A program made the translations under genes and the position numbers. A stretch of 64,000 bases of DNA from Alphaproteobacteria bacterium (GTDB lineage Bacteria > Pseudomonadota > Alphaproteobacteria > GCA-2731375): NCBI GenBank assembly GCA_016776605.1, contig JADHTB010000017.1, positions 23,274-87,273 on the forward strand. Reading direction: 5' to 3'. Under the pieces are notes generated by a model. The model saw nothing but the letters and a program-made list of their open reading frames with translations, was not told where the DNA came from and ran no database searches. Positions 1 to 64,000 of the stretch are shown here, piece by piece. Positions within the stretch are counted from its first letter, which is position 1, and each line of letters starts with the position of its first letter.

Positions 1-705
1 GATGCGCCCTATCCACCCTCGGCCAGTTTTTACGAACCCCTGATCACCCTGACCTGGGCGGCGGCGGCCACCAGCCGGGTACAATTGGGAACCTCGGTTC
101 TGGTTTTGCCCCTGCGCACACCGGTGCATCTGGCCAAGGAATTAGCCACCCTGGATCTGTTGAGCGAGGGGCGATTGATCCTGGGCACCGGCGTCGGCTG
201 GATGGAAGGCGAGTTTGACGCCATGGGCGTACCTTTTGCCGACCGGGGCGCTCGGACCGACGATATCATCAACATTCTGCGGGCCTGTTGGGAAGAAGAC
301 CCCATTTCCTACGAGCCAACGGTGGTCAAGGCAAGCTTGCAAGGCATCCGAACCCAGCCGCAACCGGGCCGGCATATACCGATCTGGGTTGGCGGCAATT
401 CCGCCCCTGCCCTGCGCCGGGCCAAGGGCCTGGGCGATGGCTGGCACGGGACCCGCGTGCCACCGGAGGAAGCCAAGGCGATCGTCGCGGACATGCGCGC
501 CGCGCGGGGCCGGGAATTCGTCATTTCAATGCGCCTGTTCTGGGATCCGTTGGAAGATGATCACGACGAGCTGAAGTCCCTGACAGATGCCTATGCCAAG
601 GCCGGCGTCGACGCCCTGGTGCTGGAGCCGCGGCAACGCGGCCTGGAAGACTGGTTGCGGGCGGTGGAGGGCCTGTGGACCCTGGTACAACCCTGGCATG
701 GGTAA
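1..705 (+). CDS. LLM class (luciferase-like, F420/flavin-dependent) oxidoreductase, 5' end truncated by window
   Basis: Frame open from base 1 (DAPYPPSASFYEPLITLTWAA...); motifs SEGRLILGTGVGW and PIWVGGNSAPALRRA typical of the LLM family. Confidence 0.85.
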   Translation, partial: DAPYPPSASFYEPLITLTWAAAATSRVQLGTSVLVLPLRTPVHLAKELATLDLLSEGRLILGTGVGWMEGEFDAMGVPFADRGARTDDIINILRACWEEDPISYEPTVVKASLQGIRTQPQPGRHIPIWVGGNSAPALRRAKGLGDGWHGTRVPPEEAKAIVADMRAARGREFVISMRLFWDPLEDDHDELKSLTDAYAKAGVDALVLEPRQRGLEDWLRAVEGLWTLVQPWHG

Positions 706-732
706 AGCCGCAGTAAGTTTACGCGCCGCGTC

Positions 733-1653
733 ATGGCCATCCCCCTAACGGTCATTGGTGGTTTCCTGGGCGCCGGCAAGACGACCCTGTTGAACAATCT
801 GCTGGCCCAGGATACCGGCCTGCGCTTTGCCGTGGTGGTCAACGATTTCGGTGAACTGGCGGTGGATGGCGATCTGCTGGCGGCCCATGGCGGCGATACG
901 GTGACCCTGGCCAACGGCTGTATCTGTTGCACCATGGGGGATGATTTGCTGCTGACGCTGATGCAGCTGATACGCCGGCCCGATCCCCCCGAACATATTC
1001 TGGTGGAGGCCAGCGGCATCGCCGATCCCCGGCCCATCGCCGATATTGCCGTGCGGCACGCTGGTTTGAGCCGGGATGCGGTGGTGGTCCTGGCGGATGC
1101 GGCATTGGTGGAGGAGACGGCGGCGGATCAATATGCCGGCGATACCATCCGCCGCCAATTGGCCGCCGCCGATCTGATAATCCTGAACAAATGCGACCTG
1201 CTGGACGACTATGACCAGAACGAGGTGCGGCAATGGCTGGCCGCCCAGGCCCCCAACGCCGCCATCGTCAAGGCCCGCCAGGCCCAGGTGCCGGCGGATT
1301 TGCTGTTGGGCGTGGGGCTGGGGGACAAGGCCGCCGACGAGAGAGGCCATGCGCACCACAATCACGACTACGGCCACGGGGATGCCTTCCGCGCCGTTTC
1401 CTTCAAATTGACCCAAGCCCTGGACAAGGCCGCGTTCGAGGCCTTCGTGGCGGGCTTGCCCAAATCAATCCTGCGGGCCAAGGGAATTATCCGATTGCGA
1501 GATCGGCCGGGACATTGGGTGTTTCAACTGGTAGGCCGGCGCCACGAACTGTATCCGGCGGAGACTCCATCGCCCGAAAATAACCTGGTGTTCCTGGGCA
1601 CCCCTGAAATGCCCGACGAGGCCGCTTTACGCGCCCTGCTCGGCCAAGTTTAA
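733..1653 (+). CDS. CobW/COG0523-family GTPase (putative metallochaperone)
   Basis: Walker A GGFLGAGKTTLLN, CICC motif, His-rich HAHHNHDYGHGD segment. Confidence 0.9.
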   Translation: MAIPLTVIGGFLGAGKTTLLNNLLAQDTGLRFAVVVNDFGELAVDGDLLAAHGGDTVTLANGCICCTMGDDLLLTLMQLIRRPDPPEHILVEASGIADPRPIADIAVRHAGLSRDAVVVLADAALVEETAADQYAGDTIRRQLAAADLIILNKCDLLDDYDQNEVRQWLAAQAPNAAIVKARQAQVPADLLLGVGLGDKAADERGHAHHNHDYGHGDAFRAVSFKLTQALDKAAFEAFVAGLPKSILRAKGIIRLRDRPGHWVFQLVGRRHELYPAETPSPENNLVFLGTPEMPDEAALRALLGQV

Positions 1654-1708
1654 TACGGGGACACAATACTTATATCAACGGATATAAGTATTGTGTCCCC
1701 GTATTAAA
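1649..1708. repeat. 28-bp perfect inverted repeat (GGGGACACAATACTTATATC family, copy 1)
   Basis: TTTAATACGGGGACACAATACTTATATC - AACG - GATATAAGTATTGTGTCCCCGTATTAAA. Confidence 0.97.
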
Positions 1709-1745
1709 TTACCAGGGTGCGGTGGTGCCGAAAAGTGCGTTGCAC

Positions 1746-2630
1746 TTATAACTTCCGGCTTTCCGCCATCAGGTTGCCGTAATTGGCCAGCAGTATCAGG
1801 GCGGCGCCGACAAAGACCCATAATTCCAGCGGTTCGCCATACATCATCACCCCAACCACGGCAATCAAAGGCAGGCGCAGGAAGTCCATGGGGGCCACGA
1901 CGATGGCATCAGCCAGGCTGACGGCGCGGACGATGCAGAAATGCGCTGTAAAGCCCAGGATGGCTATTAAAATCAGCCACAGACCGGTCACCAGGGATGG
2001 CCAATTCAGGTCGTGGAAGGCCAACATCAGGCCCACTGGGGTCTGCACCAGAGCCATAAAAAATAGAATGGTCACGGGCCGTTCGGTCCGCGCCAGACGT
2101 TTGGTTCCCATCATGGAGCCGGCAAAACCCACGGCCCCGATCAACATGACGATAGCGCCCAGGCTAACCGCCTCCAGCCCAGGCCGCAGGACGACCACGA
2201 CGCCGATAAAACCCAGTAACACCGCGGCCATGCGGGTTTTTGTCAGGCGTTCGCCCAACAGCAACGGCGCCAGCGCCGCGACCCAAAGGGGCGTGGTGAA
2301 TTCCAGGGCGAACAACTGCGCCAGGGGAATGAGGCCCAGGGCAAAAAACCAGCCGAACTGACCCACCAGATGCGAGAAATTGCGGACAATGTGCAGGCCA
2401 ACGCGCCCGGTGCGGAATTGCCCAAAGCCGCCCTTGCTACAGGCCCCATAGAGCACCACCAGGCTCAAACCGATGGCGCTGCGGTAGAACATCAATTGAT
2501 AGACGTCGAGTTCCTCGAACACCGCGCGGCCCGCCACCGCCATGGTGGAGAATGAAACCACGGCGCCGAGCATCCACAGCGCCGCCCCCATCGTGTTGGG
2601 TGTTGGCGCCGTGATGGGTTCCTGGCTCAC
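1746..2630 (-). CDS. DMT/EamA-family transporter
   Basis: About ten hydrophobic segments and EamA-like repeats in the 294-aa ORF. Confidence 0.85.
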   Translation of the reverse strand: MSQEPITAPTPNTMGAALWMLGAVVSFSTMAVAGRAVFEELDVYQLMFYRSAIGLSLVVLYGACSKGGFGQFRTGRVGLHIVRNFSHLVGQFGWFFALGLIPLAQLFALEFTTPLWVAALAPLLLGERLTKTRMAAVLLGFIGVVVVLRPGLEAVSLGAIVMLIGAVGFAGSMMGTKRLARTERPVTILFFMALVQTPVGLMLAFHDLNWPSLVTGLWLILIAILGFTAHFCIVRAVSLADAIVVAPMDFLRLPLIAVVGVMMYGEPLELWVFVGAALILLANYGNLMAESRKL

Positions 2631-2640
2631 GACAGAAGGA

Positions 2641-4095
2641 TCAACGGGGCAGGATTGTACTGCCCATCAAGGCCTGATCAACGGCACGGGCGCATTGCCG
2701 GCCTTCACGGATCGCCCAGACCACCAAGGATTGTCCCCGGCGCATATCGCCAGCGGCAAAAACACCCTCCACGGAGGTTTGGTAGTCCAGCGTATCCGCC
2801 CTGACATTGCCCCTGTCATCCAAGGCAACGCCCAGATCTTCCAGCATCCCGGCCTTGGTCGGATGCACGAAGCCCATGGCGAGCAGCACCAGATCGGCTT
2901 TTAACTCGAAGGCGCTATCCGGGACCTCGTTCATGGTCATGGCCCCCGCGGCGCCCTTGTCCCAACTAACGCGCACCAGTTCCAGCGCTTCGACCTTGCC
3001 ATTGGCGGCGCGGATATTTTTTGTCAGCACGGACCAATCCCGTGTACAGCCCTCGTCATGGGAGCTGGACGTACGCAGCTTGGTGGGCCAATTTGGCCAG
3101 GTCAGCGCCTTGTCTTCGTGTTCGGGCGGCTTCGGCATGATCTCCAACTGTGTGACAGACGCCGCGCCCTGGCGGTTGGAGGTGCCGACACAATCCGAGC
3201 CGGTATCGCCGCCACCAATGACCACGACATGTTTGCCCGTGGCCAGAATTTCAGGGCGGCCCCCGCCATCCAGATCCAGCGATTCCCCGGCCAGGCGCCG
3301 GTTCTGCTGGCCCAGGAATTCCATCGCGAAATGCACGCCGTCCAACTCCCGCCCCGGCACCGGCATATCGCGGGGATGTTCCGCCCCCCCGGTCAGCACC
3401 ACCGCGTCGAATTTTTCCCTGACTTCCTCAATTGGGATGGCGCCGCCGATGTGACTGTTGGCGCGAAACTCCACCCCCTCGGCCCGCATCTGCGCCATGC
3501 GCCGGTCGATGAATTTCTTTTCCAGCTTGAAATCGGGAATGCCATAGCGCATCAGGCCGCCGATCCGGGCATTCTTTTCGAACAAAACCACATTATGGCC
3601 GGCCCGCGCCAGTTGCTGCGAACAGGCCATGCCGGCCGGGCCGGAGCCAACCACGGCCACGGTTTTGCCGGTCCGGTGCTTGGCGATGCGGGGCACGATC
3701 CAGCCCTCCGCCCAGCCTTTTTCGACAATCGACACCTCGATCGTCTTGATGGTCACCGGTTGATCCGTGATGTTCAGGGTGCAGGAAGCCTCGCACGGGG
3801 CGGGACAGATGCGGCCGGTGAATTCGGGAAAGTTATTGGTCGAATGCAGGACCCGCAGCGCCTCGTGCCATTCACCCTGATAGACCAGATCGTTCCATTC
3901 CGGAATGATGTTATTGACCGGACAGCCATTGTGGCAAAAGGGGATGCCGCAATCCATGCAGCGCGCACCCTGTTGCCTTGCCTCCGGCTCCGACATGGGG
4001 ATAGTGAATTCGTTATAATTGCGAAGCCGCTCCGCCGTGGGCTCATACGAAAGGTCCCGACGGGCGATTTCCATAAATCCTGTTGGCTTACCCAT
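2641..4095 (-). CDS. gltD: Glutamate synthase small subunit
   Basis: Cys clusters [15 protein letters not shown] / CPAPCEASC, Rossmann [17 protein letters not shown]; adjacent to gltB. Confidence 0.95.
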
Positions 4096-4100
4096 ATGAC

Positions 4101-7100
4101 TTACTCACCCCCCACGGCAACGCTGAGGCCGGCGCGGGATTCATCTGCCACGGCCCGTGACCGGGACTGCATTTCCTGCAAGGCGCGGCGATAATCCACC
4201 GGCATCACCTTGACGAAACGTGGCAGATAATCGTCCCATTTTTCCAATATCATCGCGGCCCGTTCACTGCCCGTGTAGCGCAGATGGTTCTCGATCAGGC
4301 CGAAAAGACGCTGTGCGTCGTGCCGGGTCATGTCATGCACCAGATCAACCCGGCCATGGGATTCCAAATCACCGCCCTGGTGATCCAGGTATTCCATGAC
4401 CTGATCCTCGTCCGCAATCGGCTCCAACTCCACCATGGCCATGTTGCAGCGTTGCGCGAAATCATGGCTTTCATCCAACACATAGGCGATGCCGCCGCTC
4501 ATCCCCGCCGCGAAGTTGCGCCCCGTGGCGCCCAACACGACGACCACGCCGCCCGTCATATATTCGCAGCCATGATCGCCCACGCCTTCGACCACCGCCG
4601 TGACACCGGAATTGCGCACGCCAAAGCGTTCGCCGGCAACGCCACGGAAATAGCATTCTCCGCTAACAGCGCCATACAGCACCGTGTTGCCGATCAGGAT
4701 ATTTTCCTCCGGCGTGAGGCTGGAAACCTTGGATGGATAGATGATCAAACGGCCACCCGACAGCCCCTTACCCACATAGTCGTTGGCGTCACCTTCCAAC
4801 TCGAGAGTGACCCCATGGCTAAGGAAAGCGCCAAAACTTTGCCCGGCGGTGCCCGTCAGTTTGACATGGATGGCGCCATCGTCCAGGCCCGCCGTGCCGT
4901 AGCGTTTGGCGATCCGGCCCGAAAGCATGGTTCCGACCGTACGGTTGATGTTGCGGACCGTCAGGTCGATTTTGACCGCCTCGCCACGTTCAATGGCCGG
5001 TTCCGACAGAGCGATCAACTGGTGATCAAGGGCATTTTCCAGGCCGTGGTCCTGTTCCTCGGATTTGCGAATGGCCACGCCCGGGCCCGGTGTCGGCATA
5101 TGCAGCAGGGGGGCCAGGTCAAGTCCCTTGGCCTTCCAATGCTGCACGGCGGCCCGAATTTCCAGCCGGTCGCGCTGGCCAATCATTTCGTTGATGCTGC
5201 GAAAGCCCATTTTCGCCATCAACTCGCGGATTTCCTCCGCCAGGAAGGTGAAAAAATTGATCACATGTTCGGGCTGCCCAGGGAACAGCTTGCGCAGTTC
5301 CGGGTCCTGGGTCGCTACCCCCACCGGGCAGGTGTTCAGGTGGCATTTGCGCATCATGATGCAGCCTTGGGAAATCAGCGCCGCCGTGGCGATGCCGAAT
5401 TCGTCGGCCCCCAACAAGGCGCCGATAACCACGTCCCGGCCGGTACGCAAGCCACCGTCGACCTGCACCGCGATACGGCCCCGCAGACCATTCATCACCA
5501 GGGTCTGGTGGGTTTCCGCCAGGCCGATTTCCCATGGACTGCCGGCGTTCTGGATCGAGGTAATAGGCGAGGCGCCAGTGCCGCCATCAAAGCCCGAGAT
5601 CGTGACATGATCGGCATGCGCCTTGGAGACGCCGGCGGCGACCGTGCCGACACCCAGTTCGGAAACCAGCTTGACCGAAATGCGCGCCTCGGGATTGACG
5701 TTCTTCAAGTCGTGGATCAATTGCGCCAGATCCTCGATGGAATAGATGTCATGATGGGGGGGCGGCGAAATCAGGCCCACGCCCGGCGTCGAATGGCGCA
5801 CCCGGGCGATCCAGTCATCGACCTTATAGCCAGGCAATTGCCCGCCCTCGCCGGGCTTGGCGCCCTGGGCCATCTTGATCTGTATGTCCGAGGCGTGCGC
5901 CAGATATTCCGCCATTACGCCAAAGCGGCCCGATGCTACCTGTCTGATGGCCGAGCGCATGCTGTCGCCATTCTTTAGAGGGCGATTGCGTTCCGCTTCC
6001 TCGCCACCCTCGCCGCTGTTCGACTTGCCGCCGATACGGTTCATGGCGATGGCCAGATTGGTATGCGCCTCCCAACTGATGGAGCCAAAGGACATGGCGC
6101 CCGTGGCGAAGCGCTTGAAGATCTCGGTAACCGGTTCGACCTCATCCAGGGGGATGGGTTCGTCGGCCAACTTTAATTCGAACAGACCGCGCAGATTGCT
6201 CAGTTTTTCGTCCTGTTCGTTGATGCGCCGCGCATAAGCCTGATACTTGCCCCGATCATTGGCGCGCACGGCATGCTGCAACAGCGCCACCGTCTCTGGC
6301 GTCCAGGCATGTTCTTCGCCGCGTAGGCGATAGGCCAAATCACCGCCCGCTTTCAAAGTGTCGCGATAGGGCAGGGCGTCGCGATAGGCGAACAGATGCC
6401 GACGCACGGTTTCCTCGGCGATTTCGTCCAGGCCGATGCCGCCAATGGCGCATCTGGTGCCGGTAAAGTGTTGGTCCAGTAGTTCCTGGCTCAACCCCAC
6501 GGCGTCGAAAATCTGGGCGCCGCAATAGGATTGATAGGTTGAAATGCCCATTTTCGACATCACCTTCAAGATGCCCTTGGCGACCGCCTTGATATAGCGG
6601 TGATGCAATTCGCTTTCGTCCAGGTCTTCCGGCAATTTCGGCCGCAGCCCCGACAGGGTGTCAAAGGCCAGATAGGGATTGATCGCCTCGGCACCGTAAC
6701 CGGCCAGCAGGCAGAAATCGTGCACCCGCCGGGCCTCGCCCGTCTCTACCACCAGGCCCACTTCCGTGCGCAGGCCGGCGCGGATCAGGTGATGATGCAC
6801 ACTGGCCGTGGCCAGCAGAATGGGAATAGCGACCCGGTCCGCATCAACGCCCCGGTCCGACAGGATCAGAATGTTGTAGGTGGGTCTTTCCACAACCTCC
6901 TCGGCCAACTGGCAGAGTTCCTCCACGGCCCGGGCCATGCCCCCGGCGCCTTCCGAGACTAGATAGGTAACATCCAGGGTATAGGTGCGGAAGGCACGGT
7001 CAACCTGGTTCTCGACCCGGCGAACCCGTTCCAGATCCATGTTGGTCAGGATGGGTTGCCGTACCTCGAGGCGTCTTTTCGTACCCGCGTCGTCTGGATC

Positions 7101-8774
7101 CAGCAGGTTGGGCCGGGGACCGATCAGCGAAACCAGGGACATCACCAGCTCTTCACGGGTCGAGTCGATGGGCGGATTGGTGACCTGGGCAAAACATTGC
7201 TTGAAATAATCGGACAGCCGCTTGGGTTGGTCCGAAAGCACGGCCAGGGGAATGTCCATGCCCATGGAGCCGATCGGATCCTGTCCTGTCAGGGCCATGG
7301 GCGTCAGAAAGAATTTGGTATCTTCCTGGGTGTAGCCAAAAGCCTGCTGGCGGTCCAGCAAGGTACGGGCATCGGGTGCCATGGGGCCAACTTCATCGGG
7401 CAGGTCCTCTAGCTGGATTTGGGTCTCATCCAGCCATTTCTGATAGGGCTTGGCCTGGGCCAGAGACGCCTTGATCTCTTCGTCGCCGATGATGCGGCCT
7501 TCTTCCAGATCGATCAGGAACATTTTGCCCGGTTGCAGGCGCCATTTCCGCACGATCTTTTCTTCCGGTATATCCAGCACGCCGACTTCCGATGCCATGA
7601 TCACCAGATCGTCGTCGGTGACAACATAACGGGCCGGCCGCAGGCCGTTGCGGTCCAGGGTGGCACCGATCTGCCGGCCATCCGTAAAGGGAATGGCCGC
7701 GGGGCCGTCCCACGGCTCCATCAGGCTGGCATGATATTCGTAAAAGGCGCGACGGTCGGCATCCATCAAGGCGTTGTCGTTCCAGGCCTCGGGGATCATC
7801 ATCATCATCGCGTGAGACAAGGAATAGCCGCCCGCGATCAGCAATTCGAAGGCGTTGTCGTAGGTCGCAGAATCCGAAGAGCCATCGCCGATCAACGGCC
7901 ACAGTTTTGCCAGATCATCGCCCAGGACCGCGGACTTCATGGAATGACGCCGGGCCGCCATCCAGTTGATGTTGCCGCGCACCGTGTTGATTTCACCGTT
8001 GTGGCACAAATAGCGGAAGGGCTGCGCCAGACGCCAGGAGGGGAAAGTGTTGGTGGAAAAGCGCTGATGCACCAGGGCCAGGGCGGATTCCGCACGCTCA
8101 TCCCGCAGATCACGGTAATAGGTCGACAGATTGCCCGACAGCACCATGCCTTTATAGACGATGGTCCGGCTGGACATTGACGCGACATAGAAGCCATCGG
8201 CGGCCTCGGCCGCGCTTTGCCAGACCACCCGGTGGACCTGCTTGCGGATAACGAACAGCTTTCGTTCGAAAGCATCCTGATCGGCGGTATGGGGGCCGCG
8301 GCCAACGAAGAATTGCCGGATCAGCGGCTCGTCCGGCTTAACGCTTTCGCCCAGGCAGGAATTATCCACGGGCACATCGCGCCAGCCCAGACAGATTTGG
8401 CCTTCATCGGCCGTGACTTTTTCGATCGCCGCGACACATCGTGCCGCCGTTGCCTCGTGGCGGGGCAGAAATAACATGGCGACGGCATAATCACCGGCGG
8501 CAGGCAGCGTGATGCCGCCACCGCCATCACCGGCGCATTCCTCGCGCAGCAACCGGTCGGGAATTTGCAGCAGGATTCCGGCACCGTCACCGGCCAGCGG
8601 GTCAGCGCCAACCGCGCCCCGATGGTCCAGATTGACCAGTATCTGTAGCCCCTGACGAATAATCTCGTGGCTTTTTCGGTTTTTGATGTTCGCTATAAAA
8701 CCAACGCCGCAATTTTCGTGCTCGTTTTCCGGGGTGTATAAGCCTTGCGGCTTGGGCAAGCCCCTAACATTCAT
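4101..8774 (-). CDS. gltB: Glutamate synthase large subunit
   Basis: 1557 aa; N-terminal CGVGF class II amidotransferase and FMN/Fe-S synthase domain ([23 protein letters not shown]). Confidence 0.97.
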
Positions 8775-9189
8775 ATTGTCACTTCCTAATTACCTATTGA
8801 TCCCAATACGCCGGTCGCTATCCGGTCGCCACTTTTACGTCACAAACTTCACAGCAGCGTTGGCTCTGGGTGAGCCACCTCCACGCGCTTCATCGTCAAT
8901 TACGCCCGCCCGGTCAAGCCCCGACCAGCCTCACACCCAGCCTCACATCCAGCAACTGGATAATATAGCACGAATTTCCCAAAGTCGTGAATCGTAGCCT
9001 CGTGGCGACGCTTGCGTTCACGATTAAATTCATTATGTATGGCGTATTACCATTTAAAGATGTATTGCGAAGATAAATGTACGCTATTTTGTCATTGCAT
9101 TACAGTCATTCAATCATAAGGCGCGACCAGCCGTTGCCTCGCATTTGCATCACAGGGGCGCCAACCACCAATTCCCAGGGTATTCTGGC

Positions 9190-10293
9190 TTAAGGTTGCT
9201 TTGCCGGCAATAGGGGAAATGCACTTAAGACATGGGGCGGATCAACCGCCGGGGCAGCGGTCAGATGCGCCGGCGATAATTCGGCCAGGGACGTCAGCCC
9301 CATCAGGCCCATGGCGATCTGCATCTCTTCCGCCAACAGATCAATGGCCCTGACCAGACCTTCTTCACCCGCCGCGCCCAGGCCCATGGCGGTCAGGCGG
9401 CCCAGAGCCACCACGTCGGCACCCAGCGCCAGCGCCTTGATGATATCGGTGCCGCGCAAAAAACCGCCATCGACGATCACCGCCGCCCGGCCATCCATGG
9501 CGGCGACGATTTCCGGCAACACCGCGGTGCTGCCCTGCGCCTGATCCAACTGCCGGCCGCCGTGGTTGGAAACCCAGACGCCATCGACGCCCAGATCACA
9601 GGCCATGGCCGCATCCTCCGCCGTCATGATGCCCTTTAACAGCAACGGTATGTCGTGAAGCCGTTTAAAACGTTCCACATCTTTCCAGTTCAAGGCGGCC
9701 TGATGGTCCTGTCCGCCGGCGGTCTTTCGCCAAGGTTTGACAAACCGGTTGACGATATCCCGCTCCCGCCGGGAATAGACGGCGACATCGACCGTCAGGC
9801 AAAAGGCGGTATAGCCGGCCGCTTGGGCCCGTTGTACATGATCGTCAACCCAGGCCTCGTCGCCGCGCACATACAGTTGGAATATTTTCGGTCCCGCCGC
9901 CGCCGCCGCCGTGGCTTCCAGTCCCGGTGCCGAAACCGAGCTTAGTGTTGTCAACATGCCGTGCCGGGCCGCCGCCCGGGCCGCCGCCGCGCCGCCCTCC
10001 GCATCAAAGGATTCCAACGAGCCGATGGGCGCGAAACTAAGGGGCAGTTCCAGATCGACGCCCAGAAATTTGCTGGAAATATCGATCTTGCGGACGTCGC
10101 GCAACATGCGCGGCCGCAGCGCCAGCATATCCAGGGCCAGGCGGTTGCGCTTGGCCGTGGTCTCGGTCTCTGTCGCGCCGAGCATATAGTCCCAGATGTT
10201 GCGCGGCAGGCGGGCCCGTGCCTCCGCCGCGATTTCGTGCAGGGCCTGAAAGCGTCCAATGGTGGCGGGTTTGCTGCGGTCGTCTCTAAACAA
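9190..10293 (-). CDS. FMN-dependent alpha-hydroxy acid oxidase/dehydrogenase
   Basis: VSNHGGRQLDQ and GADVVALGR motifs; ORF track runs to 10440 but would overlap the next gene; TTG at 10293 is a plausible start. Confidence 0.82.
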   Translation of the reverse strand: MFRDDRSKPATIGRFQALHEIAAEARARLPRNIWDYMLGATETETTAKRNRLALDMLALRPRMLRDVRKIDISSKFLGVDLELPLSFAPIGSLESFDAEGGAAAARAAARHGMLTTLSSVSAPGLEATAAAAAGPKIFQLYVRGDEAWVDDHVQRAQAAGYTAFCLTVDVAVYSRRERDIVNRFVKPWRKTAGGQDHQAALNWKDVERFKRLHDIPLLLKGIMTAEDAAMACDLGVDGVWVSNHGGRQLDQAQGSTAVLPEIVAAMDGRAAVIVDGGFLRGTDIIKALALGADVVALGRLTAMGLGAAGEEGLVRAIDLLAEEMQIAMGLMGLTSLAELSPAHLTAAPAVDPPHVLSAFPLLPAKQP

Positions 10294-10295
10294 GG

Positions 10296-10706
10296 CTAGG
10301 TCTCCATCATATTCAATTGTAAGACCTTGGCCTTGGCATAGGTCAGTTTGGTGGTAATTTTTCCCGCATTGTTGAAATGCAGAATATCCAGGCCCCGCCA
10401 ACCGGCCCGCCCACGCTTGGTATCGAAGGAGCAAAGCCAACGGATCATGGTTTTGCCCTGGCCTGGGTCAATGAATAAATCCTCCGCCGCGAAGTGCATG
10501 GCGCCATACTCCCCATCGAACTGCGGTTGAAAAGCCGCACGGATCGCGGCCAGCCCCTCGGCCACCGCGCCGTCGTGCTGATCGTAGACCGCCCCCTCGT
10601 CGGCGAAATACGACATCATGGCGTCCAGATCATTATCGTTGAAGGTTTCCGTGAAGGCGCGGGTCAATTGTTCCAACGCCGCGCGGTCCAGGCCCTTGTC
10701 ATTCAT
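10296..10706 (-). CDS. SnoaL/NTF2-like nuclear transport factor 2 family protein
   Basis: LTRAFTETFNDNDLDAMMSYFADEGAVYDQ pattern. Confidence 0.75.
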   Translation of the reverse strand: MNDKGLDRAALEQLTRAFTETFNDNDLDAMMSYFADEGAVYDQHDGAVAEGLAAIRAAFQPQFDGEYGAMHFAAEDLFIDPGQGKTMIRWLCSFDTKRGRAGWRGLDILHFNNAGKITTKLTYAKAKVLQLNMMET

Positions 10707-10718
10707 CGCCTTATCTCC

Positions 10719-11024
10719 CTAATCGTAGCCGAACAGCCAGCGCGAGGTGCCGTGGTGAATATTGCAGACCGAATGCAGGGCGCCGGCGGGAATAAAGACT
10801 TCGTCGCCCGGCCCCATTTCCACCCGCAACTCGCCCACGGTCATTTCCAGCCGGCCCTCGACCACCGTCACTAATTCGTTGGTGGCATGGGTAAAGTCCA
10901 GCCATTGCTGCCCCGGCGGATCGACGAACAGGTTGCAGCTATAGCCGCGTTTTTGCCAATCGGCGGCAACCATGTCGCCATTGACCGGGGCCGTGAATTT
11001 ACCTTGTTGTAGAAGTTCCGTCAT
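10719..11024 (-). CDS. Cupin-domain protein
   Basis: VEGRLEMTVGELRVEMGPGDEVFIPAGALHSV. Confidence 0.8.
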   Translation of the reverse strand: MTELLQQGKFTAPVNGDMVAADWQKRGYSCNLFVDPPGQQWLDFTHATNELVTVVEGRLEMTVGELRVEMGPGDEVFIPAGALHSVCNIHHGTSRWLFGYD

Positions 11025-11147
11025 GGCACGTCCTCCCGCCCGCCGGACGCAATGTACGCAGCCGCTTTCCGGGGCGCCAGAACTTTCCTGCTTGACCGCC
11101 CCCCCAATGTCGAGAAACTTAGGCGGGGTTTATTTTGGGAGGGAACG

Positions 11148-12383
11148 ATGGCACTGACGGTTTTGAGCAACGGCCTGCTTTTCGATGGGCAGTCGCCCGA
11201 CTTAAAGGACGGCACCCATGTGGTGATCGAGGGCGACCGTATCAAAGAGGTCCTCCACGGCGGCGCCGTCCCAAAAGGCGACCGGGTGATCGACCTGGGC
11301 GGACGGGTGTTGATGCCGGGGCTGATCGATGCCCATGTGCATCTGATCGCCACCACGGCGGATCTGGGCAGCATCGGCAACGATCCCGCTTCGTTGACCG
11401 CCATGCGCGCCGGCCGCATTGCCGAGGGCATGTTGCGGCGCGGCTTTACCACCGTGCGGGATGCCGGCGGCGCCGACTGGGGCATGGCCATGGCAATCGA
11501 GGAAGGCCTGATCGCCGGCCCGCGTCTGTTCTATTCCGGCCGGGTGTTGAGCCAGACGGGGGGCCACGGCGATTCCCGGCCCCGGGTCTATGACTGGCAG
11601 GGCTGCCAATGCTGCCTGCCCAGCGCGCAGTTCACCGCCATCGCCGATGGCGTGGACGAGGTGCGCAAGGCGGCGCGCACGGAACTGCGCCGGGGCGCGA
11701 CACAGATCAAGATCATGGCTTCGGGCGGCGTGGCCTCGCCCACCGATCCAATCTGGAACCTGCAATATTCCGAAGACGAGATCGCGGCCGCGGTGTGGGA
11801 AGCGACATCGTGGCGCACCTACGTCATGGCGCATGCCTATACGCCCGAGGCCATCGCGCGTTGTGTGCGCCTGGGCGTGCGTTCCATCGAACATGGCAAT
11901 CTGATCGACCGGCCCACCCTGGAACTGATGCTGGAAAAGGATGCCTGGCTGGTACCCACCCTGGTAACCTACAATTCCCTGCACAAATATGGTGCCGATT
12001 ATGGTCTGCCCGCCGTCAGCATTGCCAAGGTTGACGACGTGCGGGTGCAGGGCCTGGAAGCCCTGGCCATGGCCTTTGAGGCGGGCGTCAACATCGGCCT
12101 TGGCACCGACCTGTTGGGCGGTATGCACAAGGATCAATCGAACGAGTTCACCATCCGGGCCCAGGTAATGCCGGCCCTGGACGTGCTGCGTTCCGCCACC
12201 TCGGCCAATGCCCGCCTGTTGAACCAGGAGGGCCAACTGGGCATGGTGGCGCCCGGCGCCTTGGCCGATCTGATCGCCGTCGATGGCAATCCCCTGGACG
12301 ATATTTCCTGCCTGGACGGCCAGGGCGAGGCCATCGCGCTGATCCTAAAGGGCGGCGTTTCCTTCAAGAATACCCTGGCCTGA
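11148..12383 (+). CDS. Amidohydrolase family protein (imidazolonepropionase/prolidase-like)
   Basis: GLIDAHVHL metal-binding motif, AHAYTPEAI, LGTDLLGG; start taken after GGGAGGGAACG. Confidence 0.87.
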   Translation: MALTVLSNGLLFDGQSPDLKDGTHVVIEGDRIKEVLHGGAVPKGDRVIDLGGRVLMPGLIDAHVHLIATTADLGSIGNDPASLTAMRAGRIAEGMLRRGFTTVRDAGGADWGMAMAIEEGLIAGPRLFYSGRVLSQTGGHGDSRPRVYDWQGCQCCLPSAQFTAIADGVDEVRKAARTELRRGATQIKIMASGGVASPTDPIWNLQYSEDEIAAAVWEATSWRTYVMAHAYTPEAIARCVRLGVRSIEHGNLIDRPTLELMLEKDAWLVPTLVTYNSLHKYGADYGLPAVSIAKVDDVRVQGLEALAMAFEAGVNIGLGTDLLGGMHKDQSNEFTIRAQVMPALDVLRSATSANARLLNQEGQLGMVAPGALADLIAVDGNPLDDISCLDGQGEAIALILKGGVSFKNTLA

Positions 12384-12427
12384 TATTCATCCGGGCCACG
12401 GGCCTGGATATGGGGTAATCATCCGCC

Positions 12428-13093
12428 ATGATAGAGCCCGAAGCCCAGGTCTGCCCGCTTTGCGGTGGCACGCACATCGACCCTTACCATGCCGGCAAGG
12501 CGCGCGATTATTTGCATTGCGCGACCTGCGATCTGGTGTTCGTCCCAAGCTACCAGCATCTCTCAGATAGAGAGGAAAAGGCCTATTACGATCTGCACGA
12601 CAACCAACCCGATGACCCCGGTTACCGGCGTTTCCTCGACCGGCTGTTCACACCACTGCTGCAACGCCTGACGCCGAACGCCCAGGGCCTCGACTTTGGC
12701 AGCGGCCCCGGCCCGACCCTGTCAAAAATGTTCGAGGCGGCGGGCCATCCCGTTGCCTTGTACGATCCCTATTACGCCCCTGATAAAGCCGTGCTGTCCG
12801 CCGCCTACGATTTCATTACCTTGAGCGAGGTCGCCGAACATTTGGCCCAGCCGGGCACGGAACTGGATCGCCTGTGGGCCCGCCTGGCCCCCGGCGGCTG
12901 GCTGGGCATCATGACCAAACGGGTCCGCGACCAGACGGCATTCAAGACCTGGCACTACATCACTGACCCGACCCACATCGCCTTCTTTTCGGAGGCGACC
13001 TTCCAGTGGCTGGCCGGGCGCTGGTCAGCCATGGGGACGCCCGCAGCCCTGGTCATCGCGGGCAACGATGTGGTGTTGATCGGCAAGAGCTAG
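12428..13093 (+). CDS. Class I SAM methyltransferase with N-terminal zinc-ribbon-like CPLCGG
   Basis: CPLCGG...CATCDLVF then LDFGSGPGPTLSK. Confidence 0.82.
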   Translation: MIEPEAQVCPLCGGTHIDPYHAGKARDYLHCATCDLVFVPSYQHLSDREEKAYYDLHDNQPDDPGYRRFLDRLFTPLLQRLTPNAQGLDFGSGPGPTLSKMFEAAGHPVALYDPYYAPDKAVLSAAYDFITLSEVAEHLAQPGTELDRLWARLAPGGWLGIMTKRVRDQTAFKTWHYITDPTHIAFFSEATFQWLAGRWSAMGTPAALVIAGNDVVLIGKS

Positions 13094-14280
13094 ATAACGT
13101 TTTCCTGACGCAGGGCGGCGATGGCGTCAGCATCAAGGTTCAGCCATTCGACCAGAACTTCATCGGTCTGCTGGCCCAGGGTTGGCACGGCACGATGGGT
13201 TTCGACCGGCGTATCGGTCAGGCGGATCGGATTGCCCTGCATCCGCACGGGGCCCAGTTTTGCGTGCCCGACTTCGATGATCTGACCACGGTGTTTAACC
13301 TGTGGGTTTTCGGCCAGATCGCTGACATCCGCCAGGCGGGCGCAGGGCACTCCAGCGGCTACCAAATGCTCCAGCAGCCAGTCCCGGTCGTGGCGCAGGA
13401 ACCACCCCGCCACGGTTTCATCAACCAGATCGGCATTTTCCAGCCGCTCCGGCGGCGTGGCGAAGCGGGGATCGTCCATCACCCCGGACTCGCCCATGAT
13501 CTCGAGCAGGGCTTCGAAATGTTTTTGATTGCCGGCCATCAGATGCAGGCGTTCGCCATCCCGGGTGCGATAGGTATTGGTCGGCGCGCTATAGCGGTCG
13601 CGGTTGCCCTTGCGTCCCATCACCGTGCCGTCGCGATGATGTTCGGCCACCGCCGTCATCAAAAACGACATGGCGGTATCCAGCAGAGGCACATCGACCA
13701 CCTGGCCGCGTCCGGTCCGCGCCCGCGCGTGCAGGGCGGCCATTACGCCCAGGGCGGCGTTGGTGCCGGTAGAATAGTCGATCACGATGGAACCAAACAT
13801 CGTCGCCTCGCCGTCGGGGCTGCCCGTCAGCTGCATCAGGCCGCCTTCGGCCTGGGCGATGGCGTCGAACGCGGGCCGCGTGGCCCAGGGGCCGTCCTGC
13901 CCGAAGCCTGAAATACGCGCCATCACCAGACGCGGGTTCAAGGCGCTGACCTCGTCCCAGCCAAAGCCCATGGCCTCCATGGTGCCGGGGCGAAAATTTT
14001 CCACCAGAACATCGGCCTCCCCGATCAGCGAAGCAAGGATCTCGCGGCCCCTTGGATGGCGTAAATCCAGCGTCAGGGAGCGCTTGTTGCGGTTGAACAT
14101 CAGCATATAGAGCTTGTCATCACCCGTCGCGGCACCAGGACCGCGCATGATGTCACCCGTATCGGGTTTCTCGACCTTGATCACGTCGGCCCCGAAATCA
14201 CCCAGCATCTGGGCGCAATAAGGCCCAGAGACATAGCGCGCCAGGTCGAGCACCTTTATCCCGTCAAGCGCACCGGCCAT
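13090..14280 (-). CDS. CaiB/BaiF (family III) CoA transferase
   Basis: KVLDLARYVSGPYCAQMLGDFGADVIKVE, NRNKRSLTLDL. Confidence 0.92.
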   Translation of the reverse strand: MAGALDGIKVLDLARYVSGPYCAQMLGDFGADVIKVEKPDTGDIMRGPGAATGDDKLYMLMFNRNKRSLTLDLRHPRGREILASLIGEADVLVENFRPGTMEAMGFGWDEVSALNPRLVMARISGFGQDGPWATRPAFDAIAQAEGGLMQLTGSPDGEATMFGSIVIDYSTGTNAALGVMAALHARARTGRGQVVDVPLLDTAMSFLMTAVAEHHRDGTVMGRKGNRDRYSAPTNTYRTRDGERLHLMAGNQKHFEALLEIMGESGVMDDPRFATPPERLENADLVDETVAGWFLRHDRDWLLEHLVAAGVPCARLADVSDLAENPQVKHRGQIIEVGHAKLGPVRMQGNPIRLTDTPVETHRAVPTLGQQTDEVLVEWLNLDADAIAALRQENVI

Positions 14281-14296
14281 TGGGCATCGCCTCCTT

Positions 14297-14332
14297 TATT
14301 ACCAGCTACCCGTATATTACCAGCTACCCGTA
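14297..14332. repeat. 2 x 18-bp exact tandem repeat
   Basis: TATTACCAGCTACCCGTA repeated twice. Confidence 0.97.
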
Positions 14333-14757
14333 TTTTCCATCGAGGCCCATGGTTCTTGCGGTGGCAGGGCATCACCGTCCTGCAACAGCTCGATCGAAAT
14401 ATTGTCCGGGCTGCGGACAAAGGCCATATAGCCGTCGCGGGGCGGCCGGTTGATGGTGACGCCCGCATCCATCAGGCTTTGACAGGTTTGGTAAATGTTA
14501 TCGACCTGAAACGCCAGGTGGCCAAAGTTTCGCCCGCCCGGATAGTCTTCCGGGTCCCAATTATAGGTCAGCTCGACAACCGGCGCCTTGGTCGCCCTGG
14601 CCGCGTCCTCGTCCGCCGAGGCAGCGAGAAATATGTTGGTGTAGCGGCCCTTTTCACTTTCACTGCGCCGGGTTTCGACCATGCCCAGCAGGTCACAGAA
14701 AAAATGCAGCGTTTCGTCAAGGTTCGAGACACGAACCATGGTGTGAAGATATCTCAT
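14317..14757 (-). CDS. VOC/glyoxalase family protein (lactoylglutathione lyase-like)
   Basis: [43 protein letters not shown]. Confidence 0.87.
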
Positions 14758-14836
14758 GCGTGGTTCCGCTTCTTGGGTTTAGAATGATCGGGTAATTAGA
14801 ATATCCGGTAATGCCCTGGCAGAACACCACCTATCG

Positions 14837-16099
14837 ATGGAGCCCCCTAGCCATTTAAGGAAGACGCCCGTGGACAGCAACATATCATCCGAAAGCAAGC
14901 CCGCCTTGCACGGCATTAAAATTCTGGATCTGACCCAGTTCGAGGCTGGACCGTCTTGTACGGAAGCCCTGGCCTGGATGGGCGCGGAAGTGGTCAAGGT
15001 TGAAGAGCCGAAAATGGGGGAACCGGGACGCTGGAGCTTTTCCGACGAACCAGGCGTGGATGCGAACTATTTCCTGTACTTCAATCTCAACAAACGCAGC
15101 ATCACCTGCAACCTCAAGGACGACGAGGGCAAGGCCTTGCTGGTCAAGTTGATCGAAAACGTCGATGTGGTGATCGAAAACATGGCGCCGGGCACGTTTG
15201 CCCGATTGGGTTTTGACTATGAACGTCTAAACGCGATCAACCCCCGGGTAATCTTCGCCCAGATCAAGGGCTTCGCGCCGGACAGCCCGCACGCGAACTA
15301 TCTCTCCTTCGATATGATCGCCCAGGCGACGGGAGGCACCATGGGGATCAACGGCGCGGCGGGCGGCCCGCCGGTCAGGCCGGGCTCCACCATCGGCGAT
15401 ACCGGCACCGGCATGCTTTGCGCCATGGGCATTCTGGGCGCGCTGTTCCAACGGCATACCACGGGTCGCGGCCAGCATATTCAGATCGCCATGCGCGATG
15501 CCATGTTGAACTATTGCCGGACAGCGATGAGCAAGCAGGTGCCGTCCGATACCGCCCTGCCCCGGGCGGGCAACGATATCGTCGGCTCCTCCCCTGGCGG
15601 TCTTTATCCGTGCAAACCAGGCGGGGCGGACGACCATTGCTTCATCTTCGCCTCACGAGCCAACGAAGAACACTGGCGCCGGCTGGCCCGCATCATCGGA
15701 CGCGAAGATATGATTGACGATCCAAGCCTGCAGGATCCCTCGGCCCGCTACGAGGCCCGGGACGTCGTCAATACGGCAATTATCGAGTGGACCATGCAGC
15801 ACACCAAAGAGGAAGTGATGCAGGCCGTGGCCGGGGCCGGCGTGCCCTGCGGCGCGGTTTACAATACCCTCGAACTGATGCATGACCCGGACCTGCATGC
15901 CCGCGGCATCATGACCAAGATCGATCATCCCCAGCGTGGCGAGGTCAACGTCGCCGGATGGCCGGTTAAGATGTCGGACAGCTATGTGCCTGTCGTGTCC
16001 TCGCCTCTGCTGGGGGCTGACAATGAAGCCATCTACGGCGACTGGCTCGGCTGTTCCAAGGATGAAGTCAGAGATATGCGCGAGCGCAAGGTTATTTAA
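14837..16099 (+). CDS. CaiB/BaiF CoA transferase (formyl-CoA transferase-like)
   Basis: KILDLTQFEAGPSCTEALAWMGAEVVKVEEP; NLNKRSITCNLK. Confidence 0.9.
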   Translation: MEPPSHLRKTPVDSNISSESKPALHGIKILDLTQFEAGPSCTEALAWMGAEVVKVEEPKMGEPGRWSFSDEPGVDANYFLYFNLNKRSITCNLKDDEGKALLVKLIENVDVVIENMAPGTFARLGFDYERLNAINPRVIFAQIKGFAPDSPHANYLSFDMIAQATGGTMGINGAAGGPPVRPGSTIGDTGTGMLCAMGILGALFQRHTTGRGQHIQIAMRDAMLNYCRTAMSKQVPSDTALPRAGNDIVGSSPGGLYPCKPGGADDHCFIFASRANEEHWRRLARIIGREDMIDDPSLQDPSARYEARDVVNTAIIEWTMQHTKEEVMQAVAGAGVPCGAVYNTLELMHDPDLHARGIMTKIDHPQRGEVNVAGWPVKMSDSYVPVVSSPLLGADNEAIYGDWLGCSKDEVRDMRERKVI

Positions 16100-16155
16100 A
16101 ACAGATACGAAGCATTCCACGAAAACCAATCCACGAATAAACATGGGAGATAAAA

Positions 16156-17811
16156 ATGGCTAAGGTCACTGGCGCCACATTGCTGGCGAGAAGTCTGAAA
16201 CAACAAGGCGTCGAGTATATGTTCGGGATTGTCGGCTTTCCCGTACAACCGATTGCCGCGGCCGCACAGGAAGCGGGCATCAAATATATCGGCATGCGGA
16301 ACGAACAGTCAGCCTCCTACGCGGCCCAGGCCGCCGGCTATCTGACCGGACGGCCCGGCGCCTGTCTGACGGTTTCAGGCCCCGGCGTCGTGCATGGCCT
16401 GGCGGGCCTGGCCAATGCGCAACAGAATTGCTGGCCGATGATCATGATCGGTGGCGCCTCGCCCACCTATCAAAATGGCATGGGCGGCTTCCAGGAAGAG
16501 CGCCAGGTGGAAATTGCCTCTCCCTTCTGCAAATTTGCCCATGCGGTCGAACATGTTCACCGGGTACCTTTTTATGTAGAGCTGGCGATCCGCAATTCCA
16601 TCTACGGACGTCCGGGTGCTGTCTATCTGGATATGCCCGACGATATTATCCAGGGCGAGGTGGACGAGGACGAAGTCCAGATGATGGCCACCATCCCCGA
16701 ACCGCCACGGATGCAGGCGGTCTCCGAGAATATCGAGGCGGCCCTTGATGCCATGGAGTCGGCTGAGCGGCCCCTGGTCATCGTCGGCAAGGGCATGGCC
16801 TGGTCACGGGCCGAGGACGAGGTCCGGGCCTTCATCGAACGCACCCAGCTGCCGTTCCTGGCCTCGCCCATGGGCAAGGGCGTGCTGGACGATAATCACC
16901 CCCTCTCGGTCGGCGCCGCGCGCAGCCATGCCTTGAAGGAAGCCGATGTCGTCTTCCTGATGGGTGCGCGGTTGAACTGGATCATGCATTACGGCCAGTC
17001 ACCGCGTTTCTCCAAGAATGTCCGAGTTGTACAACTGGACATCTCGCCGGAGGCAATCGGCAACAACGTACCGACCGAGGTGGCGTTGGTGGGTGATGGC
17101 AAGACCATCGTCGGGCAGCTCAACACGGCGCTGGAGAACCGCCAGTGGTTCTATCCCTCGGGCACCGATTGGATGAAGGCAATCGCGGAAAAGGCTGACG
17201 CCAATGCCAAGGCGATCCAGCCGATGATCGACGACAATTCCACCCCGACGAATTATTACCGGGCCCTGAAGGATATCAGCGCCTGGGCCACCGAGGACGC
17301 GGTGATTATTGGCGAGGGCGCCAATACCATGGACATCGGCCGCACCCAATTGCCCAACGCGGCGCCCAGACTGCGCCTGGATGCCGGCAGCTATGGCACC
17401 ATGGGCATTGGCATGGGCTTTGCCGTCGCGGCAGCCGTGGTGCATCCCGAACGGCCGATCATTTCGGTCTCGGGCGACTCCGCGATCGGCTTTTCCGGTA
17501 TGGAGATGGAGACCGCCTGCCGCCACAATCTGCCGATCAAGATCGTAGTGCTGAACAACGGCGGCATTGGCAAGGGCATTGCGGAATTCCCCACCGATGA
17601 ACCCCTGCCCCCCGGTGTGCTGACCATCGGCGCGCGCTATGACCTGATGATGGAAGCCTTTGGCGGCAAGGGCTTTTTTGTGGAAGATCCCGCCGACCTG
17701 GCCGGCGTCCTGGAACAGGCCAAGGCCCACAATGGCCCAACCCTGGTCAATGTCGTCCTGCATCCGGAAGCGGGCCGCAAGCCGCAACAGTTCGGCTGGT
17801 TGACGACTTGA
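16156..17811 (+). CDS. ThDP-dependent 2-hydroxyacyl-CoA lyase / oxalyl-CoA decarboxylase family
   Basis: YMFGIVGFPVQPIAAAAQEAGIKYIGMRNEQSASYAAQAAGYLTGRPG; VSGPGVVHGLAGLANA; C-terminal GDSAIGFSGMEMETA ThDP motif. Confidence 0.85.
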   Translation: MAKVTGATLLARSLKQQGVEYMFGIVGFPVQPIAAAAQEAGIKYIGMRNEQSASYAAQAAGYLTGRPGACLTVSGPGVVHGLAGLANAQQNCWPMIMIGGASPTYQNGMGGFQEERQVEIASPFCKFAHAVEHVHRVPFYVELAIRNSIYGRPGAVYLDMPDDIIQGEVDEDEVQMMATIPEPPRMQAVSENIEAALDAMESAERPLVIVGKGMAWSRAEDEVRAFIERTQLPFLASPMGKGVLDDNHPLSVGAARSHALKEADVVFLMGARLNWIMHYGQSPRFSKNVRVVQLDISPEAIGNNVPTEVALVGDGKTIVGQLNTALENRQWFYPSGTDWMKAIAEKADANAKAIQPMIDDNSTPTNYYRALKDISAWATEDAVIIGEGANTMDIGRTQLPNAAPRLRLDAGSYGTMGIGMGFAVAAAVVHPERPIISVSGDSAIGFSGMEMETACRHNLPIKIVVLNNGGIGKGIAEFPTDEPLPPGVLTIGARYDLMMEAFGGKGFFVEDPADLAGVLEQAKAHNGPTLVNVVLHPEAGRKPQQFGWLTT

Positions 17812-17846
17812 TTTTGGGCTTGGATTGACGTTGGGGGAGATAAGAC

Positions 17847-18596
17847 ATGCGCTTGAAAAATAAGGTGGCGATTGTTACCGGTGCCGCCTCGGGCATGGGG
17901 GCATCGACGGCGAAGCTATTCGCCGCCGAAGGCGCCAAGGTGATCGTGGCGGATCTGATGCAGGCCGAGGGCGAGGCGGTGGTGGCCGAAATTGCCGCCG
18001 CCGGCGGCGAGGCCCGGTTTCAGATGCTCAATGTGACGAGCGAAGGGGACTGGGAGAGCCTGGTTGCCGACACCATGGGGGCTTATGGCCAGGTCGACAT
18101 CCTGGTGAACAACGCCGGGGTGAGCGGCAGCAACCCAGATCGGTTGAGCATAGACACCTGGGACGAACAGATGAACGTCAATGCCAAAGGGGTATTCCTG
18201 GGCATGCGGGCGGTGGTTCCCACGATGCAGCAGGCTGGCCGGGGCTCGATTGTGAATATCTCGTCCATCTCCGGGTTCGTCGGGCAAAAATTCGTCCACA
18301 TGGGTTATAACGCCGCGAAAGGCGCGGTGCGGCTGGCGACCAAGGCCGCCGCCGTGCAGTTCGCCGGCGATAATATCCGGGTCAATTCGGTCCATCCCGG
18401 CGTCATGCCCGCCATGCGAACCTCGCAGATGACCGCCGATCCAGAGGTGCGCCGAAAAATGCTGTCGGCCATACCCATGGGGCGCGAGGGCGGCGTCGAG
18501 GAAGTCGCCTATACGAACCTGTTCCTGGCCAGCGACGAAGCCTCCTACATCACCGGCATCGAAGTCCCGGTGGACGGCGGCTATCTGGCTATGTAG
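17847..18596 (+). CDS. SDR-family oxidoreductase
   Basis: TGAASGMGAS, NNAG, YNAAKGA. Confidence 0.9.
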   Translation: MRLKNKVAIVTGAASGMGASTAKLFAAEGAKVIVADLMQAEGEAVVAEIAAAGGEARFQMLNVTSEGDWESLVADTMGAYGQVDILVNNAGVSGSNPDRLSIDTWDEQMNVNAKGVFLGMRAVVPTMQQAGRGSIVNISSISGFVGQKFVHMGYNAAKGAVRLATKAAAVQFAGDNIRVNSVHPGVMPAMRTSQMTADPEVRRKMLSAIPMGREGGVEEVAYTNLFLASDEASYITGIEVPVDGGYLAM

Positions 18597-18660
18597 CGCG
18601 GCTTGGGCTCAGTGCCATTTTTGCCTTGGGCCATCGCCGAAATTCAAGTGACCAACCGAG

Positions 18661-18733
18661 GCCGCGACGGCGGCCCGGCGCCCCCGCGCCGCCCGCGCGG
18701 AGCGGTGCGCTTTGGCGCACAAGCGCGAGCGAC
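18661..18733. repeat. Dispersed GC-rich repeat, copy A
   Basis: GCCGCGACGGCGGCCCGGCGCCCC... shared with 58902-58974, ungapped through most of its length; embedded GTGCGC..GCGCAC hairpin. Confidence 0.88.
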
Positions 18734-18757
18734 TAGACCACATTTATAAAAGATAGA

Positions 18758-18783
18758 CCCGTTTCGAATTTTGTCGAAACGGG
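18758..18783. terminator. Intergenic hairpin, possible terminator between convergent genes
   Basis: CCCGTTTCGA - ATTTTG - TCGAAACGGG. Confidence 0.6.
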
Positions 18784-18784
18784 A

Positions 18785-19921
18785 TTAGGGCGCGAACTGG
18801 ACCCGTTGCGGGATTTCCGACAGGGCCTGGACGGTGCCGGCCACCAGATCGGCCATGATATCGGCCGCGGGGCGGCGTTCGGTCAGCAGGCCCGCGCCCT
18901 GGCCCGCCGCATTCATGTACAGATCCCAACGGTCCGCCTGTTGGGCCGCGCTTATAAAATCCTCCATCAAGACGCGCTGATGCGGCGAGGGTAGCGGTTC
19001 CAGCCCCGATTGCGCCCAGGCATCAGTGACCACGCTGCGCTTGGCGCGCAGGGTCTTGCCGGTCCAGGCCTGGGAGATACGAAAATCCGTGGCCTTGCCG
19101 GCAACGATGTCATCCTTGACCACGTTCGGCAGGGCGCATTCCTCGGATACCAGAAAGGCGGTACCGACCCAGACCCCGATGGCGCCAAGGGCAAGTGCTG
19201 CGGCAATACCCCTGCCCCCGACAATGCCCCCCGCCGCCACCACGGGCACGGGGGCAATCGCCTCGACCGACTGGGCCACCAGGGGCAAGGTGGCGACGGG
19301 GCCTGTATGACCACCGCCTTCCGTGCCCTGGCAGACCACGATATCGACGCCGGCATCGCGGTTGCGTTCGGCGTTGCGGACCGTGCCGGCCAGACCGATC
19401 ACCACCATGCCCTGTTTCCGGGCGCGGGGAATAATTCGGGCCGGATCGCCCAGGCCGGCGGCAAAGATCGGCACTTCCTCTTCCAGCACCACCTGGATCT
19501 GCGCCTCGGCATAAACATCGGAATTGACGATATCGTTCTCCATCGGCGCGGGCGGCAAATCAAAGCGTTCCAGCAATTCGTGCATGAAGGCCACATGGGC
19601 CGGAAAATCACGGCGCAACTCTTCGCGCACGCCGGTGCGCGTGGTGGAGGCGGCGGCAAGAGAGGCGGGCAGCAACAGATCGACGCCGAACGGTTTATCG
19701 GTCAACTGGCGCACCCGCTGGATACGCCGGCGCACCTCTTCGGGCGACAGGGCAGAGCCGCCCAGCACACCGCAGCCCCCCGCATTCGACACCGCCGCCA
19801 CCAACTCGGGCGGCGTGCCCATGCCCCAAACTCCCATGCCGGCCAGCATGATGGGATATTCGACCTGCAAAATATCACAGAGCTCGGTACGCAGGATGGG
19901 GCGGGTCACTGGATGGGTCAT
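18785..19921 (-). CDS. Nitronate monooxygenase family protein
   Basis: PIMLAGMGVWGMGTPPELVAAVSNAGGCGVLGG; QGTEGGGHTG. Confidence 0.88.
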   Translation of the reverse strand: MTHPVTRPILRTELCDILQVEYPIMLAGMGVWGMGTPPELVAAVSNAGGCGVLGGSALSPEEVRRRIQRVRQLTDKPFGVDLLLPASLAAASTTRTGVREELRRDFPAHVAFMHELLERFDLPPAPMENDIVNSDVYAEAQIQVVLEEEVPIFAAGLGDPARIIPRARKQGMVVIGLAGTVRNAERNRDAGVDIVVCQGTEGGGHTGPVATLPLVAQSVEAIAPVPVVAAGGIVGGRGIAAALALGAIGVWVGTAFLVSEECALPNVVKDDIVAGKATDFRISQAWTGKTLRAKRSVVTDAWAQSGLEPLPSPHQRVLMEDFISAAQQADRWDLYMNAAGQGAGLLTERRPAADIMADLVAGTVQALSEIPQRVQFAP

Positions 19922-19993
19922 GGGAGGGCACGCTTCTCTACATGTGGTTGGAATTGCTATACCCTAGCTTAGGACAAACAAGGAGAGTTAGAA

Positions 19994-20629
19994 ATGGCAG
20001 ATGAAACGCCACAAGATTTCGTCGAAGACGAACAGGATTTGCGCGGCCGGTATGACGCGGTCAGCACCTTGGCGGCGCAAAAATCCGTTCCCACCCTGGA
20101 ACCCCACAGCCGGCGGTTTATCGAACTTTCGCCGTTTCTGTGCATCGCCTCCGCCGACCCCGACGGTCCGGCGGATGTCTCGCCCCGTGGCGATGCCCCT
20201 GGCTTTGTCAAAGTGCTGGATGACCGCACCCTGTTGATCCCGGACCGGATTGGCAACAACCGCCTGGATACCTTCGCCAATATCACCAAAAATCCATACA
20301 TCGGCCTGATTTTTCTGGTCCCCGGCGTGAACGAAACCTTGCGCGTCAACGGTCAGGCGCGAATCTGTACCGATACAGAGGTACTGGCGGAATTTGAAGT
20401 GCGAGGCAAGGTGCCGAAAACCGGCCTGCTGGTCGCCGTCGAAGAGGTGCTGTTTCAATGCGCCAAGGCGCTGATGCGGTCCCGCCTGTGGGAGGACGAT
20501 TACCGGGTTGAACGAAAAGCCGCCATGCCGCCCCTGGGCCATATGATCCGTGATCAGATCGGCGCGTCGCAATCAGCCGATGAGGTCGAGGCCCACGTGC
20601 AAACAAGTTTGAAAGAGCGGATGTATTAA
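19994..20629 (+). CDS. Pyridoxamine 5'-phosphate oxidase family flavoprotein
   Basis: FLCIASADPDGPADVSPRGDAPGFVKVLDDRTLLIPDRIGNNRLDT. Confidence 0.88.
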   Translation: MADETPQDFVEDEQDLRGRYDAVSTLAAQKSVPTLEPHSRRFIELSPFLCIASADPDGPADVSPRGDAPGFVKVLDDRTLLIPDRIGNNRLDTFANITKNPYIGLIFLVPGVNETLRVNGQARICTDTEVLAEFEVRGKVPKTGLLVAVEEVLFQCAKALMRSRLWEDDYRVERKAAMPPLGHMIRDQIGASQSADEVEAHVQTSLKERMY

Positions 20630-21177
20630 TGGCGAAATTGTATCTGGTGCGCCATGGTCAGGCCGCCGCCTCGTGGGGCGAGGACCCAGATCCGGGCCTG
20701 AACGACCTGGGTCACGGCCAGGCCGCGGCAATGGCGGCGGCAATGGCGCCCCTGGGGCCGCTGAGCATGATCGTCTCGCCATTGCAGCGAACGCGGGAGA
20801 CGGCGCAACCGCTGGAAACCGCCTGGAACATCAGCGCCGCCGTGGTGCCGGCGATCCGCGAAATCCCCTCGCCCACGGACGATTTAATCAACCGCAGTGA
20901 ATGGCTGGCCAGGGTCATGTCCGGCACCTGGGCCGAGGCGGATGCCTGGCTGCATCCCTGGCGTCAGGGCGTGATCGATACTCTGTTGGGATTGCGGGAA
21001 GACAGCGTCGTCGTCAGCCACTTCGTCGTCATCAACGCCGCCGTCGGCGCCGCCCAGGACGATGACCGGGTAAGGCTGTTTCGGCCCAACAATTGTTCCA
21101 TCACCGTGCTGGAATCGGACGGCGAAAACCTGCGGCTGGTCGAATTGGGCGCGGCGCTCGAGACCAGGATCGGCTAA
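20629..21177 (+). CDS. Histidine phosphatase (phosphoglycerate mutase-like) family protein
   Basis: LYLVRHGQAAASWGEDPDPGLNDLGHGQA. Confidence 0.88.
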   Translation: MAKLYLVRHGQAAASWGEDPDPGLNDLGHGQAAAMAAAMAPLGPLSMIVSPLQRTRETAQPLETAWNISAAVVPAIREIPSPTDDLINRSEWLARVMSGTWAEADAWLHPWRQGVIDTLLGLREDSVVVSHFVVINAAVGAAQDDDRVRLFRPNNCSITVLESDGENLRLVELGAALETRIG

Positions 21178-21179
21178 GA

Positions 21180-21235
21180 AATTATGGGGACACAATACTT
21201 ATATCGCTTGACATAAGTATTGTGTCCCCATAATT
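21180..21235. repeat. Inverted repeat (GGGGACACAATACTTATATC family, copy 2)
   Basis: AATTATGGGGACACAATACTTATATC - GCTT - GACATAAGTATTGTGTCCCCATAATT, one mismatch in the stem. Confidence 0.95.
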
Positions 21236-21265
21236 GGCCCATAATTGGAAGGCAAAAAAAGCCCG

Positions 21266-21889
21266 TCACGCCGACCAGGAAAACGGTGCGAAATGGCCGT
21301 TATTGCCTTTGCCCACCATATCCAGATCAAGACCGAAGCCATGGACATGGGTCTGCTTGGAGCGCGCCAGGGCCAGTCGGGTGTTAGCGGGATGGACGGT
21401 ATTGTCGAGATAGAACGGCTCGCCCTTGCCGTTCCGCGAGGCAACGCCCTCGATTTCGTAGGACAGCACATCGGGGATGTTGACCGCGCGCTTCAGGCCG
21501 TCCTGGACAAATTCAATGGCCTTGTACTGGACACCGCGAAAGTCGCTGACCAGGTTATCGCGGATCATCCCCGGGATGCCGCCCGCCTCACCCGCCAGGA
21601 TGCCGGACAGAGCGGCGCGCTGGTCCTGGTTGGCGCTTTCATCCACCACGTTGGCAAAGACCCAGCCGCCGTCAGACATCACCCGGCCCGAGCGGATCAC
21701 CAGGGCAAACTTCAGCCCGGCAAGATCGACGCCGCCACATTGTCCCTGATCAACACGGAAAGCCATCAGGGCATAGCAATGTTCGTGGGTCGCCTCTCCC
21801 TGGGGATTGGTATAGATGCACGGACACAAATAGTCGCAGTTACAGCTTTCCATATACTCGCCGCTGATCTGCCATTTCTTCTCCGCCAT
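21266..21889 (-). CDS. DUF1326 domain protein
   Basis: MESCNCDYLCPCIYTNPQGEATHEHCYALMAF; QCGGVDLAGLKFALV. Confidence 0.85.
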   Translation of the reverse strand: MAEKKWQISGEYMESCNCDYLCPCIYTNPQGEATHEHCYALMAFRVDQGQCGGVDLAGLKFALVIRSGRVMSDGGWVFANVVDESANQDQRAALSGILAGEAGGIPGMIRDNLVSDFRGVQYKAIEFVQDGLKRAVNIPDVLSYEIEGVASRNGKGEPFYLDNTVHPANTRLALARSKQTHVHGFGLDLDMVGKGNNGHFAPFSWSA

Positions 21890-21910
21890 GTTTCCCTCCC
21901 CCGTCCAGGC

Positions 21911-22993
21911 CTAACCTGGAGATGCTAAAGCCTTGAGCCGCCGCGCCGCGTCCTCGGATAATCGCAGGGTCAGTTTACCCGCGTCAATCTCCTGTCCAAG
22001 GCTTGCCGCCTGTCCTGACCATAGAGACGAGAAATCAGATTTTCCGCCCGCCTCCGCCTTGGCCTTCAACGGCGCCAAGGCACCGCCCGCCGTTGGAAAG
22101 GGCGGTGTCATATCGGACATCGGCCCGATTTCGCGCATGACGCGGTTAACCAGGCTGCGCGCCGGGCGGCCGGAGAATAGATTGGTCAGGGCGGTCTGGC
22201 CCTCACCGGCCGTCCGCAGCGCCGCGCGGTGCAGATCGCTGATGAGAGCCTCCGGCGTGAACAGGTAGGCCGTGCCGACCTGCGCGCCCGATGCCCCCAG
22301 CGCGAAAGCGGCGGCGATGCCCCGCCCATCCCCAATTCCGCCCGCCGCGATCACAGGCACTTTCACCGCATCGACGATTTGAGGCACCAGCGCCATGGTG
22401 CCGGCCTGGGTTGCGATATTGTCGGTCAGGAACATGCCGCGATGTCCGCCCGCCTCGACGCCTTGGGCGATAATCACATCGCAACCATGCTCCTCGAGCC
22501 AGCGCGCCTCTTCGACCGAGGTCGCCGAGCTCATGACGCGGCAACCCGCCGCCTTCACCCGCTCCAGCAATGTCGGGACCGGCAGCCCGAAATGAAAACT
22601 CACGACCTCCGGCTTCAGGTCCTCGACAATTCCGCACATATGGTCATCGAACGGCGCCCGGTTGGCAGCGGCTGTCTTGGCCGAGGCGTCCAAGCCGAAC
22701 GCGTCATAATAACCCGCCAGATGCGCTTTCCATGCCGCCTCGCGGCCGGGATCGGACTGCGCCGGGGCATGACAGAAAAAGTTCACGTTGATCGGTTTTT
22801 TGGTCTGTTGCCGAATAACACCGATCTCGGCCCGCACCTTGTCCGCATCCAACATGGCGCAGGGCAACGATCCAAGCCCACCCGCCTCGCAGGTCGCGAT
22901 GGCCATCGCCGCGCCGCCCGCACCCGCCATTGGCGCCTGAATTATCGGCAGTTCCACACCGACCAGGTCCAAAAATTCACGATTTGGCCACAT
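21911..22993 (-). CDS. Nitronate monooxygenase (second paralogue)
   Basis: PIIQAPMAGAGGAAMAIATCEAGGLGSLPCAM; IAQGVEAGGHRGMF. Confidence 0.9.
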   Translation of the reverse strand: MWPNREFLDLVGVELPIIQAPMAGAGGAAMAIATCEAGGLGSLPCAMLDADKVRAEIGVIRQQTKKPINVNFFCHAPAQSDPGREAAWKAHLAGYYDAFGLDASAKTAAANRAPFDDHMCGIVEDLKPEVVSFHFGLPVPTLLERVKAAGCRVMSSATSVEEARWLEEHGCDVIIAQGVEAGGHRGMFLTDNIATQAGTMALVPQIVDAVKVPVIAAGGIGDGRGIAAAFALGASGAQVGTAYLFTPEALISDLHRAALRTAGEGQTALTNLFSGRPARSLVNRVMREIGPMSDMTPPFPTAGGALAPLKAKAEAGGKSDFSSLWSGQAASLGQEIDAGKLTLRLSEDAARRLKALASPG

Positions 22994-23027
22994 ATCTTCC
23001 GGCTCCCTCCACTCAACAAGGTTATGA

Positions 23028-24098
23028 TCAGCTCAGCCGGTAGGCCCGCCGTGCCGTGCCGCTGAACAAGGCCTCCCGCTCCGCTGGCGAGGCGGCGGCG
23101 GTCAAATGCTTGAAGGCATTCCACAGGGCGGCGTAGCCGATGCCCATCTTGTCGACGGGAAAATTACTTTCGAAGGTGCAGCGTTCCGCCCCAAACAATT
23201 CAATGCAGGTCTCGATGTTGGGCCGCCAGAGTTCCGCCAGCTCCATTGACGTGGGCGGCGCCGGCGCATTGAAATAATCGAAGGCGGCCAGACGCATCAT
23301 CATGCCGCCCAGTTTCATGGTGACGTTGGGGCATTGCGCCAATTCGGCCATGCCCGCCCGCCACTGGGCGAATGCTTCGTCGCGCTTGTCTGTATAAACG
23401 CCATAGCCCAACAGCCCGCCACAGTGGTTCATGATGATATTGGCGTCGGGACAGGCCCGCGCCAGATCGATCAATTCCGCCAGTTGCGGATGATACAGCC
23501 AGGCGTCCAGGGACAGGCCCAGGGCGGTCAGACGATCCAATCCGGCGCGAAAATCCGCCTGGCCATACAGGCCGACGCCCTCGCTGTGATGCCCATTGCC
23601 GATCACCGGATCGGCATCCCAACCGGCGGCATGGCGGACGCCGCGATAGCGCCCGGCCCCGGCCCGGATTGATGCCTCCAACACCGGTTCCACCCGATCA
23701 CCCAGGGTCAAATCGGCAAAACCCACAATGCCGGCCGCGACACGGGTCGGGCCGTAAAGGCCACTGGCGCTCATGGCGGCGACGCCGGCGGCGAATTCCA
23801 CCTCTCCCACCGGGCGCATTTCCTCCGGTCCCCGGGCCCGGTACATGGAGCCGCATTCCATATAGACCGTGGCCACGACGTTGTGGCCGCCACCCTCGCG
23901 CGTGCCCACATCGTCCAGCCATTGGGGCAGCAGATAGCGATGCTTTTTCTGATCCCAAAGGTGATGATGGGTATCGATAATGGGCAAATCCGGGTCGAGG
24001 ATTTCCTCGGCCGGGCGCTGGCCCAGCCAGGCCTCGTTGGGCGGAAAAATACGGCCAAAAGGCGTTGGCTGTCTGGCTGGCTGTTTGGCATCGGTCAT
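23028..24098 (-). CDS. Amidohydrolase (COG3618-like, TIM-barrel metal-dependent hydrolase)
   Basis: LPIIDTHHHLWDQKKHRYLLPQWL; FESNFPVDK. Confidence 0.88.
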   Translation of the reverse strand: MTDAKQPARQPTPFGRIFPPNEAWLGQRPAEEILDPDLPIIDTHHHLWDQKKHRYLLPQWLDDVGTREGGGHNVVATVYMECGSMYRARGPEEMRPVGEVEFAAGVAAMSASGLYGPTRVAAGIVGFADLTLGDRVEPVLEASIRAGAGRYRGVRHAAGWDADPVIGNGHHSEGVGLYGQADFRAGLDRLTALGLSLDAWLYHPQLAELIDLARACPDANIIMNHCGGLLGYGVYTDKRDEAFAQWRAGMAELAQCPNVTMKLGGMMMRLAAFDYFNAPAPPTSMELAELWRPNIETCIELFGAERCTFESNFPVDKMGIGYAALWNAFKHLTAAASPAEREALFSGTARRAYRLS

Positions 24099-24104
24099 CG
24101 CGGG

Positions 24105-26261
24105 CTACTCCGTCTTGGTAAGGATCAGCGCATCCACGGCAATGGCGCCCTCACCCTTGGCCTTCACCAGGAAAGGATTGATATCGATGCTTTCGATCAC
24201 ATCCGCATGGGCCGCGGCATAGACTGAAAGCTGGCACAACCCCAGGGCCAGGGCATCCACGTCCGCCGCGGGCTGGCCGCGCACGCCATCCAACAGGGCC
24301 CGGCCGCGCACTTCGTCGATCATCCGGTGGGCCTCGTCCAGGCCGAACGGGGCGACGCGGAAGGTCACATCCTTCAAGACTTCAACAAAGATCCCGCCCA
24401 GCCCGAATAACACCACCGGGCCAAACACCGGATCACGATGCACACCGATAATGGTTTCAACGCCGCCCGAAATCATCGGCGCCACCAGTACGCCATCGAT
24501 GACCGCATCCTTGGCATGCTGCCCGACAGCGGCCATGATCGCCTGATAGCCGGCCCGCACCGCGTCCACCGATTGCAGGTTCAACTTCACGCCACCAATA
24601 TCGGATTTGTGCTGGATGTCGGCGGAGACAATTTTCAGCACCACCGGATAACCGACTTCCATGGCCGCCTGGGCCGCGTCATCGGCCGAGGATGCCAAGC
24701 GGCCCGGCGCCATGGGCAGGCCGGCCCGCGCCAGAATTTCCGCCGCCTCCACTTCCGACAGGGCGCGGTTGGGCGGCGCAAAGGCAGCCGCCGGCAGGCT
24801 GGGCGGCGCGTCGCTGTCAACCCGGACAAAGCCACGGCCAAAGCCGACCAGAGCGGCAATCGCCCGGATCGCCCGGTTCGGATCCTCGATCACCAGATAT
24901 TTCAGGCTTTCCAGATATTCCCGGTCTGGCTGACGGCAGACCATGGACAGGATCATCAGATCATCGGGGAAGTCCCGGCGCACCCGTTCCAGCACCTCGG
25001 TGATTTGGCCGATCATACGCTCAGAGAGGCCGACGGTAGACAAAAAGATCAGGATGGCATCACAGTCGCCGTCGGTCAGCATGGTCCGCAGGCTGCCTTC
25101 GAACACCGGCATATCGTTTAACATTTGCGCCGTGGTATCGACCGGATTGCGCACCGCCGCCAGGGGCATCAACTGTTTCAAGGCTTTTTGCGCCTTGGCG
25201 GGCAGTTCCGGCACCTCCAAATCATGCAGCGCCGCGATATCGGAAGTCAGCACGCCAATGCCCCCCGATATGGTCACGATGCCCAGGCGGTTGCGGTCCG
25301 GGAACTGTCCGGCGGAAGCGGCGCTGGCCACATCCAGCATCTCGTCCATGGAATAGACCCGGCAAACCCCATATTGCCGGAACATGGCGTCATAGATGGC
25401 ATCGGCGCCGGCCAGCGATGCCGTGTGACTGCTGGCGGCCACGGCGCCAACCTCGGATGAGCCGACCTTCATCATCACCACGGCCTTGCCATTGGCCCTG
25501 GCGGCGGTGAAGGCCTGCATCAGCCTCTCTGGCTTACGGGTGCCTTCGATATAGGCGGCAATGACAGTGGTGCCTGGATCGTCGGCACAAAAGGCAATGC
25601 AATCGGCTACATCCACGTCGACCTCGTTGCCGGTCGTTATCCAATTGCGGATACCCAGGCCGCGCTCCCGCGATAGCACCATGATATGGCCGCCGACGGC
25701 GCCAGATTGGCTGATGACCGAGATATTGCCGGGTTTTGGCCAGCCACGTTCAAACGAGGAGGCAAAGGTGCCAACGGCAAAGCTGGCCGCGTTCAGCATG
25801 CCCATGCAGTTCGGCCCAACCATGCGCATACCGCTGCTTTGGGCGATGGCATCCAATTCGGCCTGCCATTGGGCGCCTTCCTCACTCACTTCCGCGAAGC
25901 CGGAGGAAAAGATCACCACGGACCGGACCCCGGCCGTGGCGCAGTTGCGCACCGCCTCCACCACCATTGGTGCGGGCACGGTCACCACGCACATATCCAC
26001 CACCTCGGGTACGTCGCGGATATCCTTATAGGCCGGCAGGCCCTGGATCATGCCGCCGCGTGGATTGATGGGATAGATGGTGCCGGCGTAGCCTGCCTCT
26101 TTCATGAAGCGGATCGGCCGGCCACCGAACTTCAACACATTGTCGGATGCGCCAATGATGGCGATGACTTGAGGATCGAACAGAGGGGCAAGGGAACCAG
26201 GCTGACTAGACACGACGACACGCTCCATCCTTTGGCGGCGCATGCCGTACAATGGCCGCAC
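24105..26261 (-). CDS. Acetate--CoA ligase (ADP/NDP-forming) family protein with ATP-grasp domain
   Basis: FDPQVIAIIGASDNVLKFGGRPI; VVLKIVSADIQHKSDIGGVKL. Confidence 0.9.
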   Translation of the reverse strand: MRPLYGMRRQRMERVVVSSQPGSLAPLFDPQVIAIIGASDNVLKFGGRPIRFMKEAGYAGTIYPINPRGGMIQGLPAYKDIRDVPEVVDMCVVTVPAPMVVEAVRNCATAGVRSVVIFSSGFAEVSEEGAQWQAELDAIAQSSGMRMVGPNCMGMLNAASFAVGTFASSFERGWPKPGNISVISQSGAVGGHIMVLSRERGLGIRNWITTGNEVDVDVADCIAFCADDPGTTVIAAYIEGTRKPERLMQAFTAARANGKAVVMMKVGSSEVGAVAASSHTASLAGADAIYDAMFRQYGVCRVYSMDEMLDVASAASAGQFPDRNRLGIVTISGGIGVLTSDIAALHDLEVPELPAKAQKALKQLMPLAAVRNPVDTTAQMLNDMPVFEGSLRTMLTDGDCDAILIFLSTVGLSERMIGQITEVLERVRRDFPDDLMILSMVCRQPDREYLESLKYLVIEDPNRAIRAIAALVGFGRGFVRVDSDAPPSLPAAAFAPPNRALSEVEAAEILARAGLPMAPGRLASSADDAAQAAMEVGYPVVLKIVSADIQHKSDIGGVKLNLQSVDAVRAGYQAIMAAVGQHAKDAVIDGVLVAPMISGGVETIIGVHRDPVFGPVVLFGLGGIFVEVLKDVTFRVAPFGLDEAHRMIDEVRGRALLDGVRGQPAADVDALALGLCQLSVYAAAHADVIESIDINPFLVKAKGEGAIAVDALILTKTE

Positions 26262-26530
26262 CCTGTTTCTAAATTATTTCCCCAGACCACGGCGCCCGGC
26301 ACCAAGTCGAAATAGGGGCCGCAACGAACCAATGCCGCCCATCCAGAACCGCTGATTGTGGCCGCTGCGGGTTGAGCCGTCAATGCAGCTGATATAAAGC
26401 CCTCGGAATTTTATGCCCCTCGTTTGACGCCCCGGTTTTGACGCCATTGTACCGGCTGGATCAGCCGGGTAGGCTTCAGGAAAAGCAGAAACGCTGTGTC
26501 CTCGAAGCCACCATATGTAGGGAGTTGAGC

Positions 26531-27685
26531 ATGGAATTCGCATTCACGGACGAACAGGACGCCATCCGCGATACGGCCCGGCGGTTTGCCAGGGAGCGCC
26601 TGGCACCCGGTTTCCGTCAGCGCGAACAAGACCGCAGGATTGGCCGGGATGTAATCGCGGAAATGGGAGCGCTGGGTCTGATCGGCGCCGATCTTCCCGC
26701 CGAGTTTGGCGGCCTGGGCCTGGACTGCGTGACCGCCGGCGTTATCATCGAAGAGATCGCCGCCGCTGACCTGAGCGTTGCCTATATTCAGTTGATCGGC
26801 TCGTTGAACGGCAAGATGCTGGCTGCCCACGCGACCCCGGAGCTTGCGGCCAAGGCCATCGGCGATCTGTGCGCGGGACGCAGTATTACCGCCCTGGGTC
26901 TGACGGAGCCCGGCGGTGGGTCCGATGCCGCCAACCTGAAACTGCGGGCCCGCCGGGACGGTGATGACTACATACTGAATGGCGAAAAGACCTCGATCTC
27001 ATTAAGCACCCAGGCGGATACCATCCTGCTGTTCGCACGCACGGGCAGCGAAGAGCAACGCGCCCATGGGGTCAGCACCTTTTATGCCCCGCTTGATGGC
27101 GCCGGCATCAGCCGCACCGAATTTGACGATATGGGCAGCGGCGCGGTCGGGCGTGGCTCGTTGTTTTTTGACGACGTGCGCATCCCCGCCGATTGCCTGC
27201 TGGGCGAGGAAGGGGCCGGCTTTCGGCAAATCATGGGTGGGTTCGATTTTTCCCGCGCGTTGATTGGTCTGCAAGTACTGGGTGCCGCCCGTGCCTCGCT
27301 GGAAGAGGCCTGGAAATACAGTACCGAGCGGGAGGCCTTCGGCAATCCCATCGCGGCCTATCAAGGAGTGACCCAGCCTCTGGCCGAATGCGAGACTTTC
27401 CTGGAAGCAGCGACCTTGCTTTGTTACAAGACCCTGTGGCTGCGCGACCGGGAGCTGCCCCATACCAAAGAGGCGGCCATGGTAAAATGGTGGGCGCCGA
27501 AGGTCGCCTTCGACATTATTCATCAATGCCTGCTGACCCATGGCCATTACGGCTATACCAAGGATCTGCCGTTCGAACAGCGCATGCGTGACGTTCTTGG
27601 CCTACAGATCGGCGATGGCACGGCGCAAATTCAAAAAATGATTATCGCCCGGGAAATCGTCGGGCGCGTTGCCTTACCTTACTAA
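26531..27685 (+). CDS. Acyl-CoA dehydrogenase
   Basis: ALGLTEPGGGSDAANL; GYTKDLPFEQRMRDVLGLQIGDGTAQIQ; ATG after GGGAGTTGAGC. Confidence 0.92.
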   Translation: MEFAFTDEQDAIRDTARRFARERLAPGFRQREQDRRIGRDVIAEMGALGLIGADLPAEFGGLGLDCVTAGVIIEEIAAADLSVAYIQLIGSLNGKMLAAHATPELAAKAIGDLCAGRSITALGLTEPGGGSDAANLKLRARRDGDDYILNGEKTSISLSTQADTILLFARTGSEEQRAHGVSTFYAPLDGAGISRTEFDDMGSGAVGRGSLFFDDVRIPADCLLGEEGAGFRQIMGGFDFSRALIGLQVLGAARASLEEAWKYSTEREAFGNPIAAYQGVTQPLAECETFLEAATLLCYKTLWLRDRELPHTKEAAMVKWWAPKVAFDIIHQCLLTHGHYGYTKDLPFEQRMRDVLGLQIGDGTAQIQKMIIAREIVGRVALPY

Positions 27686-27710
27686 GCATTCCGTGATTAA
27701 GCATTCCGTG
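27683..27710. repeat. Two copies of TAAGCATTCCGTG, 15-bp period
   Basis: TAAGCATTCCGTGAT TAAGCATTCCGTGGG, beginning at a stop codon. Confidence 0.95.
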
Positions 27711-27720
27711 GGAGAGACAG

Positions 27721-28506
27721 ATGAGCGAAAGTGAAAATCCCGTTCTGACCGACGTCGTTGATGGCGTCGGCATCATGACCCTGAACCGGCCGGACAAATT
27801 CAATTGCATATCGAGCGGCCTGATGGATGGCATGAGTGCCGCCATCGAAGCCTTCGACAACGACCAGGGCGTGCGGGTCATTCTGCTGAATGCGAAAGGC
27901 AAAACATTTTGCACCGGCGCCGATCTGGACGAGGTGATGGCGGCGCGTAAAAGCCGCGATACGCTGAAGGCCTACATCGGCCGTATTCATGGGGTATTCC
28001 GCCGCCTGGAAACCTCTCCCCTGCCCGTGGTAGTCGCCATAAACGGCCTGGCCCTGGCGGGCGGCATCGAGATGATGATGGCCTGCGACGTAGCCTTCGC
28101 CGCCGAGAGCGCGAGGATCGGCGATCAACATGCCCAATATGGCCTGATACCGGGCGGCGGTGGCACGCAACGTCTGCCGCGGCTGGTCGGCCTGCGCCGG
28201 GCCTTGGACCTGATGTACACCAATCGTTGGCTGGACGCGGCGGAGGCGGAGCGTTGGGGCCTGGTCAACTACGTCGTGGCCGACGAGGCCCTGGCCGAGG
28301 CGAGCCTGGATTACTGCCGCAATCTGGCCGGGAAAAGCCGCGCCGGCCTGACCGCCATGAAGCACCTCTCCCGCCAGGGTCTGGAAATCAGTCCCTCTGA
28401 TGGCCTGACACTGGAAGAGGACGCAGTGGCTGATGGCCTGATGGGCGGGGACGTAGAGGAAGGCCTGGCCGCCTTCCAGGCCCGCCGCGAACCGAATTTC
28501 GTTTAG
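27721..28506 (+). CDS. Enoyl-CoA hydratase/isomerase family protein
   Basis: GKTFCTGADLDE; ALAGGIEMMMACDVAFA. Confidence 0.92.
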   Translation: MSESENPVLTDVVDGVGIMTLNRPDKFNCISSGLMDGMSAAIEAFDNDQGVRVILLNAKGKTFCTGADLDEVMAARKSRDTLKAYIGRIHGVFRRLETSPLPVVVAINGLALAGGIEMMMACDVAFAAESARIGDQHAQYGLIPGGGGTQRLPRLVGLRRALDLMYTNRWLDAAEAERWGLVNYVVADEALAEASLDYCRNLAGKSRAGLTAMKHLSRQGLEISPSDGLTLEEDAVADGLMGGDVEEGLAAFQARREPNFV

Positions 28507-28516
28507 GGAGCCCCGC

Positions 28517-28948
28517 ATGCCGCGTTCTTACCCGGATCGTCCCATGGTCGGCGTCGGCGCCGTGGTCTTCAAGGATAATGAGGTTCTGCTGATCCGCCGT
28601 GGCAAGGAGCCGCGCAGGGGGGATTGGAGCATCCCCGGCGGCATGCAGGAACTGGGCGAAACAATATTCGCCGCTGCCGCAAGGGAGGTGATGGAGGAAA
28701 CCGCCATCGCCATCCAAAACATCGCCCTGATCGACGTCATAGATTCCATCACACCCGATGCCCATGGCCGGGTGCGGTACCATTACACCCTGGTCGACGT
28801 GGTGGCGGAATGGCAAAGCGGCGAGGCGGTTGGTGGATCCGATGCCATGCATGCCGAATTCATGCCCCTGCACCGGGTCGCCGGCACCGGCCTGTGGTCG
28901 GAGACCCAGCGCATCATCAATATGGCGCGGGACCTGCGCGGTCTTTGA
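28517..28948 (+). CDS. NUDIX hydrolase
   Basis: Nudix box GGMQELGETIFAAAAREVMEETAI. Confidence 0.92.
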   Translation: MPRSYPDRPMVGVGAVVFKDNEVLLIRRGKEPRRGDWSIPGGMQELGETIFAAAAREVMEETAIAIQNIALIDVIDSITPDAHGRVRYHYTLVDVVAEWQSGEAVGGSDAMHAEFMPLHRVAGTGLWSETQRIINMARDLRGL

Positions 28949-28949
28949 T

Positions 28950-29777
28950 ATGCCACAGCCGACGGCGGCAACAGCGGCACCGGCAGCCCCCCTGGCGCCG
29001 CGCCACCTGGGCACGGTCAACTGGCTGGGACTGTGGACCCTGTATCAAAAGGAAGTCCGCCGCTTCCTGAAGGTCACGGGTCAGACGGTGATCGGACCCC
29101 TGATCATGGCCCTGTTGTTCTTGGCCATCTTCGCCGTCGCCCTGGGCAGCCGCCGTGGCGAGGTGGAGGGGGTGCCCTACGTGGTCTTTCTGGCGCCCGG
29201 CCTGATCATCATGTCCATTGCGCAGAATGCCTTTGCCAATGCCTCGTCATCTCTATTGATCGCCAAAACCCAAGGCACCATTGTCGATCTATTGATGGCG
29301 CCCCTGCGGCCGGTGGAACTAGTCGTGGCCTTTATCTTGAGTGCCGTGACACGGGGCCTGCTGGTGGGTTTGGTGATCGGGGCCGCCATGGCGCCATTCG
29401 TGCCCATGGCCTTGGTTAATCCAGGACTGATTCTGTTCCACGCCCTGGCCGCCGCCACTCTTTTGGGACTGATGGGCATGCTGGTGGGGCTGTGGGCCGA
29501 GCGCATGGACAATCTGGCGGCCGCCAGCAACTTCGCCATCGCACCCCTGACCTTCCTGTCCGGAACCTTTTACGCCATCACCGATCTACCGGACAGCTTG
29601 CAAGGCGTGCTACTGGCGAACCCGTTCTTTCACATGATCGACGGCTTCCGCCAGGGCTTCATCGGCCAGGGCGCCAGCGAACCCTTATTCGGCGTTGCCG
29701 TCATGCTTGGCGCCAACATCGCCGTTTTCTGGCTCTGTCATCGAGCGGTTGCCAGGGGCTGGCGTTTAAAGCCCTAG
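28950..29777 (+). CDS. ABC-2 type transporter permease
   Basis: Multiple TM helices; NPFFHMIDGFRQGFIG; start at 28950 overlaps the end of the NUDIX gene region. Confidence 0.85.
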   Translation: MPQPTAATAAPAAPLAPRHLGTVNWLGLWTLYQKEVRRFLKVTGQTVIGPLIMALLFLAIFAVALGSRRGEVEGVPYVVFLAPGLIIMSIAQNAFANASSSLLIAKTQGTIVDLLMAPLRPVELVVAFILSAVTRGLLVGLVIGAAMAPFVPMALVNPGLILFHALAAATLLGLMGMLVGLWAERMDNLAAASNFAIAPLTFLSGTFYAITDLPDSLQGVLLANPFFHMIDGFRQGFIGQGASEPLFGVAVMLGANIAVFWLCHRAVARGWRLKP

Positions 29778-29781
29778 CAAG

Positions 29782-30876
29782 TTAGCGGGGCAGAATGCCT
29801 TCCGCCTGATACTGCTCCAACAGCTCGATCAGCATGTCTTCCGTATCGATGCAGTCCTGAAAGCCGTGTTGCCGCAATTTGATGGTGCTGACCACCACGG
29901 GAGCCGGATTTTTGCCGGCGGCGAAATTGAAATCGGCGAACTGCCAGGATTGTCCGACCAGCTTCTCATAGGGGACGGGGCGCAAATTATGCTGCTTGGC
30001 GATCGCCTCCCAGATATGCGCCTTGGCTGGCATGACATCTTGCAGGCGCATGGGCTCGGGCTGCCCCATCTGCATGCCGAAATGGCGGGCCAATGTGGGC
30101 CATAGACCGGGAAAGGTTATGTTGTCGCCATTGGTGATATTGAAAATTTCGTCCCTGGCGCCCCCTGCCCCCGTCGCCCAGTCGAGCGCGCGGGCGATCA
30201 GCCGGGTATCAATGGCCTCGGTCACATAGGCGCCGCCGCCCGGATGGCACAACGGCAGGCCTTCGGCCCGGCGGATCACGGCGTACACCGCCATGGCCAG
30301 CAGGATATTCAGCGGCGCGTCCAGGGCAAAACCGAAAATCGTCTGGGGCCGCCAGATAGTCCAGCTCCACGCCTTGCCCTTTTGCTGATCCTTCACGAAA
30401 TCTTCCTGGTACCAGTAGAAGTTTTCGTGATCGTTGCGGGCCCAGCGCTCCCGCGCCGGCACGGGCGGTGGCCGCAGATGGGCGCCATAGGCCTTGGTGC
30501 CCTGGAACAGGGATATGTGCGCCAGGTTTTTGGCCACGGCATCAAGCGGCCGCAGGGCGTTCTGCAACATCGCCAGATTGGTTTGCATCTGCGCCTTGGC
30601 CCGCCAGCCGCGGATCACGTCTTCCTCTTCATACAGGGCGGTGTAGATAATGTGGGTGGTGTCCGGCAATTCGCCCAGGGTTCTTTCGCAGGCGGCCTTA
30701 TCGGTCAGATCCAGGGCGATAAAGCGGCCGCCATGAGCAAAGGCCGGTGGGCGGCGGGACAGCGCCACCACGTTCCAATCGGGCAGGGCATCGAAATGCC
30801 GCAACGCCGCGCCGCCGACCAGGCCCGAGGGGCCAAAGATGACGATATTTCCACTCATAATTCTGTACCATTGCAA
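29782..30876 (-). CDS. SDR family oxidoreductase, PRISE (progesterone 5-beta-reductase/iridoid synthase)-like
   Basis: GPSGLVGGAALRHF; ENFYWYQEDFVKDQQKGKAWSWTIWRPQTIFGFA. Confidence 0.75.
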   Translation of the reverse strand: MQWYRIMSGNIVIFGPSGLVGGAALRHFDALPDWNVVALSRRPPAFAHGGRFIALDLTDKAACERTLGELPDTTHIIYTALYEEEDVIRGWRAKAQMQTNLAMLQNALRPLDAVAKNLAHISLFQGTKAYGAHLRPPPVPARERWARNDHENFYWYQEDFVKDQQKGKAWSWTIWRPQTIFGFALDAPLNILLAMAVYAVIRRAEGLPLCHPGGGAYVTEAIDTRLIARALDWATGAGGARDEIFNITNGDNITFPGLWPTLARHFGMQMGQPEPMRLQDVMPAKAHIWEAIAKQHNLRPVPYEKLVGQSWQFADFNFAAGKNPAPVVVSTIKLRQHGFQDCIDTEDMLIELLEQYQAEGILPR

Positions 30877-30957
30877 CCCAACCCGAGAGGCGGGCAGAAT
30901 AGGGCCCTGGTTTGTCCAGGGTCAACGGGCGAACATGAAATGGGAGGATAGATCGAG

Positions 30958-31485
30958 ATGAGCCGTCTTTTCGGATCACTGCGCCAGATGGGCTATGTGG
31001 TGAAGGATATCGATGCCGCCATGCGCCATTGGATCGACGTTTGTCAGATTGGGCCGTGGTTCTATGTGGACAAGCTGGTGGTCCAGGACTTCACCTACAA
31101 AGGGCAACCGAGCGATCCGCACCTGTCCATCGCCCTGGCCAATTCCGGCGACGTGCAGCTGGAATTGATCCAGCAGCGGGATGACAGCCCCACCCTGTAC
31201 CAGGATTTCCTGAACGCTGGTAACGAAGGCCTGCAACATTTTTCCACCTGGCCGGAGAACTACCAGGAAATCTACAGGGAGGCCCTGGCCGCCGGTTATA
31301 CCGTGGGCCAGGAGGCTGACAGTCCCCGCGGCCCCTTCGTCTATTTTGAACAGGAAGGCCATCCGGGCACGGTCATCGAAATGGCTGAAATGACCGAAGG
31401 CCGGCGGCGCATCTTCGATGGCGTGCGGGAAGCGGCGGTTGATTGGGACGGCAGCGACCCAATCCGGGAGCGCTGGCCGAGCTAG
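30958..31485 (+). CDS. VOC family protein
   Basis: MGYVVKDIDAAMRHWIDVCQIGPWFY; VQLELIQQ. Confidence 0.87.
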   Translation: MSRLFGSLRQMGYVVKDIDAAMRHWIDVCQIGPWFYVDKLVVQDFTYKGQPSDPHLSIALANSGDVQLELIQQRDDSPTLYQDFLNAGNEGLQHFSTWPENYQEIYREALAAGYTVGQEADSPRGPFVYFEQEGHPGTVIEMAEMTEGRRRIFDGVREAAVDWDGSDPIRERWPS

Positions 31486-31492
31486 AGCATTT

Positions 31493-31780
31493 TCAACATT
31501 CACCGGGTCCTTGGGAATTTAGTCCCTGGAAATCGAGTCCCTGGGTCAGGGATTTGCGGAAGCGGCGGTCCCGTTTCAGGTGCCATTCACGGCTCATGGC
31601 CGGGCCACGGGTCAGGTAACGTTCGGCGTATAGCAACACCCAGGCGCGGCCACGGGTACTGCGCGCGCCGGTGCCGTCGTTGTGCCGGGCCAAGCGGCGG
31701 TCCAGATCGTTGGTCCAGCCCACATAGGTGCGGTAGCCAGAACCATCGCGGCTGCCTAGGATATAAACGAAACACGCCAT
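31493..31780 (-). CDS. GIY-YIG nuclease family protein
   Basis: FVYILGSRDGSGYRTYVGWTNDLDRRLARHNDG... Confidence 0.92.
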   Translation of the reverse strand: MACFVYILGSRDGSGYRTYVGWTNDLDRRLARHNDGTGARSTRGRAWVLLYAERYLTRGPAMSREWHLKRDRRFRKSLTQGLDFQGLNSQGPGEC

Positions 31781-31816
31781 CCCGGCGCCTTATATACGAT
31801 ATTGGGAATCTACGGA

Positions 31817-32983
31817 ATGCATAGAAGCGACGGACGTATCCTGACCACCCACGCAGGCAGCCTGCCGCGACCGCCCGAGCTGGTGAAGATGTTTTCCCAG
31901 CGGGTCCATGGCGACGCCGTGGATGCGGCAAAAATGGCGGCGGCGATCGAGGACGCCACCAACTGGGTGCTGCCCAAGCAACTGGAAGCCGGCATCGATA
32001 TTCCCAATAACGGCGAGCAGCCACGGGATGCCTTTTTCCTGTATGTGCGCCATCGCATGAGTGGCTTCGCCGGCCTGGGCAAGCGGCAGCCCCAGGCGGA
32101 TTTGTTGCGCTACCCCGCGTTTCTGGCCCTGCGCCAAAGTCAGCAGGCCGACAAGATCGCGGTTACCAATTTCGAAGTGCCGGCGGTGGTGGACGCGGTG
32201 CGTTACCTGGACCCGGCCTTCGTCGAGACCGAATGTAGCGATTTCCGCCGTATTCTGACCGCCAGGGCGCCGCAGGTGAAGGATGCCTTTATTACCGCGC
32301 CATCGCCGGGCATCATCGCCGCCGCCGTGCCGAATGAGTATTATGACAGCTTCGATAGATACCTGGATGCCCTGGCCACGGCCCTGCGCGTTGAATATGA
32401 GGCCATCGTGGCCCACGGCTTCACCCTGCAACTGGACTGTCCCGACCTGGCCCTGGAGCGGCATATCACCTATGCCGACCGGCCCCTTTCTGATTTCATT
32501 GAATTCGTCGAAAGCGTGATCGACGCCATCAACCGCAGCCTGGTGAATGTGCCGCGCGAGGCCGTACGCCTGCATGTCTGTTGGGGCAATTATGAAGGCC
32601 CGCACGATATGGACGTGCCCCTGGCTGATATCCTGCCAACCATCCTGCAGGCGAATGTGGGCGGCTTTGTCCTGCCCTTCGCCAATCCCCGCCACGCTCA
32701 CGAATATAAGGTGTTCGAGAGCGGCCCCCTGGCCGATGATCAGATACTGGTGGCCGGTGTCATCGACACCACCACCAACTATATCGAACATCCGGAAACC
32801 GTGGCCGACCGGATAGAGCGGATCGCCCAGGCGTTGGGCGATCCCAGCCGCCTGCTGGCCGGCACCGACTGTGGTTTTGACACCTCCGCCGGCATGGGCA
32901 AGGTCGCCGAGGACGTGGTTTGGGCCAAACTGGCCGCCCTGTCGGAAGGCGCTAAACTGGCCAGCGAGCGGCTGTTTCGTTAG
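31817..32983 (+). CDS. Cobalamin-independent methionine synthase II (MetE C-terminal domain-like) family protein
   Basis: ILTTHAGSLPRPPEL; RLLAGTDCGFDT. Confidence 0.85.
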   Translation: MHRSDGRILTTHAGSLPRPPELVKMFSQRVHGDAVDAAKMAAAIEDATNWVLPKQLEAGIDIPNNGEQPRDAFFLYVRHRMSGFAGLGKRQPQADLLRYPAFLALRQSQQADKIAVTNFEVPAVVDAVRYLDPAFVETECSDFRRILTARAPQVKDAFITAPSPGIIAAAVPNEYYDSFDRYLDALATALRVEYEAIVAHGFTLQLDCPDLALERHITYADRPLSDFIEFVESVIDAINRSLVNVPREAVRLHVCWGNYEGPHDMDVPLADILPTILQANVGGFVLPFANPRHAHEYKVFESGPLADDQILVAGVIDTTTNYIEHPETVADRIERIAQALGDPSRLLAGTDCGFDTSAGMGKVAEDVVWAKLAALSEGAKLASERLFR

Positions 32984-33002
32984 GCCACTACTGAAAATTG
33001 CT

Positions 33003-34073
33003 CTAAATCAGCCGCTGTTCCAAGGCTTTATGCCGGATGGCTTTCTGTAATTTTTCGAAGGCCCGCACTTCGATCTGACGGACCCTCTCGCGGCTGATAT
33101 TGAAATCGGTGGAGAGCTCTTCCAGGGTTTTCGGATCGTCCCTCAGGCGCCGTTCGGTGATGATGTGGCGTTCCCGCTCGTTCAGATCACCCATGGCGCC
33201 CAGCAACAGGGCGCGGCGTTTCTGCAGCTCGTCCGTTTCCGCCAGCTCGGTTTCCTGGTCGATACTGTCATCGACCAACCAGTCCTGCCACTCCCCGCCC
33301 TCGCCTTCCGACCGCAGGGGTGCGTTCAGGGAATTGTCCGGCCCGGCCAGGCGTCGATTCATGGAAACCACATCTTTTTCCGGCACATTCAGGGTCGTGG
33401 CGATCTTTTCCACCTGATCGGGGGTCATATCGCCTTCATCGATGGCCTGAATCTGCCCCTTCAGCTTACGCAGCTTGAAAAACAGCTTTTTCTGCGCCGC
33501 CGTGGTGCCGATCTTGACCAGGGACCAGGACCGCAGAATATATTCCTGAATATTGGCCCGGATCCACCACATGGCGTAGGTCGCCAGACGAAAGCCGCGC
33601 TCCGGCTCAAACCGTTTGACCGCCTGCATCAGGCCGATATTGCCTTCCGCGATCAGTTCCGCCACCGGCAGGCCATAACCGCGGTAACCCATGGCGATCT
33701 TGGCCACTAGACGCAAATGAGAGGTGACCATTTTGTGGGCGGCATCACGATCATCGTGGTCCCGCCAGGCCTTGGCCAGCATGTATTCCTCTTCATGAGG
33801 CAGCATGGGATATTTGCGGATATCCTGCAGATAGCGCGACAGGCTGGCCTCGGGCGTCGGCGCCGGTATGCCGGCAATCGGCGCACGGGCGCTCTTTTTC
33901 GGAACCGCGGCCTTGGCGGTATCCTCCAGCACGGCCACATCCGCCATCTTGGCGTCAGCCCGCGCCTTCGCAGCCGCTTTGGTGCTAGTTCTCGCGCCAG
34001 TTTTCGCGCTGGCCCCGGTCTTAGCCTTGGCGCCGGATTTGCCGCTATTTGCTTTTGTTTTGCTCGCTACCAT
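33003..34073 (-). CDS. rpoH: RNA polymerase heat-shock sigma factor RpoH, with long Ala/Lys-rich N-terminal extension
   Basis: GYRGYGLPVAELIAEGNIGLMQAVKRFEPERGFRLATYAMWWIRANIQEYILRSWSLVKIGTTAAQKKLFF. Confidence 0.93.
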   Translation of the reverse strand: MVASKTKANSGKSGAKAKTGASAKTGARTSTKAAAKARADAKMADVAVLEDTAKAAVPKKSARAPIAGIPAPTPEASLSRYLQDIRKYPMLPHEEEYMLAKAWRDHDDRDAAHKMVTSHLRLVAKIAMGYRGYGLPVAELIAEGNIGLMQAVKRFEPERGFRLATYAMWWIRANIQEYILRSWSLVKIGTTAAQKKLFFKLRKLKGQIQAIDEGDMTPDQVEKIATTLNVPEKDVVSMNRRLAGPDNSLNAPLRSEGEGGEWQDWLVDDSIDQETELAETDELQKRRALLLGAMGDLNERERHIITERRLRDDPKTLEELSTDFNISRERVRQIEVRAFEKLQKAIRHKALEQRLI

Positions 34074-34234
34074 GGCTCCACCATGCGCTGGCAAGGCCAG
34101 CGTATCTCTGTGATTTCAATTCACGGTCTGATTGGATACAGCCCGTATGTTACCAAAATGCAACAGTTATGTCAAGAGAATCCCGTCGAATGACGGTCGT
34201 CAGACGTGCCCCGCCCTCACCCATTCAAGCACTA

Positions 34235-35239
34235 TTATAGTTGCTGGAAAAGTGCCACCAGCGCCTGCATGTCATGTGGGAGCGGGCTGTGAAAAATCAA
34301 GTCCCGCCCGTCCATGGGGTGGCGAAAACCAAGTTCCACCGCGTGCAATGCCTGACGCCTGAAGTCCCCGATAGCCTGACGCAGATCGTCTCCGAAATCG
34401 GCGCCACGGCCACGCCGCGCGCCGCCGTACAAGGGATCGCCCATGACCGGGTGGCCGATGGATGACAGATGCACGCGGATCTGGTGCGTGCGGCCGGTTT
34501 CCAGGCGGCAATCAAGCAGACTGGCGGTGGGTCTGGCAACCTGCCCATAGGCTTCAACCTGGGTGTAGTGGGTCACCGCCGGCTTGCCGCCCCGGGTCAC
34601 CACGGCCATTTTTTTTCGGTTGTTGGTATCGCGGCCGATATTGCCTTCGATCCGGCCGCCGCCTTGCCGGGGCCGGCCCCAGACCAGGGCGCGGTAACAG
34701 CGCTGTATATCGTGGTGGACGAACAGCGCGCTTAACCCGGCGTGCGCGGCATCATGCTTGGCCGCCACCAACAGGCCCGAGGTATCCTTATCCAGGCGAT
34801 GCACGATACCGGGACGGCGCACCCCACCCACCCCCGACAGGCTGGCGCCGCAATGGGCCAGCAGGGCGTTGACCAGGGTGTGGTCCGGATTGCCAGGCGC
34901 GGGATGCACGACCAGGCCGGCCGGTTTGTCGATCACGATCAAATGCTCGTCCTCGAATACGATGGTCAGGTCCATGGCCTGTGGCTTGGGCACCGCCTCT
35001 TCCGCGGGCGGTACCCGCAGCTCAATAAGCTCGCCGGGTTTGACCCGGTACGAGGCCTCGGTTACCGTCCGCATGTCGCCGGTTTGGCCGATGCACACCT
35101 GTCCGGCTTCGATCAAGGCCTTGATGCGCACGCGGGACAGGCCGTCGATGGCCTGGCTGAGCAGGCGGTCTAAACGCTCGCGGGCCGCCTCTGGCCCAAC
35201 CACAATATTGTGTTCTTCTATTTTCGGATTTTCGCCCAT
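34235..35239 (-). CDS. rluD: Large-subunit rRNA pseudouridine synthase, RluD family
   Basis: RPGIVHRLDKDTSGLLVAAK; S4-like N-terminal region. Confidence 0.92.
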   Translation of the reverse strand: MGENPKIEEHNIVVGPEAARERLDRLLSQAIDGLSRVRIKALIEAGQVCIGQTGDMRTVTEASYRVKPGELIELRVPPAEEAVPKPQAMDLTIVFEDEHLIVIDKPAGLVVHPAPGNPDHTLVNALLAHCGASLSGVGGVRRPGIVHRLDKDTSGLLVAAKHDAAHAGLSALFVHHDIQRCYRALVWGRPRQGGGRIEGNIGRDTNNRKKMAVVTRGGKPAVTHYTQVEAYGQVARPTASLLDCRLETGRTHQIRVHLSSIGHPVMGDPLYGGARRGRGADFGDDLRQAIGDFRRQALHAVELGFRHPMDGRDLIFHSPLPHDMQALVALFQQL

Positions 35240-35564
35240 GACCCAACACTGGACCGAGAATAGCACCCGGCTCAAGCTTCTCGTGGGCGTGATGACCACT
35301 TTGTTGGTTATCGGCTTGATTTTGCTGGTCGTTGGCATTGCCCGGACATCCAAGGAATTAAGCGATCAAAGCGCTCAATTGACAGCCAAGATGAGCGATG
35401 TACCCATAAAATTGGCGCCAGGCGATAGCTTGATCGACCTGACTGCGGACAATGGCCGCTTGTATCTGGCCATTCGCCACCAGAACGGCGGGCAGTCCGT
35501 CGTGGTACTTGATAGCAAAACCGGCGAACGGTTGGGCCAGCTAAATCTGGAAACAACTCAATGA
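35238..35564 (+). CDS. DUF6476-like single-TM protein
   Basis: MTQHWTENSTRLKLLVGVMTTLLVIGLILLVVGIARTS; divergent from rluD. Confidence 0.72.
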   Translation: MTQHWTENSTRLKLLVGVMTTLLVIGLILLVVGIARTSKELSDQSAQLTAKMSDVPIKLAPGDSLIDLTADNGRLYLAIRHQNGGQSVVVLDSKTGERLGQLNLETTQ

Positions 35565-36010
35565 TCGCGCCGCCCGGGATCGTGCTGACCGGGATCGTGC
35601 TGCCCGGCGCCCCGCGTGCGGCGATCGCCGCCCATGTGGCAGCCGACTACCCCCATGAAGCCTGCGGTCTGTTGTTGGGCCGGCGGCATAGCGAACACAC
35701 GCTGATATCCCAGGCCGTGGCCTCCCCCAATTTGGCGGATGACCCCGGCCACCGGTTTGAAATTGACCCTGGCCTGCGGCTGCGCCTGCAAAAGGCCGCC
35801 CGCGATGGGCAGGACGAGGTTCTGGGTCATTATCATTCCCATCCTGACGGCCCTGCCCGGCCCTCGGCCACCGACCGCGCCGGCATTTATGAAGTGGATC
35901 TGGTCTGGTTGATCGCGGCGGTGACCCAGGCAGGTCTGCAAGATATCGCCGCCTTTATGCCCTGGGCCGATTGTGGTGGCTTTGATGACATAGAATTGAA
36001 CGAGACATAA
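35561..36010 (+). CDS. JAB1/Mov34/MPN/PAD-1 (JAMM) family metalloprotease
   Basis: HEACGLLLG and GHYHSHPDGPARPSATD JAMM motif. Confidence 0.92.
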   Translation: MIAPPGIVLTGIVLPGAPRAAIAAHVAADYPHEACGLLLGRRHSEHTLISQAVASPNLADDPGHRFEIDPGLRLRLQKAARDGQDEVLGHYHSHPDGPARPSATDRAGIYEVDLVWLIAAVTQAGLQDIAAFMPWADCGGFDDIELNET

Positions 36011-36019
36011 GGATGCCGG

Positions 36020-37060
36020 ATGAATTTTTCCTCTGACAATGCCGCCGGCGTGTCGCCACAAATCATGGCGGCCCTGGCCGCCGCCAACCAAGGCCACGCC
36101 ATGGCCTACGGCGCGGATAGCGTGACCAAGGCGGCCGAGGCGGCCTTTACCGAGTTGTTCGAGCGGGAGCTGGCGATCTTTCCCGTTGCCACCGGCACGG
36201 CGGCCAACGCCCTGGCCCTGTCCGCGCTGACGCCGCCCTGGGGCCAGACCTATTGCCATCGCAACGCCCATATCGAGGAAGACGAGGCCGGCGCGCCGGA
36301 GTTGTTCTCGGGCGGCGCCAAGCTGGCTCTGCTGGACGGCGAACATGGCAAAATCGCGGCGGAAACATTGACTGCCGCCGTCGCCACCGCCGGCTTTGGC
36401 GTACAGCATCATTCCCAGCCCAGCGCCCTGTCGCTGACCCAGGCAACCGAGGCCGGCACGGTTTACCAACCCGGCGAGATCGCCGCCCTGGCGGCCATCG
36501 CCCACGCAGCGGGTCTGTCCGTGCATATGGATGGTGCGCGTTTTGGCAATGCCCTGGCCCATCTGGGTTGCAGCCCGGCGGAGATGACCTGGAAGGCGGG
36601 CGTCGATGTGCTGTCCTTTGGCGCCACCAAGAATGGCGCCATGGCGGCAGAGGCGGTGATCTTCTTCGACCCGGATGCGGCGGACGATTTCCTTTATCGG
36701 CGCAAACGCGGCGGCCATCTGTTTTCCAAGATGCGCTATTTATCGGCCCAACTGGTGGCATATCTGCGCGATGATCTGTGGCTGGAGAATGCCCGCCACG
36801 CCAACGCCTGTGCGGCAACATTCTCTCAAGGTCTGGCCGCGCTGGACGGTGCCCATCTGGTGCATCCGGTCCAGGCGAACGAGATATTCGTACATTTGCC
36901 GACCGCGGTTCTTGAAGCAATGGAAGCGGCCGGCGTCGGCTTTCACCGCTGGGGACCGGCGGGGGATGCGGATGGCGGCCGAGCGCGCTTCGTCTGCGCC
37001 TTCAATACTGAACAGGGTGATGTAGACCGGGCGCTGCAAATCGCCCAAGATGCAGTCTGA
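36020..37060 (+). CDS. Low-specificity threonine aldolase-like PLP enzyme
   Basis: MNFSSDNAAGVSPQIMAAL; VHMDGARFGNALA; SFGATKNGAMAAEAV. Confidence 0.92.
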   Translation: MNFSSDNAAGVSPQIMAALAAANQGHAMAYGADSVTKAAEAAFTELFERELAIFPVATGTAANALALSALTPPWGQTYCHRNAHIEEDEAGAPELFSGGAKLALLDGEHGKIAAETLTAAVATAGFGVQHHSQPSALSLTQATEAGTVYQPGEIAALAAIAHAAGLSVHMDGARFGNALAHLGCSPAEMTWKAGVDVLSFGATKNGAMAAEAVIFFDPDAADDFLYRRKRGGHLFSKMRYLSAQLVAYLRDDLWLENARHANACAATFSQGLAALDGAHLVHPVQANEIFVHLPTAVLEAMEAAGVGFHRWGPAGDADGGRARFVCAFNTEQGDVDRALQIAQDAV

Positions 37061-37079
37061 ACAAAAAGGGAAGTTGATT

Positions 37080-37940
37080 ATGCAAGGTCGAATGATTGGC
37101 GATATCGCGGTGCGGCGCATCATGGAGTACGAAGGTCCGTTTTTGGCGCCAAGCGATATTTTCGCCGAGGCCACGCCGGAGGCCCTGGCCCCGCACCGCC
37201 ATTGGCTGGAACCAAAAGCCCTGGATCCGGAGACCGGCAAGCTGATTTTCCCCTTCCAATCCTATTTGGTGAAAACCAAGCACCATACCATCCTGATTGA
37301 TACCTGCATCGGCTGCGGCAAGACGATTAAGCACCGGCCACAATGGGCCAACCGCACGGATCAGGCCTGGTTAAACAATTTGCGCGCCGCCGGCGTCCAG
37401 CCGGAAGCCATCGACTATGTCTTTTGCACCCATCTGCACGTGGACCATGTCGGTTGGAACACCTCCTTGGTCGATGGCCGTTGGGTGCCGACATTCCCCA
37501 ATGCCAAATACATCTTCGCCAAGGTTGAATACGCCGCCGCCGAGGCTGGCAATAATTCGATTTTTCGGGAAAGCGTGCTGCCGATCATGGAAGCCGGCCA
37601 GGCCCAGTTGGTGGAAACCGACTTCGCCCTGGACGATAATGTCTGGCTGCAATCGACGCCGGGGCATACCACCGGCCACGTGGCGGTTAACCTGGCCTCC
37701 AACGGGCACAGCGCGGTGATGTGCGGTGATCTGATCCATACACCGTTGCAATGCGCCCATCCGGAATGGAGCCCCCAGTTCGATCTGGACAAGGAACAGG
37801 CGCGTCAGACCCGGCGGCACTTTCTGGCCAGCAATGCCGAAGCCGGGCAAATGATACTAACGGCGCACTTCCCCTCCCCCTCCATCGGTCATGTGGTCGT
37901 CAAGGGCGATGCCTTCCAATTCAACTACTTAGAGGCTTAA
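37080..37940 (+). CDS. MBL-fold metallohydrolase
   Basis: CTHLHVDHVGWNT; TPGHTTGHVAV. Confidence 0.92.
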   Translation: MQGRMIGDIAVRRIMEYEGPFLAPSDIFAEATPEALAPHRHWLEPKALDPETGKLIFPFQSYLVKTKHHTILIDTCIGCGKTIKHRPQWANRTDQAWLNNLRAAGVQPEAIDYVFCTHLHVDHVGWNTSLVDGRWVPTFPNAKYIFAKVEYAAAEAGNNSIFRESVLPIMEAGQAQLVETDFALDDNVWLQSTPGHTTGHVAVNLASNGHSAVMCGDLIHTPLQCAHPEWSPQFDLDKEQARQTRRHFLASNAEAGQMILTAHFPSPSIGHVVVKGDAFQFNYLEA

Positions 37941-37945
37941 TACCA

Positions 37946-37966
37946 AGCCGGACTTTCCATCCGGCT
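37946..37966 (+). terminator. Intergenic hairpin downstream of MBL gene
   Basis: AGCCGGA - CTTTCCA - TCCGGCT; no strong T tract. Confidence 0.45.
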
Positions 37967-38012
37967 CGCCTCGTGCTGAAATGAGTTGAGTTCATAAGCT
38001 GGGAGGTCTGTG

Positions 38013-39617
38013 ATGGTAGCGAAGCGGGCGAAATTCCTTGGCTGGGGTTATGAAGGCGAGGGCCTGACCCCCGACGAACAGGAAATGGTGCTGACGCGTT
38101 ATGCGGAACGCTTTGGCGTGGACGGCTTTGAGCGGATCGCCGCGCCGACGCCGGATATGGTTGATCTGCATGGCCCGCGTATCGGGGTGCCGGCCAAGCT
38201 GAAAGCGTTTTGTTCGACCGATGACTTCGACCGCCTGACCCACACCTATGGCAAAAGTTTCCCCGACTATGTGCGCATCTATGACAAGAATTTCGCCAAT
38301 GCGCCGGACATCGTAGCCTTTGCCAAGTCCGAAAATGATGTGACGGACGTGTTGGATTGGGCCACCGGGGCCAATGTGGCGGTGATCCCCTTTGGTGGCG
38401 GTTCCACCGTGGTGGGCGGCATCGAACCGGCGGTGGGTGGCGGCTTTGCCGGCACGCTGACTTTGGATCTGACCGGCCTGAACCAGATATTGGAGATCGA
38501 CAAGACCTCGCGAGCGGCCCGCATGCAGGGCGGTATCCGCTGCCCGGATATCGAGGCCGGGTTGCGGCCCCACGGCCTGACCATGCGGCATTTCCCGCAA
38601 AGCTTTGATCTGGCGACCCTGGGCGGCATGATCGCCACCCGGTCGGGCGGGCATTTTGCCACGCTTTACACACATATTGACGATTTCGTCGAAAGCACCC
38701 GTATGCTGACCCCCGCGGGCGCCATGGAAAGCCGCCGTCTGCCCGGCTCCGGCGCCGGGCCCAGCCCGGACCGTCTGGCAATCGGTTCGGAAGGCGCCCT
38801 GGGCATCATCACCGAAGCTTGGATGCGTTTGCAGGACCGCCCAACCCATCGGCGGTCCACCGCCATCAACTTCAATGACTTCAGCCGGGCGGTGGAGGCC
38901 GTGCGGCAGTTAACCCAATCAGGCCTGTTCCCCTCCAACGTGCGCCTGTTGGACCGCATGGAAGCCCTGTTGAACGGCGCCGGCGATGGCAGCCACGACG
39001 TGGTGGTGCTGGGCTTTGAAAGCGCCGATCACCCGGTGGACGCCTGGATGGAACGCGGCCTGGCGATCTGCCGTGAACTGGGCGGCAGCTATGACGAGGC
39101 GGCCTCCAAAGCAGAGGACAGCAATACCTCGGGCGCGGCGGGGGCCTGGCGCGCGGCCTTTATCAAGATGCCCCATTTCCGCGATGCCTTGATCTCGGCG
39201 GCGGTCATTTCCGATACCTTTGAAACCGCTATCACCTGGGATAAATTCCACAGCTTCCACGAAAATGTCACGGCCGCGACGGAGCAGGCGATAGAGGACG
39301 TGACCGGCGCCAAGGGCATCGTCACCTGCCGTTTCACCCACGCCTATCCAGACGGCGCGGCGCCGTACTACACATTCCAGGGGTTGGGCAAACATGGCGG
39401 CCTGTCCGAACAGTGGCACGAAATCAAGCGGCGGGCCGCCGATGCCGTGATCGACAATGGCGGCACCATCACCCACCATCACGCGGTCGGCCGCGACCAC
39501 ATGCCCTGGTACGAGCGGCAACGGCCGGCGGTTTTCGGCCTGGCCCTGCAAGGCGCCAAGGACAAATTGGACCCGGCCGGAATTCTCAACCCCGGTGTTA
39601 TCGTTCCACTGGCATAA
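38013..39617 (+). CDS. FAD-binding oxidase, alkyldihydroxyacetonephosphate synthase (AGPS)-like
   Basis: VIPFGGGSTVVGGIEP; GSEGALGIITEAWMRL; PDGAAPYYTF; ITHHHAVGRDH. Confidence 0.9.
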   Translation: MVAKRAKFLGWGYEGEGLTPDEQEMVLTRYAERFGVDGFERIAAPTPDMVDLHGPRIGVPAKLKAFCSTDDFDRLTHTYGKSFPDYVRIYDKNFANAPDIVAFAKSENDVTDVLDWATGANVAVIPFGGGSTVVGGIEPAVGGGFAGTLTLDLTGLNQILEIDKTSRAARMQGGIRCPDIEAGLRPHGLTMRHFPQSFDLATLGGMIATRSGGHFATLYTHIDDFVESTRMLTPAGAMESRRLPGSGAGPSPDRLAIGSEGALGIITEAWMRLQDRPTHRRSTAINFNDFSRAVEAVRQLTQSGLFPSNVRLLDRMEALLNGAGDGSHDVVVLGFESADHPVDAWMERGLAICRELGGSYDEAASKAEDSNTSGAAGAWRAAFIKMPHFRDALISAAVISDTFETAITWDKFHSFHENVTAATEQAIEDVTGAKGIVTCRFTHAYPDGAAPYYTFQGLGKHGGLSEQWHEIKRRAADAVIDNGGTITHHHAVGRDHMPWYERQRPAVFGLALQGAKDKLDPAGILNPGVIVPLA

Positions 39618-39633
39618 GTAGGAGGGCAGCAGC

Positions 39634-40482
39634 ATGAAATTATTGAGCTTCAGTACGCGGACCGGGGATAGTTACGGGCTGGTGCATGGCGACGGCGTGA
39701 TCGATCTGGGCCAACGGCTGGGCGGCAAGTATGCCGATCTGCGTTCATTGTTGGAGGGCGACGGCCTGGCCGAGGCCGCGGCAACGGCAAAGGGCGCGTC
39801 CGCCGATTACGGCCTTGACGCCATTACCTATCACCAAGTCATTCCCAACGCCCGGCGGATCATCTGCATCGGCCTGAACTACCGCGAACATGCGGCGGAA
39901 ATGGGCATGGATTTTCCCGAAAATCCGTCGCTGTTTTCCAAATGGCCCGACGCCCTGGTCGGCCATGAACAGGACATAGTGCGGCCCAGGGCCTCGAGCC
40001 ATTTTGACTATGAAGGCGAACTGGCCTTTATTATCGGCAAGCCGGGCCGCCATATAACGGAAGGCGAGGCCATGGCCCATGTGGCCGGCTATACCCCATT
40101 CCTGGATGGCAGCGTGCGCGACTTTCAAGGTCAGTCGGTGATCGCCGGCAAGAACTTTCAACACAGCGGCTCCTGCGGCCCGTGGATGACCACCGCCGAC
40201 GAAGTGCCCGACCCCACGAAGCTGCAGTTGACTACACGGCTAAACGGCAACGTGGTGCAGAATGAAAGCACCGAGCAATTGTTTTATTCGGTCGCCAACA
40301 TCATCGCCTATATCTCGCAATTCACGCCGTTGCATCCGGGCGACGTCATCGCCACCGGCACGCCCAGCGGCGTGGGCGCGGGCCGCAAGCCGCCGTTGTG
40401 GATGAAACCCGGCGACCGCATCGAGGTGGAGATTTCCGGCCTGGGCTGCCTCGCCAACAACGTGGTGGCGGAGGAAGGTTAG
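39634..40482 (+). CDS. Fumarylacetoacetate hydrolase family protein
   Basis: ICIGLNYREHAAEMG; DYEGELAFIIGK; GTPSGVGAGRKPP. Confidence 0.93.
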   Translation: MKLLSFSTRTGDSYGLVHGDGVIDLGQRLGGKYADLRSLLEGDGLAEAAATAKGASADYGLDAITYHQVIPNARRIICIGLNYREHAAEMGMDFPENPSLFSKWPDALVGHEQDIVRPRASSHFDYEGELAFIIGKPGRHITEGEAMAHVAGYTPFLDGSVRDFQGQSVIAGKNFQHSGSCGPWMTTADEVPDPTKLQLTTRLNGNVVQNESTEQLFYSVANIIAYISQFTPLHPGDVIATGTPSGVGAGRKPPLWMKPGDRIEVEISGLGCLANNVVAEEG

Positions 40483-40541
40483 AGTATCCGTTATAGGCAA
40501 GGCCTAATTTCAATCCAAGCTCGGTTAACTTTGAATGCGCG

Positions 40542-41105
40542 CTAGGTCGCCTGCACCCAACTTTGCAGGATGGCATGGGCTTGCCGGCCATCACGCACGA
40601 ACCGCGCGGCCTGGGGTTGATCGCTGGCCGCGAATTCCAGGCGGTAACCGTTCGGGTCGTGAAAATAAATCGAGCTGAAGACGCCGTGATCAATGGGGCC
40701 TTCGACATCGATACCCTGGGCGGTCAGGCGGTCCCGCCAGATATCCAGGGCGGCATGATCGGCCACGCCCATGGCGAAATGCAGGTCCATGCCCCATTGC
40801 CGCTTGAATTCGAAGGGCGGCGCGCCGCCCCCCTCATCGGCCACCTCGAAAAAAGCAATGTAGTTGGGCGCCCCATCAGCGCTGCCCCCGATATCGAAGA
40901 AGACATGCATATAGCGCAGGGCCTCGCCGGTGGTGGGGTGTTCGGCAATATCCAGGGCCTGCGCCATGCGGAAGCCCAGCACGTCTTCATAAAACGCCCG
41001 GGTCTGTTCGGCATTGCGGCAGCGGAAAGCGGCGTGGTGGGCGCCCGTAACCGGGGGCAAGCCTGGATTGGTTGGCGTAGATGTCATCAGGACCTCCATC
41101 TTCAC
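40542..41105 (-). CDS. VOC family protein
   Basis: HHAAFRCRNAEQTRAFYEDVLGFRMA; FHDPNGYRLEF. Confidence 0.88.
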   Translation of the reverse strand: MKMEVLMTSTPTNPGLPPVTGAHHAAFRCRNAEQTRAFYEDVLGFRMAQALDIAEHPTTGEALRYMHVFFDIGGSADGAPNYIAFFEVADEGGGAPPFEFKRQWGMDLHFAMGVADHAALDIWRDRLTAQGIDVEGPIDHGVFSSIYFHDPNGYRLEFAASDQPQAARFVRDGRQAHAILQSWVQAT

Positions 41106-41188
41106 GACGGTGGCATGTTAACAGATTTATCGATTTTTTTTCGTTCAGATTTCCCCTGCCGGCAAAACCAATGGTGTAACATTCGGCC

Positions 41189-42376
41189 ATGACTGAAAAA
41201 CGGGAAAGCATCATTGTAGCGGGTGCCGGCATTGGCGGTCTGACATTGGCCTTGTGCCTGGCGCGGGCCGGCTTCACGGTCACCGTGTTGGAACAGGCAA
41301 AAGTGTTGGGCGAGGTCGGCGCGGGGGTACAGATCAGCGCCAATGGCGCGCGGGTGCTGTATCACCTTGGTCTGGCCGAGGCGCTGCAGGCCGTGGCGTT
41401 CAAGCCGGAACGGGGCGAGATGCGCCATTGGCAAAGCGGCGAAACCCTAAGCTCGCGGCCCCTGGGCCAGGCCAGCGAAGAGACCTTTGGCTTTCCCTAT
41501 TTTCATCTGCACCGTGCCGATTTTCATGCCGTCCTGGCCGAGGCGCTGGAACGCGAAGCCCCTGGCGCGGTTCATCTAGGCGCCAAGGTGACAGGTTTTA
41601 GCCAATCGAATGAGGGTGTAACCGTCACGACCGAGGCGGGCGAAAGTGTCTCTGGCGATATACTGGTCGGCAGCGACGGCATTCACTCCGCCATTCGCAC
41701 GCAATTATTCGGGCCGGATGCGCCGCGCTTCACGGGCTGCGTCGCCTGGCGCGCCACGGTGCCGGTCGGCGCCCTGCCGCCGGGCCATGTGCGTCCCGTG
41801 GCCTCCAACTGGATCGGCCGTGGCGGTCATTTCGTGCATTACTATGTGCGCCGGGGCGAGTTGGTGAATTGCGTCGGGATCATGGAACAGGATGAATGGC
41901 AGGCCGAATCCTGGTCAAGCGAGGGCGCCAAGGCGGGTTTTCTAGCTGATTTCAAGGACTGGCACGAGGATGTCCAAATCCTGATGCGCCAGGCGGAAAG
42001 CTGCTTTCGCTGGGGCCTGTTTGACCGCGACCCCATGCCACGCTGGGGCGAGGGCCGGGTTACCCTGCTGGGAGACGCCTGTCATCCCATGCTGCCCTTC
42101 ATGGCCCAGGGCGCGGTCATGGCCATCGAAGACGCCTATACCCTGGCGCAATGTCTTGCTGTGGGAACGGCGGAGCCATCCGCATCGCTGCGACGCTATG
42201 AAGATCTGCGGCGGGAGCGCACGGCGACGGTGCAGCAGATGTCCCGGGACAACATCCAATTCTTCCACAACGCGGATATCCCCAATCTGGTGGAGCGCAT
42301 GAGCAAGCACCGCGCGGCGCATTTGTGGCTCTACGGCTTCGACGTCACCGACCAGGATTTCGCGGCTTCCACCTAG
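41189..42376 (+). CDS. FAD-dependent monooxygenase (salicylate hydroxylase-like)
   Basis: IIVAGAGIGGLTLALCLARAGFTVTVLEQ; GRVTLLGDACHPMLPFMAQGAVMAIEDAY. Confidence 0.92.
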   Translation: MTEKRESIIVAGAGIGGLTLALCLARAGFTVTVLEQAKVLGEVGAGVQISANGARVLYHLGLAEALQAVAFKPERGEMRHWQSGETLSSRPLGQASEETFGFPYFHLHRADFHAVLAEALEREAPGAVHLGAKVTGFSQSNEGVTVTTEAGESVSGDILVGSDGIHSAIRTQLFGPDAPRFTGCVAWRATVPVGALPPGHVRPVASNWIGRGGHFVHYYVRRGELVNCVGIMEQDEWQAESWSSEGAKAGFLADFKDWHEDVQILMRQAESCFRWGLFDRDPMPRWGEGRVTLLGDACHPMLPFMAQGAVMAIEDAYTLAQCLAVGTAEPSASLRRYEDLRRERTATVQQMSRDNIQFFHNADIPNLVERMSKHRAAHLWLYGFDVTDQDFAAST

Positions 42377-43137
42377 CCGATAGAGACTGTGCGGCCACCG
42401 TCGATAACCAGGCTGGTGCCGGTGACATAGGCGCCGGCGTCCGAGGCCAGGTACAGCACCGCATAGCCAATTTCATTCGGTCGGCCCAGGCGGCCCAGTG
42501 GGGTCTGTGCGATGGCGCGCTGTTTCCCCTCGTCGCCGAAAGCATCGGCCAGGGTGGTGTCGAACAGGCCGGGCAGGACGGTGTTGACACGGATGCCGAA
42601 TTCACCGAACTCCAACGCGAAGGCCCTGGTCATGCCGTCCAACGACGCCTTGAAGGTGGAATACAGCGCCAGCATGGGCGTCGCGTGCCGGGCCGCCGTC
42701 GACGAGATATTGACGATACTGCCGCCGCCGACTTGTTGCATAAGCTTCACCGCGCCCACCGACATCTGCCAATAGCCGCCAATATTGACCTCCAGCGCCT
42801 TTTTCAACAGGCCCGGATCGGTATCGAGAATACTGCGCCAGGGGCTGAGCACGGCATTGTTAACCAGGATATCAAGGCGGCCATGTTGTGCAGCCAGATA
42901 TTGGTACATAGCCTCGATCGCCGCGCCGTCGCCAATGTTGCAGGCGCGGCCCTCGGCGCTGAAACCAAGGTCACGGAATTCGGCAGCGACGGCATCACAG
43001 GCATCCTGCTTGCGGCTGGAAATAACCACATGGGCGCCGTGTTCGGCCAGAACCTGCGCCGTGGCCCGGCCCAGGCCCATGGTCGAGCCGGTGACCAGCG
43101 CCACCCGGCCATGCAAATCGAATATCTGGTCCGCCAT
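42373..43137 (-). CDS. SDR-family oxidoreductase
   Basis: VTGSTMGLGRATAQ, NNAV, YSTFKAS. Confidence 0.9.
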   Translation of the reverse strand: MADQIFDLHGRVALVTGSTMGLGRATAQVLAEHGAHVVISSRKQDACDAVAAEFRDLGFSAEGRACNIGDGAAIEAMYQYLAAQHGRLDILVNNAVLSPWRSILDTDPGLLKKALEVNIGGYWQMSVGAVKLMQQVGGGSIVNISSTAARHATPMLALYSTFKASLDGMTRAFALEFGEFGIRVNTVLPGLFDTTLADAFGDEGKQRAIAQTPLGRLGRPNEIGYAVLYLASDAGAYVTGTSLVIDGGRTVSIG

Positions 43138-43149
43138 GGTCTGCTCGGA

Positions 43150-43473
43150 TCAGGGGTGCGGGCCCCAGGGCGACGCGTTCAGCAACTGCACGGTCTGGGT
43201 CATGATCATCGGCCGCAGCTTGCCCGCGAAAGCCATGAAGTCATCGTCCTGGAACAGGGTGTTCCAATGATTGCGGCGGTCAGCATCGTCGTCGAACTTC
43301 CACAAATGCACCAACTGGTTCAGGGTCCCCACATCAGAGGTAAAATAGCCCACCAGCTTGGCGCCGAAGCCGCCCTTTTCCAATGCCCGCCAACCTTCAT
43401 CGCCGTAAAGTTTGACCACCTCGCCCAACCGCCCCACGTACAGGGTGTAGGTGCGCAATTCATACAATGCCAT
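43150..43473 (-). CDS. NIPSNAP family protein
   Basis: MALYELRTYTLYVGRLGEVVKLY...GYFTSDVGTLNQLVHLWKF. Confidence 0.85.
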   Translation of the reverse strand: MALYELRTYTLYVGRLGEVVKLYGDEGWRALEKGGFGAKLVGYFTSDVGTLNQLVHLWKFDDDADRRNHWNTLFQDDDFMAFAGKLRPMIMTQTVQLLNASPWGPHP

Positions 43474-43482
43474 GACAATCTC

Positions 43483-44319
43483 CTATGCGGTTAGTGGTGC
43501 ATACTTATCCAGCAGCCCCATGATCTCGTCGCGTGGCGCCGAGGGCAGGGTCAGCAGGGCCCGGTTTATACCGGCCTCGGCATAGCCCGCCAAAACGCCG
43601 GCATCGGCCGGGGCGCCAAACACGCTGACGGATAGTTCCGAGACATCGCGCCCGGCTTCATCCGCGAAGTTTTTTAGCCGCGCCATATTCGCGGCGGCAT
43701 CGAAACCGTTGCGGGCGCGGGGCAGCCAGCCATCGCAATAATCCACCACACGGCGCAGGGTATAGTCGGTCTCGCCGCCCAGGATCACTGGGGCATGAGG
43801 CTTTTGCACCGGCTTGGGATAGGCCCAGGACGCATCGAAGTTGACATACTCGCCATGATAGGCGGCGTCTTCCTCGGTCCACAGCGCCTTCATGGCCAGC
43901 ACCTGCTCGCGCATCTGGGCAAAACGGGTTTTGTACTCGACGCCATGGTCGTTCATCTCTTCCACGTTCCAGCCACCGCCGATGCCAAAGATAAAGCGGC
44001 CGTTGGACATCATGTCCAGGCTGGCCACGGACTTGGCGGTAACGATCGCCTCGCGCTGGGCGAGTAAGCAGATGCCGGTGCCCAGTTTCAAATTTTTGGT
44101 CACGGCGGCAGCATAGGCCAGGGCCACGAACGGGTCGTGGGTATGCCAATAATCCTTGGGCAGATCCGCACCGCCGGGCCAGGGTGAAATGCGCGAGGCA
44201 GGAATGTGGGTATGCTCCGGCAGGAACAGGGCATCAAAGCCGCGCTCTTCCAAGGCAATGGCCAACTCGTCCGTGCGAATGCTGTAATCCGTCGCGAAAA
44301 TTAAGACGCCGACTTCCAT
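43483..44319 (-). CDS. LLM class flavin/F420-dependent oxidoreductase
   Basis: MEVGVLIFATDYSIRTDELAIALEERGFDALFLPEHTHIP; FIFGIGGGW. Confidence 0.9.
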   Translation of the reverse strand: MEVGVLIFATDYSIRTDELAIALEERGFDALFLPEHTHIPASRISPWPGGADLPKDYWHTHDPFVALAYAAAVTKNLKLGTGICLLAQREAIVTAKSVASLDMMSNGRFIFGIGGGWNVEEMNDHGVEYKTRFAQMREQVLAMKALWTEEDAAYHGEYVNFDASWAYPKPVQKPHAPVILGGETDYTLRRVVDYCDGWLPRARNGFDAAANMARLKNFADEAGRDVSELSVSVFGAPADAGVLAGYAEAGINRALLTLPSAPRDEIMGLLDKYAPLTA

Positions 44320-44390
44320 GATAACGCTCCTCCCCATTTTGATTAAGGCACCATTAGAGCCAACCGTCCGGCTTCTGTCTACTGCGGCAC

Positions 44391-44494
44391 TAGAGCAATT
44401 CCGAATTAATGAGAATCGCGAAGCGATTCTAAGTGATTGGAAAAATTGCTCTAATTCTAAAGATCTGAGCATTTTCAGAATGAAAATGCTCTAG
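44391..44494. repeat. 104-bp dispersed multi-hairpin repeat, copy 1
   Basis: 100/104 identical by eye to 53997-54100; contains AGAGCAATT..AATTGCTCT, AGAATCGCGAAGCGATTCT and GAGCATTTTC..GAAAATGCTC. Confidence 0.96.
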
Positions 44495-44562
44495 GCAGAA
44501 GTGCCGCAACGTCGTAAATTGCGGCCAACAATCACCGATATTAGATAGGACGGACCTAAATC

Positions 44563-45420
44563 ATGCGCATCGCCACCATCAATCACAACGGCACCCCCAC
44601 CCTGGCCGTCCGCAAGGGCGACAATTATGTTGATCTGTCCAAGGCGGCGCCGAACCTGCCGCAAGATATGGTTTCCCTGCTGCAGGCCGGCGCCCTGGAC
44701 AAGGCCAACCAGGCGGCCCAGGCGGCCGGCGACGATGCCCTGATCCCCGCCGCCGGCGTGACCTATCTGCCGGTAGTGACCAACCCGCCGACAATTTTGT
44801 GCTGTGGCCTGAACTACCGTGACCACGCCATCGAAACCGGCAACGCGATCCCCGACTATCCGATCATCTTTGTCCGCTCGGCCACCTCCCTGGCGGCCCA
44901 CAACGCTCCGATGATCCTGCCCAAGGCGGCCTCGGATTATGATTACGAGGCGGAGCTGGCGGTAATTATCGGCAAGGGTGGCCGGCATATCAGCAAGGAC
45001 AAGGCGCTGGATCATGTCGCCGGCTATGCCTGTTTCAACGACGGTTCCATCCGCAGCTATCAGTTCAAGGCGCCGCAATGGACCATGGGCAAGAATTTCG
45101 ACGCCTCGGGCGGCTTTGGCCCCGAATTGGTGACCCCCGACGAATTGCCCAATGGCGTTGGTGACCTGCGCATTCAATGCCGCCTGAACGGCGAGACCTT
45201 GCAGGATTCATCCACCAAGCAGCATATCTTTGATGTGCCGGCGGTGATTGCCGCCTTGACCGAGGTGATGACCCTGACCGCCGGCGATGTGATCATCATG
45301 GGCACCCCGCCCGGTGTTGGCGCCGCCCGTACCCCGCCTGTCTGGATGAAGGACGGCGACGTCTGCGAGATCGAGATCGAGGGCATTGGCATCCTGTCCA
45401 ACCCCATCGTCGCCGAGTAA
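44563..45420 (+). CDS. Fumarylacetoacetate hydrolase family protein (second copy)
   Basis: LCCGLNYRDHAIETG; DYEAELAVIIGKGG; GTPPGVGAARTPP. Confidence 0.93.
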   Translation: MRIATINHNGTPTLAVRKGDNYVDLSKAAPNLPQDMVSLLQAGALDKANQAAQAAGDDALIPAAGVTYLPVVTNPPTILCCGLNYRDHAIETGNAIPDYPIIFVRSATSLAAHNAPMILPKAASDYDYEAELAVIIGKGGRHISKDKALDHVAGYACFNDGSIRSYQFKAPQWTMGKNFDASGGFGPELVTPDELPNGVGDLRIQCRLNGETLQDSSTKQHIFDVPAVIAALTEVMTLTAGDVIIMGTPPGVGAARTPPVWMKDGDVCEIEIEGIGILSNPIVAE

Positions 45421-45444
45421 ACGCAGCGGGTTGAACTGCCGGAC

Positions 45445-46656
45445 ATGGCTATTCTGGAAGCGCCGCCACGCCCCCTGCCGGGCCTGAGAGAGAGTCTGGC
45501 GGGCGTTAACCGCCATAATCTGGTCAACGCCCTGGTGGCCTGGCTGTTCGCCATTTCCGGCCCCGTGGTGATCATTCTGGCCGTGGGCCGGCAGGGTGGC
45601 TTGCGGCCCGAGGATATCAGTTCGTGGGTGTTTTCCGCCTTTGTCTTTGGCGGCCTGTTGACCATGGGCTTTTCCTATATCTTCCGCCAGCCCATCGCCA
45701 TTATGTGGACCATACCCGGCGCGGTGCTGGTCGGCGGCGCCCTGCAACATCTGTCCTTCGCCGAGGTGATCGGGGCCTACCTTGTTTGCGGCGTGCTGAT
45801 TGCCTTTCTGGGCATAACAGGTCTGGTGCGCCGCATCATGGCGGCGATCCCCATGCCTATCGTCATGGCCATGGTGGCGGGCGTCTTCCTGCCCTTTGGC
45901 CTGAACATCATCACCGCGTTTGAAGAGGCGACGATGATGGCGGTGGCCATGGTGGCCGCATTCGCCATTCCCACCGCGATCCCCAGTTTGGGGCGGGTGC
46001 TGCCGCCCGTGCTCTGCGCCCTGGCGGCGGGCACCGTTGCGATCATCTTTTCAGGACAAATGACCGGGGTGGAGATACCGCCCCTGGCCCTGGCCCAGCC
46101 GATTTTATACACCCCGGTGTTTACCCTGCGCGCCCTGGGCGAATTGGTGGTGCCCCTGGCGGTAACGGTGATCGCGGCCCAGAACGCCCAGGGTTTCGTC
46201 ATTCTGCGCCAGGCCGGGTTCGAGCCGCCAGAAAACGGCCTGACCGTGACCTGCGGCCTGGGCAGCCTGCTGTTCGGCATTTTCGGCTCTGTGCCAACCT
46301 GTGTGACCGGGCCGGCGAACGCGATCCTGAATACCTCCGGCGCCAAGGAACGGCGCTATATGGCCGGCGTTATATTCGGCCTGCTAGCCATTGCCTTTGG
46401 CCTGTTCGCGCCCTTTACCACCGGCCTGGGCCTGGTGCTGCCGGCGGTCTTCATCAACCTGCTGGGCGGTCTGGCCATGCTGGGGGTGCTGCAAAGCGCC
46501 TTCACCACCGCCTTCAACGGCCCCCACGCCCTGGGCGCCCTGGTCAGCTTTCTGGTCACCCTGTCCGGCGTCGCCATCCTGAACGTGGGCGCGCCGTTCT
46601 GGGGCCTGGCCTTCGGCTATGCGGTCACCCTGTTACTGCAACGCCGGAGCGCGTAG
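45445..46656 (+). CDS. BenE-family benzoate/H+ symporter-like transporter
   Basis: Polytopic membrane protein; RQPIAIMWTIPGAVLVG, TCVTGPANAILNTSGAKERRYMAGVIFGL. Confidence 0.83.
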   Translation: MAILEAPPRPLPGLRESLAGVNRHNLVNALVAWLFAISGPVVIILAVGRQGGLRPEDISSWVFSAFVFGGLLTMGFSYIFRQPIAIMWTIPGAVLVGGALQHLSFAEVIGAYLVCGVLIAFLGITGLVRRIMAAIPMPIVMAMVAGVFLPFGLNIITAFEEATMMAVAMVAAFAIPTAIPSLGRVLPPVLCALAAGTVAIIFSGQMTGVEIPPLALAQPILYTPVFTLRALGELVVPLAVTVIAAQNAQGFVILRQAGFEPPENGLTVTCGLGSLLFGIFGSVPTCVTGPANAILNTSGAKERRYMAGVIFGLLAIAFGLFAPFTTGLGLVLPAVFINLLGGLAMLGVLQSAFTTAFNGPHALGALVSFLVTLSGVAILNVGAPFWGLAFGYAVTLLLQRRSA

Positions 46657-46701
46657 CCCCCGTTCGAGATGCCCGACTATTCGATGCAGGTCGGCAAGAA
46701 T

Positions 46702-47721
46702 CTAGCCCGGCCTGCGGGCATAGACGATCCGGGTCATGTCGGGAACCACCTCGGCCTCCACCGGGGTTTCGAAGCCTGCCGCCGACATCGCCGCGATGAT
46801 GCGTTTGGCGGTCAGCGAGGCGGCCTCCGGCGCAAAGGCCATGTGTTGCAGGTGCCATAGGGCGGCCAGTTGCGGTTCCGCTTTTTCCGAATCCACCATG
46901 AAGTCATGCACCATCAAGGTGCCGCCCGGCCGCAGGGTGGCGAAGGCAGCCTCGATCAATGACTGGATCGAGGTTTCGGGAACGCCGCTGAACAGATAAG
47001 ACATCAGCACCGCGCAACGCCCGGTCGGCCATTCGCATTCCAGCGCATTTGCCGGGATATAGCGGACCCGGTCCACCAATCCCGCCTCGGTGATAAATTC
47101 CCAGCCAATCTCGGCAACATTGGGAAAGTCAATTATGGTGGATGTAAGCTCTGGATTCTCTTTGCACAGGCTGACGGTCATGGCGCCCGTGCCGCCCCCC
47201 ACATCCAGCAACGAACGGGCATCCGACAGGTCCACCAGGCGGGCGATGGTGCGGCCAGGGCCCAATGATCCGGCATGTTGGGCCCGGCTGTAGATCCGCG
47301 CCTCTGCAGGATCGGACATCCAACTGGCGTAAGAGTCGACGGCATCTTTGTCCAGGCTGCCGTCCATGGCGGCATTGATTTGCTGCAGGAACGGATACAT
47401 TTGTCTGTCAATCTGATAGCGCAGGTAATCGCCAAAGTCGTATTTCGCGCCCTTTACCAGAAAGGCCTCCGAGGCCGGCGCATTGGATAACTTGCCGCCT
47501 TCGCGCACCAGCAGGCCAATGCTGCGCAGCGCCGTCGTCAGGGTGGTGATGCGGTTGAGGGGTATGTCGGCCGCCGTGGCGAGTTCCTGTTCGCTTTTCG
47601 GCTGGTCCGAAAGATGCGAGAAAAGATCTATATGAAGGGCGGCGAATAATGATTTTGACGCCATGAAACCAAATGCAATGTTCGATACGTCTTCGGCTGT
47701 TTCAGCCACAGTGGTTTGCAC
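46702..47721 (-). CDS. O-methyltransferase-type SAM methyltransferase
   Basis: LLDVGGGTGAMTVSLCKENPELTSTIIDFPNV. Confidence 0.87.
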   Translation of the reverse strand: MQTTVAETAEDVSNIAFGFMASKSLFAALHIDLFSHLSDQPKSEQELATAADIPLNRITTLTTALRSIGLLVREGGKLSNAPASEAFLVKGAKYDFGDYLRYQIDRQMYPFLQQINAAMDGSLDKDAVDSYASWMSDPAEARIYSRAQHAGSLGPGRTIARLVDLSDARSLLDVGGGTGAMTVSLCKENPELTSTIIDFPNVAEIGWEFITEAGLVDRVRYIPANALECEWPTGRCAVLMSYLFSGVPETSIQSLIEAAFATLRPGGTLMVHDFMVDSEKAEPQLAALWHLQHMAFAPEAASLTAKRIIAAMSAAGFETPVEAEVVPDMTRIVYARRPG

Positions 47722-47777
47722 AAATAACTCCCAGAGGTTAAGTCGTGTTCAAGTCGATTTATCATTGATCGGACCCA

Positions 47778-47802
47778 GAGCGCATTTAATCCAAATGCGC
47801 TC
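47778..47802. repeat. 10-bp perfect hairpin GAGCGCATTT-AATCC-AAATGCGCTC
   Basis: Perfect inverted repeat upstream of 47721 gene start. Confidence 0.85.
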
Positions 47803-48176
47803 GAATTTTCCAAAATAGAGCAATTAAAACAATCACCTAGGTCGCGCTGGCGACGCCAATTAATTGTAAATTGCGCTAACCGTCACTCGCGAACGCGCGT
47901 CCGAATTGGAGCATCGCGGGATACAAGCGCGGATCAGCCACTCTGCGCGATGGTTTCGCGGCGATCCATGGTTGGGTCCATCCGGGCCGATTGCTGATGA
48001 ACAGGTGGCCCGGAAACACCCATCATAGCGCAATTATCGGCATTGACCACAGTGCGCTGGATCAACCTTATTCAACCCAATAATGAAAATTTGCGCCGAG
48101 GCCGAATTTGGCTACCATCGCAGTGACTTTGACAGGGGGGACTTTGACAGGGTGATTTTGATAGGCAGTCTATAGA

Positions 48177-48794
48177 ATGTCGGTTTACAGCGAATACATC
48201 CTGCCCTGGGGCATCAACCTCGCCTGTGGCGGCAAGCTCATCGCCAAGCAGCGCGCCAAGATCGTGCCGCGGGCCAAGGGCGAGGTGCTGGAAATCGGCA
48301 TCGGCTCGGGCCTGAACCTGCCGTTTTACGATACCGCCAAGGTCACGAAGGTCTGGGGTCTGGAACCCAGCCCCGAGATGCGCCGGATGGCCGAACAAGT
48401 CGCCCGCGGCGTCGATCTGCCGGTGCAATTCCTCGACCTGCCGGGAGAGGAAATTCCCCTGGATGACCATAGCGTCGATAGCGTGCTGGTCACATATACC
48501 CTGTGCACGATCCCGGACGCGGCGCGGGCGCTGCAACAAATGCGCCGGGTGTTGAAACCCGGCGCGGAACTGCTGTTTTGCGAACATGGCCGGGCGCCCG
48601 ATGCAGGCGTCAGACGCTGGCAGGACCGCATTGACCCGTTGTGGAGCAAAATATCCGGCGGCTGCCACCTGAACCGCCCCATCGACAGTCTGGTGCGGGA
48701 TGCCGGCTTTCGCATCGCCGACATGGAAACCATGTATATCCCCGGCCCGCGCACCCATACCTTCAACTACTGGGGCGCGGCGGTGGCGGCCTAG
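48177..48794 (+). CDS. Class I SAM methyltransferase
   Basis: EVLEIGIGSGLNLPFYDT; FCEHGRAPDAGVRRWQDRIDPLW. Confidence 0.88.
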   Translation: MSVYSEYILPWGINLACGGKLIAKQRAKIVPRAKGEVLEIGIGSGLNLPFYDTAKVTKVWGLEPSPEMRRMAEQVARGVDLPVQFLDLPGEEIPLDDHSVDSVLVTYTLCTIPDAARALQQMRRVLKPGAELLFCEHGRAPDAGVRRWQDRIDPLWSKISGGCHLNRPIDSLVRDAGFRIADMETMYIPGPRTHTFNYWGAAVAA

Positions 48795-48896
48795 ACCATA
48801 TTTGATTCTCATTGTTCCGGAATGGCTCCGACCGTGACGCCGGGCGATTGCCATGGCAGAATGGCAAAATGTCTGGTCTGAATTTTAGGTGCCCAT

Positions 48897-50498
48897 ATGG
48901 TTTTTGATCCCCGCATGCCGGCGCGGGAGGCCTGTGTGCTTGGCTATCAACTGGAACATTGGGCAGCCGAGACGCCCGATGAGATCGCCTTTATGTTCCA
49001 AGACGGCGAGCAATGGACCTGGGGCCAGGCCCTGGATCTGACCCGCCGCGCGGCCAGGGGGCTGGCCGACCGGGGCGTGAAAAAAGGCGATCACGTGCTG
49101 TCCTGGCAACCCAACAACAGAGAAGCGGTGCTGACCTGGTTCGGCCTTAACTATCTAGGCGCGGTCTATGTGCCGGTGAACACCGCCTACAAGGGCAATC
49201 TGCTGCAGCACGTGGTGCAGCTATCGGATGCCAGCCTGATGATCTGCCACGCCGATCTGGCGCCGCGCCTGGATGATATCGATACGGGATTGCTGCGCGA
49301 GGTGATCATTACCAATGGCGCGGCAGCGTTGGCGACGCTTGCCACGCACCCGGCAGCGGCATTGTTGCCCGATCAGGGCCTGGACGGAATGCCCGATCCG
49401 GTCGAGCCCTGGGATTGCCAATACATCATCTTCACATCCGGCACCACGGGGCCGTCCAAGGCGGTTTTGTCGTCCTATGTTCAGGGCTATGCCATGGGCC
49501 CGGAGGCCAGCAGCTACATCGATGGCAGGGACCGTATCCTGATCAATCTGCCGATGTTTCATGTCGGCGGCACGGTGTTCATGATCGTCACCCTGGCCAA
49601 TGGCGGCTCGTGCTATTTGGACAGCCATTTCAAGACCGATGCATTCTGGCCGACCGTGCGCGGCAACCAGATCACCATGACCTGCCTGTTGGGCGCCATG
49701 ATACCGTTCCTGTTGAAACTGCCCGCCGGCGACCAGGATCAGGCGCACCCCTTGAAAAAGGCGGTCTGTGTGCCCTGGAACGAGGACGCCATGGCCATGG
49801 GCCGGCGCTATGGCATCGACATGCGCACCACCTTCAACATGACGGAAGTATCCTCGCCCATGGTCTCGGATGCCTATCCGCCCGAGGCCGGCACCTGTGG
49901 CAAGCTGCGCCCCGGCGTGGAAGGCCGGGTGGTGGATGAGCACGATTGCCAGGTGGCGCCGGGGCAAACCGGCGAATTGATCCTGCGCACGGACCGCCCC
50001 TGGGCCATGAACCACGGCTATTACAAGAACCCGGACGCCACGGCCCAGGCCTGGCGGAACGGTTGGTTCCACACCGGCGATGGCTTCAAATATGACGCCG
50101 AGGGCTATTTCTATTTCGTCGACCGGATCAAGGATGCCATTCGCCGCCGGGGCGAGAACATCTCGTCGTTCGAGGTGGAAGGCGAGGTCACGGCCTTCGA
50201 CGCGGTGGGCGAGGCCGCCGCCATCCCCGTGCCCAGCGAATTGGGCGAGGACGAAGTGATGGTCGTGGTGGCGCCGGTACCGGGCCGGAACATCGATCCG
50301 CTGGCCCTGTTTCGCTTTCTGGAACCCCGCATGGCCCATTTCATGCTGCCCAGGTTCATTCGCATCGTCGCTGAATTACCCAAGACGCCGACCCAAAAGG
50401 TGCAAAAACACCTGCTAAAAGAGGCCGGCGTTACCCCCGACACCTGGGACCGCGAGGCGATGGGCATTACAGTGAAGCGGGAAAAGATCGGCGCTTAG
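48897..50498 (+). CDS. AMP-binding acyl-CoA synthetase (crotonobetaine/carnitine-CoA ligase-like)
   Basis: IIFTSGTTGPSKAVL; RRGENISSFEVEGEV. Confidence 0.92.
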   Translation: MVFDPRMPAREACVLGYQLEHWAAETPDEIAFMFQDGEQWTWGQALDLTRRAARGLADRGVKKGDHVLSWQPNNREAVLTWFGLNYLGAVYVPVNTAYKGNLLQHVVQLSDASLMICHADLAPRLDDIDTGLLREVIITNGAAALATLATHPAAALLPDQGLDGMPDPVEPWDCQYIIFTSGTTGPSKAVLSSYVQGYAMGPEASSYIDGRDRILINLPMFHVGGTVFMIVTLANGGSCYLDSHFKTDAFWPTVRGNQITMTCLLGAMIPFLLKLPAGDQDQAHPLKKAVCVPWNEDAMAMGRRYGIDMRTTFNMTEVSSPMVSDAYPPEAGTCGKLRPGVEGRVVDEHDCQVAPGQTGELILRTDRPWAMNHGYYKNPDATAQAWRNGWFHTGDGFKYDAEGYFYFVDRIKDAIRRRGENISSFEVEGEVTAFDAVGEAAAIPVPSELGEDEVMVVVAPVPGRNIDPLALFRFLEPRMAHFMLPRFIRIVAELPKTPTQKVQKHLLKEAGVTPDTWDREAMGITVKREKIGA

Positions 50499-50759
50499 AG
50501 CAGTTCCGGGCTATTGTGATCCATTTGATGGCGCCCCTAAGCCATTTGGGTAGGCGCGTTGCGCAGCGCGATGTGGTGCATCGGGCAAGCGGCGCAACGC
50601 ACCCAAATGGCTTAGGGGTGCCACCGAAGGCCGCTCACCAAGGCCCCGTGGCTGCGTTGCGGTTCTTGGACGATGCACCACATCGACCTGCAACCCGCGC
50701 CTACCCACGGGGCCTTGGTGGGCGGTCAAATGGTTCAGAATAGCCAGGAACTGCTCTAA
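50495..50759. repeat. 265-bp structured near-palindrome with 13-bp perfect termini and one hairpin per arm
   Basis: Termini TTAGAGCAGTTCC / GGAACTGCTCTAA; left hairpin 50534-50551/50601-50618 (18 bp); right hairpin 50636-50651/50705-50720 (16 bp); CGATGTGGTGCATCG at 50569-50583 and inverted at 50671-50685. Confidence 0.95.
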
Positions 50760-50782
50760 TAACTCGTCTATATGGAGACAGC

Positions 50783-51679
50783 ATGAAGCCCGAAGACATT
50801 CTTAGCCATCCCCCGAAAGTCCTGACCCAGGAACAGCGCGAAACCTATTTCGAGACCGGCTATCTGCTGTTGGAGAATTTCATCAGTCAGGACTGGCTGG
50901 ACCGCCTGTGGCAGGTTACGGACCGCTTTATCGAGAAGAGCCGGGCGCTGGCCAAATCCGGCGGGGTTTTCGATCTGGAGCCGGACCACACGGCGGAGAA
51001 CCCAAGGCTGCGGCGCATCTCGCAACCGGTGGTGATCGACCCGGTCTATGAAGAGTTTGGCCTGCGCGGCCCGATCGTGGATTTGGCCGAGGATCTGGTG
51101 GGCCCGAACGTAAAATATCATCATTCCAAGCTGAATATGAAATGGGCCGGCGGCGGCGAAGAGGTGAAGTGGCATCAGGATATCCAATTCTGGCCGCATA
51201 CCAACTATTCGCCGCTGACCATCGGGCTCTACATGGATGATGTGGATGACGAGATGGGCCCCATGGGCGTCATTCCGGGCAGTCACAAGGGCGAGATATA
51301 TGATCTGTACGGCCAGGACGGCAGCTGGGAGGGCTCCCTGGATGATAAGGACATGGCGCGGGTACCGATGGACAAGGCGGTCTGGCTAAAAGGGCCCAAG
51401 GGTTCCGTCACCATCCATAATTGCCGCATGCTGCACGGCTCCATGGCCAACAACTCGCCCCGCGGCCGGCCCTTGTTGCTGCACACCTACGCCTCCGCCG
51501 ATGCGCTGACCTTTCAGGGCAGCGTGGTGCAGAACGTGCCACACGCCGATACGCTGATCCGTGGCGAGCCCGCCAAATGGATTCACTTCGACCCCGAACC
51601 CTGCCTCATCCCGCCCGATTGGTCCAAGGGCTACACCTCGATCTTCGCCATCCAGCAAGAGAAAGATGCCGCCAGTTAG
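50783..51679 (+). CDS. Phytanoyl-CoA dioxygenase (PhyH) family protein
   Basis: VKWHQDIQFWPHTNYSPLTIGLYMDDVDDEMGPMGVIPGSHKG (HxD); HGSMANNSPRGRPLL. Confidence 0.9.
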   Translation: MKPEDILSHPPKVLTQEQRETYFETGYLLLENFISQDWLDRLWQVTDRFIEKSRALAKSGGVFDLEPDHTAENPRLRRISQPVVIDPVYEEFGLRGPIVDLAEDLVGPNVKYHHSKLNMKWAGGGEEVKWHQDIQFWPHTNYSPLTIGLYMDDVDDEMGPMGVIPGSHKGEIYDLYGQDGSWEGSLDDKDMARVPMDKAVWLKGPKGSVTIHNCRMLHGSMANNSPRGRPLLLHTYASADALTFQGSVVQNVPHADTLIRGEPAKWIHFDPEPCLIPPDWSKGYTSIFAIQQEKDAAS

Positions 51680-51697
51680 ACCATTTTTGGGGCAGCG

Positions 51698-52927
51698 TTA
51701 ATGCATGCAGCGCATATGGCGGCTGCCCTGGCAGGCCAGACTGCGGAAATTCCAGAGGCTTTTGATGTAGGCTACCAAACTTTGGGCATCGTCCCTGGTT
51801 AGACCATGATTTTTCCAGGCAAGCATGCGCGGGTTGCGCGATGAACCATTCAGGATGGTGGCAATAATCTGCTCGTCCGGGTGATGCCAGGCGTGGGCGC
51901 TGTCGTCCATCGCGGGCGCCAGGGGTAGGCCGTCTTCATCTCGCGCGCCCGGCTCGCCCGGCTTCTCGCCAATGCCTTTTGTGCCATGGCAGGCCTGGCA
52001 ATTTTTGTTGAAGAGCCGCTCTCCGGCCGCGACCCGCGCGGGCGTCCTATCCAATTGCCCTTCAAAGCTGATCCAGTTTTTGCCGCCATCCCTGCTCAAC
52101 ACGACGGCGCCGGTATCCACGGCAGCCAGCATTTGTTGGGGATTGCCCGGATCAATCGCGAAATCCAACAGGGCCCGGTCCGCGAACTGGTCCGAAACCA
52201 GGGTCCAGTTCAGCCCCTGCGCCTCTCGGACCATCAGGCCGAGACCATATAGAAAGGTGAATACGCGGCCATCCTCGGTCACCCGTACTATGGGCGCGGG
52301 GCGTTTATCCGGGTGCGCCAGAACCCAGGATACGCCGTCATCCAGGCTGCGAAACAGGCCCTCGCGGGTGGCGGCATACAGGGTTTTGGGCGTCTTGGCG
52401 GAAACGGCTATGTCAAACACCTGGGCCGGCGGACTATTGATCGGGGCCCAGGTTTTTCCGCTGTCGCGGCTGACGTGAATAGCCTCCGCCACGCCATACA
52501 TCACCGCTGGATCGGCGGCATCGATGGCCATGGCATGAAATGCGACCGGGCCAGCGGCGGCCCGTGAAATACGCGCCCATGTCCTGCCGCCATCGTCCGA
52601 GCGGATAACGCCCAATTTTTCCGACTTGGAGCGGTAGCCGCTGGAAAACAGAACCCCTGGCGCCGTGGGGTGCGCGACAAGGACCGACAAAACACCAGCC
52701 TTGTCGGACAGACGTTTGACTTGACCGTCCGGCGCCACCGAAACCGGCCCCTGAGCAGTACCGACAAGGAAAGTTCCCAACTCTGAACCCGAACCCGCGA
52801 AGACAATGCCCCGCACCACCGGAATTTGGTGGAGATAGATGGCCTCCTGGGCGGCGGCCAGAGGCGGGGCCGCCAGACACAGGCCAAACATTGCCAGTAA
52901 TACCAACCCTGTCTTATTGTTCTTCAT
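51698..52927 (-). CDS. Secreted beta-propeller (BNR/YCF48-like repeats) protein with C-terminal cytochrome c domain
   Basis: Repeats SDDGGRTWARIS, SRDSGKTWAPI, SLDDGVSWVLA, SRDGGKNWISF; haem motif CQACH. Confidence 0.85.
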   Translation of the reverse strand: MKNNKTGLVLLAMFGLCLAAPPLAAAQEAIYLHQIPVVRGIVFAGSGSELGTFLVGTAQGPVSVAPDGQVKRLSDKAGVLSVLVAHPTAPGVLFSSGYRSKSEKLGVIRSDDGGRTWARISRAAAGPVAFHAMAIDAADPAVMYGVAEAIHVSRDSGKTWAPINSPPAQVFDIAVSAKTPKTLYAATREGLFRSLDDGVSWVLAHPDKRPAPIVRVTEDGRVFTFLYGLGLMVREAQGLNWTLVSDQFADRALLDFAIDPGNPQQMLAAVDTGAVVLSRDGGKNWISFEGQLDRTPARVAAGERLFNKNCQACHGTKGIGEKPGEPGARDEDGLPLAPAMDDSAHAWHHPDEQIIATILNGSSRNPRMLAWKNHGLTRDDAQSLVAYIKSLWNFRSLACQGSRHMRCMH

Positions 52928-52993
52928 TGCTTGTCCCGCGAAGATTAAATTCAGATAGGGTCGAAGGATTACGACCGCAGCGTTGCCGGCGCG

Positions 52994-53365
52994 TTATTTA
53001 TCAAGCTCGGCGCACCGGGCCTGATAATCTTCCGCCTCGATTTCACCACGTGCGAAGCGCTCGTCAAGAATAGTGCGGGCGCTTGATGGGCCCCGCCCGG
53101 CCGAGCGGGCGTGGGGCGAAAGCCATCGGACGACCAGAACGGCAATGACCACGATGACGGCCAATACGGCGAACATCATGAAAGGCCCCATGAACATCAG
53201 GGACATGCCATCGCCCCACATATGATGGTAGCCGTCCCCGCTACGCTGGCCGTCAGCCAGGGCCGCCTGGGTCAGGCCCGCCAACATCAGAGCCGCGATC
53301 GTGACAGTCTTCGGCGTAGCCGATACGGCAGGGAGCCAACGCTTTATCGATACAAAAACAGTCAT
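52994..53365 (-). CDS. SHOCT-domain membrane protein with Met/His-rich segment
   Basis: HHMWGDGMSLMFMGPFMM, TM helix, C-terminal ILDERFARGEIEAEDYQARCAEL. Confidence 0.82.
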   Translation of the reverse strand: MTVFVSIKRWLPAVSATPKTVTIAALMLAGLTQAALADGQRSGDGYHHMWGDGMSLMFMGPFMMFAVLAVIVVIAVLVVRWLSPHARSAGRGPSSARTILDERFARGEIEAEDYQARCAELDK

Positions 53366-53387
53366 TTTCTCTCTCCTTATTGAACGA

Positions 53388-53855
53388 TTAATTCATCCGG
53401 TGTGGCTGATAGGCGATGCCGTTCGCGGCCTGCAATTCGCGGACGTAGGCAACGATCGCCTTGGCAACATCCTCGCTCACCTGAGGTTGCGGCGGCATAT
53501 TGCCGAACCGCCAATGATGTTGCGGCACACCCCGTTGCAGGGCCAGCCAAAAGGCGCCATCGGCGTGGTGTCCGGAATTATAGATCTTATGCACCAACGG
53601 CGGCCCGCCGATCCCGCCGCCGGCATTGTCACCATGACACTTAGCGCAATTCTCGGCAAATGCCACCTCGCCTTGCAGGGCGATGGCGGAAAGCGCGGGT
53701 ACCTTCACATCGACTTGCGCCGAACCGGTCTGCTGTGACGATTGGTAAATGAAGACCAGAACACCGCCGACAACGACCAGGGATACCAGCAATGCCGGCA
53801 GCTTTTCCTTGAAACGTTCCGCCAGGCTGACTTTCGCGGCTGAATTCTTGTTCAT
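53388..53855 (-). CDS. Membrane-anchored cytochrome c
   Basis: N-terminal TM and FAENCAKCHGDNAGGGIGGPPLV. Confidence 0.88.
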   Translation of the reverse strand: MNKNSAAKVSLAERFKEKLPALLVSLVVVGGVLVFIYQSSQQTGSAQVDVKVPALSAIALQGEVAFAENCAKCHGDNAGGGIGGPPLVHKIYNSGHHADGAFWLALQRGVPQHHWRFGNMPPQPQVSEDVAKAIVAYVRELQAANGIAYQPHRMN

Positions 53856-53996
53856 GATGGGCTACTCAATTGTTCCTTGGGCAAACGATCCAGCGCCTGC
53901 CAATTCAATATCAGCCTTCCAGCGACGGGAAGGTAAAGGCCTGTTCCGGCCATGCCGCACGGATAGAGGCAAAATGCCGCAGTGCAGGTTGCACCC

Positions 53997-54100
53997 TAGA
54001 GCAATTCCGAATCAAAGAGAATCGCGAAGCGATTCTAAGTGTTTGGAAAAATTGCTCTAATTCTAAAGGTCTGAGCATTTTCAGAATGAAAATGCTCTAG
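53997..54100. repeat. 104-bp dispersed multi-hairpin repeat, copy 2
   Basis: Near-identical to 44391-44494. Confidence 0.96.
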
Positions 54101-54261
54101 CACCGGATCATCGCAAGGCAACTTTCCGCTTGCCCCCTGTGCCGCACGGTTGGAGCGTAATAAAATTGGTCTGCCGACGGCGCCGTTGTGCTGGACATTT
54201 TCAGCCTACCGCGCGATGAATACCGCCAGAGTGGTTCAGGTTTTGGGGATTGAGGGACAGC

Positions 54262-55080
54262 ATGAGTACTGACAGCGACGGCAAGCAATTCCGTATCGGC
54301 GACTACCAGATCGACATCATTGTCCACGGCTTCCCCGGCAAATCGGTCTGCCACGGCTCGTTGGGATTTTCCACCATCGCGCTGATCCGCCATGGCGAGC
54401 GGATCGCCCTGGTCGATGTGGGCTCGTTCGGACAGCGCTCTTTATTGCTGGATCAACTGGCCCAACATGGCCTGAAGCCCGCCGATGTGACCGATGTTTT
54501 GCTGACCCATTCCCATTATGACCACGCCATCAACTGGCTGATGTTTCCCAACGCCAACATCGTCATCGGCAAGACGGAGCTGGACTGGTCCCTAGAGCAG
54601 CCCTGGGGCGAAACGGTGGTGCCGGAACTGTATATGCGCGAGTTGCAACAATGGCCCAACTTGCAGACCGTGGACGATGGCGACGAAGTTTTCCCCGGCA
54701 TCACGGCCCACATGACGCCGGGCCATACGCCGGGCTGTCTGGTATTCGTGCTTGATTGCGGCGGCCAGGACATGGTGTTCACCGGGGACGCCTGCAAAAA
54801 CCGGGCGGAGCTTCTATCCCGCACCGCCGACATGACCTATGACGGCGAGGTTACCCGCGCCTCGATCGACGCCATCTGGTCCTTCTGGTCCCGCCATCCC
54901 GGCAATATCCTGGTGCCGGGTCACGATCTGCCCATGGTGCAGGATAACGGCACACCCCGCTATCTGGGCCAACGCGAGGCGGCGATCCGCGCCTGGTACG
55001 GCGAAGACCTGAACCAGACCACGGTGATCTCGCTGCTGCCCGACAGTCCCGCCAAGGTGGCGGCGGCGGCGGCGGAATGA
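54262..55080 (+). CDS. MBL-fold metallohydrolase
   Basis: LLTHSHYDHAINW; TPGHTPGCLVFV. Confidence 0.9.
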   Translation: MSTDSDGKQFRIGDYQIDIIVHGFPGKSVCHGSLGFSTIALIRHGERIALVDVGSFGQRSLLLDQLAQHGLKPADVTDVLLTHSHYDHAINWLMFPNANIVIGKTELDWSLEQPWGETVVPELYMRELQQWPNLQTVDDGDEVFPGITAHMTPGHTPGCLVFVLDCGGQDMVFTGDACKNRAELLSRTADMTYDGEVTRASIDAIWSFWSRHPGNILVPGHDLPMVQDNGTPRYLGQREAAIRAWYGEDLNQTTVISLLPDSPAKVAAAAAE

Positions 55081-55108
55081 CGATGCTACGACATTTTAGG
55101 AGTCTGCC

Positions 55109-55729
55109 ATGCTGACCTTATATTACGCGCCCGGCACAATCGCCCTGGCCTCGCATATCGCGCTGGAAGAGGCGGGCGCCGAATACACCGCCATGCGCCT
55201 GAACTTTGCCGAGCAAGATCAGAAAAAGCCCGATTATCTGGCCATCAACCCCAAGGCACGGGTGCCGTCCCTGGTTACGGAGCGAGGCATACTGACGGAA
55301 ACGCCGGCGATTTTGATCTATATCTGTCAGACCTATCCCGCCGCCGCCCTGGCGCCCCTGGATGATCCGTTCGAGCTGGCCCGGCTCCAGTCCTTCAATT
55401 CCTATCTCTGCTCGACCGTGCATGTGGCCCATGCTCACCTGAGGCGCGGCACCCGTTGGGCGGACGACCCGGCCGCCATCGAGAACATGAAATCCATGGT
55501 GCCGAAAAACGTGGCCGAATGCTTTCACCTGATGGAAGACGAAATGTTCGCCGGCCCCTTTGTCATGGGCGAACATTGCACAGTGGCGGATTTCTATCTT
55601 TTCACCATCGCGCGATGGCTGGAAGGCGACAATGTCGATATCGCCACCCTGCCTAAAATCCAGGCCCACCGCCAACGCATGGCAGAGCGCCCCAGCGTAG
55701 TGAAGGTGTTGGCCGAACAGCTCGCTTAG
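55109..55729 (+). CDS. Glutathione S-transferase family protein
   Basis: LYYAPGTIALASHIALEEAGAEYTAMRLNF; NPKARVPSLVTERGILTETPAIL. Confidence 0.92.
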   Translation: MLTLYYAPGTIALASHIALEEAGAEYTAMRLNFAEQDQKKPDYLAINPKARVPSLVTERGILTETPAILIYICQTYPAAALAPLDDPFELARLQSFNSYLCSTVHVAHAHLRRGTRWADDPAAIENMKSMVPKNVAECFHLMEDEMFAGPFVMGEHCTVADFYLFTIARWLEGDNVDIATLPKIQAHRQRMAERPSVVKVLAEQLA

Positions 55730-55759
55730 GCCATTTTCGATATTCATCGAAACGCCGAG

Positions 55760-55828
55760 CCGCCCGCCCCCCCTCCCGGCCACCCATAGATCATAATCCC
55801 GTGGGTGGCCGGGAGGGGGAGCGGGCGG
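55760..55828. terminator. 27-bp GC-rich inverted repeat between convergent genes
   Basis: CCGCCCGCCCCCCCTCCCGGCCACCCA / TGGGTGGCCGGGAGGGGGAGCGGGCGG, one mismatch; bidirectional terminator role inferred. Confidence 0.6.
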
Positions 55829-55855
55829 TTAAGCCAATCTGGAAAACGGCTTAGG

Positions 55856-56296
55856 CTATTCGCAGGGCAGGCCTTTGGCCAGATCCTGGGCGATGAGATT
55901 GGCCGCCGGAACGTCGCGGTATTTGGGGTGTCTCCCCAGCCAGGCCCGCCCCTTGGCCATCAGCGCGATGACCGCAACGTCGCGCATTTCGGGGTGTTTC
56001 ACCAGCCAGGCTTCAAGCTTGCCAAGCAGAAAGGAAAACGACACGTCGTGGTATTGCGGATACTTCTTTAACCAGGCTTGCACGGCGGCTCGGACCTGGG
56101 TCTTGCTGACACCGTCGGGCAGGCATTTTTTCCAATCCGACGGCGCGGCTTTGTTATCCCTGGCCCCATCAGGAGCAGCTTTAGCAGTCGTTTCAGTAGC
56201 CGCGGCGCGGTGAATTCCGGTCGCGAAATCCTTCGCCTCCGCCGACGCCGCCATTCCAATCAGCAACGCCACCAGCAATAACGCTCTCATGCCCAT
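55856..56296 (-). CDS. Secreted Rap1a/Tai-like small protein with three 22-aa tandem helical repeats
   Basis: Signal peptide; CLPDGVSKTQVRAAV ... AWLxxxPxxxDV x3 ... LPCE. Confidence 0.6.
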   Translation of the reverse strand: MGMRALLLVALLIGMAASAEAKDFATGIHRAAATETTAKAAPDGARDNKAAPSDWKKCLPDGVSKTQVRAAVQAWLKKYPQYHDVSFSFLLGKLEAWLVKHPEMRDVAVIALMAKGRAWLGRHPKYRDVPAANLIAQDLAKGLPCE

Positions 56297-56302
56297 CGCC
56301 CC

Positions 56303-57511
56303 CTAGATCACGCCATCTTCGCGCAGGCTGGCGATCTCGGCCTCGTCCAGGCCCAGCCAGGTAGCGTAAACGGCGTCGTTATCCTGGCCCAGCTTGGGGT
56401 TCAGGGTCAGTTCCATGGGTTCGGTGCCGTGAAAGCGGATGGGGCTGTGATGGGCGGCGATACGGCCCACGTCCGGGTGATCGATCCAGCGCAGCATGCC
56501 GCGTTGATGCATATGTTCATCGTTCACCACCTCTTCCAGATCGCGCACGGCGGCGGTGGGCACATGGTGGCGCTGGGCGGCGGCCTCGCCCTCGGCTTTG
56601 CTCATGCTGGCGATCCAGGCGCCAACCATGGCGTCAACCTCGTCCATATTCTTGACCCGGGCATCGTTGGTCAGAAAGCGCGGATCGTCGGCCAGGTCCT
56701 CGCGCCCCATGGCCTGTAGCAGAAATTGCCAATGCTCCTCGCGCACAACGATAATGGCGACATAGCCGTCCTTGGCGGGATAGACGTTGTAGGGCACCAC
56801 GGACAGGCCGCCGTGCTTGTTGCCGGTGCGGGAGAGGACCTCGCCACCGGATTGCGTCTGCCCGAAATACATTCCCAGGTTCGAGGCCAGGGTGGGGAAG
56901 ATGGAATCCAGCATGGCGACCTCCACCAGGCGGCCCTTGCCGGTGCGCTCGCGCTCGTACAGGGCGGTCACCACGGCGCCGTACAGATGGGTGCCGGTGA
57001 TAAAATCAACGATCGCCGGGCCGGCCTTGACCGGGGGGCCGTCGGGGAAGCCGGTGACATGCATCACGCCGCCCACCGCCTGTACCGTCAAATCCATGGC
57101 CAGATCGTCGCGCCGGGGCCCATCGCGCCCATAGCCGGAGCCCGAGGCATAGACCAGGGCCGGGTTCAGGGCCATCAGGCTATCGGGGCCCACGCCCAGG
57201 CGGTCCATCACCGTGGGGGCGAAATTTTCCAGCAGTACATCCGCCTGCATGACCATTTTGCGCAGTAATTCGCGGCCCCTCTCGTGCTTCAGGTTGAGGG
57301 TGATGCCTTCCTTATTGGCGTTCAGCATGGCCAGCGGCACCGAGCCGCCTTCGACACCAACCCGGCGGCGCAATGGTTCGCCGATGCGCGGCTCTATCTT
57401 GATCACCCGGGCCCCGGCCATGGCCAGCATGAACGAGGCATAGGGGCCATTATAGATCTGACCAAAATCAAGGACGGTGACCCCATCCAGGGGGTAGGAA
57501 GACGCTGACAT
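56303..57511 (-). CDS. CaiB/BaiF CoA transferase (third in window)
   Basis: TVLDFGQIYNGPYASFMLAMAGARVIKIEPRIGEPLRRR. Confidence 0.9.
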   Translation of the reverse strand: MSASSYPLDGVTVLDFGQIYNGPYASFMLAMAGARVIKIEPRIGEPLRRRVGVEGGSVPLAMLNANKEGITLNLKHERGRELLRKMVMQADVLLENFAPTVMDRLGVGPDSLMALNPALVYASGSGYGRDGPRRDDLAMDLTVQAVGGVMHVTGFPDGPPVKAGPAIVDFITGTHLYGAVVTALYERERTGKGRLVEVAMLDSIFPTLASNLGMYFGQTQSGGEVLSRTGNKHGGLSVVPYNVYPAKDGYVAIIVVREEHWQFLLQAMGREDLADDPRFLTNDARVKNMDEVDAMVGAWIASMSKAEGEAAAQRHHVPTAAVRDLEEVVNDEHMHQRGMLRWIDHPDVGRIAAHHSPIRFHGTEPMELTLNPKLGQDNDAVYATWLGLDEAEIASLREDGVI

Positions 57512-57602
57512 ATGGAACCTCTTGCAACGAAACGACTGAAAGCCTGCCCCATTATAACCTGCCCAAGGGGCGACGGGCGCGAAATTAAGGAAGCCACCGT
57601 AA

Positions 57603-58826
57603 ATGCCGACCAATACGACCCTGCGCGCAACTGTTTTCACGACCCTGTTCTCGGGTGGCTTTCGCCCGTTTTTCCTTTTCGCGGGCGGCTATGGCACCCT
57701 GGCCGTGGGCGCCTGGGCGGGCTGGCTGGGTGGGGCGTGGAACCTGCCTCAAGTCTATCCGGCCAGCCAGTTGCACGCCCACGAGATGATGTACGGCTTT
57801 GCCCTGGCCGCCATTGCCGGTTTTCTGCTGACGGCGGTGCCCCAATGGACGGGCGGCAAGGCGTTGCGGGGGCCGGGTCTGGCGGTGCTGGCGGGCACCT
57901 GGTTAGGGGGCCGGCTGGCGATGTTGGGGGCGGGCGCGGTAGGACCAGTGGCGGCAATGGCCCTGGATATGATTTTTCCGCTGGCCCTGTGTGCGGTGAT
58001 CGGGGCGATGTTGCTGCGGGCGGGAAACCGGCGCAACTATGGCTTTATCGCGATCCTGGCCGTTGCCGCCCTGGCCAATCTTTGCTGGCATCTGGAAATG
58101 TCGGGCCTGGCCCCGGATGGGTTCGAAAATATCGCTGAAAGCGCCCAGCAATTGATGTTGAACCTGTTGCTGCTCATCGTCGCCATCATGGGCGGCCGGG
58201 TGATCCCAATGTTTACCGCCAATTGGCTGCGCCGCCAGGGCCAGAGCCTGGCCATGCGCCATCCGGTCTGGCTGCAACGGCTGTGCCTGGGTGGGTTGAT
58301 CGCGGTGACCCTGGCGGAATTTCTGGCGCCCCATTTCGATCAATTGGACCCGCGCCTGGCCGGCGCCCTGGCGCTGGCCACCGGCATCGCCTTGCTGGCG
58401 CGGCTGTGGGGTTGGAAGGGCTATCGGACCCTGGCGCATCCGCTGGTCTGGATTATGCATCTGGCCTATTTCTGGCTGGGCCTGGCCCTGTTGGCCAAGG
58501 CCGGGCATTATCTGGACGCTGGCATTCCCATGGCCGCCGCCCGCCACGCCGCCGCCATGGGGGCGGTGGGCAGCATGATCATGGCCATCATGCCCCGGGT
58601 CAGCCTGGGCCATACGGGCCGCGACCTGATCTTGCCCCGGCCCATGCTGGCCGCCTATGGGCTGTATGTGGCGGCACCCCTATTGCGGGTCGCCAGCCCG
58701 TTTCTGGATGGCGCCTGGTATCAGACCTCCCTGATGCTGTCGGGCCTGTGCTGGACGCTAGCCTTCGCCATCTTCATCTACACCTTCGCCCCCATGCTAA
58801 CCGCCCCACGGGTCGATGCCCGCTGA
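57603..58826 (+). CDS. NnrS family membrane protein
   Basis: GGFRPFFLFAGGYGTLAVGAW; HAHEMMYGFALAAIAGFLLTAVPQWTG. Confidence 0.92.
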   Translation: MPTNTTLRATVFTTLFSGGFRPFFLFAGGYGTLAVGAWAGWLGGAWNLPQVYPASQLHAHEMMYGFALAAIAGFLLTAVPQWTGGKALRGPGLAVLAGTWLGGRLAMLGAGAVGPVAAMALDMIFPLALCAVIGAMLLRAGNRRNYGFIAILAVAALANLCWHLEMSGLAPDGFENIAESAQQLMLNLLLLIVAIMGGRVIPMFTANWLRRQGQSLAMRHPVWLQRLCLGGLIAVTLAEFLAPHFDQLDPRLAGALALATGIALLARLWGWKGYRTLAHPLVWIMHLAYFWLGLALLAKAGHYLDAGIPMAAARHAAAMGAVGSMIMAIMPRVSLGHTGRDLILPRPMLAAYGLYVAAPLLRVASPFLDGAWYQTSLMLSGLCWTLAFAIFIYTFAPMLTAPRVDAR

Positions 58827-58834
58827 GATAGTCC

Positions 58835-58898
58835 GATTTAATACGGGGACACAATACTTATATTAAGTGATATAAGTATTGTGTCCCCGTATTAAATC
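58835..58898. repeat. 29-bp perfect inverted repeat (GGGGACACAATACTTATATC family, copy 3)
   Basis: GATTTAATACGGGGACACAATACTTATAT - TAAGTG - ATATAAGTATTGTGTCCCCGTATTAAATC. Confidence 0.97.
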
Positions 58899-58901
58899 CA
58901 A

Positions 58902-58974
58902 GCCGCGACGGCGGCCCGGCGCCCCTGTGCCGCCCTAGTGGAGCCGTGCGCCAAAGGCGCACTGGCGTGAACGA
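58902..58974. repeat. Dispersed GC-rich repeat, copy B
   Basis: Same leading GCCGCGACGGCGGCCCGGCGCCCC as 18661-18733. Confidence 0.88.
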
Positions 58975-58982
58975 AAACAGCG

Positions 58983-59624
58983 CTAAGGAAACAGCTTCTC
59001 CAGGCGCCAGTTATCGCCGTCGCGGATGAAGACCTGGCGCTCGTGCAAACGGAAGGGGCGCTCCCGCCAGAATTCCAGCCGTTGCGGCACTACGCGAAAG
59101 CCCGACCAGAAATCGGGGCGGGGCACCTTGCCCAGGGCATATCGGGCGGCATACCTGGCCACCGCCTTTTCCAGGGCAAAGCGGTCCGGCAGCACCTGGG
59201 ATTGCCGCGAGGCCCAGGCGCCGATCTGGCTGTCCCTGGCGCGCGAGGCGTAATAGGCGTCCGCCTCGGCATCGCTGACTACCTCGACAGCGCCCTGGAC
59301 CCGGAATTGCCGGCCCAGGGATTTCCAGTGAAAGCACAACGCCGCCTTTGGGTTGGCCAGCAGTTCGCCGCCCTTGGCGCTGCCCATGTTGGTGTAAAAG
59401 ACAAAGCCCGTGGCATCCACCGCCTTCAACAGCACCATGCGCACGTTGGGCATACCGTCCGCATCGGTGCTGGCCACCGCCATGGCGTTGGGATTGTCCG
59501 GCTCGCTCTTCTCCGCCTCGGCCAGCCAGGCGTGGAAGCGGGCGATGGGATCATCAGCTGAATGATCGCCAGTTGAATGATCGCTTGGGGACTGCTCATC
59601 AGGGGCCATGGCGGGGATATCCAA
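58983..59624 (-). CDS. pdxH: Pyridoxine/pyridoxamine 5'-phosphate oxidase
   Basis: [67 protein letters not shown]. Confidence 0.95.
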
Positions 59625-59753
59625 TTACATGCCGCCGGCCCGGTACCTGCGGCCAGCCGGCACAATCTAATCGCCGCCATGGCGCCTGTCGAGCCGCGCC
59701 AGGTTGTCACATCGGATATGCGCATCAGGTATCACATCGGGGCATCATGCATC

Positions 59754-59783
59754 TTGACAGTTGGCCTGCGGAAACCCTATATC
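59754..59783 (+). promoter_or_regulatory. Sigma70-type promoter upstream of tRNA-Met
   Basis: TTGACA (59754-59759), 18-bp spacer, TATATC (59778-59783), 39 nt upstream of the tRNA. Confidence 0.6.
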
Positions 59784-59821
59784 CCACCTGCTCCGGCATA
59801 CTGGCCGGAGCGCGAAATTCC

Positions 59822-59898
59822 GGCTCCTTAGCTCAGTTGGTTAGAGCACGGGAATCATAATCCCGGTGTCCCCAGTTCGAGTCTGGGAGGAGCCACCA
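59822..59898 (+). tRNA. tRNA-Met (anticodon CAU), CCA encoded
   Basis: GGCTCCTTAGCTCAGTTGGTTAGAGCACGGGAATCATAATCCCGGTGTCCCCAGTTCGAGTCTGGGAGGAGCCACCA; cloverleaf with loop ATCATAA. Confidence 0.95.
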
Positions 59899-59905
59899 TT
59901 TCCCC

Positions 59906-59952
59906 AAAACCCCTGTCAGGCCAAAATGCCCCACAGGGGTTTTGTTGTTTTT
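59906..59952 (+). terminator. Intrinsic terminator of tRNA-Met
   Basis: AAAACCCCTGT ... ACAGGGGTTTT followed by GTTGTTTTTG. Confidence 0.88.
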
Positions 59953-60400
59953 GTAGCGCGTGTGTGTAGCGCGACAGATGGTCTTGAAAAAACGACACTT
60001 GGTTTTGATGTCTGGCTGTTTTCCTTTAATGGGCTGTTTAAGTCGCCTTTAAATACTATGTAGTGTGACGCTATCCGGAGCGCCCTCGTGCGGGAGGGCT
60101 AGGTCAGGTGAACATCGGTATCAGATTGTCGATGTTGTTGATGGTGGCAACGATGATCGCGCTGGCGCCACCTATTAATGCGGCTCCGATCGCCGGATTG
60201 ATGCCAAGAACCAACTCCCAATACTGTTGTCGCCGGCCGCCTACGGCCCTGGGAGTCTCGTAGAGAATCATCAGCGGGATTTTCTGATCAGAGGCAGCGC
60301 GAGAGGTGCCAGATTTCGAGTCTGGTGCGTCTCCCTGTGACTCCTGGGCCCAACGGCCGTCAAGGCCGAGACACGAACACACGATTAGCCGGATTGTGCT

Positions 60401-61030
60401 GTTGCGAGTTGCGCTAAAGTCCGGATGATCTAAGCTTCGATCCGGTAACGCTTTATCCAGGTGTTGGTTGCGGGTTGCGCCCAAGTCCGGATGATCTAAG
60501 CTGGGCTGTCATGGTTGATGTAATACCCGCCCGTTGCGGGTTGCGCCCAAGTCCGGATGATCTAAGCTCCAAAATGCTTTCGTACAGCGCCAGGGTAGGT
60601 TGCGGGTTGCGCCCAAGTCCGGATGATCTAAGCTCAGAAGGCTGGACGCCAGCGCATGATGACGGTTGCGGGTTGCGCCCAAGTCCGGATGATCTAAGCT
60701 TCGAGACGCTAATGTGGCTTCTAGGCTTTCGTTGCGGGTTGCGCCCAAGTCCGGATGATCTAAGCTAGGTCTACGATGTTCTCGAGTCTGGCTCCGGTTG
60801 CGGGTTGCGCCCAAGTCCGGATGATCTAAGCTCTAAGGGCACAGGTCATGGAGGACGGATAGGTTGCGGGTTGCGCCCAAGTCCGGATGATCTAAGCTCA
60901 GAAGTTTGCATTTGGAAAGACCCGGTCGGTTGCGGGTTGCGCCCAAGTCCGGATGATCTAAGCTCTTCAGCATGTCCAGGACGGCTGCCTGAAGGTTGCG
61001 GGTTGCGCCCAAGTCCGGATGATCTAAGCT
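60401..61030 (+). CRISPR. Type II-C CRISPR array: 10 x 36-bp repeats (first degenerate), 9 spacers of exactly 30 bp
   Basis: GTTGCGGGTTGCGCCCAAGTCCGGATGATCTAAGCT at 60467, 60533, 60599, 60665, 60731, 60797, 60863, 60929, 60995; degenerate GTTGCGAGTTGCGCTAAAGTCCGGATGATCTAAGCT at 60401; 66-bp period. Confidence 0.99.
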
Positions 61031-61035
61031 AGATG

Positions 61036-61077
61036 GGCCTCAATTCCTTGATAAATAAGGGGATTGAGGCCTTTTTT
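61036..61077 (+). terminator. Intrinsic terminator at 3' end of CRISPR array
   Basis: GGCCTCAATTCC ... GGGATTGAGGCC followed by TTTTTT, oriented + only. Confidence 0.85.
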
Positions 61078-61101
61078 ATGGAAAAAAGCAGCGCAACCCA
61101 G

Positions 61102-61446
61102 CTAAAATAACTTAAGCTGATCGGGTTTTTTCGGTTCTTCAGCCCGGCTACCTTTGAATGATTTGATGTTTTCATACTGTTTATCGGTAATCGTCAGAAT
61201 GTTTACGGAGCCTTCGGCGGGTACACTGGCGGCAATTTTACGCTCCAAGCTCTGGGCCGCAGCACGACCGCTCAACAGCCGATAATAGATCGAAAACTGT
61301 GCCATGTGAAAGCCGTGATCCAACAATGAATTGCGGAATCTGGTGGCTGCCCTACGCTCTTCAGGTTCCACCACAGGCAAGTCGAACATCACGATCATCC
61401 ACAAGGTTCTATACCCACTCAACCAGGTTTCGCGATCAGGAATCAT
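61102..61446 (-). CDS. cas2: CRISPR-associated endonuclease Cas2
   Basis: GYRTLWMIVMFDLPVVEPEERRAATRFRNSLLDHGFHMAQFSIYYRL; start placed at 61446 (MIPDRETW). Confidence 0.95.
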   Translation of the reverse strand: MIPDRETWLSGYRTLWMIVMFDLPVVEPEERRAATRFRNSLLDHGFHMAQFSIYYRLLSGRAAAQSLERKIAASVPAEGSVNILTITDKQYENIKSFKGSRAEEPKKPDQLKLF

Positions 61447-61450
61447 CAAC

Positions 61451-62371
61451 CTACAACAGTCGGTTGGACGGCACGATTTGGGCCAGATCCAGCAGATCCT
61501 TTTTAGCGGCCAAGCTGGTCGCGAGCGATTGGGCCAGCCGCCCAAGACAATTGATTAGAGGCGACGAGCCAATTTCCGTAATTAGGTCCTGTTGCAAAAC
61601 TGCTGCCAAACGGCGTTTCCGATTCGGATCGAGGTCAGCAATTTGATCGCCATCTGCCTCGGCGAAATCGCGGGCGATGGTGTCTACCAAGGGGCGGAAC
61701 GGCTCCATCAGATCATCAACCAAGGCGAAGGAGTTGACACGGCTGCCGTGGCGCAGGCCCAGAGCTGGGTTAAGGCCCGCGCCACAGACCGCCCGGGCCG
61801 TTGCCGCTCGCAACACCGTATAGCCGTAGTTCAGATAGCTGTTGGCATCCACAGCCGCTCGTTCCCGGCGGAAACCCGACGCCATTAGCGCCGGCCAATA
61901 GTGACGCGCGGCCTGGGCCTCCATGTTTTCAGGATCGCCGGATTTGACCCGCCGTTGAAGCACCGCCAGTTCCGTTAGCTTGTCATGCTCTGGCGCGTGT
62001 TTGGCCAGGATCAATGCCTGATTGCCGATTTTGGCCCGTACCAGACGTTGCCACAGGCGCTTTTTCAACGGCTCGCCGGCATTGATCTGATCGTGCAGCA
62101 CGCCGGCGGCCTCAAAATGCACACCAAACGGCAAGGTAAACGACAGGGGATGCCAGTTATGCCCGCACACGACAATCACCGCCCGCCGCTCCGCCAGGGC
62201 CACCATTACTTGTTTGGACAAGGTGATTTGTGGGCCCGACAGGACCAGCGCCGTTATATCGTCCAACGGCACCTGGCCCAGCGTCTCCCCGTCCGCTACA
62301 ACCTTCAAGAAGCCACGGTGGATGGAAAGGTGCCGCCCCGCCTCGGCCACATCGACAATACCGCCGATCAT
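61451..62371 (-). CDS. cas1: CRISPR-associated endonuclease Cas1 (type II-C)
   Basis: DDITALVLSGPQITLSKQVMVALAERRAVIVVCGHNWHPLSFTLP; GLNPALGLRHGSRVNSFALVDDLMEPFRPLVD. Confidence 0.97.
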   Translation of the reverse strand: MIGGIVDVAEAGRHLSIHRGFLKVVADGETLGQVPLDDITALVLSGPQITLSKQVMVALAERRAVIVVCGHNWHPLSFTLPFGVHFEAAGVLHDQINAGEPLKKRLWQRLVRAKIGNQALILAKHAPEHDKLTELAVLQRRVKSGDPENMEAQAARHYWPALMASGFRRERAAVDANSYLNYGYTVLRAATARAVCGAGLNPALGLRHGSRVNSFALVDDLMEPFRPLVDTIARDFAEADGDQIADLDPNRKRRLAAVLQQDLITEIGSSPLINCLGRLAQSLATSLAAKKDLLDLAQIVPSNRLL

Positions 62372-64000
62372 AAGTTCCCTCCTGGCCCCTTCAATATCTG
62401 TCCGGCGGACGTAGCATGGATCTGCCGCAAGCCCATCAGGGCAAGCGCATTAATACTGACGTAACGTCGGGGCGCATCAGTCAATTCCTGAGGTTTCAGA
62501 TCTAGTCGGTTATCTGTCGTGCTGAAGCCCGCCACGCGCATAATCCGCTCCTGCCCTTGTTCTGTGAAGGCAACCATATCGTTCTTGAACAGGCGCATAA
62601 TGAATTTCGCCGCTGGGTGGGGTTTCTTCGCCGCCTTGTCTGGCGCACCGGCACCGGTTTCCACATAGGACCAGAATACACCCTGCCATTTGAACTGACC
62701 CGCCTGCCAACCGCCCGCCTGTCCCTTGGGAACCCGCCAGATATCACAGCAAGCATAAGAGCCCAGGGCATAGCCTTTATAAGGCGCCGACGGCACTGGC
62801 CGTACCGTTTGGTCGGCAATCAAAATCCGCACTCGCCTGACACCGTGGATCCTACTGAAATCGGCCAGCACCTTGTCATGCTTTTGGCCCATGGCAGCCG
62901 CCAAATGTTCCGCCACTGCTTTGCGTAGGTTCGGATCGCGAATGGCGCTGCACTCCTTCACGGACAACTGCGCCAGCGCCTTGCGGGTTACCAGACCATG
63001 GTGGGGCAAATCCGGATCTCGGCGATTTTCAGCAATAAAGCCATAGGCGGTTTCGTTAAACATCGCCCCTTGCAGGCCATGATCCGGTTTATACGAGACG
63101 ATAATCTCTGGCACGCGGTCACGGATCGCCTGGTTCAGGGCGGGATCCAGGTCCGGCACCGCCAGGTGAACTCGATCATCGGCCCCGCGCGCCGTCAGTC
63201 GGCTGACCTGAGTAAGCAGACCACGATCGATGAGGCCGATGACGGCGGCATCAACCGCATGGTGGCGATGGTCTTCCCGACTTTTTTTGTTATCGTCAGC
63301 CAGGATTCCGTTCAGGTGCCATTTGCCGCGCACCAAGGCCGTCAAACGGCCAGGGTTGGGCACCACCTGACCGACGCCGTCCAAGGCATGCAAGTAACTG
63401 GTCGCCGCCCGCGCCATATAGGCGGTATCGGTCAACTGCCGGGCAATAAACCCATGATCCTTAAGGTAGCGGTCAAAGGCGTTGGCGCCAAAGCGCCAGC
63501 GCTTGTTGTTAGGCAGGCCTTCAACCCGCTGCAAAATCTCCGCCCAGACGATGCCCTGTTCGGCCCGCCGGTCATCGGCAAAGGCTTCGTGTGGAGAGTC
63601 ATTACCCTTTAGGCGATTGGCCCAACGCATGGCTAAGGTGAGGTTGGACATGGAGTCATCCAAAGTTCGCGAGAACGGCAGCAGATGCTCAATCTCCACC
63701 TCACCATTGAATAACTGCGCCGCCGAAATTGTCCTGCCGGTAAAGACGCAGCGCCGTGGCAGATCGCCCTTACCCAGTTCTTCCCAAAGTTTGACTTTCT
63801 TCAAATCGAGGGCTGACATATCAGGCATGTTATGCTCGGCTTTGATACGATCGTTCTGCCGTTGGTTCTTGGCCTGCTGTTTTTCGATCTCCTCGCGCAT
63901 TTTTTTGGGTAGCTTAAGATCGCGGGTCATCTCTACATGGATTTCCACAGGGGCGCTGCCGAAACGCTCCACCAACCCGTTTACCACGCGGCGCATTTGG
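62368..64000 (-). CDS. cas9: CRISPR-associated endonuclease Cas9 (type II-C), N-terminal part outside the window
   Basis: RuvC-II VEIHVEMTRDLKLPKK; HNH CVFTGRTISAAQLFNGEVEIEHLLPFSRTLDDSMSNLTLA; RuvC-III REDHRHHAVDAAVIGL; ATGA overlap with cas1; frame open to edge. Confidence 0.97.
   Translation of the reverse strand, partial: QMRRVVNGLVERFGSAPVEIHVEMTRDLKLPKKMREEIEKQQAKNQRQNDRIKAEHNMPDMSALDLKKVKLWEELGKGDLPRRCVFTGRTISAAQLFNGEVEIEHLLPFSRTLDDSMSNLTLAMRWANRLKGNDSPHEAFADDRRAEQGIVWAEILQRVEGLPNNKRWRFGANAFDRYLKDHGFIARQLTDTAYMARAATSYLHALDGVGQVVPNPGRLTALVRGKWHLNGILADDNKKSREDHRHHAVDAAVIGLIDRGLLTQVSRLTARGADDRVHLAVPDLDPALNQAIRDRVPEIIVSYKPDHGLQGAMFNETAYGFIAENRRDPDLPHHGLVTRKALAQLSVKECSAIRDPNLRKAVAEHLAAAMGQKHDKVLADFSRIHGVRRVRILIADQTVRPVPSAPYKGYALGSYACCDIWRVPKGQAGGWQAGQFKWQGVFWSYVETGAGAPDKAAKKPHPAAKFIMRLFKNDMVAFTEQGQERIMRVAGFSTTDNRLDLKPQELTDAPRRYVSINALALMGLRQIHATSAGQILKGPGGNL

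Follow-up and report, generated by a model that had tools for sequence, protein, structure and literature searches.

A two-armed palindromic repeat of Alphaproteobacteria with IS630-like ends and a three-armed fold maintained through compensatory substitutions

What is the long near-palindrome that fills the space between two enzyme genes in an alphaproteobacterium, and why should it keep its pairing while its sequence changes? The locus lies in a 64,000-nucleotide stretch of contig JADHTB010000017.1 (assembly GCA_016776605.1), referred to here as the window. A reading of the sequence alone had described a 265-bp inverted repeat at 50495-50759 with covarying hairpins, beginning at the stop codon of an acyl-CoA synthetase gene and ending shortly before phyH, and had proposed it as an undescribed structured element. 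Every feature named in that reading is present, including the placement, and the two 127-nt arms align without gaps and are 76% complementary (Table 1). The extent required revision: the palindrome is real, but its outermost T and A are target site, and the element proper is GAGC...GCTC, 50498-50756, lying between two TA dinucleotides. With the TA at either end the palindrome reads TA-GAGC...GCTC-TA and spans 263 bp, within which no open reading frame of at least 100 amino acids occurs.

Table 1. Coordinates of the element, its parts and its neighbours in the window
Feature	Position	Strand	Remark
Stop codon (TAG) of upstream CDS, AMP-binding (acyl-CoA synthetase-like) enzyme	50496..50498		
Left target flank T + TA	50495..50497	+	First base of element makes TA into TAG stop of AMP-binding enzyme gene
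Palindrome arms	50495..50621 and 50633..50759		
Whole palindrome including TA at either end	50496..50758		
IS630-type MITE proper, GAGC...GCTC, 259 bp	50498..50756	+	Covariance model matches 50496-50758
Outer stem / terminal inverted repeat, left half	50496..50527	+	
Outer stem / terminal inverted repeat, right half	50727..50758	-	
End repeat TTAGAGCAGTTCC	50495..50507		Complement at 50747-50759
Left hairpin, covarying stem	50529..50623	+	Perfect 18-bp core 50534-50551/50601-50618
Left-hairpin tip motif, GGGTAGGCGCG..GCG..GCGCGATG..CATCGGGCAAGC..GCAACGC in genus	50548..50600	+	Partly kept class-wide
GGGTAGGCGCG	50548..50558		Inverted copy 50696-50706
CGATGTGGTGCATCG	50569..50583		Inverted copy 50671-50685
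Junction linker CCGAAG between both hairpins	50624..50629	+	
Right hairpin, covarying stem	50630..50726	+	Perfect 16-bp core 50636-50651/50705-50720; tip has related motif on opposite strand
Right TA + target flank A	50757..50759	+	
Start of downstream CDS, PhyH	50783		23 bases beyond 50759

The element is not confined to this locus. The genome from which the window derives holds 16 full-length copies at 88-100% identity together with many partial ones, several of them at contig ends, and 10 of the 11 genomes of the genus, this one counted, carry the element, as do other members of the family. Insertion occurs in the context Y-TA-GAGC...GCTC-TA-R in all 16 copies inspected and in most of about 50 copies from the genus. 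The window locus is empty in two genomes of the same genus, where a query made of the joined flanks aligns straight through without the insert, and at a second locus one genome shows an empty site with a single TA. Together, the joined flanks and the single TA indicate that each insertion consists of the 259-bp element plus a duplicated TA. Half-elements also exist: forms of 161-184 bp retain intact ends around one hairpin only (loci L020 and L021, and 74897-75057 of contig C14 in the window genome), and the two-arm form dominates over them.

The placement beside a stop codon is a recurring one. By simple ORF calls, the border TAG terminates a flanking reading frame in 16 of 31 copies; stop codons make up 19-28% of the available YTAR or CTAG sites, and the element's share is about twice that. 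Such frequent landing in stop codons would follow from the target itself, because TAA or TAG is part of YTAR and insertion restores TAG through the first base of the element, so that insertions of this kind would be nearly harmless. At three loci (L017, L018 and L020), elements of 263 or 184 bp directly abut another GCTCTA-ended repeat with a CTAG border common to both, an arrangement that looks as if the end of one repeat had been the target for the other. A relative of the element in genome G015 (L144, 1-266) lies against an insertion sequence whose ends are CTAGCAGGCTGCTGAAAAAG; the junction is apparently the CTAG border of the element itself.

Candidates for the mobilizing enzyme emerged from the ends. 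The terminal inverted repeats are perfect over 13 bp in the window copy and extend as covarying repeats of about 28-33 bp in the family. In genomes of the same genus, two elements of about 1.05 kb (L345 and L355) carry a DDE_3 transposase (PF13358; NCBIfam NF033545, IS630 family), and their ends, C-TAGAGCATTTCCGA and C-TAGAGCGTGTCGTGGCTAATCAGATTCA, match those of the element at 23 of 28 and 26 of 28 positions, a level reached by none of 2000 shuffles. These ends start C-TAGAGC or C-TAAAGC, an end type shared with an annotated IS630 of Dinoroseobacter shibae. IS630 transposases are DDE enzymes of the Tc1/mariner type. The element is thus short, non-coding and multi-copy, with terminal inverted repeats, a TA duplication and empty sites, and shares its ends with autonomous elements of the IS630 family, which identifies it as an IS630-type MITE. 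The sequence-only reading had suggested looking for an associated transposase; a candidate occurs in the genus, but the window's own genome, a 93% complete draft, has no IS630/PF13358, PF13340 or PF01609 transposase, which may have left its copies stranded. Transposases of the IS5/IS427 type (PF13340, PF01609) were rejected as partners, since some in related genomes have the CTAG/TA target in common with the element but differ from it at the ends. An origin by internal deletion of the cognate insertion sequence was likewise rejected, because a covariance-model search of ten IS630 loci found no trace of the element body.

Distant elements carry several types of end, among them TAGAGC.., TATACCAAGG.., TAAAGCCC.., TAGCCCGCATTTCTCACC.. 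and TAGTGTGG... A second type could be connected to a transposase, as TATACCAAGGCTCGATGATAGG elements (of the TATACCAAGG type) match the end of an annotated IS630 of Rhizobium sullae at 24 positions, with no equal among 5000 shuffles. The TAGAGC and TATACCAAGG types therefore lead independently to IS630 transposases, and these two cases suggest that the ends may follow whichever IS630 transposase is available. For the TAGCCCGCATTTCTCACC and TAGAGCATGTCGCGG types a DNA search with 31-37 bases found no partner insertion sequence in plasmids; the TAGAGCATGTCGCGG type was recovered as an IS630 end by protein search. The end type TAGCCCG(C/G)ATTTCTCACC occurs at four loci (L319, L324, L326 and L327), for which no partner transposase was found.

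In the predicted fold, two hairpins are enclosed by a long outer stem, giving a three-armed, Y-shaped structure. Its folding energy lies far below that of shuffled sequences with both RNA parameters (z = -15.4) and DNA parameters (z = -16.8), with none of 200 shuffles as low in either case. Across 41 copies from the genus, pairing holds in 97.5% of cells, and double changes have occurred in 43 of the 97 pairs, as compared with 19.6 such pairs in shuffles (none of 500 reaching 43) and 8-15 when partners are slid. In a class-wide set of 37 mostly distant loci, 92.9% of cells are paired and 93 of the 97 pairs show a double change, in an alignment that takes one chosen strand per locus and was fitted to the model, a procedure biased towards pairing; its 1129 double-change cells compare with a maximum of 351 in shuffles and no more than 178 when partners are slid. 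When 19 distant elements were each folded alone, the outer stem and two hairpins were recovered in most. The three-armed fold is thus conserved by compensatory change, and the proposal that pairing is kept despite changing sequence is borne out by dozens of copies from many families. Neither outcome that would have spoken against the sequence-only reading was observed, as further copies are numerous and the covariation is strong.

The range of the family extends far beyond one genome. When the class was searched with the left hairpin, 14 of 289 genomes proved to hold relatives, Agrobacterium sp. MA01 and Thalassospira marina plasmids among them. These have the same architecture, with hairpin tips that are conserved and stems that are unrelated in sequence. 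With a covariance model, 36 of 386 alphaproteobacterial genomes gave matches, representing 29 of 275 genera; both counts are lower bounds, as only five candidates were scored per genome. Most matches are full length, at about 255-311 bp. In distant relatives the stem and end sequences have been replaced, while the Y-shaped fold and two hairpin-tip motifs are retained. The sequence-only reading was correct as to structure but had missed the transposable nature of the element, its TA duplication, its IS630 partner and this wide range.

Conserved pairing in a palindrome need not reflect selection, and a mutational origin must be weighed against it. Template switching or intra-palindrome correction during replication could maintain pairing by itself: quasi-palindrome correction is known to act on long near-perfect palindromes, the changes often come in blocks on both sides, and the strand symmetry of mismatches among distant copies fits a process acting on DNA. 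However, the bulge and internal-loop mismatches of the tip motifs are the same throughout the class, where correction should have erased them, the total length stays mostly near 263-273 bp, and the two-arm form prevails even though one-arm forms exist. We therefore regard a purely mutational account as unlikely, while still deserving of serious attention; replication-time correction may nonetheless contribute to arm matching, and part of that matching could come from palindrome template switching, as the sequence-only reading had allowed under within-arm gene conversion. Slightly less probable still is that the element is at heart a structured RNA, an sRNA or an mRNA-stability or termination element spread by transposition, with covariation reflecting selection on the transcript as argued for ERIC and NEMIS. 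The strong covariation and the frequent position directly behind a gene are consistent with this, as is the genus alignment, where, read on one strand, G-U pairs exceed A-C mismatches by 53:5 and 58:7 in the inner hairpins, with 32:35 in the outer stem, a pattern that would point to RNA or to single-stranded DNA. This bias is absent when the 19 distant elements are folded independently (115 versus 124 G-U pairs on the two strands, with energies alike) and flips between arms in the class alignment, and on these grounds an RNA function is not claimed. Orientation relative to the upstream gene is also evenly divided (11:11), no promoter-like site was found, and no Rfam family matched at threshold.

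A different mode of movement is suggested by the inverted pair of tip motifs, which in genus copies begin with GTAG before an imperfect hairpin, recalling REP/REPIN elements moved by RAYT, a Y1 tyrosine transposase. Of 14 other genomes searched, 9 have RAYT-like genes, and the window genome has several, on contigs C13, C25, C43 and C44. In distant copies, however, GTAG is replaced by CTAG, CAAG or TCAG, no element lies beside the RAYT loci examined (blast, E 0.01), and neither a TA duplication nor IS630-like ends would be expected of Y1 transposases. With the motif lost in distant relatives and RAYT present but unlinked, this origin is disfavoured and appears very improbable.

Comparison with described repeats places the element among, but apart from, several known kinds, of which RUP (IS630-Spn1), Correia, ERIC and CIR are the nearest (PMC2229807). 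RUP of Streptococcus pneumoniae, an IS630-Spn1 MITE, is likewise a small non-coding palindromic repeat with a TA target and IS630-matching ends, but it is 107 bp long and has been described in one species (PMC2229807). The present element, at 263 bp, has two arms, covarying stems and other end types, and occurs class-wide. CIR of Caulobacter and Brucella and Bru-RS are alphaproteobacterial intergenic palindromic repeats, and CIR has TA termini and two arms; both are shorter, at about 103-110 bp, and CIR has GANTC at the loop and no reported partner insertion sequence (PMC2229807, PMC2266754). IS711, which is associated with Bru-RS palindromes, duplicates the TA of YTAR (PMC2266754). An assignment to CIR (the Caulobacter CcrM-associated repeat, about 110 bp and lacking a closing outer stem; PMC2229807) was rejected, as the 263-bp element is closed by an outer stem and GANTC is not conserved in it. 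Correia/NEMIS and ERIC resemble it as TA-ended MITEs with strong hairpins that often lie beside genes, but differ in sequence and host, and pairing of their ends closes them into a stem-loop that lacks the two inner arms (PMC2229807). MITEPye1 of Paracoccus yeei is also an alphaproteobacterial MITE and forms a long stem-loop, but it is linked to IS1182-family ends and has 1-3 chromosomal copies in a single species (PMC11578231). REP/REPIN with RAYT share the inverted pairing of hairpin motifs and, in genus copies, the GTAG beside the hairpin (PMC3733652, PMC3116915); the present element differs from them in having no class-wide GTAG, a TA duplication and no RAYT linkage. In Rfam the best score was to MIR918, at 48 bits against the 268 required, and chance resemblance to a long hairpin most likely accounts for this and similar matches. 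No earlier description was found in the open-licence literature, though subscription journals may hold one.

A separate and more abundant repeat does resemble CIR, as the 263-bp element does not. Two copies of this 103-bp two-palindrome repeat, TAGAGCAATTCCGAATTAATGAGAATCGCGAAGCGATTC...GAAAATGCTCTA with GAATC/GATTC sites, lie in the window at 44391-44493 and 53997-54099, and its TAGAGCARTTCC occurs 197 times in the genome as compared with 0 for the reversed control.

MITEs are usually regarded as short-lived, lineage-bound remnants of transposons. The present element is very probably a non-autonomous MITE mobilized in trans by IS630-family transposases, whose two-hairpin scaffold would be kept for working or persisting in folded form while its ends drift or switch. 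Judging from the end matches, an IS630 transposase would bind the terminal repeats of about 28 bp and insert the element into the TA within YTAR, and the outer repeats would drift or switch to suit whichever IS630 is present. The scaffold, in turn, would be retained because an element able to fold, either as hairpin or cruciform DNA with both tip motifs exposed or as a folded transcript, would function or persist better; folded DNA with its two tips exposed is the most likely working form, and a folded transcript is possible. More tentatively, and with somewhat less confidence than doubt, we propose a single old non-autonomous lineage inherited as a shape: the three-way-junction scaffold and two tip motifs would be kept, the stems rewritten pair by pair, and the ends exchanged to parasitize successive IS630 elements, with the scaffold, as tip-recognized folded DNA or as folded RNA, working in transposition or persistence instead of being debris of an insertion sequence.

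Sequence and ends have turned over in this family while its fold has been kept in at least 29 genera of a single class, which points to a function of structure, whether of DNA or of RNA, in a MITE's life. An alphaproteobacterial repeat family thereby gains a specific candidate partner transposase and a covariance model for its annotation.
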